Shown in pieces: positions 1 to 28,536 of a stretch of 28,536 nucleotides of DNA. A program made the position numbers and the translations under genes. The stretch covers positions 1-28,536 of the IMG/VR virus record IMGVR_UViG_3300009786_000057, one strand, 5' to 3'. The notes below the pieces were generated by a model. The model saw only the letters and a list, made by a program, of their open reading frames with translations. It searched no databases and was not told the origin of the DNA. Numbering within the stretch: position 1 is the first letter of the stretch; each line of letters starts with the position of its first letter. The stretch comes from a virus.

Positions 1-120
1 CATTACTACTATATAAGGAATGGGTTGAATGACCACGAAGGCAGAGTAAAAAATCTGAAGTCAGATTTAAAAAGTTTTGTTGAACGGATGAATGGGTTAG
101 TAGAGGGGGGTTTTGAATGA
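1..120 (+). CDS. 3' end of an unknown protein (5' truncated by window edge)
   Basis: The frame beginning at base 1 is open for 39 codons and stops at the TGA of 118-120, which overlaps the next gene's ATG (117-119) as an ATGA junction. The visible C-terminal part is charged and helix-prone (HEGRVKNLKSDLKSFVERM), like the end of a coiled coil. I do not recognise the family. The ATGA overlap and the strong Shine-Dalgarno sequence (AGAGGGGGG) inside its last codons suggest it is the upstream member of a coupled operon with the two following genes. No start is visible, so it must begin left of the window. The alternative is that the open frame is chance over a leader region. Confidence 0.5.
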   Translation, partial: HYYYIRNGLNDHEGRVKNLKSDLKSFVERMNGLVEGGFE

Positions 121-569
121 AACAAGATCGACAATTCGTAGGGAATCAATTCTTTATGGATAAAACTGGGACGGGGAATGTTAAGAAACACATTTCCACG
201 CCCACGCCACTAGATACTGTGGCTTGTGGCAAATGCACGGCTTGCTGTACTGCACTAGAGATAGTTGCATTGAGTAAGCCGGAAGGTGTGCGGTGCGAAC
301 ATCTCACACAAGATGGATGCGGAATTTATGAAACAAGACCAGAAGAATGCAGAGCATTTGTCTGCGGGTTCTTGAAATTAAATCTACATCGCAAACTCAG
401 ACCTGACAGGGCGGGATTTATTATTACCGTACAGAAGACAGTCTTTGGTAATACTTTTGTCCTGTTGGTTCATAATAAAATCAATCAACTTTCCAGAAAA
501 CTAATGGGGAAACTTATTAAAAAAGCTGGGATGCCAACAATCTGGAGAACAGGAAAGGAAGTAGTATGA
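117..569 (+). CDS. YkgJ-family cysteine-cluster protein (putative metal-binding)
   Basis: This 150-aa protein carries the YkgJ/CxxCxxCC signature: C37-x2-C40-x2-C43-C44, then C60, C68, C78 and C83, with the family-typical stretch C-G-I-Y-E-T-R-P-x2-C-R-x-F around residues 68-81. Family knowledge: these eight-cysteine proteins are widespread in bacteria, are thought to bind Zn or an Fe-S cluster, and mostly lack a proven function. The C-terminal 65 residues are basic and carry no recognised motif. The start is supported by AGAGGGGGG five bases upstream. Its stop overlaps the next ATG (ATGA at 566-569). It lies on the strand opposite to all phage core genes, so it may be a cargo (moron) gene. 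The family call is firm; the role in the phage is unknown. Confidence 0.85.
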   Translation: MKQDRQFVGNQFFMDKTGTGNVKKHISTPTPLDTVACGKCTACCTALEIVALSKPEGVRCEHLTQDGCGIYETRPEECRAFVCGFLKLNLHRKLRPDRAGFIITVQKTVFGNTFVLLVHNKINQLSRKLMGKLIKKAGMPTIWRTGKEVV

Positions 570-754
570 ATGCAAAAACAAAACTGGTTAGGATCAACGA
601 ACAACTGGCTGCGAAGATGCAGCAAAAGTTGGATCGTCAAAGGAAGGTAACAGGGATATTCAAATCTGGTGCGGCTTATGTGAATGAGTTAGTAGCAGCC
701 GATTTGGATACTCAGGATCACGCTGGCAGCAACGGAAGCGTGTCCCCCATCTAG
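566..754 (+). CDS. Small ribbon-helix-helix-like protein
   Basis: This is a 62-aa protein with an ATGA overlap with the YkgJ-like gene and a good ribosome site (AAAGGAAG, five bases before ATG). Residues 5-45 have the pattern of an Arc/CopG ribbon-helix-helix domain: a short strand (KTKLVRINEQ), an amphipathic helix (LAAKMQQKLDRQRK), then a turn and a second helix ending A-A-Y-V-N-E-L-V, which resembles the S-A-Y-V-N-E-L helix of many RHH regulators. The last 15 residues are polar and probably disordered. If it is RHH it would bind DNA as a dimer and could regulate its own operon or the convergent phage genes. The assignment rests on sequence pattern only; a short unrelated helical protein is the alternative. 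Confidence 0.55.
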   Translation: MNAKTKLVRINEQLAAKMQQKLDRQRKVTGIFKSGAAYVNELVAADLDTQDHAGSNGSVSPI

Positions 755-770
755 GACTACCCGCCAATCT

Positions 771-790
771 GGCCCCTCTTAGGAGGGGCT
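771..790. terminator. Convergent intergenic hairpin
   Basis: GCCCCTC (772-778), loop TTAG (779-782) and GAGGGGC (783-789) form a perfect 7-bp GC-rich stem, with one further G-U pair outside on the + strand. It lies between the convergent ends of the + strand operon (stop before 755) and the minus-strand primase-helicase (stop codon 789-791, inside the right arm). Neither side is followed by a clear U-tract, so it may act as an mRNA 3' stabiliser or a factor-assisted terminator rather than a classic intrinsic terminator. Confidence 0.6.
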
Positions 791-2921
791 ACCCCACATA
801 GTGCCACCGCTCAACAGGCTTGTAAGTATTATCTGCTTTAGTCTTTACACAAACAACTAGGCCGCTGTCCTGTAAATCAGATAGTATCTCTTTCCGATGC
901 CGTGCGTTGTTCAGGTAGCGTGTCCGCTGAGTCAGGATAGTAGAGGAGATACCCGCCTTGCCCGCATCACGGATCAACCTCTCGACTTTCTTACTGACTC
1001 TCTCGTTCTGATTATCTGACAGGTTCTGGTTGATTGAAATAATTGTCTGCTCAGTCAGCTGTTTCACTAGGCCACACCCATACTCTGCATGATCAAACTC
1101 AATCTCTTTTTTCCCATCACCCACTGCCACGATCAGCGCAATCTTCTTTGCATACTCAACTACCCTGACCCACATAGAACTTGTCACGGATTGAGCATCA
1201 ATGAGCTTGGTACATTCATCTTCAAGATTTTCAAAACGGATGAAAGCTTCATCCGAATAATAAATAACTTGAGGGTCTGGGTGGCCCTGAACATTCCCCG
1301 GCGAAGAGGAGGTGGGAGTGTCTCTAAACTGTAAAGCTTTATCGATCAGGGTGGGCGGAAACTTACGGATAATTTCAGGCCGATGCCGTTCAGGTCTTTT
1401 GTTTGGAGTCTGGAAGATTAGGAACCTGTTCAGTGAACCGTCCCTGATCTTGGAAGTGTTGAGTCCCTCCCAAAAAGTCTCAGGAGTTGCCGTCCCAAGT
1501 ACACTTAGGCAGGGCTGGTCAATAAAGAATCTGTCCTCTTCCTGAGTCGCCCGGTCAAGTGGATAGTAAGGCCCGGTGCATGAAGTGAATACTTCCATTA
1601 AGGTCTGGATAATATCTGCTTGGTAGCCAGTGGTTGTTGCCATTAACTGTTTCAGGTACATCCCAAACTCATCAATCAGGAACAGGCAGCTAGGCCGCCA
1701 TGTCATCAGTCTTTCAATTGCTGCACGGGATGTGACTTTCTCCGAGCCAAACATTTTAAGGTCATGCGTATGATCAAATTGTTTTATCACATCACGGGGA
1801 AATTGTTTCCCTGACCCGGTGGGGGCAAGGACTGCAAGGAAGAGATTGGTGCGGGTGTTCTCTTCTGTCCTGTATTTCTGTCCCATCAACGTCCCGGCGA
1901 AACAAAGTGAGGAAGCAAGTGCAATGATAGGTTGCTTGTACTTGGAGTGTTGTGTAAGGAAGCTGGCAAAAGAGCCAACGAAACCCGGTGGGGTATGATA
2001 AGCTGCGGAGAGAGTCACAGCTTCCGAATCTCGTTGGCGAACAGGCGGAGTATCTAAAGTCTTATGAGTACAGGGGTCTTGGGCATGGTAGAATAGAGTT
2101 GAGAATGTTATTCGCTCACCCTTCCACTCCTTATCAAAGCTGCCCCACTTATATTTTAATTCACTGGGCTTACACTTATCACTCTTCTTCGACCACTCAA
2201 CAAATAATTCGTATCCCTTCTCACCAAGTCCATCCTTGAGTGCCATTGCACATTCCTGCCAGACCTGATATTCTTCTGGAGGAATTTGCTTTAGTGCTTC
2301 AACGGCCCGCTCGTAATCTTCTAACCTGTATGTGGTTGCCTCTTCAACTGGAGTCTTGTCGAAGAGTGGTTCCTCCTTATCGAGCAGCGGGATTGGAACG
2401 GCATTGTTTTTTCTTTTTGCATCAGGGTCAAAACTCTGGAAGAAAAGCCGAGCCATGTCCTTGCAAGCAGGGTCTAAGTTAATGTTGTGCTTGCTCTTGA
2501 AGTGTTGTTCTGCTGCAAGAAAAGATTCCTTGTGCTTGGTTGCATCCTGTACCACCTTAATCCATAGCTTCACTCCTCGTCCAGAGGGTGATACAAATGC
2601 AGCTTCAACATGAGGGTCTTTGAATAGTTGATCCCTCAGTATCTCAACGTCCCCGGATAGGTTATCCAGATCGCCTTGCATCAGGCCGGAATACTCCTCC
2701 AGAGTTTCCGCCCTTCTCTCAGTAGTCCGGCAGCTGATTGTGTAGCAGGGCAGCTTTTTCTTTAGTAGTGAATACTTGTCCTTATCGCCGGAATCTAGGG
2801 CTTTGCGGCAGGTGTCTATTATTTCCCGGTGATCCCCATTTTTTATCTCATCAAAAATATCATCAACGTCCTTGAATATGGGAGTCTTGTGTGTTACCCC
2901 ATAAAAATATGAAATTTCCAT
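789..2921 (-). CDS. Primase-helicase: BT4734/VirE-N-like domain, PriCT-2-like domain, P-loop helicase
   Basis: A 710-aa multidomain replication protein. Residues about 50-170 resemble the BT4734/VirE N-terminal domain, related to archaeo-eukaryotic primases, with an acidic D84-L-D86 pair, S-G-R-G at 113-116 followed by K118, and a further acidic site near D150. Residues about 199-280 resemble the primase C-terminal-2 domain (YRLEDYERAVEALKQI, then W-x-E-C-A-M-A-L). Residues about 305-540 are a P-loop ATPase like the DUF3987/SF3-type phage helicases: Walker A APTGSGKQ (366-373), Walker B LFLIDEF (413-419), G-T-A-T-P near 486 and a possible arginine finger in D-G-S-L-N-R-F near 494-500. The last 70 residues look like a winged helix. 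It probably primes and unwinds phage DNA. It is last in the early operon; GGAGAGAG precedes the ATG. Confidence 0.82.
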   Translation of the reverse strand: MEISYFYGVTHKTPIFKDVDDIFDEIKNGDHREIIDTCRKALDSGDKDKYSLLKKKLPCYTISCRTTERRAETLEEYSGLMQGDLDNLSGDVEILRDQLFKDPHVEAAFVSPSGRGVKLWIKVVQDATKHKESFLAAEQHFKSKHNINLDPACKDMARLFFQSFDPDAKRKNNAVPIPLLDKEEPLFDKTPVEEATTYRLEDYERAVEALKQIPPEEYQVWQECAMALKDGLGEKGYELFVEWSKKSDKCKPSELKYKWGSFDKEWKGERITFSTLFYHAQDPCTHKTLDTPPVRQRDSEAVTLSAAYHTPPGFVGSFASFLTQHSKYKQPIIALASSLCFAGTLMGQKYRTEENTRTNLFLAVLAPTGSGKQFPRDVIKQFDHTHDLKMFGSEKVTSRAAIERLMTWRPSCLFLIDEFGMYLKQLMATTTGYQADIIQTLMEVFTSCTGPYYPLDRATQEEDRFFIDQPCLSVLGTATPETFWEGLNTSKIRDGSLNRFLIFQTPNKRPERHRPEIIRKFPPTLIDKALQFRDTPTSSSPGNVQGHPDPQVIYYSDEAFIRFENLEDECTKLIDAQSVTSSMWVRVVEYAKKIALIVAVGDGKKEIEFDHAEYGCGLVKQLTEQTIISINQNLSDNQNERVSKKVERLIRDAGKAGISSTILTQRTRYLNNARHRKEILSDLQDSGLVVCVKTKADNTYKPVERWHYVG

Positions 2922-2940
2922 CTCTCTCCATGTGTGACAG

Positions 2941-3327
2941 TTATTTAATTTTTATAAACTCTTCATAAGGGATATTACCCTTCTTAACATTGCAAGGAGT
3001 ACAGGCTATACAAAGGTTATCGGAATCAGTCATCTGCTTCCTTGTCGTCATCTTAGACAGGGGTTGCTTATGATCCAGCACCCACTTATCTTCGGGGAAC
3101 AGGCGAGACTTACAGTAGAAACAAGGTACACTTAAATCAGTCTGGCGGAGCCAGATTTGTATATAGGTTAGTCTGTTGTACCCTCCCTTCCTTTGGCGTA
3201 TGTCCCCGCTATCTTTAAACCTTTGCCAAGAAGCCTTGTCCTTACAGTGGCGGCCACAGTATTTCTGTCTTTTATCCTGCCCTCCATTCGGGGCATAGTC
3301 TTCTCCGCACCACTCACATTTCTTCAT
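2941..3327 (-). CDS. HNH endonuclease with N-terminal zinc finger
   Basis: I place the start at ATG 3327 (MKKCEWCG), giving 128 aa; the frame stays open upstream but that part encodes a different small protein in another frame. N-terminal zinc finger: C4-x2-C7 and C24-x3-C28 (KYCGRHC). The C-terminal HNH nuclease has C69-x2-C72, the catalytic L-D85-H86-K-Q-P-L-S-K, N104-L-C and C109-x2-C112-N113, followed by K-K-G-N. The metal ligands and catalytic histidine are all present, so it should be active. HNH proteins in phages act in packaging, as homing nucleases, or in replication; its place between the ssDNA-binding protein and primase-helicase fits replication/recombination or a homing origin. 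Its ATG overlaps the end of the 41-aa ORF upstream, implying coupled translation. Confidence 0.85.
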   Translation of the reverse strand: MKKCEWCGEDYAPNGGQDKRQKYCGRHCKDKASWQRFKDSGDIRQRKGGYNRLTYIQIWLRQTDLSVPCFYCKSRLFPEDKWVLDHKQPLSKMTTRKQMTDSDNLCIACTPCNVKKGNIPYEEFIKIK

Positions 3328-3439
3328 CAGTTTTTTGAATAATAATTTTATTCCCCCGCCCCACGTAGATAAACGTAAGTAGGGCAAGGGCAGAAACACC
3401 ACTGACTGCACCGCAAAGATACAGGCCAACGGCTGACAT
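3314..3439 (-). CDS. 41-aa single-pass membrane protein (short ORF)
   Basis: This short frame begins at ATG 3439 with a good ribosome site (AAAAGGAATTAATA before ATG) and stops at TGA 3314-3316. It encodes 41 residues: an N-terminal hydrophobic stretch of about 25 residues rich in Gly, Ala, Val and Leu (residues 3-26, likely one membrane helix), then a short polar tail with G-R-G-N-K and an acidic end. The stop lies 14 bases inside the HNH gene, so the two overlap out of frame. The signal, coupling and clean TM profile favour a real gene over an upstream extension of the HNH ORF, which would read the same DNA in a frame with no ribosome site. The function is unknown; small phage membrane peptides often inhibit host functions or aid superinfection control, but that is not shown here. 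Confidence 0.65.
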   Translation of the reverse strand: MSAVGLYLCGAVSGVSALALLTFIYVGRGNKIIIQKTDEEM

Positions 3440-3452
3440 TATTAATTCCTTT

Positions 3453-3905
3453 TCAAAAAGGAATATCATCTTTCGGGGTTCCGCTAGATGATGGCAGGAC
3501 TACCGATGCTTTGGGTAGTGTCTTGTAAAACTTTACATCGTTAGATGCATCATATCCGTTAGATGCTGCACGGACTGCTACGTTAGCAAGGACAGGGATA
3601 TTATGTAGCTCACTAGAATCAGCTATCTTAACTTTCCCACACGCTCGTACTAACCCGGCGAGTTGGCGTTGTGCTATCTCAACTGCTGTTGAGTTAGGAT
3701 TTTCCAAATTAAGATTATCGAAAATCTTACGCCCCTTCCCTTGTTCGCCAACGACTGACAACTCAAGGTGCAAGTAGCGGCCATTGCCGCTCTTTGTCTC
3801 ACGAAAATCGGAGTCATCTACGATCACTTGGTAGTCCCCCGCTGGTAGTGGTTCAAAGGAATTATTCTCCTCCACCACCGAACTGCTATCGAACATTAGT
3901 TCCAT
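3453..3905 (-). CDS. DUF669-type ssDNA-binding protein with SSB-like acidic tail
   Basis: 150 aa from ATG 3905, which has AGGTGA upstream; a TTG six bases earlier overlaps the previous stop and is less likely. The pattern F-E-P-L-P-A-G-D-Y-Q-V near residue 17 and the following beta-rich body fit the DUF669 family, which in phages accompanies Sak4-type recombinases and is thought to bind ssDNA. The C-terminus ends K-D-D-I-P-F, essentially the same as the conserved acidic tip (DDDIPF) by which bacterial SSB recruits partner proteins. The preceding 15 residues are Ser/Pro-rich and flexible, as in SSB linkers. It is immediately downstream of the Sak4-like ATPase and likely coats ssDNA and organises recombination or replication partners. 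Confidence 0.82.
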   Translation of the reverse strand: MELMFDSSSVVEENNSFEPLPAGDYQVIVDDSDFRETKSGNGRYLHLELSVVGEQGKGRKIFDNLNLENPNSTAVEIAQRQLAGLVRACGKVKIADSSELHNIPVLANVAVRAASNGYDASNDVKFYKTLPKASVVLPSSSGTPKDDIPF

Positions 3906-3907
3906 AA

Positions 3908-4690
3908 TCAATCACCTGTTTTTACCTGTTTCTTCTTTGGCGTTATGCCTTCCGCCCGTGCTGACTGCACGGCGGATGTAAATGCTTCCCAATCCAAGGG
4001 AAGACTTTCCGGCAAAGTCATTCGTGACTTTGCTATAAACGTAGGTTGCTCACCAAAGTGGATCAACCTACGGTTAGTTGTTATCGCCTTATACTCCGGC
4101 GTACCAAACTTATCCCCGGTTTTGCTAGTCAAAATTTCCGGGGCAACATAGCCCAAAACATCAACCCACTCGCAAATTAACGCCCGACTGTGACGATTAA
4201 TTTTAAGTGTGTGACGATGAAAAGAGTTATCGACAATTGGATCGTCAAATTTCTCAACCTGAGAATGACTGATCAGGACGATGTTCAGTCCCAGTTCCCT
4301 GAGTCTGTCCATAGAATTAAGAAACTCAGTCCAGTATTTGAGGATCATTACATAACCCTTACCGAATCCCGGCTGCTCAATTGACGACCAGCCATTGTCT
4401 GTACAAGCAGCGTTAAATATTTTGCGTTCCAGCCAATCGATACTGTCGATCACTAGAGTATCTACGCCTAATATTTTAAACTCCTTGTATATATATCTCG
4501 CCGCATCCATCACATCAGCAAACGGGGCATCAACAAGATCAATCGACTGACAATCAATCTCACCTAACCCGCCTTCCATATCCATAAACAATCCATGTCT
4601 TGGCCATGTACTTTTTCCCGAACCATCGCTGCCATAAATACAGACACGCAATGGCCGCTTCTCTTTACCCTTCTTTATTACGACTGCCAT
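3908..4690 (-). CDS. Sak4-like RecA-fold ATPase (recombinase/annealase)
   Basis: 260 aa. Walker A is G20-S-D-G-S-G-K-S-T28, followed by a D-M-E-G-G segment (37-41) like the typical D-T-E-G-G of phage AAA_24/Sak4 proteins. Walker B is T-L-V-I-D-S (78-83), with W-L-E-R following. The stretch I-V-L-I-S-H-S-Q near residues 137-144 fits the RecA-core sensor strand. The length and gene neighbourhood (DUF669 protein directly downstream, YqaJ exonuclease upstream) match phage recombination cassettes in which Sak4 works as a RecA-like single-strand annealing or strand-pairing protein. The C-terminal 40 residues are basic and probably contact DNA. The gene overlaps its upstream neighbour by 13 bases and abuts its downstream neighbour, so it is cotranslated with them. 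One of the safer early-gene calls. Confidence 0.83.
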   Translation of the reverse strand: MAVVIKKGKEKRPLRVCIYGSDGSGKSTWPRHGLFMDMEGGLGEIDCQSIDLVDAPFADVMDAARYIYKEFKILGVDTLVIDSIDWLERKIFNAACTDNGWSSIEQPGFGKGYVMILKYWTEFLNSMDRLRELGLNIVLISHSQVEKFDDPIVDNSFHRHTLKINRHSRALICEWVDVLGYVAPEILTSKTGDKFGTPEYKAITTNRRLIHFGEQPTFIAKSRMTLPESLPLDWEAFTSAVQSARAEGITPKKKQVKTGD

Positions 4691-5073
4691 GTTTGCACCT
4701 CCTCAAGTAGAGGGACTGTATCTTCCCCATTAGCATTCCCATTCGCCATATCGTGCAGTTTCTCGAACACGATCTTAAATTTTCGATCCTGTTCTGCAAG
4801 CTGCACTTCCATCTGCTTTTCCAAAGCAGCTACCTTCACGAACAACCCCTTATTTTCTTTTGCCCTTGGGGCTTCTTCCCAAACATCCAGACCCGCTGCG
4901 ATCATCGCCTTACGGATACCGATGATGGTGCTTGGGGATATATCAAACCCAAGTGCAGTCCCGCAGACACGGGCAATTTTCTCTGGCTTCTTCCGATCCA
5001 GAATCTTGGTATTCTCCCTTAGAAAAGCATCAAGGATATACCCTTGTGTTTTATCTAATCGTATCTTCTTCAT
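4678..5073 (-). CDS. Hypothetical protein with coiled-coil segment
   Basis: I choose ATG 5073 (MKKIRLDK), 131 aa, because AAGGAGAGAT sits just in front of it; an earlier ATG at 5127 lies inside the previous gene and has no ribosome site. Residues 1-65 are helical with a basic pattern (DRKKPEKIARVCGTALG, then S-P-S-T-I-I-G-I-R-K-A) that could be a helix-turn-helix. Residues about 80-110 form a likely coiled coil (VAALEKQMEVQLAEQDRKFK). The end is polar and acidic. The last 13 bases overlap the start of the Sak4-like gene. I do not recognise the family; its position in the recombination block suggests an accessory DNA-binding role. Confidence 0.65.
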   Translation of the reverse strand: MKKIRLDKTQGYILDAFLRENTKILDRKKPEKIARVCGTALGFDISPSTIIGIRKAMIAAGLDVWEEAPRAKENKGLFVKVAALEKQMEVQLAEQDRKFKIVFEKLHDMANGNANGEDTVPLLEEVQTWQS

Positions 5074-5081
5074 ATCTCTCC

Positions 5082-5567
5082 TTATTTCATTATAGGATTG
5101 AGTTGACTTTGGTCTAGGGCATAACAATTGCCATAGCCAAAGTCTTTAAGGTTGCCTTCGTGAAGAAGGTCAACCGCCCACACCTCGCCCACTATGGAAT
5201 AGGTGGGTATTTCCCCCAGCACCAAGACATATTTATCTGGTGGTCTTTTAGCTTTCGCCAATGGGGCAATCAAATGTAAAGATTTACCAGCCCTATGCTT
5301 GGTAGTCTTCACATCGATCCTTACGCCCAACCGTGATACACAATCATACGTTGGCATCTCGGTTGGACTTGTTTCCAAATCGGGGTAGAGATTCATCAAC
5401 TTACAATAGGCCAACTCTCCACCCATCCCTTCTACATCTGTTTGCTCAGTTGGCCGTGGCCCTGAAAACAAGTGCGGGGTTCCTTTGCCCCTGTTAAAAT
5501 CCCACCGTTTCTTTGCCAAGTATTCGGCGAGCTTTTGTTCGTTCTCGTTCAGGGTTATTTCAAACAA
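5082..5567 (-). CDS. Putative PD-(D/E)XK-fold nuclease
   Basis: 161 aa. The frame opens with TTG at 5567 (overlapping the end of the YqaJ gene); no other ATG/GTG start is convincing. The core looks like a PD-(D/E)XK nuclease: a helix with G-G-E51-L-A-Y-C-K, then Y-D75-C-V-S-R-L-G and a strand G-V-R-I-D85-V-K87-T-T-K. This gives the E...D...(D/E)xK acidic set and the hydrophobic strand expected for metal-dependent nucleases. R-I-D-V-K-T-T is the strongest part. It would act on phage or host DNA beside the YqaJ exonuclease. The fold is inferred from the motif; a restriction-enzyme-like or resolvase-type activity is equally possible. Coupled within the early operon. Confidence 0.6.
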   Translation of the reverse strand: MFEITLNENEQKLAEYLAKKRWDFNRGKGTPHLFSGPRPTEQTDVEGMGGELAYCKLMNLYPDLETSPTEMPTYDCVSRLGVRIDVKTTKHRAGKSLHLIAPLAKAKRPPDKYVLVLGEIPTYSIVGEVWAVDLLHEGNLKDFGYGNCYALDQSQLNPIMK

Positions 5568-6525
5568 CTTTAAATGTACGGACTGAGGTTTCGTTGATAT
5601 ATTGCGAGGTGTCTTCGTGCTTAGACAGCGCAGCCTCGATAGCTTTATTATCTTTATTCTTCCGGGTAGAATTTTTCCACGTTATAAGATTCGTCCCCTC
5701 TGCTGTGACCAATATAGTGTGATCCTTGAGGTGGTTCATCAGGTCAGTCACTAGACCCTCACGCTCCCCACGCTTTGATTTTATTTCTTCATCAAGTTTC
5801 TTGACGGCAGCATGAAGCTGAATGGTCATTGGGTTAGCCAGCAGGGCAGTATCAACTTCGCCAAGGGGAAATTGTAGCAAAGCTTCCTCGCTGGTACGGG
5901 GTGGAGGATCAATACCCCCTTTAACATAGTCGTACCAGAACTTTTTCTCTTCCGTGATTAGTTCAGCAATACGTTCCTCGTTGCGCTTTATTTCGTAGAC
6001 ACGCATCTTATTCCCACCAATTAACACGGCACAGAATGCTTTCTCGTAGCCCGAACAATAGAGGTAGTGCAGGATTTGATAGTAGTAGGTTGGCGGTATC
6101 TCCTCAGTAAATTCCTTACCCCACGACTTGGCGTTGTATTCTCCTGTAGTCTTTACTTCCAGCAGCCAAGGTTTACCAACGATCTTTGCATCCAAGTGGC
6201 CGTGTGCTATGGGCCATTCCTTGGAGCGGAAGGTGCGGTTCAACATCTGAATTTTAAACCCCATGCGTTTTGCAAATTGTTTGGCAACCGTTCCCTCATG
6301 GGCTAGTCCCCACTCAACAGACTCCTTACTAGATATATCCTCCTCTGGAAGTTCCCCACGTTTTACCCTAGCTCTAGTCGTAGCGTTCTCAAAAGGATTC
6401 ACACCCATGCAAATCCCGGCATCAGACCCGGTCATTCCTGACCTCCTTAACTCCTGATCTTGTTCCGGCTTTGCTGGAACACTCTTCAGTCTAAGTATGT
6501 TTTCCTGATCATCCACTAAATTCAC
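5560..6525 (-). CDS. YqaJ-type phage exonuclease
   Basis: 321 aa, start GTG 6525 with a strong ribosome site (AGAAGGAGGACAA). Family hallmarks: G33-S-D-A-G37 near the N-terminus, W72-G-L-A-H-E77-G, G-H-L-D112-A, L-L-E123-V-K125-T-T (the catalytic ExK strand), and Y-Y-Y-Q150-I-L-H-Y-L-Y-C followed by A-V-L-I-G-G. These make the complete PD-(D/E)XK active site of the lambda-exonuclease/YqaJ class. The C-terminal third is helical and ends with a YqaJ-associated region (N-L-I-T-W-K-N). It should resect dsDNA ends to provide ssDNA for the Sak4/DUF669 pair encoded downstream. The GTG overlaps the stop of the 49-aa ORF upstream. Confidence 0.9.
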   Translation of the reverse strand: MNLVDDQENILRLKSVPAKPEQDQELRRSGMTGSDAGICMGVNPFENATTRARVKRGELPEEDISSKESVEWGLAHEGTVAKQFAKRMGFKIQMLNRTFRSKEWPIAHGHLDAKIVGKPWLLEVKTTGEYNAKSWGKEFTEEIPPTYYYQILHYLYCSGYEKAFCAVLIGGNKMRVYEIKRNEERIAELITEEKKFWYDYVKGGIDPPPRTSEEALLQFPLGEVDTALLANPMTIQLHAAVKKLDEEIKSKRGEREGLVTDLMNHLKDHTILVTAEGTNLITWKNSTRKNKDNKAIEAALSKHEDTSQYINETSVRTFKVV

Positions 6526-6671
6526 TTGTCCTCCTTCTGCATCCCAAATATCTGTTTAAAATATGAGAAGAACGCCCGTCTTGCTGCCTTGTTTCTTGCC
6601 CTCTTCGCCTTGCGTATTGATGCAAGCAGTTCATAATTCTTCCGTTCTTCTGCGGCTTTATCTATTGTCAT
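6522..6671 (-). CDS. 49-aa basic hypothetical protein (short ORF)
   Basis: Found by reading the gap between the YqaJ gene and its upstream neighbour. ATG 6671 has GGGAG seven bases upstream; the stop TGA (6522-6524) overlaps the GTG of the exonuclease, so the two are translationally coupled. The protein is strongly basic and helical, with a long Arg/Lys/Ala run (SIRKAKRARNKAARRAFF, about residues 18-35), and may bind nucleic acid. I do not recognise a family. The good ribosome site and exact fit between two genes make it likely real. Confidence 0.65.
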   Translation of the reverse strand: MTIDKAAEERKNYELLASIRKAKRARNKAARRAFFSYFKQIFGMQKEDK

Positions 6672-6673
6672 TA

Positions 6674-6871
6674 TTACTCCCATACTGACCCTCTCTCTTT
6701 TAGGTTAATATTTAGATGTGCGCCAAGTGCTTTAGCCATTTCTTTTCTAGTGCGTATAGCTTCTTCCCCCATCGCAATCCGTTTACGCCGTGCATCCGCA
6801 GCGGCGTGGTGTTCATCGGCATAAAGCCGATGGTGTCCCGTGATTAACATATCAACGTATTCTGTCTCCAT
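6674..6871 (-). CDS. Small hypothetical protein, helical
   Basis: 65 aa, ATG 6871 with GATAGGGA upstream; the start overlaps the 3' end of the RusA gene by 20 bases. The sequence is charged and alpha-helical with a His-rich stretch near the N-terminus (GHHRLYADEHHAAADARRKR, about residues 12-31). It is probably a small regulatory or accessory protein of the early operon. No family recognised. The stop is three bases before the ATG of the 49-aa ORF, so this set of small genes is tightly packed. Confidence 0.6.
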   Translation of the reverse strand: METEYVDMLITGHHRLYADEHHAAADARRKRIAMGEEAIRTRKEMAKALGAHLNINLKERGSVWE

Positions 6872-7247
6872 TCCCTATCTTTATCATAGGTTTGTCTGAC
6901 CAGACCTTCCTTGCCTGAACATCATATATCATTCCATCATCGGCGGGGCGCAATATATCATATACAGATTTTTGAAGATTGTCAATGTCCATCCTCTTCG
7001 GTAACTGGTGTGGCTGCCCAATCATCTCCTTCTTTTTCTTTTTGCTCCAACTCTTAGGCATAGCGATGTGAAATTCCATGTGGATTATATCTCCTAGTTT
7101 AAAATCTTCAGCAGCAGCAGCGGCCCTTAACTTGTCAGCAAATTCCCAGTACCGGACAACACAAGGCCGCTTCTTCCAGCGGTCTGATCTTGTCATGCGG
7201 GGCTTGGCCACAATTGCCAGATCAATCCTGATCACCGTTACCACCAT
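6852..7247 (-). CDS. rusA: RusA-family Holliday junction resolvase
   Basis: 131 aa from ATG 7247; the frame is open further upstream but that part overlaps the zinc-finger gene. The RusA signature is clear: an N-terminal strand I-A-M-P-K-S-W-S (residues 61-68), then R-M-D87-I-D89-N90-L-x-K93-S-V-x-D97-x-L and the acidic D103-D104 pair, followed by a basic V-Q-A-R-K-V-W-S strand (110-117). The aspartates correspond to the metal-binding residues of RusA (D70, D72, D91 in the E. coli protein, from family knowledge). It would cut four-way junctions formed during recombination-dependent replication, clearing branched DNA before packaging. It overlaps the previous gene by 26 bases. Confidence 0.88.
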   Translation of the reverse strand: MVVTVIRIDLAIVAKPRMTRSDRWKKRPCVVRYWEFADKLRAAAAAEDFKLGDIIHMEFHIAMPKSWSKKKKKEMIGQPHQLPKRMDIDNLQKSVYDILRPADDGMIYDVQARKVWSDKPMIKIGNGDRIR

Positions 7248-7854
7248 CCATGATGTGCAATTCGTACCCAAACCCCGACAACGTGGATAAATCCCAATCC
7301 CCGGAAACATCTATACTAGCACCCAATGCAAAATCCTCGCCTGTCATTCTCAGAAGGTTTGTTGACCCCACTCCGGGGACTCGACCATCCAACTGGTTAG
7401 CTAAAATTTTTACCTGCCCCCCACTGGTAAGGAACTTATTAATTTCATCCTGATAGTTTGATGAGGAGATATTTGTTACCTCATCAGAGAGTCTCTGAAT
7501 TTCGGTGCGCCCCCTATAAGTCTGGCGTATAAAAAAATCCTTGTAGTGGACGGAGGATTTAACCTTTACCTTCGGCGATCTTCCCCGTTTCGCCACGGCA
7601 GTTATTTCCCTACGGCAAAGTTTGCCGCAACATTCTTGCCGGGTTGTTTTAGGTGTGTATTCTTTTTTGCAGTTAATGCAGAGTCTTGGGGGGAGAGGGG
7701 GGTGAAACTTGAGGTAGTGTTTCCGCTCATGTTCCTTGCGGAAAGAAGAGTAGCAGGAATTTGAACAATATCGACTGCGCTTACCTGTCAATAGTTCGCC
7801 GCAGTAGCAATACTTATGTATCTTTCTGGTCACTCCATTGACCATTCGTTTCAT
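7222..7854 (-). CDS. Paired zinc-finger protein, first gene of the early operon
   Basis: 210 aa, ATG 7854 with GGAGAG in front. Two treble-clef-like zinc fingers: C16-x-C18 with C30-x3-C34 (RYCSNSC), and C59-x2-C62 with C75/C76 and C80 (ECCGKLC). The same layout recurs in the HNH protein's N-terminus (KYCGRHC), so the phage carries three copies of this module. Residues 85-115 are very basic; the C-terminal 90 residues are polar with no known domain and end acidic (DGGNGDQD). It is the first gene after the strong early promoter, a usual place for a phage regulator or host-takeover protein, but this is inference. DNA or RNA binding is likely. Confidence 0.65.
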   Translation of the reverse strand: MKRMVNGVTRKIHKYCYCGELLTGKRSRYCSNSCYSSFRKEHERKHYLKFHPPLPPRLCINCKKEYTPKTTRQECCGKLCRREITAVAKRGRSPKVKVKSSVHYKDFFIRQTYRGRTEIQRLSDEVTNISSSNYQDEINKFLTSGGQVKILANQLDGRVPGVGSTNLLRMTGEDFALGASIDVSGDWDLSTLSGFGYELHIMDGGNGDQD

Positions 7855-7872
7855 AATATCTCTCCAAAAAAA

Positions 7873-7888
7873 CTGTTCTTACCTGTTC
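7873..7888 (-). repeat. Direct repeat GAACAG x2 at the early transcription start
   Basis: On the minus strand GAACAG occurs at 7883-7888 and 7873-7878, exactly 10 bp apart, just downstream of the -10 element and upstream of the first early ribosome site. One helical turn of spacing at +1 to +16 is the geometry of an operator for a small dimeric regulator, but two 6-mers can also arise by chance. Confidence 0.35.
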
Positions 7889-7894
7889 CCCCAC

Positions 7895-7923
7895 ATAATC
7901 TAACAAGTAGAAAAAAATGTCAA
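7895..7923 (-). promoter_or_regulatory. Sigma70-type early promoter
   Basis: On the minus strand TTGACA (7918-7923, perfect consensus) is followed by a 17-bp AT-rich spacer and GATTAT (7895-7900, four of six to TATAAT). The start point would be near 7888, about 34 bases before the first early ATG. It lies in the only sizeable non-coding gap (7855-7929) between the end of the virion module and the early genes, so it should drive the whole early operon down to 789. Confidence 0.8.
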
Positions 7924-7929
7924 GGGTTT

Positions 7930-10900
7930 TTATTTTCTTTTTTTGTAAACGGAATTATACCACTTATTCCCTTCGTTCCAAGTCTTTCTTTCATCTTTAG
8001 TTAATGTCTTTACAAATGCATTCCATGTACCAGCCGGAATACGGGACTTAGGATTTGCTCTTTTAATACTTCTACTGATAGACTTTAATATTTTCCTTGG
8101 AACCCTCCCTGCCTTATTTAATCCACCTGAAAGTTCAACATATTTCATGTAGTATTTTCTAGCAGCATCCATATCCTGATACTTCATTGCCTGTTTGTAG
8201 TAGTACAGGGCGTTAGATTTTGTACTTGGCTTAAAACCTCCAACGTCATCCTTGCCCAGCTTGTCTCTCCAAGCACGAACCTTTTCCCAGTTCTTGTAGT
8301 ACGCAGATTCGCCGGGGTCAGTAGAAGAGATTAACAGTTTGCTCCACTCCCCCAACCCTTTGTTTGGCTTGCCCGCCAGCTGCTTATATACTGTGCCAAG
8401 ACTGAAGGCATTGGCAATATGCTCAAACCTGTCCCTGATTGGCCGGGGATTTAAAAAGTCAGGCCAATATGACTCCCCAGACAATTGTTCCATTGGGACT
8501 TTAAAGATTGGACTTACCCCTGCTGCAATCTTTAGCGCAGGAGCCTTGGCCATCTCTATAAGCTGGTCAGTAGGACTTTTGTTCCCCTTCCATAGATCGG
8601 CAATATCACTTGGTGCATCATGTAAAGATGCCCATGCCACAAAGTCTGAGAACGCCCCTTGGAACCTCAAGGTCTTTACCTCCCCGTCCCATGTTCCCAG
8701 AATAATGTGCAGCTGCTCACGTTCAAACTCCGAAAGTTTTTCTTCTTCATCAGGGAACATCATGTGGTTCCATGCTGACACCATAGTTGACATTGCCATC
8801 ATTCTTGCAGCGAGTGCAGTCCCCTTCCAAGCGACTTGTTTCGCTGCCACTTTTGCCAGCTGCCCCTTAATATCCGTACCCTCCGCCTTTGCATTCTGCA
8901 TAAGGCGGATATAACGTGGTGCATTAATTTCCATCCATGAATAGAACGGCATCAGGTGCGCTCGGATCGCCTGTCCAGCATGGGAGATATTACCGTAGTC
9001 TCCAATCAATTCACGGGCCAGCTTTGCTGCCTTCTGCTCCGGGTCAGTAATCTGGTCAATCTCCGTCTGCTTGGATGCAGCATATATTTTCTGGTCTGGA
9101 TTATCTGCAATCTTTTTCTTAAAGTATCGCCACGCTGCTAGGCGAATAAGGTTTTCCCTGTAGGTAGTCCACTCCCTGAAAGACTTGGGAATATTCTTTC
9201 CCTTGTTCGTTATTTTTTCCAGAGTGTTGGAGGGTTTTGGATCGAACAGTCCCTCATACATTTTACTAAAGTCATCAACCTCAGTGATAACAAAACCACT
9301 ATCAATAATCCCCTGCCGCCGTGCTTCATTTAACTCTGTAGATGTTTCTCCAGCCGGGTTTTCCTTTTCCCTATACAAGTCCAATACCGATTGTTTCATG
9401 CCCCCCATAATACCGGGTGCGTAGGCAATGGCTATGTCCAAGTCCCCACTCATGTTGTTCAAGTTGTACCTGAGAATCCTGAATGGATTGAGTAGTGTCC
9501 AGACCTTCCATCCCCGTATGCCCTTCCTTGCCCACAAAAAAGGCCATGCTTCATTCTCATTCTTTGTGGGTTTATTTAAAGTCTCCGCCAGTTCCTTGGG
9601 AATGATCCACTTTTCTTTAGCACCTTTTGCAAAAATCTTCTGTACCTTCGTAACTTCTGCGCCGCCTTCTTCCAGTATTTTCTGTGCCACCTTATCGGCG
9701 ACTGAGTATGTCTGGTAGAAAACACCTTTGTCATTGGGTTCCCATACTACATACCCGTCAAAATCCTTAGATTCTTTTATTGCCTGTTCAAGGGATAATT
9801 CTCTCTGATTCTTATCCTTTCTCTCAGCATTTAATTCTGACCGTAGTTTTCTGGCAGCGGCCCCCCTATCATTTGCAACCTTAATCTTATTAAGGAGTCG
9901 CTTTGCTTCCAATTGCTGACGGGCCTGTGACAGCACCTCAAACTCAGCATCTAAATACTTGGTATTGTAGTCCTTAGTAGACCCTGTCCTAGCCTTCTGC
10001 CAACCCTTTTTAGTTTCCCGAATACCCGGTTTCTCCATAGAGGAAGTATACCCCGCATCTTCCATATTGAGATACTCAAGAACCTGATGGTGGAAGTATC
10101 TGTCATCCTCCGCTAACTCCTCACGTAGTAACCCTTCGGCCACCAACTCCTCACGCAACTCTTTCATAAAAGCAGTGCGGTCTTCTATGGATTTGTTAAT
10201 GTCTGCGAGGGTAGAAGCATTTTCACTAACCTCCTTCGCTTGTCTCCGAAAATTAGCTAAGTCTGCCTTAATATCTTTAACACTCTTATATTTAAACGGC
10301 AATCCAACTTTTGGATCAAGCAGTCCTGACTCAATGTCTTTAATCATATCAGGAAGGATCAGGTTCATCGAGAAGACTAGCTGTTCCTTATCATTCATCT
10401 CCCCAATCACAGAGTAAACATCTGTGTATGCCTTGTGCTTGGCGTATGATCCTGTCTCCTGCATCAACCTGAGATAATCCGTAGTTAAGCCAAACTTCTT
10501 AGGGTCAAGCAGCTTGTGTGAACGGGTCATCTGATCCTTAATTGTAGTCGCAGCTTCCTTCGTTACATTCCAGATTGATTTTAGTGTACCAACTTTATCC
10601 TTGGGAGTCTTGCCGTGTGCAGCTGTGATAGCCTCAGTCACATCGGCGAATTTGGATTCGCCGATAGGTGTGTCTGTGGTAGGGGTTGTCTCTGGCTCTG
10701 AAGCCACAGAAAATTGAGGTTCCTTTTTAGCGGAAGGGTTAGTCTTCCCCTCCGCATGAAAATCCACTGCGGCCCTAGCAAGGGATGTTATATTCTCTGG
10801 GGAAAGAAACTCTCCTGATTCTAATTTACTAAAGGCGGATCGGCTTGCAAATTTTCTATACGCAGGAAGATTCTGGAACCATTTACGGATTAGGTTGTAT

Positions 10901-13302
10901 ATGCGTGAAACTAAATTACGGGTCTTGCTGCTAACCTCCTCCCCTTTTGCTTTCTTATCTTCAACGCTCTGAATTAGATACGCTAACTGTTCAGACTTTA
11001 CCCTGTCTTTTGGTGTATTCTCAGGGACTAATGAGTTTGCTAATTCTGCTATTTTATCCCCGTCCGATAGCAGCTTGTCGAAACTTTTCGATATATCTTC
11101 ATACTGCTTCTCACCTACCATTTGTTCCAGCGCAGCGTGTTCCCCCACTTCGTGGAGAATCGTGCCGCCCGCAGTACCTCTTGGCGAATTGTCGGCGATT
11201 ATATATACCTTCCCTGTTTTTGGAACGTATGCTCCGGCAAGATTTTTCCCCATATACGTTGGACTAACGCCCTCTTCTTTTACTAAGTCCGCATCACTCT
11301 GGAGAATGGTGACTGCCCCATTTTTTGTCAACTTCTTTAGTGTCCGTTTGCCGACAGCGGCTTCAACTTCTGTTTTAACTTCCTCTACAGTCCTATCCTT
11401 AAAAGATTCTTCTCGTTCCTTCGCTTCTTTCAGTTCTTCTTTCGCGATTTTAGACCAAGCCTTACGCTCCTTCCGTGTACCGCCGTCTGGATATGGAGTA
11501 AACTGCATCACCCCACCTTTGTATTTTGCAGCGTACACTTCTTCCTCTTCCAGAAGTGCCTCATCCTCTACATTTATTACGTCCGGGGTTGCCTGATCTT
11601 CTTCAGCTAATATTTCCTTAGTGTCAACAATACCATCCGCCTCTTTATCAAACTCCTCCTCCTGTCTTTTCGCTAGAATCTTCTGGGTCAATTCTTCTGC
11701 GCTAGTTACTACCTTTGGCCCCGGTTCTTCTTTCTCCTCTACTACTTCCTCTACCTCAACCTCCTCTTCCGCCTCAACAACTGGTTCAACAACTGCCTCG
11801 ACTTTAGGCTCTGGTTCAACCTCCGACTCCGCAGCTGTTTCCACAACTGGTTCAGTTGTTACAGTTGGTTCAGGCGTTGAATCCGGCTCAACCGCTGGAG
11901 AGACTGCCCCCTCCGCCGATGGTGTGGACATGGCATCGGGGGACGGTTCAGCCGGAATTTCTTTTGGTTTTGTTTTGGGAGTTACCTTTTCTTTCTGTGA
12001 ATCGGGGAACACCTTCGGTTGAATCTTGAAGGGTTTTTCTTGCGGGCCGGACTGCCTATCAAGAGAAGCTGCGGCTTCAGCTTCGGTAGGTTCTACAATA
12101 GTTTTTTCTTCTAATTCTACATTCTCGTCCAGTTTCTGCCATCGCTGGCCTTCATCATCAGTAAACTCTTCCTTCCCAGACGGCGTATCAAACTTCGGTT
12201 CATCCTGTAACTCTAGTTTTTTGCGGCGGTCTACAGTCTTATCAAACTTAGGGACTACATCCTCTGTTCCCTTTGGCTTTAATTTCTCTGCAACCTTCTT
12301 CGTGGCTGCCTTGGGGGCTTCGACAGAGGTTGCCGTACCAGTGGTTATTGCACCACCTACAGATGCTCCAATTTTTACTGCCTCAATAATACGTTCAAAA
12401 ATTTCCCCCGGCTTAAACTCTTTCCCTGCTATTATTTCCGCAGCAATTCCCGTTGCCTCCTGACCACCCTCAGTAATACCCTCCGTTACAGAGGCTACTC
12501 CGCCTTTTGAAGCGACCTTCGCTATGACACTTTTCTCAATCCATTCCGCCACCTTCTTCATCCCCATATTGGCAAATACAGAGGGGGGGACACCTTTGAT
12601 TATAAACCCAAGTCCGATGTTTTCCAGCATAGCAGCAATCATACCACCACCCTTTGATAATGCCCTGCGTTCCTTGGTTGACAGTCCCTCAATGTCCTTT
12701 AGGTTTGCATTAATCTCATTGGTCATTATGTTTGGGGTCATTGTCCCAAGGGATGCGATAGACCTTGCCATAGCTGGGCCAGATGCACCTATATTCCCCG
12801 CCAGAAAGGAGGGAATGTCACCCAGACCTTCATAATCCTTAGTCCCCATCACTCTTTTGGATTCCTGAACCTTTGTCCTTTCTGCAATTTCTTCTTCTAA
12901 CGCAGCTAGTTGATCATCTGTTTTGGGGATTGTAGTATCATGCCCGTAAACTTTTTTAACGGCAGTTTCTAATAAAGCTTCCCAAGGATTTTCTTCGATA
13001 TACTTGCGATCACTTACTTCGCCTATTGCTTTATTTAGCTGGTAGGTATTTTCACCATGCTTTACAGCGGGGATAAAATCTCGTATAACCTCTTGAGTTA
13101 CTGGAGGATGGGGGGACTCACTATTAGGGAGTGTCTGAGCCGGGGGTACACCCGGAATTGTAGGTGGGGTTGGTATGAAGGGAGGACTACCCGGAACTAC
13201 GGGAGGAGTTTGGCCGTCCCCCATTGCATCAATCTCAGCAAAGTCCCATTTGTTTTTCTTCGGCCCCGACATAGCAGTGATGTCGGTAAAATCCCATTTC
13301 AT
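7930..13302 (-). CDS. Giant internal virion (large polyvalent-type) protein with zincin-like motif
   Basis: 1790 aa, the last gene of the virion block. The N-terminus repeats K-W-D-F-x2-I-x-A-M (2-11 and 18-27), followed by a Pro-rich stretch. Hydrophobic/amphipathic segments occur near 168-188, 218-245 and 305-326. Residues about 400-590 are disordered and rich in E/P/V. Residues about 650-780 contain T-I-L-H717-E-V-G-E-H722-A and a downstream E771 in K-S-E-Q-L-A-Y-L-I, a zincin-metallopeptidase-like arrangement seen in phage polyvalent proteins. The rest resembles regions common to large phage ejection proteins (D-R-Y-F-H-H near residue 1090; G-D-Y-G-N-I-S-H and P-F-Y-S-W-M further on). It probably travels in the capsid and is ejected with DNA, with a possible proteolytic role in the host envelope. 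The precise function is inferred. Confidence 0.75.
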   Translation of the reverse strand: MKWDFTDITAMSGPKKNKWDFAEIDAMGDGQTPPVVPGSPPFIPTPPTIPGVPPAQTLPNSESPHPPVTQEVIRDFIPAVKHGENTYQLNKAIGEVSDRKYIEENPWEALLETAVKKVYGHDTTIPKTDDQLAALEEEIAERTKVQESKRVMGTKDYEGLGDIPSFLAGNIGASGPAMARSIASLGTMTPNIMTNEINANLKDIEGLSTKERRALSKGGGMIAAMLENIGLGFIIKGVPPSVFANMGMKKVAEWIEKSVIAKVASKGGVASVTEGITEGGQEATGIAAEIIAGKEFKPGEIFERIIEAVKIGASVGGAITTGTATSVEAPKAATKKVAEKLKPKGTEDVVPKFDKTVDRRKKLELQDEPKFDTPSGKEEFTDDEGQRWQKLDENVELEEKTIVEPTEAEAAASLDRQSGPQEKPFKIQPKVFPDSQKEKVTPKTKPKEIPAEPSPDAMSTPSAEGAVSPAVEPDSTPEPTVTTEPVVETAAESEVEPEPKVEAVVEPVVEAEEEVEVEEVVEEKEEPGPKVVTSAEELTQKILAKRQEEEFDKEADGIVDTKEILAEEDQATPDVINVEDEALLEEEEVYAAKYKGGVMQFTPYPDGGTRKERKAWSKIAKEELKEAKEREESFKDRTVEEVKTEVEAAVGKRTLKKLTKNGAVTILQSDADLVKEEGVSPTYMGKNLAGAYVPKTGKVYIIADNSPRGTAGGTILHEVGEHAALEQMVGEKQYEDISKSFDKLLSDGDKIAELANSLVPENTPKDRVKSEQLAYLIQSVEDKKAKGEEVSSKTRNLVSRIYNLIRKWFQNLPAYRKFASRSAFSKLESGEFLSPENITSLARAAVDFHAEGKTNPSAKKEPQFSVASEPETTPTTDTPIGESKFADVTEAITAAHGKTPKDKVGTLKSIWNVTKEAATTIKDQMTRSHKLLDPKKFGLTTDYLRLMQETGSYAKHKAYTDVYSVIGEMNDKEQLVFSMNLILPDMIKDIESGLLDPKVGLPFKYKSVKDIKADLANFRRQAKEVSENASTLADINKSIEDRTAFMKELREELVAEGLLREELAEDDRYFHHQVLEYLNMEDAGYTSSMEKPGIRETKKGWQKARTGSTKDYNTKYLDAEFEVLSQARQQLEAKRLLNKIKVANDRGAAARKLRSELNAERKDKNQRELSLEQAIKESKDFDGYVVWEPNDKGVFYQTYSVADKVAQKILEEGGAEVTKVQKIFAKGAKEKWIIPKELAETLNKPTKNENEAWPFLWARKGIRGWKVWTLLNPFRILRYNLNNMSGDLDIAIAYAPGIMGGMKQSVLDLYREKENPAGETSTELNEARRQGIIDSGFVITEVDDFSKMYEGLFDPKPSNTLEKITNKGKNIPKSFREWTTYRENLIRLAAWRYFKKKIADNPDQKIYAASKQTEIDQITDPEQKAAKLARELIGDYGNISHAGQAIRAHLMPFYSWMEINAPRYIRLMQNAKAEGTDIKGQLAKVAAKQVAWKGTALAARMMAMSTMVSAWNHMMFPDEEEKLSEFEREQLHIILGTWDGEVKTLRFQGAFSDFVAWASLHDAPSDIADLWKGNKSPTDQLIEMAKAPALKIAAGVSPIFKVPMEQLSGESYWPDFLNPRPIRDRFEHIANAFSLGTVYKQLAGKPNKGLGEWSKLLISSTDPGESAYYKNWEKVRAWRDKLGKDDVGGFKPSTKSNALYYYKQAMKYQDMDAARKYYMKYVELSGGLNKAGRVPRKILKSISRSIKRANPKSRIPAGTWNAFVKTLTKDERKTWNEGNKWYNSVYKKRK

Positions 13303-13303
13303 T

Positions 13304-14968
13304 TTAGTTACTCATTGACTGTTTTAGAATTTTCTTGGCTTCATCTGAGGACACTGTTCCCCCCGATTGGGCCACAACTTTATTAACAAATGCTTCCTGT
13401 TGTTCCGGGTTCCAACTAGCTGTATCCACCCCTTTCAAGCTGGCAAAAATCTCCCCACCTTCCTTCGATAAATCACCTTCACTCACCATCTGATCAAGCC
13501 ACCCACCTTTCTCTCCACCAGAGAAATACTTCTGGAGGTTCTTCATTATATTATGGACACCAAAGCTGCCTTTGCTGCCAGTGTCTGGCCCCCTTCGCAA
13601 CGCCTTTACAAGAGGCATTGAATCTTTGGGGTTCGGGGGTGTGTCTATGGCTCCATCAGGAGGTTCGTCAATTGCTCCATCTGCATAATCTGTTGATGTG
13701 GGTGACTTTAGATGTTTGTTGGGGTACATCAAAGTTTCAAATGTCCCCTTCATTGCATTCCCCGTCTGTGCTTCCAGTAAATCTTTACGGTATGGTAGTA
13801 GGATTTTAGCTATTTCCTGTTCGTTATGTACCTTAAATTTCTTAGCTTGGTTCAGGGCCATCATAGCCATTTGGTTCTTTTCCCCCGCCAGCAACCTTGC
13901 TGTATCCGCATCAAACTTTGCATTCTGTTTTGTTAGTTGCTCCAGTTTTAGTTTCGTTTCTGCTGGCATATCCTTGAGTTTCAGTTCTTCCTGATTTGCC
14001 TTCGCCTTTTCTTTACGCCCTTTTTCCTCTTCTGTTCTTGTTGCCGCCCACTGAGTTTCCGTCTTTTCTTCTTGGGTCAATTCTCTTTCTATTTCTACTG
14101 CTATTTTAGCATCAAGCAATTCTCGCTTCCCCTTTTCTGTAAGGGTTTTTTGATCTAATTCAGCAATATTATTCAAGACCCTATTCCTAATCTCCATTCT
14201 TCGGTCTTTATTTAAACTCTTCATCAGTCCGTTCTTGTCCAAAAGATTGGTAGTCTCTTGTTCAATCTTGCTTACATTTGCGGCACTGACATTTTTATAA
14301 CCGTCCCTTCTGGCATCGTTCCAACCTATAACCGATATGTCCTTATTTATTTCAGATTGGCTTTCCTTTTCTAAAAGTTCATCTCTTTTCAACCCTCTTG
14401 ATCCAGACGGATCAAGATTGATTGACGGCTGTACCCCTTGTACCCCCATCAAGGTTCTCATATCACGACCAAATTTTTCGTTATTTACTCCCTGCTGCTT
14501 GCCCGCAAAATCCTTTACCCATGCATCCCCTGTTTCAAATGCTCTTGGATCAGTTGGCTTATTATTCGCAAGTGAATCCTCTAACCTCCTCCTCAAGTTT
14601 GCTGAATCAACCGCCAACTGTTGTTCATCTGCGAGTAAGTTTGTTCTTCTTACCTTACCCGGACGTTGACCTTGCTCAGTCCTAGCCAAAGCACGGTTAT
14701 GCCCCTTACCCGTTAATCCCAAGTTAGCAGTGTAGACTTCTTGGGCAGTCATACCGGGCAGAATTTTTTGAAGTGACTGCCAAATACTGTCTGTGGCCCG
14801 GTTATCCATCATATTACCTTCCAGCTTAGACACCCCTCTAAGGTTGGATATGTGATCACTATTTGCACTGGCAGACCCAGCCCCAAAACCCATTATATCT
14901 GCAAGGTTGTCTTTAATTTCACTAAGGTCAGGTGACTCGTAATATTTATTTCTTGATGGTGTTGCCAT
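13304..14968 (-). CDS. Internal virion protein (coiled-coil rich)
   Basis: 554 aa of mostly charged, alpha-helical sequence. A long Glu/Lys-rich heptad region covers about residues 230-400 (LTQEEKTETQWAATRTEEEK). A short Pro-rich repeat D-G-A-I-D-x-P-P occurs twice near residues 430-445. No enzyme motif is seen. By position between the nozzle/ejection group and the 1790-aa giant, and by composition, it fits the internal core proteins of podoviruses that form the DNA-ejection apparatus. It ends one base before the giant gene's start. It could instead be a tail-associated structural protein. Confidence 0.6.
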   Translation of the reverse strand: MATPSRNKYYESPDLSEIKDNLADIMGFGAGSASANSDHISNLRGVSKLEGNMMDNRATDSIWQSLQKILPGMTAQEVYTANLGLTGKGHNRALARTEQGQRPGKVRRTNLLADEQQLAVDSANLRRRLEDSLANNKPTDPRAFETGDAWVKDFAGKQQGVNNEKFGRDMRTLMGVQGVQPSINLDPSGSRGLKRDELLEKESQSEINKDISVIGWNDARRDGYKNVSAANVSKIEQETTNLLDKNGLMKSLNKDRRMEIRNRVLNNIAELDQKTLTEKGKRELLDAKIAVEIERELTQEEKTETQWAATRTEEEKGRKEKAKANQEELKLKDMPAETKLKLEQLTKQNAKFDADTARLLAGEKNQMAMMALNQAKKFKVHNEQEIAKILLPYRKDLLEAQTGNAMKGTFETLMYPNKHLKSPTSTDYADGAIDEPPDGAIDTPPNPKDSMPLVKALRRGPDTGSKGSFGVHNIMKNLQKYFSGGEKGGWLDQMVSEGDLSKEGGEIFASLKGVDTASWNPEQQEAFVNKVVAQSGGTVSSDEAKKILKQSMSN

Positions 14969-14981
14969 GTTTTTATTCTGT

Positions 14982-15647
14982 TTAAGGTGTGTTTACTGGT
15001 CTAGCACCTCTACCATACCTTATATCGGTAGGTGCTTCATCTACTATAGTTGGGTCTTCTCCTCCGCCCCCACTAAACATTAGGTAATTCCCGTAAAGTT
15101 CAGCAATCTGCCCCATAACATCCCCCGGCTGATCATAGGTATTTGCTGCTTCACGCACCCCTATGTCAGTGACAGCCTGATTGCCTTTTAGCTTGCCAGC
15201 TATAGTTTTCGATAGAGTATTTGCATCAAGAAAATCTGGAGTGTACTTGTCAAATGAACCTGACAGAGCTTGTAACTCTGCTTTTGATAATCCACGTTTG
15301 TGGGTCTTTGCAGTAACATCCCGCAGTGCAGTATCCATTGAGTCTTTCACAATCTTTGGCGCACGGCTGGAAACCAACTTGTCCCCAGCGGGGACATTAG
15401 AAACATCACTTAGAATGGCCTTGATACGCCTAGACTCTTGTGCAGTGTCAGCTTCAACATTACCCTTCCCTAGCTTACCTAAAAGTTCCTCCTGCTCATC
15501 TGCGTTCTCCTCCCCCAATTTTTTGCGGGTGGAAGCATTGTCATCCAGAAGCCAATCCTGTCTATCAGTCCCCTGTTCATAGGCTTGCTTCTTCCGCTCT
15601 GAAGCCATTGCTATCAACATAAGATATACTGCGTATTCCCATCCCAT
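14982..15647 (-). CDS. Putative internal/tail virion protein, helical
   Basis: 221 aa, ATG 15647 with AAAGGTAAATT upstream. The N-terminus has a short hydrophobic segment (MGWEYAVYLMLIAMASERKK) that could touch a membrane, followed by charged helical sequence and a Gly/Asp-rich C-terminal part (MFSGGGGEDPTIVDEAPTDI). No family recognised. It lies inside the run of ejection-type genes, all spaced by under 25 bases, so a virion role is inferred from context. The short N-terminal hydrophobic helix would suit a protein that is released from the capsid into the envelope. Confidence 0.55.
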   Translation of the reverse strand: MGWEYAVYLMLIAMASERKKQAYEQGTDRQDWLLDDNASTRKKLGEENADEQEELLGKLGKGNVEADTAQESRRIKAILSDVSNVPAGDKLVSSRAPKIVKDSMDTALRDVTAKTHKRGLSKAELQALSGSFDKYTPDFLDANTLSKTIAGKLKGNQAVTDIGVREAANTYDQPGDVMGQIAELYGNYLMFSGGGGEDPTIVDEAPTDIRYGRGARPVNTP

Positions 15648-15666
15648 AATTTACCTTTCTATTTTA

Positions 15667-16773
15667 TTAAACAATTCTAGTGCTTCTCCTTGAAGATGTG
15701 GAAGGAGAAGTAGGTGTGTATGGAGCATACCCCGAACTTTTGGCAGCAGAAGACCCGGAAGTACCAGAAGAGTCTTCTGAAGAAGCATCTTCCTCTTCCA
15801 CTTCTTCCTCTGGATCAGCAAATATTCTCCTATAATCATTAAAAAATTGTGGATCGTATGCTGCTGTCTTTACCGTTCCATCTTCATTCATCACATCTGC
15901 GGTTGGAGAATCATATCCAGACAAGTCTAGGTCTGTAAAATCAAACCCAGCATAGTCTATTTCGGAGTTAATACCACCAATTGCTGCCTGATTTTCTGCA
16001 AGCCATGCATCATAATCTCCTTGGGCGGAGGCTTGATATGCTGCTGCCTGTTCGTCCAAACTTGTCTGTTCCCCCCCGGTTAATAATGCATCCAGAGCGG
16101 CTTGCTGGTCTGCTAAAGTGTTCCCCTCACCATGAAAATCATCGTAGTTACTAGATTCAAGGAAACTTCTGTCTAACCCCAACTGTGCAGCAGTATAATC
16201 TTCCTGCAAATCGTCAGCAAATTCGGAAGAAAATACATCCCCATAACCGCTAGTGTCATACCCCTCAGTCCCCGCAAGGGTATTTAATCTTGCCGTCACT
16301 GAATCCCTTCCTGCTGTGATCCTAGCTTGTCTTGCTGCCTCCGCCACTCTCCTCACTTCCGCTGCTGCCGCTGCTCTGCGTGCTAACTCAGCTTCGCTTG
16401 GCCCATCGTCTTGAGGTGTAGGTGTAGGTGTAGTAGTGTTATTAGTAGTAGTGGTGTTATTCCGGGTTCTATTCCTGAGTGTACTATTCCTGTTCCGCCG
16501 CCCGTCACCACCTCCTCTACCGTATCTTGGATCACCACCTGAGTAGCTGTCTGAAAAATATCCCGTAGTACCCGAATTGGAGGAGTCCGATGCATTACCA
16601 TAAGTATCTGTATCATACTGCGGTAGTTTTGTATTAGGATTAATCCTACCCGACCCACCAAACGCCTGAAGGAGTTTCCCTTCTTCTGGAGTGATATGGG
16701 CAAGGGTGTGTCCCTGTGGCCCTGCTTTTTTTAATTCTTTAATTGAACTTTGAAAGTCTAAGTCTTCCCACAT
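15667..16773 (-). CDS. Virion-associated protein with low-complexity Thr/Asn region
   Basis: 368 aa, ATG 16773 preceded by TAGGAGAAAAT. Residues 21-54 hold a short motif that recurs at the start of virion proteins in many environmental phages: G-H-T-L-A-H-I-T-P-E-E, then F-G-G-S-G and a short turn. A Gly/Arg/Asn region follows, then a Thr/Asn/Pro low-complexity tract (about 104-122) written by a GGTGTA/GTA-like microsatellite. Next come an Ala/Arg-rich helix (129-155), a Ser/Asp-rich beta-like part, and a Ser/Thr/Pro tail ending in basic residues. It has the look of an internal or tail-tip structural protein with disordered linkers. The function is inferred from motif memory and place in the operon. 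Confidence 0.55.
   Translation of the reverse strand: MWEDLDFQSSIKELKKAGPQGHTLAHITPEEGKLLQAFGGSGRINPNTKLPQYDTDTYGNASDSSNSGTTGYFSDSYSGGDPRYGRGGGDGRRNRNSTLRNRTRNNTTTTNNTTTPTPTPQDDGPSEAELARRAAAAAEVRRVAEAARQARITAGRDSVTARLNTLAGTEGYDTSGYGDVFSSEFADDLQEDYTAAQLGLDRSFLESSNYDDFHGEGNTLADQQAALDALLTGGEQTSLDEQAAAYQASAQGDYDAWLAENQAAIGGINSEIDYAGFDFTDLDLSGYDSPTADVMNEDGTVKTAAYDPQFFNDYRRIFADPEEEVEEEDASSEDSSGTSGSSAAKSSGYAPYTPTSPSTSSRRSTRIV
16415..16461. repeat. GGTGTA/GTA microsatellite inside the 368-aa virion gene
   Basis: GGTGTA occurs three times in tandem and degenerates into GTA/GTT triplets. It encodes a Thr/Asn/Pro tract on the minus strand. Such tracts are slippage-prone, and the length can vary in threes without breaking the frame. 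Confidence 0.7.
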
Positions 16774-16781
16774 ATTTTCTC

Positions 16782-17417
16782 CTATCCTACGATTGTTCCA
16801 CTGCCCGATCCTTGATCGAAAGCGTTAATTCTATCACGGATTTTCCTGCGATTCTCCAGTTCCTGACGACTCGCAAGTCCTTCTGTAATATCCCCAAATA
16901 CATCTGTAAGTTGATCGTATTTTGCTGGCTGATTAATAAGTCTGGATTGTGCAGCTGATAACGAAGCTGCAAGATCAGGGTCAGCATTTGCAAGATTAAG
17001 TTTGATCATTTTTTCTTTGGCATCTGCAACAGCACCCTTTGAATCGGCGGCAGCTTGCATTGCCCTTCCCGCCATCTCCTGCCTTTGAAATTCTAAATCT
17101 TGTGCTGCTCCTGCTTTCTTGGCAACTTCAGTTGAACTGTTAAGTCTTCCTCCTCTTGCCAAGGCAAATTGTAATTCTTTTAAACCTTCCTTATATTGAT
17201 CCTTCAGCTGGGGTGCTTGATAGTTCATGTATGCATCAGAGCGTTTATCATAAAAGTCCTGACCATACTGACCAAAAACATCCTCAATTTCATCAATACC
17301 CTTATCAACCTCCGCCTGTCTTGCTTCTTCATCTGCTTTTGCCTTTGCATACTGATCCTCTGGTGTCTCTGGCGCACCAAAGATAGCATCCATAATCCCT
17401 GTAAAAATATTTGCCAT
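16782..17417 (-). CDS. Putative internal virion/ejection protein (gp14-like size and composition)
   Basis: 211 aa. It begins with M-A-N-I-F-T-G-I-M-D-A-I-F-G-A-P, a hydrophobic amphipathic N-terminus common in small ejection proteins, followed by a long Ala/Lys/Glu/Gln helical body with no enzymatic motif and a Gly/Ser-rich end. The stop of the nozzle gene and this ATG share a base (TAATG), so the two are cotranslated. In podoviruses the first small gene after the nozzle commonly encodes an inner-core protein that crosses the outer membrane. I infer that role from size, composition and order only. Confidence 0.6.
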   Translation of the reverse strand: MANIFTGIMDAIFGAPETPEDQYAKAKADEEARQAEVDKGIDEIEDVFGQYGQDFYDKRSDAYMNYQAPQLKDQYKEGLKELQFALARGGRLNSSTEVAKKAGAAQDLEFQRQEMAGRAMQAAADSKGAVADAKEKMIKLNLANADPDLAASLSAAQSRLINQPAKYDQLTDVFGDITEGLASRQELENRRKIRDRINAFDQGSGSGTIVG

Positions 17418-19576
17418 TATCCTGCCTCGTTAGTTGTGTAGTGTACTGCCAAGTTTCCTAGTTTGGCTGCACCCGCCTGAGTGTTTTCCAGCTTCAGGGC
17501 AAGATGCGTTGAGGTTGTAGAAAGACCAACCCTGCCTAATCCGTATGTAACCTTATTAAGTGTCGCTGCCAGTTCGTTAGTCTCAATATCCGTTGGATCA
17601 GATGCAATTTTTACAGTCCATGTTGATTCGCAAACTGCATCCATACCAGCCCACATTTTGTTAGTTGCAGGAGATTGTGCATCTAAGAAAGGGAGTTGGA
17701 CAGTAACCGTGCAACTATCGTACTGATCATCGTTCTCGCCACCAAGGGAATAAATTATGTCCCCGCTGCGGCAAAGGATTTGCCTCCCATCAAAAGCCCA
17801 TTCTTCAATAGCAAATCCCGGTTCATAGACAGACCATGCAGACACCTCGCTACTTGGGAAATAAGAAAACACATATACCTTTAACCCAATTGCCAAGTAA
17901 TATCGCCCAGATCGTGGGTCTAAAATTCCACAGGCATCTCTGCCATCCGCCGAATCTGCTTGGATTGCGGCAATAATAATCTCATCAATGGGGTTCCCTA
18001 TATCCCCAACGTAGGCAGCATTACTAGAGTCTCTTGACTTTAAACTTCGTATCCCAGATCGTGATAAATAAAATACATCTGAGTCTCCAATTGCAATAAC
18101 ACTCTTTGATGCAATCGTGCCTGTATTATTAAGGATTTGCACAAGTTGGATCAGGGAGGGGTTAGGATCGTAATACCATATCTGGATACAATCTTGTGCC
18201 AAGATTGCCATGTTTTCGTAGTACGTTGACATTGCCATAAGTTCTTCCGAATTTCGTGCATGGTTTGAAAGAACTTGGAACCCTGCCCCAGCCGTTGTAT
18301 TGGGATTTGAAACCCAATCCCCCGGTTCGTTGACCGCACACCATCTCCATGTTGATTCTTCTAGGGAATGCATAGCATATTTATTACTTGTAATATATTT
18401 CCCAGCCTGTTGTGCAGTTGATGAAACCACATTTGCCCCACCTGAAGTTGTGGATGCAGAATTGGTATATGTTACTCCTCCTGTAACTGTTGTTGCTACT
18501 GCCAAACTATTATATGCAGTTCCGGGGTCTTCAGCAATAACCACCACTTTTGCCCCCGTTGATTCTGCATCCCATTCTGGTGAGGTTGCAGTTGAATTTA
18601 TTTCATCAGCAAGTTTCTGTGCAGTATAAGTATGTGAATCTTCCCAAAGTACGGGACTGCCAATAATTGATTTACCATTAATTTTATAATCCGTTATTGC
18701 ACTGTCAATCCCCCCTGTAAGGGTACTGCCGGAAGATGTAGTAAAATCGCCCTCCCTTTCATTTGTTACTGACAGTCCATTCTGGCTTGTCCCTTTTGTT
18801 ACAGAAGTAATAAAAACAGTCCCCCCAGATTCTGTAGCAGTATAATTAGGTGTAGAGGTTAGGCCGTTTATTGCTGCTGCAATTGCAACTCCAGTTGTGG
18901 TATCACTACCTGTATGTGCAATTGGCCCGGTTAAAACATCAACATTATTTATTCTCAGGTTTTTCAGGTTGTTACCCGGAGTTGATGTGCCTCCTGTAAT
19001 GTAAAACTGTACTGATGCTGCTGTCCCTGTTACTGAGGTTGTATTACCTCCTGTAATTGTTGTACTTACCCTTGCCCTTCCATCAAAAATCTGGACTATC
19101 CTGTTTGCTGGACTACCTCCTGATGCTGAAACACCCGGATCAGCCTCATCACCCCAGTAATGATTGATTTTGCCATCCTCAAATAATATTGAGGCATACG
19201 GTTTGCCATCAAAAAAATCTACACTCAAAACCTCTGCCATATCAGAAGCACCAGAAGAGGGAGGTTGCCCGTATTGGTTTGCCATTTTAATGTACGACAA
19301 TTCTGGTGGCTGCCCTGTCATACTAGGTGAAGCAGTGCTTCCAAATACATAGACTCTTCTACCTCCTGCGGCCAAGCCATGTGTCCCAGCTGGAAGAGTG
19401 GCCCAGACCTTAAAAGCTTTTCGTTTCTCTATCTCGCCGCCCCTTGTTATATGAGCATTAGTCAGACCAGCTTTCCCGGTGGAGTCTGTACCAAACAGAC
19501 TCCCCGGAACACTGGTCACAGCAGTCCTGCGAGTATCTATCCCTGATTTAAAATCTTCTACAAGAACGTATGGCAC
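17417..19576 (-). CDS. Tail nozzle-type protein with duplicated insertion domain
   Basis: 719 aa, start GTG 19576 with AGGATAGCC upstream. The N-terminal 165 residues and residues 395-650 have the beta-rich, propeller-like pattern of podoviral nozzle/stabilisation proteins (V-E-D-F-K-S-G-I-D at the start; W-R-W-C-A-V-N-E-P-G-D-W and later F-Y-L-S-R-S-G-I-R-S-L). Inserted between them is a duplicated 84-residue module: copy A (207-290) and copy B (297-380) share I-N, a helix ending A-x-x-I-N, then T-S-P-x-x-x-A, a G-T-x-x-N block and a closing T-x-G-G. It sits directly after the head-tail adaptor gene, as expected for a protein that ends the short tail. The name nozzle is inferred from order and fold. 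Confidence 0.65.
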   Translation of the reverse strand: MPYVLVEDFKSGIDTRRTAVTSVPGSLFGTDSTGKAGLTNAHITRGGEIEKRKAFKVWATLPAGTHGLAAGGRRVYVFGSTASPSMTGQPPELSYIKMANQYGQPPSSGASDMAEVLSVDFFDGKPYASILFEDGKINHYWGDEADPGVSASGGSPANRIVQIFDGRARVSTTITGGNTTSVTGTAASVQFYITGGTSTPGNNLKNLRINNVDVLTGPIAHTGSDTTTGVAIAAAINGLTSTPNYTATESGGTVFITSVTKGTSQNGLSVTNEREGDFTTSSGSTLTGGIDSAITDYKINGKSIIGSPVLWEDSHTYTAQKLADEINSTATSPEWDAESTGAKVVVIAEDPGTAYNSLAVATTVTGGVTYTNSASTTSGGANVVSSTAQQAGKYITSNKYAMHSLEESTWRWCAVNEPGDWVSNPNTTAGAGFQVLSNHARNSEELMAMSTYYENMAILAQDCIQIWYYDPNPSLIQLVQILNNTGTIASKSVIAIGDSDVFYLSRSGIRSLKSRDSSNAAYVGDIGNPIDEIIIAAIQADSADGRDACGILDPRSGRYYLAIGLKVYVFSYFPSSEVSAWSVYEPGFAIEEWAFDGRQILCRSGDIIYSLGGENDDQYDSCTVTVQLPFLDAQSPATNKMWAGMDAVCESTWTVKIASDPTDIETNELAATLNKVTYGLGRVGLSTTSTHLALKLENTQAGAAKLGNLAVHYTTNEAG
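18437..18688 (-). repeat. Nozzle insertion domain, copy B
   Basis: Residues 297-380 of the nozzle-type protein. It aligns by eye with copy A in the core pattern (I-N-G..., A-x-K-L-A-D-E-I-N, T-S-P-E-W, G-T-A-Y-N-S-L-A-V, T-T-S-G-G). The two copies have diverged well beyond recent duplication. Confidence 0.6.
18707..18958 (-). repeat. Nozzle insertion domain, copy A
   Basis: Residues 207-290 of the same protein (I-N-N-V-D-V-L, A-I-A-A-A-I-N, T-S-T-P-N-Y, G-T-S-Q-N-G-L-S-V, T-L-T-G-G). It is tandem with copy B, separated by a six-residue linker. Confidence 0.6.
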
Positions 19577-19578
19577 GG

Positions 19579-20286
19579 CTATCCTGTCCTGTGGATTAAG
19601 AGTGGGCCTCTGGCTTTGTATCCGCCGTCCTCATCGCTCCCCATAATTACAGTTTTAGTCTTAGACAACCTTGCTCTCAGTCTCTGGTAATGGGCAGTAG
19701 CTTGCCCCATCTTCATCTGTGAATCGGGACTCTTCTGCCTCATTAACAATTCGCTTGCCGCAAAAAGAACAATCAACTGATCATCTAAGTCGGCAGTATC
19801 AGAAAGTGATACAAATGTTGAAAGATTGCCTGTGCCTTCCAACCTTAAAAGTCCATCACCTGTTGTCGTGTTTGCGTTATTACTCGGAATGGGCCACACC
19901 TCTATCTGTGATAGTCCATACGCTTCATATTTCTGGATGGGCCATGAGCGTGTCCCAATATCAGAATCGTATGTGGTGTAATCTTCAGGATTAATACCGT
20001 ATTCTATATGCTCCCAAACCCCGGAATACTTACAGGTTGCCTTTTGTACACGCTCAAGTGTCAGCCCGGAGGGAACATCGTAATAACGTGAACCCGCTTG
20101 CAGCACCACATCCTTCTTAACCTGTAGGAATGGCCATGCAAAATCTTCCCAGAGTCTTCGTTGAACCCTGTCTAAAAGGTTAATCATCATGTCCTGAGTC
20201 GCCTTCCCCATACTGGCGGAGATAGCGTGTCCCGACTCACTTCTCAGGTCATTCAGCAGGACTTGCAGTGTCGTGTTCCTTGCCAT
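19579..20286 (-). CDS. Head-tail adaptor (connector) protein
   Basis: 235 aa, ATG 20286 with GGAGAATA upstream. The order of motifs matches phage adaptor proteins of the gp4/gp6-like type: L-R-S-E-S-G-H near residue 14, L-L-D-R-V-Q-R-R-L-W-E-D-F-A-W-P-F-L (37-54), V-V-L-Q-A-G-S-R-Y-Y-D-V-P (60-72), then I-E-V-W-P-I-P near 133 and D-L-D-D-Q-L-I-V-L-F-A-A-S-E (166-179). Such proteins form the ring between portal and tail. It sits between the capsid gene group and the nozzle. The overlap with the 127-aa gene upstream (38 bases) implies cotranslation. Family-level call only. Confidence 0.78.
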   Translation of the reverse strand: MARNTTLQVLLNDLRSESGHAISASMGKATQDMMINLLDRVQRRLWEDFAWPFLQVKKDVVLQAGSRYYDVPSGLTLERVQKATCKYSGVWEHIEYGINPEDYTTYDSDIGTRSWPIQKYEAYGLSQIEVWPIPSNNANTTTGDGLLRLEGTGNLSTFVSLSDTADLDDQLIVLFAASELLMRQKSPDSQMKMGQATAHYQRLRARLSKTKTVIMGSDEDGGYKARGPLLIHRTG

Positions 20287-20632
20287 TATTCTCCGTTGGT
20301 TTTTTCTTTACTTTAGCACCACCTAATCCGATTGGCGGCGCACCCTTTTCAAACAAATTAATGTCTAATTTTAATTCCTTTATATCCAGAGGTAATTCAC
20401 CATAGTTCCCAAAAACCTCGGCAACTCTTTCTGGATTGTAAACACTGTTTAATCTCTCACGTTCATCCGCAGAATTAAGGTCTGTCTTGCCAGACATGGC
20501 AATATTATTTACTGACCCCAAACCATGAAGATGGATGAGTACCCTAATTTCCGGAGCAGTCAACCCCTCTTTTAAAATCTGACTTCCTAACTCGCCGCTC
20601 AGAGCCACATTGGCACGATAAGTAGTTTCCAT
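20249..20632 (-). CDS. Hypothetical structural-operon protein
   Basis: 127 aa, ATG 20632. Ser/Leu-rich helical N-terminal half, then a basic C-terminal tail with K-V-K-K-K-P-T-E-N and a polar end. No motif I recognise. The upstream ribosome site is weak (AAAGATTAATT), so translation may depend on reinitiation or the hairpin just upstream. It sits between MCP and the adaptor, a place where phages often encode a head-completion or decoration protein, but nothing in the sequence proves that. Confidence 0.5.
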   Translation of the reverse strand: METTYRANVALSGELGSQILKEGLTAPEIRVLIHLHGLGSVNNIAMSGKTDLNSADERERLNSVYNPERVAEVFGNYGELPLDIKELKLDINLFEKGAPPIGLGGAKVKKKPTENNGKEHDTASPAE

Positions 20633-20652
20633 AATTAATCTTTAGTTAAGGT

Positions 20653-20676
20653 TAGGCAGTCCCGAAGGACTGCCTA
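20653..20676 (-). terminator. UUCG-capped hairpin after the major capsid gene
   Basis: On the minus strand AGGCAGTCC, loop TTCG and GGACTGCCT form a perfect 9-bp stem extended by one outer T-A pair. The C(UUCG)G cap is exceptionally stable. It begins 14 bases after the MCP stop codon and ends about 20 bases before the next ATG. There is no strong U-tract after it, so partial termination or 3'-end protection of capsid mRNA is likely, which would raise MCP output relative to downstream genes. Confidence 0.75.
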
Positions 20677-20689
20677 GTTAAGTCAGGTT

Positions 20690-21742
20690 CTACTGAATTT
20701 CGTAGACCCCATGGCAGTTGTTTTGCGATGAACACAAAACAGCCGTAGTTGTGATCGCGTTGTAGAACACATAGCTAGTATGTGGTCTTGCGGGCGAATG
20801 TTTCTTCATCTTCTCATCCTGCATATACGCTAAGTACATTTTGGATGGGTCGATGATGTAACACCGCTTGTTACCATCTTTTCCAGTGAGGTTAATGTCA
20901 TCAAGTTCAGGATCATACTCAAACTTAATCCCTTGATAGAACATCTCACCCATTGAAATGTCTTGTTTTCCACTGAAACCAGTTTGGGTATAGTTACCCT
21001 TTGCTCTCAGTTGACTTGCAAGACGATCCAGAAAAGCACTACCAGCAACTGCTATTGAGGGTTTCCCTCCATAGCGGCGCAGTAAGCGAATTTCTGAATG
21101 AATCAGATCAACCAATTCTGTTCCAGTGGCAGTAGTTGCAATTGAAACATTAGAACGGTTTCTCCACCATGTATTTGCTACATGGTCAATCCCACCAATT
21201 GTTCCTGCGGAACCGGGAGCTTGCTTTATGATAGACTGAATACCAGCAAGTGCTTTCGCATCACCAGTTCCATCACCATAAAGTAAAGTATTCATTCCAC
21301 GGGCATAACCCTCTGCCATATCTTCCAACTTGTCTTCCAGAAGATTTACCAGAACAGTCTTGTCCCGCCCAGAAAGTCTTTTTGCAGAATCACCGGGGAT
21401 TGCTGAGTCAGTAATACTAATGCCGTCATTTTTCAATTCGGTCATAGTAATTGCTATACCAGCATGGTGTTCCTTCCAAGTGTAGCTTGCCCGCTTGATA
21501 TTCGCAGGGTTTGCATAAGTAACTGTGTCGCTTGCTTCATAGCCCGCAACCGTAGTTGTATATGTCCCCTTAACGGCCAAATCTACTGCTCCCTTTCCTC
21601 CGGGGAACGTCTTTGATGCCTTGTCCATTGCTGCGAACAAGGGTCTGTCTTGTATTGACTGACTCATTACATTGCCTCGATTGATAGTCCAATCTAAAGC
21701 GGCGTTGCTAATGTTGGTCAGTTCTCCTGCGCTTAATGCCAT
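20690..21742 (-). CDS. Major capsid protein (HK97-like fold)
   Basis: 350 aa, with the strong ribosome site AAGGAGCCAAT before ATG 21742. The sequence has the compact, low-Cys, Gly/Thr/Ala-balanced composition of major capsid proteins, with A-D-Y/T-W-K-E-H-like segments (S-Y-T-W-K-E-H-H-A-G-I-A-I near residue 85), a G-Y-A-R-G-M-N-T-L-L-Y-G-D-G-T-G-D loop near 140-156 and a beta-rich C-terminus ending in a Cys-containing strand. The preceding gene looks like a scaffold and a stable hairpin follows, the usual capsid-gene context. Length and order agree with podovirus capsids. The fold is inferred; the position makes the call strong. Confidence 0.85.
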   Translation of the reverse strand: MALSAGELTNISNAALDWTINRGNVMSQSIQDRPLFAAMDKASKTFPGGKGAVDLAVKGTYTTTVAGYEASDTVTYANPANIKRASYTWKEHHAGIAITMTELKNDGISITDSAIPGDSAKRLSGRDKTVLVNLLEDKLEDMAEGYARGMNTLLYGDGTGDAKALAGIQSIIKQAPGSAGTIGGIDHVANTWWRNRSNVSIATTATGTELVDLIHSEIRLLRRYGGKPSIAVAGSAFLDRLASQLRAKGNYTQTGFSGKQDISMGEMFYQGIKFEYDPELDDINLTGKDGNKRCYIIDPSKMYLAYMQDEKMKKHSPARPHTSYVFYNAITTTAVLCSSQNNCHGVYEIQ

Positions 21743-21776
21743 ATTGGCTCCTTAATTAATAAAGCGGTTCCACTGG

Positions 21777-22766
21777 CTAACTAGATTCAAAAGCCATGCT
21801 TATTGCATCGCTCAGACTTTTCGGTTCTGCCCGTGGTGTCCCGCTGAGTTTACCACCTGTTGCCGTGCGTAATTGCGTTGGTTGAGGTTGTCTGGCCCTG
21901 AATCTCTCATTGACAGTTTCATAGGCTTCATCTACAAGACCTAGTACATCTGCCTGAGTTTGGGGCCGTCCTCGCTCATTCACCAGTGCAACGACACGAT
22001 CATTAAATTCCTCTTGTTTGAGGCCGAAGTCTGGGTCTTTAGCTAGAGTTGTTTCACCCCATGTTTGGAGTGCCGTACCCATTACTTCACTCTGGGCCGA
22101 CTGTTGCCTTGAAACACTTTTTGCTGAGTCTGCCTTCCGCAAGTATTGTTCTCTTGCTAGACTAGCTCTAGTTTGGCTCAACTCTTTTGCTGCATCCTCA
22201 TCTAAAAAACCGTCATCTACCTTTGACTGTAGGTCTTCAGGTAAAACTTTCCCAGTGATTTTAGAGACATTACCCAAGTGGTGTTCCAGCATTTTATATG
22301 CTTCGTCTGGATTATTTCTAATCGCAGCCATAATTTTGAAACCCTCAACCGCTTCCTTTGCAGATAAATTATTTCTGTCAATGAACCCGGTTATCTTTGA
22401 ATACTGTTCTGAATCACCTTTCAACTTTGCTGTCAGGTCTTTTAACTCGTTCTTTTCGGCTACGAGACTCCGAAACCTTGGATGCTTATTAAATGGAACG
22501 TCCTTGTAATCTTCCTTCGATATTTCTCCAGAAGTTTCAATTGATTCCGTGACTTCCACCTCTTCAGAAGTTTCAGTTTCCTCAACAGGTTCTTCGGGTT
22601 GCAGTGCATCTTGTACTGCATCCGCTAAAGTCTGTGTCGTTTCCGCTTCAACTTCAGTGGCATCTAACGATGATGCCGTGTCTTCCGCAACTTCTGTGGT
22701 AGACTCGTCTACTTGTACTTCATCAGAAACGGGGGACGATTCCGTTTCCTGTGACTCTTCAGCCAT
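21777..22766 (-). CDS. Capsid scaffolding protein
   Basis: 329 aa, ATG 22766 with AAAGGACGTATCT upstream. The first 80 residues are extremely acidic (Glu/Thr/Ser-rich, many E-E-V/E-T repeats), the middle is a long charged helix (L-V-A-E-K-N-E-L-K-D-L-T-A-K-L-K-G near residue 105-120), and the C-terminus is basic and polar (L-R-T-A-T-G-G-K-L-S-G-T-P-R). An acidic disordered N-terminus, helical core and basic capsid-binding tail, plus position between portal and MCP, is the classic scaffold layout. No protease motif is visible, so it is a scaffold rather than a prohead protease fusion. Confidence 0.75.
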   Translation of the reverse strand: MAEESQETESSPVSDEVQVDESTTEVAEDTASSLDATEVEAETTQTLADAVQDALQPEEPVEETETSEEVEVTESIETSGEISKEDYKDVPFNKHPRFRSLVAEKNELKDLTAKLKGDSEQYSKITGFIDRNNLSAKEAVEGFKIMAAIRNNPDEAYKMLEHHLGNVSKITGKVLPEDLQSKVDDGFLDEDAAKELSQTRASLAREQYLRKADSAKSVSRQQSAQSEVMGTALQTWGETTLAKDPDFGLKQEEFNDRVVALVNERGRPQTQADVLGLVDEAYETVNERFRARQPQPTQLRTATGGKLSGTPRAEPKSLSDAISMAFESS

Positions 22767-22787
22767 AGATACGTCCTTTGTTGATTG

Positions 22788-24878
22788 TTAAACATTGATT
22801 CCCATTCCGGGGGGTTTCCCACCACCGGGAGGACTTGGCAGTTGGGCATTATTGCCCCCCTGTCCGCCTTGAGCCTCTGGGGGCGCACCCCCTCTGGCTT
22901 GAGCTTGAGCATTCGCACCTTGCATCATATTCTGTGCAACAATGGAAGGCAGTTTATCTATAAGTGCATCTGTTAAATCCATTTTATCATCCAGACGTTT
23001 GAGCAATTCCCTGCCGAGGAACTTTGGATCAATACCCGGAATCTGTATCAGGAATGGAATTATCCTTTCGATGTTCTGTAATTCCGCAGCCTTGTTTGGC
23101 TTTCCTGTTGATCCTGCTTCTATCTGTAAATAAATTTCATTTAAAACATCTTCTTTCCTAAACTCAGGCCAAACTGCGCCGGGGCCACAAATGGCCATAA
23201 CCTCATCCTTACTCATTTCCAGAAGTAGAACTTGTCCAGCTGCTCTGGTTATCTCCGACATAAAGGAGTCAAGATCATCCACGTTTGCGCCAATGGCAGA
23301 CATTCGTGATGATTCTGCAATGGAAGTTTCAGTCGCAGTACCTTTCGATATTTGACCAAAATTAGCTTCTTGCTGACCTACGACCAGCTGAACGTCATCA
23401 AAAATTGTTTTCACTTCATACAGGTTTGGATCAATACCAATCTGCTGAATGGGTTGCAATACATCATTAACTTTCTGTCCTGCCGCCAATGCCTGTAATT
23501 CTAGGACTGCATTTGCAGGAGGGTTCCTTAATTTTTCTTTATCCTCTTCTTCCAGCATCCCTGCGGGTGCGGCGTATTTGGGCCTGTTAGCCCGTCTATG
23601 CTCCCGCAATCCTTGCCTCGCACGGTTGTATTCATGCTGCATTGGAGTAAGGAGTTTTATGTCAGACGGAGGATAGAGTAAATCCTTGTGTTCAATCTCA
23701 TTAAATGTCAAGGCAAAAAACGGCCAGAATGTTTCTAACTTTATTGGTGGTGCTTCTGGCTCAACTAGAAAATCGTTGAATCCGTCACAAACGACATAAA
23801 GCAGACCTGCGTTCTTATCATATATTTCCCAGACTAATGCTAGTCCCTCCCTTGGGTTCTCTGTGCTACTGCCAAAATAATTATGGCTAGAGGACTGACC
23901 AGCACTCCCTGAAGTTTGGTTCCCCTTCATGTCATAGGATAAAAATTTCTCGCTTACATCCGTGTCATAAATCTCTTTTATTTCCTCAGTCGATAAATAC
24001 ATCTCATGTGCTACCCAAGATGCCCCAACAAACCCCCGGAGCAAACGGCACATTGGATCAACTATAATCGAATCGCACTCAGGAAAATCAAAAACCAACC
24101 CCTCCTGAATAATGGAAAGTGGTTCATTTTTTAATGCATCAAGTGAAAGCATCAATTCTTCCATCTCTGCATCATCCTGCTCAATATCTCCCTTTTCTGC
24201 TTCCTCTGCAATCCTCCTGAGATGATCCACTTGTGCTTGTACGTCAGACATTTTAGAGGAAATATCCGGCAATCTGTCAACGTCCCTCTGGTAGCCAACC
24301 TTAACAAAACCAACTGATGTTGTAATAACCCTGCGTACCAATGCTTTCATCTGGCTCTTGAATGTTGGATGCTGTTCATCCATGAAATATTCAAAGAGCA
24401 TCACAAGGCATTCGGCAACCTTGTCAAACTTCTTATGTTCAATCTTGACTTGCTTATAATCCTCTTCAATTGCAGTATCTTGGGGGTTTGGCTGCATCCC
24501 CTGAACCTGCGCTTTTGCAATCCCGTCAAGTGCCTTCTTCATGGTTTCTTCAGAACCATCCCAAACCTTATAGTCCATGCGCTTTCTTCTGGAAGCTACG
24601 GGCTTCGGGTTCTTGGCGTAGAGTGCAGAAGTCCGCTGGTGAACGTGTCTCTGGAGGATATTTGCGACATACCTTTCATCATCCCAGTTGTTGCCGCTGT
24701 ACCCTTTATACACAGCATCCATATCGCTTTTCATCTGCTTGAATGCTTTAGTATGATACTCCTTTGCCGTCCGCACCCGCTCAAGCAGATGGGTTACAAG
24801 TGCTTCCCTGCGCTGCGTAGGTTCCTTATCCTCCTCTTCAACGACTACAACCTCCACTGCCTGTTCAATTTCAATCAT
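22788..24878 (-). CDS. Portal protein
   Basis: 696 aa, ATG 24878 immediately after the TerL stop. N-terminal acidic tract, then long helical regions (K-E-Y-H-T-K-A-F-K-Q-M-K-S-D-M, R-Y-V-A-N-I-L-Q-R-H-V near 85) as in the large portal proteins of podoviruses. Two central segments typical of portals follow (R-E-H-R-R-A-N-R-P-K-Y-A-A-P-A-G-M; I-A-E-S-S-R-M-S-A-I-G-A-N-V-D-D-L-D). The last 60 residues are Ala/Gly/Gln/Pro-rich and probably disordered in the capsid interior. It is larger than most portals but in the expected slot between TerL and scaffold. It forms the dodecameric DNA gate. Confidence 0.82.
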   Translation of the reverse strand: MIEIEQAVEVVVVEEEDKEPTQRREALVTHLLERVRTAKEYHTKAFKQMKSDMDAVYKGYSGNNWDDERYVANILQRHVHQRTSALYAKNPKPVASRRKRMDYKVWDGSEETMKKALDGIAKAQVQGMQPNPQDTAIEEDYKQVKIEHKKFDKVAECLVMLFEYFMDEQHPTFKSQMKALVRRVITTSVGFVKVGYQRDVDRLPDISSKMSDVQAQVDHLRRIAEEAEKGDIEQDDAEMEELMLSLDALKNEPLSIIQEGLVFDFPECDSIIVDPMCRLLRGFVGASWVAHEMYLSTEEIKEIYDTDVSEKFLSYDMKGNQTSGSAGQSSSHNYFGSSTENPREGLALVWEIYDKNAGLLYVVCDGFNDFLVEPEAPPIKLETFWPFFALTFNEIEHKDLLYPPSDIKLLTPMQHEYNRARQGLREHRRANRPKYAAPAGMLEEEDKEKLRNPPANAVLELQALAAGQKVNDVLQPIQQIGIDPNLYEVKTIFDDVQLVVGQQEANFGQISKGTATETSIAESSRMSAIGANVDDLDSFMSEITRAAGQVLLLEMSKDEVMAICGPGAVWPEFRKEDVLNEIYLQIEAGSTGKPNKAAELQNIERIIPFLIQIPGIDPKFLGRELLKRLDDKMDLTDALIDKLPSIVAQNMMQGANAQAQARGGAPPEAQGGQGGNNAQLPSPPGGGKPPGMGINV

Positions 24879-26459
24879 TTAAAACCCTGATGCGAATTTC
24901 TTTTGTTCCAAAGAATCCATTGTTGTTTGCCATTTTACCCATTCTATTGTCCCAACTTTGGGGAATAGACCCCCGGTAGCTTTTAGTCTTCCTCCGGGTG
25001 AATGTAATTGTCCTAGCCCCATTCCAATCCAACTTAAAGTATCTACAAAATCATCATGCCTTGCGTTGGGGAACTTCAGCAGTTCATCTATTGCCTTTTG
25101 CCCCCATGCTGAAACCTTTGGGAAGTAAACCTTTTTCATAGCCATACGTCCGATGAGAGACTGTGACCGCTGCACCTTATTAGCAACTGGTGTAACTTCC
25201 TCAATTCTACAATGGGTCTTCGTTTCAAACATTCTCTTCCGCAAGAACGGCCCAATTGCTTTTGTTATGTGTCCTCGTTCTGCCCACCAGATCAAAGGTT
25301 TATGGCGATTCATTAATTCCATCATTGCCTTGACTACTACGTCTGAAGGCTGCCTTGCCCACCAGCAATCTATAAGGTATATATCCTCGTTTTCATCTAC
25401 ACCAACAATCAAAAGGCACGTTAAATCGTGTCTAGTCTTATCAATACCAACAGCATGGTCAGAAGCAGCATATATCCTCAAGTTCTTTGGAAGGTTCCTC
25501 TTTTCATAATACTGTATGTTTTCCCTTTGGAACAAATCTCCATCTTCGGGTGAGGGCTGCTGTTGGTACAGAGCAGAAAAACCCCTCGGATCGAGGTTCC
25601 TTTGTGCTTCCAGAAAATCCTTGTTAAACCTCTCCGGCCAGAGTACCTCACCCTCCTTTCGTTTTAATGGATCATTATCCCCGGCAAGTGCCGGGAGATT
25701 AATGATCTTCCACTTGCTACACTCTGCCTCTGTGAAGTGAGGATTAGTGGGGTCTGTGAGTCTTCCCACCAAATCATCTTCATGCCAACGGGTTGTCACT
25801 AATACTACAGTTGACCGTTCCGTCATCAGGCGTGTCATAAACACTTGTGTAAACCACGACCAAAGGTTCTCCCGAAGAGTGGGAGACTGAGCCTCAACAC
25901 TGTCTTTAATAGGATCATCAACAATAAGGCAATCACCACCACGACCCGTAATACTTCCGCCCCTACCAACAAACACTGCCATCCCGCCATTGTCAGTCTG
26001 GATTCTGGACTTGGATGCTCCCCCCTGTCTGAATGTGAACTTTGGGAAGACTTGCGAAAACTGAGACATTGACATAATTGACCTACAGTCTGCTCCAAAA
26101 TCTTGCCCAAAGTCTTCATTGTAGGTTGCAAAAATTATAGATTTGTAGGGGTCTTTCCCCATCAGCCAAGGAATAAAACGTCTTGACACCATCTCCGATT
26201 TACCATGTCTTGGCGGCAGCGTTACTATTAACCTTTTTATCTTGCCCTTCGCTACCTTTTCTAATGCTAATGCTATTGCCCTGTGGTGACGGGCATCCTT
26301 AAACATTGACTCTTCGATATTATTCGGGTCTGCAATAGTCGGCATTGTGAACTTAATAAACTTTAGAAAATCAGTCTTGCATTCCAAGGCCAACTTCTGT
26401 CGCTTCGCAGCCGCTATCTGCCTTTCAATATCCTCTAACTTACTTAGTTCCTCCGCCAT
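24879..26459 (-). CDS. terL: Terminase large subunit (TerL)
   Basis: 526 aa. ATPase domain: Walker A P-P-R-H-G-K-S-E (82-89), Walker B C-L-I-V-D-D-P (177-183), and the coupling motif V-T-T-R-W-H-E-D-D-L (221-230). C-terminal RNase-H-like nuclease: D334 in A-A-S-D-H-A-V-G, E394 in W-W-A-E-R-G, and D469-D470-x2-D473 in R-H-D-D-F-V-D-T-L-S. Together these are the complete motor and nuclease of phage terminases of the Terminase_6 type. It packages DNA into the prohead. The gene overlaps the 79-aa ORF upstream by 20 bases and is followed directly by the portal. Confidence 0.95.
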   Translation of the reverse strand: MAEELSKLEDIERQIAAAKRQKLALECKTDFLKFIKFTMPTIADPNNIEESMFKDARHHRAIALALEKVAKGKIKRLIVTLPPRHGKSEMVSRRFIPWLMGKDPYKSIIFATYNEDFGQDFGADCRSIMSMSQFSQVFPKFTFRQGGASKSRIQTDNGGMAVFVGRGGSITGRGGDCLIVDDPIKDSVEAQSPTLRENLWSWFTQVFMTRLMTERSTVVLVTTRWHEDDLVGRLTDPTNPHFTEAECSKWKIINLPALAGDNDPLKRKEGEVLWPERFNKDFLEAQRNLDPRGFSALYQQQPSPEDGDLFQRENIQYYEKRNLPKNLRIYAASDHAVGIDKTRHDLTCLLIVGVDENEDIYLIDCWWARQPSDVVVKAMMELMNRHKPLIWWAERGHITKAIGPFLRKRMFETKTHCRIEEVTPVANKVQRSQSLIGRMAMKKVYFPKVSAWGQKAIDELLKFPNARHDDFVDTLSWIGMGLGQLHSPGGRLKATGGLFPKVGTIEWVKWQTTMDSLEQKKFASGF

Positions 26460-26679
26460 CCTGTTTGTTTATTTTCTCTTCATCAAGTTTGTCCGAGACA
26501 TAGGCCCGCCATTGCTCTTTCTGCTTCTGGCTCATCCAATCTATATCCCTTATCGGACGGTGGCCTAAAGGGTTCTTTGTGACCAGATCGTTTTCAAGGG
26601 CAATATACTTATCTATAACTTTATCTCCATTAAAAACCTCAACTTCGCACGGGAACCTTTTTGCCAGTTTTAGTTGCAT
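26440..26679 (-). CDS. Small protein upstream of TerL (possible small-terminase candidate)
   Basis: 79 aa, ATG 26679; the stop is 20 bases inside the TerL gene. Charged and helical with a conspicuous W-M-S-Q-K-Q-K-E-Q-W stretch near residue 48-57 and a polar end (D-G-G-G-T-K). It occupies the usual site of the small terminase gene, but no DNA-binding signature is visible, so a small-terminase role is only positional inference. The ribosome site is crowded against ATG (AAGAAGG), suggesting coupling with the overlapping 38-aa ORF. Confidence 0.5.
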   Translation of the reverse strand: MQLKLAKRFPCEVEVFNGDKVIDKYIALENDLVTKNPLGHRPIRDIDWMSQKQKEQWRAYVSDKLDEEKINKQDGGGTK

Positions 26680-26755
26680 CCTTCTTTTTTACCTGTACAA
26701 TACTACCCCTATACCCGTCAGGGGTACGATATGTATATAGAGTAACCACTTCCAT
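26639..26755 (-). CDS. 38-aa basic short ORF overlapping the pre-terminase gene
   Basis: From ATG 26755, with GGAAG six bases upstream (GTGGAAGCAGAAT then ATG), this frame runs 38 codons to TGA 26639-26641. A TTG start at 26788, overlapping the lipoprotein stop, would extend it to 49 residues. The peptide is beta-prone (V-T-L-Y-T-Y-R-T-P-D-G-Y-R-G-S-I-V-Q-V-K) with a Lys-rich end. It closes the only sizeable gap before terminase, and its end overlaps the next gene's start out of frame, typical of coupled small phage genes. No family recognised. Confidence 0.5.
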   Translation of the reverse strand: MEVVTLYTYRTPDGYRGSIVQVKKKDATKTGKKVPVRS

Positions 26756-26784
26756 ATTCTGCTTCCACTTGAAATACCCCTTTA

Positions 26785-27111
26785 TCAACTCTTCTTTGGT
26801 TCAGGGTAGATATTGCAGACTTTTATCAAGTGCTGGCCCATCTCTCTTGTTGCAACATCATCAAGTTTATTCACTTCTTTTGCAGGATGTTTTGCCCTCA
26901 TTTCATCGAGGTAACAATCGCACATCTGGCCAACTAAAAACGGTGGTGTCTGCGGGGCTTTCAGTTGAAAATTCCTCACACAGAACGCCCACATTGAGCG
27001 CAGATTTTCGGTTGGGTAATCGCCATGAAACTTTGGTTTGATCAGAGGCGTTTGTTTGCACCCTAAAGTCAGAAATAAAATCAACAATAATATCGGAATC
27101 TTCCAGTTCAA
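26785..27111 (-). CDS. Phage lipoprotein
   Basis: 108 aa, start TTG 27111 with GGAG seven bases upstream. The N-terminus is a short hydrophobic signal ending in the lipobox L-T-L-G-C18, so the mature protein is lipid-anchored, most likely in the outer membrane. The mature part is 91 residues and holds four cysteines with a paired pattern (A-F-C...C-D-C-Y-L-D-E-M near 45-70 and C-N-I-Y-P), probably disulphide-bonded in the periplasm. It follows the lysis peptidase gene. Lysis-associated (spanin-like) or superinfection-exclusion roles are both possible; the sequence does not decide between them. Confidence 0.7.
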   Translation of the reverse strand: MNWKIPILLLILFLTLGCKQTPLIKPKFHGDYPTENLRSMWAFCVRNFQLKAPQTPPFLVGQMCDCYLDEMRAKHPAKEVNKLDDVATREMGQHLIKVCNIYPEPKKS

Positions 27112-27125
27112 ACTCTATCTCCATA

Positions 27126-27518
27126 TCAGTATGTCCAGACGGCGGGCAAAGAAAAGTCAGTCCCACGAGAATCCAAATGTATGAAACGCTTGGGCCTAGA
27201 CCCCCGCAAAGCTAGTCCCAGACCTGTGAACCCTATGTCTTGAGCTTGTTTTATCAGCTTCAAAGTTTTTGTCGTATTCACATGGCCCACCAAAATGTCT
27301 ACTGCCTTTCCGTAAGTGTGTATTCCTGCTTTCGATTTTTTATAACTTGACACGTTAGCATCATGGACTTCACATCTCCTTGCGCTGGAAATACGAAAAG
27401 CAAATCCTGCTTCTTCTCTCAAGGCTTGGAGCATCTTCATAAAATCCCCATCCATGTCACTCTTGCCGCAGCAAGAACAGGCCATTTCGTCACTTGAAAA
27501 ATTTGGTGTAATAAGCAT
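27126..27518 (-). CDS. M15-type peptidoglycan peptidase (endolysin)
   Basis: 130 aa, ATG 27518 with TAGGA upstream. The fold is recognisable from the Peptidase_M15 pattern: N-terminal D-E-M-A-C-S-C-C-G with a D-F-M segment, F-R-I-S-S-A-R-R-C near 41-49, H67-x6-D74 (I-H-T-Y-G-K-A-V-D) and R-F-I-H114-L-D near the end. These are the zinc ligands and active-site residues of D-Ala-D-Ala carboxypeptidase-like endolysins, which cut peptide cross-links in cell-wall murein. No transmembrane or signal segment is visible, so it needs a holin; the two-TM protein at 27962-28393 is the candidate. It is close in length to single-domain M15 lysins. Confidence 0.85.
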   Translation of the reverse strand: MLITPNFSSDEMACSCCGKSDMDGDFMKMLQALREEAGFAFRISSARRCEVHDANVSSYKKSKAGIHTYGKAVDILVGHVNTTKTLKLIKQAQDIGFTGLGLALRGSRPKRFIHLDSRGTDFSLPAVWTY

Positions 27519-27584
27519 AGCTATTCCTACGATAGTAATTTTACAAAATGTGCGCCGGGGTAATATAGTACCTTATTGGTGCTA

Positions 27585-27758
27585 TTAAGAGATGCTTTTT
27601 TCATAGGCTGCCAAAATCGAGTCATCAACTTTATTTTCCGTAGACTCAACAAGCCTCTTCAAAAGTATCAATATGACTTGCTGTAGCAGCTTCTCACTAA
27701 GCATACTCATACACATTGTCTTCACTACTCCACCAATTAATGGCACTAGAAATGGCAT
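27585..27758 (-). CDS. 57-aa hydrophobic/amphipathic small protein
   Basis: ATG 27758 with GAGGGGG upstream; the start abuts the stop of the 18-aa ORF. The N-terminal third is hydrophobic (M-P-F-L-V-P-L-I-G-G-V-V), followed by an amphipathic helix with L-L-Q-Q-V-I-L-I-L-L-K-R-L-V-E, then S-T-E-N-K-V-D-D-S-I-L-A-A-Y-E-K. The E-N-K-V-D-D-S-I-L pattern resembles a small protein family seen near lysis genes of environmental podoviruses. It may be a holin-related membrane peptide. Resemblance only; no enzyme features. Confidence 0.65.
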   Translation of the reverse strand: MPFLVPLIGGVVKTMCMSMLSEKLLQQVILILLKRLVESTENKVDDSILAAYEKSIS

Positions 27759-27815
27759 TTAAACCCCCTCTCTTTTGGGTGGTTTCGGTTGTTTTGGTTT
27801 CTTTCCGTAACTCAT
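27759..27815 (-). CDS. 18-aa basic peptide ORF
   Basis: ATG 27815 is preceded by a textbook ribosome site (AAGGAG, eight bases before ATG). The peptide is Lys/Pro-rich (M-S-Y-G-K-K-P-K-Q-P-K-P-P-K-R-E-G-V) and its TAA abuts the next ATG (27758). Very short frames are normally doubtful, but the strong Shine-Dalgarno sequence, the tight packing with genes on both sides and the biased composition favour translation. It might be a leader for the next gene or a genuine micropeptide. Confidence 0.5.
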   Translation of the reverse strand: MSYGKKPKQPKPPKREGV

Positions 27816-27816
27816 A

Positions 27817-27948
27817 TTAGCACTCCTTATTTTTATAGGGTTTAGTTGGCTCTACACATTGCCAGATTGGTAATTCATTAGGATGAGTCTCAATCCAATA
27901 TCCTAATCGAGATGTACTTGAACACCCGGTCAAAAAAATTGCTATCAT
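27817..27948 (-). CDS. 43-aa lipoprotein (o-spanin candidate)
   Basis: From ATG 27948 to TAA 27817-27819. The N-terminus is M-I-A-I-F-L-T-G-C9-S-S, a short hydrophobic signal with a lipobox (L-T-G-C); if an upstream ATT (27960) with AAGGAAGGGG in front is used, the signal gains an arginine and becomes more typical. The mature part is only 35 residues and Pro/Asn/Lys-rich. A tiny lipoprotein directly downstream of a membrane protein in a lysis region is the usual position of an Rz1-like outer-membrane spanin, but the partner here (27962-28393) does not look like an Rz i-spanin, so the role is inferred. Confidence 0.6.
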   Translation of the reverse strand: MIAIFLTGCSSTSRLGYWIETHPNELPIWQCVEPTKPYKNKEC

Positions 27949-27961
27949 AATAAATCTAATG

Positions 27962-28393
27962 CTACCCCTTCCTTGAGGCTTGTAGCATTTCTAGTTGCTT
28001 CGATGACTCAATTTCTCGTTCTATGTTTTCAAGCCTTGCAGATACAGAAGCCATGTGTCCTGAACACTCTGCGGAAATTTCCACAAACTTATCAATATTT
28101 TCTTTCTGCATTGCCCGATTAACCTTGTCTGTACGAAACGTCCAGATACCGAGACAAACGATGATTGCTCCAGCAAAGCCTTGTTTCAAGATGAGGTTAA
28201 TCACATCATCCAAGGCGGTGTTTACATTACTCTTTTCCTCGCCTTGATGCGGTGAAATTCGGTAACTATGCTGGTCATAATTAGGCGGCTCCGCTTTTGG
28301 GCGGTGAGGCATGGAAAAGAATATAACCCCAACTACTAAGGCAATTGATAGAAATATTAAAATTCCCGGCAAATATCTTTTTATTAATTTCAT
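27962..28393 (-). CDS. Two-TM membrane protein with coiled-coil tail (holin candidate)
   Basis: 143 aa, ATG 28393 with AAGGATGATGA upstream. Residues 8-27 (P-G-I-L-I-F-L-S-I-A-L-V-V-G-V-I-F-F-S-M) and 72-87 (G-F-A-G-A-I-I-V-C-L-G-I-W-T-F) are hydrophobic and long enough for membrane helices, with a 44-residue hydrophilic segment between. Residues 90-140 are charged and heptad-like (Q-K-E-N-I-D-K-F-V-E; A-R-L-E-N-I-E-R-E-I-E). Both ends would be cytoplasmic, a class-II holin topology, although the long tail is unusual. It is the first clear gene of the lysis region; the small lipoprotein follows the stop by 13 bases. Confidence 0.65.
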   Translation of the reverse strand: MKLIKRYLPGILIFLSIALVVGVIFFSMPHRPKAEPPNYDQHSYRISPHQGEEKSNVNTALDDVINLILKQGFAGAIIVCLGIWTFRTDKVNRAMQKENIDKFVEISAECSGHMASVSARLENIEREIESSKQLEMLQASRKG

Positions 28394-28428
28394 TCATCAT
28401 CCTTGTAAATTCGGAGTTGTGTTTCTAA

Positions 28429-28479
28429 TTATGATGGTTTCGGATACTTCAGTTTTACGCTGGCTCTCTTAGCTTTCAT
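28429..28479 (-). CDS. Possible 16-aa basic peptide ORF (doubtful)
   Basis: ATG 28479 to TAA 28429-28431 encodes M-K-A-K-R-A-S-V-K-L-K-Y-P-K-P-S. The composition resembles the 18-aa peptide further on (Lys/Pro-rich). There is no good ribosome site (nearest GGA about 14 bases away), so this may be chance; I list it because it fills the only gap before the holin candidate. Confidence 0.25.
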   Translation of the reverse strand: MKAKRASVKLKYPKPS

Positions 28480-28481
28480 GG

Positions 28482-28535
28482 TTAGTAATTAAGTCCTATG
28501 CCATATACATGGCCTTCTTTTGAAGATGCCGCTTG
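28482..28535 (-). CDS. 3' end of an unknown protein (5' truncated by window edge)
   Basis: One minus-strand frame is open from the window edge for 17 codons and stops at TAA 28482-28484. The visible residues end G-H-V-Y-G-I-G-L-N-Y, which reads like a folded protein C-terminus rather than random translation, but seventeen codons are too few to identify a family. It would be the gene upstream of the lysis region. Confidence 0.3.
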   Translation of the reverse strand, partial: QAASSKEGHVYGIGLNY

Positions 28536-28536
28536 A

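Follow-up and report, generated by a model that had tools for sequence, protein, structure and literature searches.

In a marine tailed phage, a modular lysis cassette holds conserved or mobile small genes, among them a putative 18-codon passenger

Between a holin candidate and an M15 peptidase gene, the phage sequence studied here carries three open reading frames (ORFs) of 43, 18 and 57 aa, which raises the question of whether frames this short are genes and whether they take part in lysis. The window, i.e., the whole stretch of DNA that was analysed, is a linear IMG/VR record of 28,536 bp and probably a fragment of a larger genome; its close relatives, identified by a shared terminase, are up to 42-44 kb long. 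Its late genes lie on the minus strand, with the lysis genes at the right end of the window, immediately upstream of the terminase. The source is a marine tailed phage with a modular lysis cassette that runs from 28393 to 26785 on the minus strand, in the order 143-aa gene, LipoA, 18-aa gene, p57, M15 and LipoB:

27962-28393, minus strand: 143-aa membrane protein, BhlA/UviB-type holin candidate (phrog_2429, sub-cut-off Holin_BhlA match, alignment of relatives, low-confidence model)
27817-27960, minus strand: LipoA, tiny lipoprotein with a proposed AUU start, 47 aa (family alignment)
27817-27948, minus strand: LipoA in its earlier ATG version, 43 aa
27823-27829, minus strand: TAAGGAG, Shine-Dalgarno of the 18-aa gene, within the last codons of LipoA (sequence)
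27759-27815, minus strand: 18-aa micropeptide MSYGKKPKQPKPPKREGV, YG/Lys-rich class (relatives and class scan)
27764-27770, minus strand: GAGGGGG, probable Shine-Dalgarno of p57, within the REGV codons of the 18-aa gene (sequence; conserved in L007 and L188)
27585-27758, minus strand: p57, 57 aa, conserved two-helix protein, holin/co-holin candidate (phrog_402/2738, conservation, model)
27126-27518, minus strand: M15 peptidase endolysin (phrog_894, Peptidase_M15_3)
26785-27111, minus strand: LipoB, 108-aa lipoprotein with a TTG start and a GGAG Shine-Dalgarno (kept among relatives)

All three small ORFs of the sequence-only reading were present on the minus strand where it had placed them, and with its start codons the gaps were 13 nt (143-aa/43-aa), 1 nt (43-aa/18-aa), 0 nt (18-aa/57-aa) and 66 nt (57-aa/M15). 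It had also credited each with a good Shine-Dalgarno, which held for one of the three, the 18-aa gene; that of p57 is weak, and none lies at a usable distance from the 43-aa ATG. Its proposal of a compact lysis cassette built partly from genes of fewer than 60 codons is well supported by the gene order around M15, the BhlA-type holin candidate and the lipoproteins.

The larger genes define the setting. M15 matched Peptidase_M15_3 (E=9e-9, 35.9 bits, over the cut-off of 23.2) and the phrog_894 endolysins (E=1.4e-24). The 143-aa protein matched phrog_2429 (E=0.001) and, under the cut-off of 22.6, Pfam Holin_BhlA (E=0.032, 14.6 bits). It has a signal-peptide-like N-terminus, which in relatives ends ..NAYA|EPP or ..QAKA|EPP, and the sequence and the alignment of relatives indicate one transmembrane (TM) segment near residues 68-88 followed by a C-terminal coiled coil; the predicted model has helices at 3-27, 58-88 and 93-142 at low confidence (pLDDT 56). 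Searches of isolate phages by tblastn with the 143-aa protein and LipoB gave no match. Just upstream, at 28426-28476 (minus strand), a 16-aa ORF without a Shine-Dalgarno, MKAKRASVKLKYPKPS, looks like a remnant or cut-off gene end, because it resembles the C-terminus of a ~100-aa family in relatives (L077 ..KLKYPKPS, L138 ..KAKFPKPE; the L069 copy is phrog_9114).

Relatives were collected by scans for terminase (66 loci), M15 (71) and p57 (55, by pattern); non-redundant loci with p57 number 72. The module is a mosaic. A block of holin-like genes, consisting of the 143-aa gene, of F9 or of F7 and F5 with or without F6/F8, is followed by optional small genes (LipoA, the 18-aa gene, a 23-29-aa TKEQ gene) and then by p57, M15, LipoB and the terminase. 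M15 lies immediately downstream of p57 in 67/70 loci, and among the 41 well-flanked loci M15 was found in 38, LipoB in 37, LipoA in 27 and the TKEQ gene in 8. The sequence-only reading had named broken frames in relatives as its own disproof; the 57-aa frame and those of the lipoproteins proved unbroken and conserved, and that of the 18-aa gene is unbroken in each of the three lineages that carry it. Judged by this comparison, the small genes count as coding units, a conclusion of high certainty for p57 and LipoA and of good certainty for the 18-aa gene; they are either conserved or mobile, and the last codons of one gene carry the ribosome site of the next. A second movable micro-gene, MTKEQKDHLDRLRKLHEQYRKRR (23-29 aa), occurs in L188, L047, L144, L175 and L181, and in several of these loci its final Lys/Arg codons form the AAGGAG Shine-Dalgarno of the following gene.

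The p57 gene is conserved, with a median dN/dS of about 0.1 and 72 non-redundant relatives. Over most of its length (residues 11-56) it matched phrog_402 (E=9.1e-9), and it also matched phrog_2738 (E=3.5e-6). The AlphaFold model has two helices (4-39 and 43-56, pLDDT 85); its moderate hydropathy makes it uncertain whether it truly spans a membrane. Remote relatives lie directly upstream of an annotated putative holin gene in Citrobacter phage Mijalis (056) and immediately after a TM/coiled-coil gene in Synechococcus phage Syn5 (gp48), and in cyanophage 9515-10a a gene of the p57 superfamily precedes the terminase small subunit. In phage T7 the holin gene lies between the tail fibre and small terminase genes. 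From genomic position only, we favour p57 as a holin or co-holin candidate. A tblastn search of isolate phages gave no match, and in a Foldseek search of a viral library with the p57 model all matches were small phage proteins that have no assigned function, the best at E 0.015. When genome contigs were searched with a profile from a narrower p57 alignment, the one match was the phage-like contig L353 (PBPE01000002.1; 29,752 bp), which is binned with a Dehalococcoidia metagenome-assembled genome and is as long as IMG/VR contig 2786546625_000002. It is probably a phage contig, and its Dehalococcoidia host assignment is doubtful, because the cassette carries lipoproteins.

LipoA belongs to a family of about 28 members with intact frames, a lipobox, and the signature LG[FYH]W...WQC[VI]...C, in which LG[FYH]W has exceptions and the terminal Cys is conserved. 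In most members the lipobox is [LIF][TS]GC after a short hydrophobic stretch, with ISC, ASC, SSC and IGC variants in the others. Relatives suggest that the ATG start assigned earlier is probably wrong. Among 11 distinct sequences downstream of the 143-aa gene, which read ...TAG-[CT]-ATT-AGA... (one with ATC, one with AGG), no ATG, GTG or TTG position is common to all, and in L018 the stretch from the in-frame stop to the lipobox contains no standard start codon. Members that begin MRYYLL.. (L148) and MKYFIF.. (L159, L188) have their ATG at the aligned position of this ATT, which in the window (27958-27960) follows an AAGG at a distance of six bases; in three members an ATG occurs three codons before it. 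The simplest reading of these alignments is that LipoA begins at AUU, a candidate start that gives 47 aa.

LipoA has the N-terminal lipoprotein signal with a lipobox that is expected of an o-spanin. Matches of LipoA and LipoB to spanin profiles were weak and did not extend past the signal peptide, tblastn of LipoA against isolate phages gave chance-level matches only, and no i-spanin candidate was recognised in the window. In other relatives F6 matched the Rz-like spanin family phrog_739 (E=0.005), and the F6/F8 genes could be i-spanin partners there. Rather than an o-spanin, LipoA might be a lipoprotein that blocks a receptor or excludes superinfection in the manner of T5 Llp, encoded close to the tail-fibre end of the genome. 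This would fit its mobility (it lies before p57, after M15 or before a 2-TM gene), its absence from 14/41 well-flanked loci, the tail-fibre-region gene (TFA) upstream in many loci and the missing i-spanin partner in the window. We regard it as rather unlikely, if worth keeping in view, as LipoA always lies within the lysis gene block, overlaps TM/coiled-coil genes and has extra periplasmic cysteines as in known o-spanins, and the cassette has in LipoB a further lipoprotein that is more constant.

The 18-aa gene is a harder case. Its 7-nt Shine-Dalgarno (TAAGGAG, spacing 7) sits in the 3' end of LipoA (AAG GAG TGC TAA, i.e., K E C stop), and in relatives that lack the 18-aa gene, a Shine-Dalgarno placed in this way serves p57 directly. 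ORFs of 10-60 aa with a Shine-Dalgarno of at least 6 nt numbered 6 in the window vs 6.15 in shuffles, and those with at least 7 nt numbered 3 vs 1.4. An ORF with a Shine-Dalgarno was thus ruled out as stand-alone evidence, and the case must rest on relatives, because such ORFs barely outnumber those of shuffled sequence. The gene is rare, being found in three lineages: the window (with two near-identical contigs), L007 and L188. In two of the three, where unrelated genes adjoin it, the insert is exact from start to stop codon. Where the window reads '...aataaggagtgctaat[57 nt]ATGCCATTTCTAGTG', L138 reads '...aatacggagtgttaaaATGCCATTTTTAGTC', the insert being bounded by the ATG and the stop, and it is also exact against L141 and L018; L007 has a 48-nt copy of the gene at the site where L080 reads '...aaacggagttgatATGCCATTT'. 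In L188 the gene precedes the TKEQ gene. Since the neighbours differ between lineages, the gene must have moved as a unit, and through conservation and synteny the ORF is placed beyond chance.

Between L188 and L007 the gene shows four synonymous differences, none that is non-synonymous, and an in-frame indel of 9 nt, which is only suggestive of purifying selection because the three copies are near-identical in DNA and the changes few. With only three related lineages carrying it, the gene is dispensable. In all three, the GAGGGGG of p57 lies within its final codons, and this nesting of ribosome sites in the last codons of preceding genes indicates that translation of LipoA, the 18-aa gene and p57 is probably coupled.

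Such nesting could also mean that the ORF is a translational relay rather than the source of a functional peptide, with its own start and the GAGGGGG site tuning p57 expression. The conserved position of that site, the zero gap to p57 and the optional presence of the gene among relatives are all consistent with a relay. We consider it unlikely: changes in the gene are mostly synonymous and the indel in-frame, and in related peptides elsewhere the residues stay the same as third codon positions change, a pattern for which a relay has no need. The idea, raised by the sequence-only reading, of a cationic membrane-active lysis peptide is very improbable. The gene does sit in a lysis cassette and the 18-mer has a net charge of +5, but its hydrophobic residues are M, Y and V only, it is rich in Pro as well as Lys and has no amphipathic face, and related peptides elsewhere adjoin tail tube, capsid and virion genes; this charge and near-lack of hydrophobic residues make membrane disruption unlikely. 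A chance frame, to which the shuffled expectation would point, is the least probable reading and largely excluded by exact start-to-stop insertion in two contexts and a frame kept in all three lineages.

We instead read the 18-aa ORF as a coding gene, whose peptide fits a widespread and apparently undescribed class of YG/Lys-rich phage peptides of 10-40 aa. The class criterion was an M-x-Y-G-K-K-x-K start in a Lys-rich ORF of 10-45 aa with a strong Shine-Dalgarno, and the 18-aa peptide of the window has these features. Scanning for a Shine-Dalgarno with M-x-Y-G-K-K-x-K gave 75 viral contigs, nearly all with Lys-rich ORFs of 10-64 aa, vs 8 contigs in a control scan in which the codons for Y and G had changed places, 4 of which had Lys-rich ORFs of 41-42 aa. 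Those in L267, L269, L270 and L272 form a distinct family starting MAGYKKNKNMPKK...

Because a search by peptide pattern is biased, we also surveyed 80 contigs fetched solely via a 155-aa gene that adjoins the decapeptide MGYGKKPKKR. In most of them the gene that directly follows the 155-aa one specifies a YG/Lys-rich peptide and has a strong Shine-Dalgarno. MGYGKKPKKR itself occurred in 19 contigs with 9 distinct synonymous DNA sequences, a grouping by identical peptide that is circular; across 10 distinct decapeptide sequences, six third-position sites and one conservative R/K amino-acid site vary. The same slot also held MPYGKGTYGKKRGRPPMKKKGKKK and relatives, MGYGNKPYKKSKGKKKKK, MYGKKPAKKKTPMKRKSKKY and others. 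In a marine podovirus clade (L216:3255-3966 and loci L273-L352), the slot holds a YG/Lys-rich peptide of 10-35 aa between the 155-aa TM/coiled-coil gene and a 68-aa coiled-coil/TM gene, and this peptide differs strongly between close genomes. Elsewhere, between the capsid and tail-tube genes of isolate P-SCSP2, lies a similarly composed 25-aa ORF that is unannotated and has no Shine-Dalgarno; contigs L203/L206 have MAYGKKKKKKMGGRESLKIKKY at this place. L154, a relative of the window, has MPQGKGTYGKKRGRPPKRKGK within the lysis block. Some of the peptides contain RGRP, absent from the 18-mer of the window, which we take to resemble an AT-hook. Tblastn of a 24-aa YG peptide against isolate phages gave no match, and in the open literature we found no phage peptide with GYGKK, SYGKK or AYGKKK, the sole occurrence of GYGKK being in a C. 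elegans paper.

Class members share only their N-terminus, are too short for statistics and have different genomic neighbours, so that common descent, as opposed to convergence of short sequences, is no more than a possibility. We tentatively suggest that these peptides of 10-40 residues may constitute an extensive, genuine and so far undescribed family of micro-genes in phages that share a polyanion-binding role and are gained and lost between other genes as exact units, with MGYGKKPKKR among the shortest conserved coding genes known.

Overall, comparison of sequences makes it probable that the locus is a modular holin-lipoprotein-endolysin cassette with conserved or mobile small frames and an optional 18-aa passenger gene, all functions being those that we infer. 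In such a cassette, the 143-aa protein and p57 would carry out the inner-membrane (holin/co-holin) step, M15 would cleave peptidoglycan, and LipoA and LipoB would be the outer-membrane components, with a function like that of o-spanins. The 18-aa peptide would be translated by coupling with LipoA and p57 as an optional passenger of the YG/Lys-rich class and, to guess from its composition, would most likely bind nucleic acid or another polyanion rather than break membranes.

Gene callers overlook frames this short, which makes the lysis cassettes of abundant marine phages look incomplete. Conservation and mobility of genes of 10-18 codons, if real, would put the lower size limit of protein genes below the one that annotation takes for granted, and the locus offers a direct test site, in that relatives can be matched for presence or absence of the 18-aa insert. 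The wider class of ultra-short YG/Lys-rich phage genes is, in our view, the more interesting result.

Several known systems resemble parts of this cassette. Like BhlA/UviB holins (PF10960, phrog_2429), the 143-aa protein would have an N-out TM segment followed by a cytoplasmic coiled coil, but it has an extra signal-peptide-like N-terminus and a Pfam score below the cut-off. As in two-component spanins of the Rz/Rz1 type (Kongari et al. 2018, PMC6139136), small lipoprotein genes abut or overlap the 3' ends of TM/coiled-coil genes near the endolysin, and cysteines in the mature domain are common to both; in contrast, the window is without an i-spanin, the coiled coil of the adjoining 143-aa protein is predicted to be cytoplasmic, and the LG[FYH]W...WQC family matches no spanin family beyond the signal peptide. 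With phrog_402/phrog_2738 proteins (Mijalis 056, Syn5 gp48) p57 shares length, the two-helix pattern, a StxNxxDDxl motif and TM/coiled-coil neighbours, and differs from them in its fixed place directly before the M15 endolysin. Finally, the smallest genes described here resemble those in the small phage gene catalogue of Fremin et al. 2022, as it is cited in PMC11323111, in being very short, unannotated and encoded in phage genomes.
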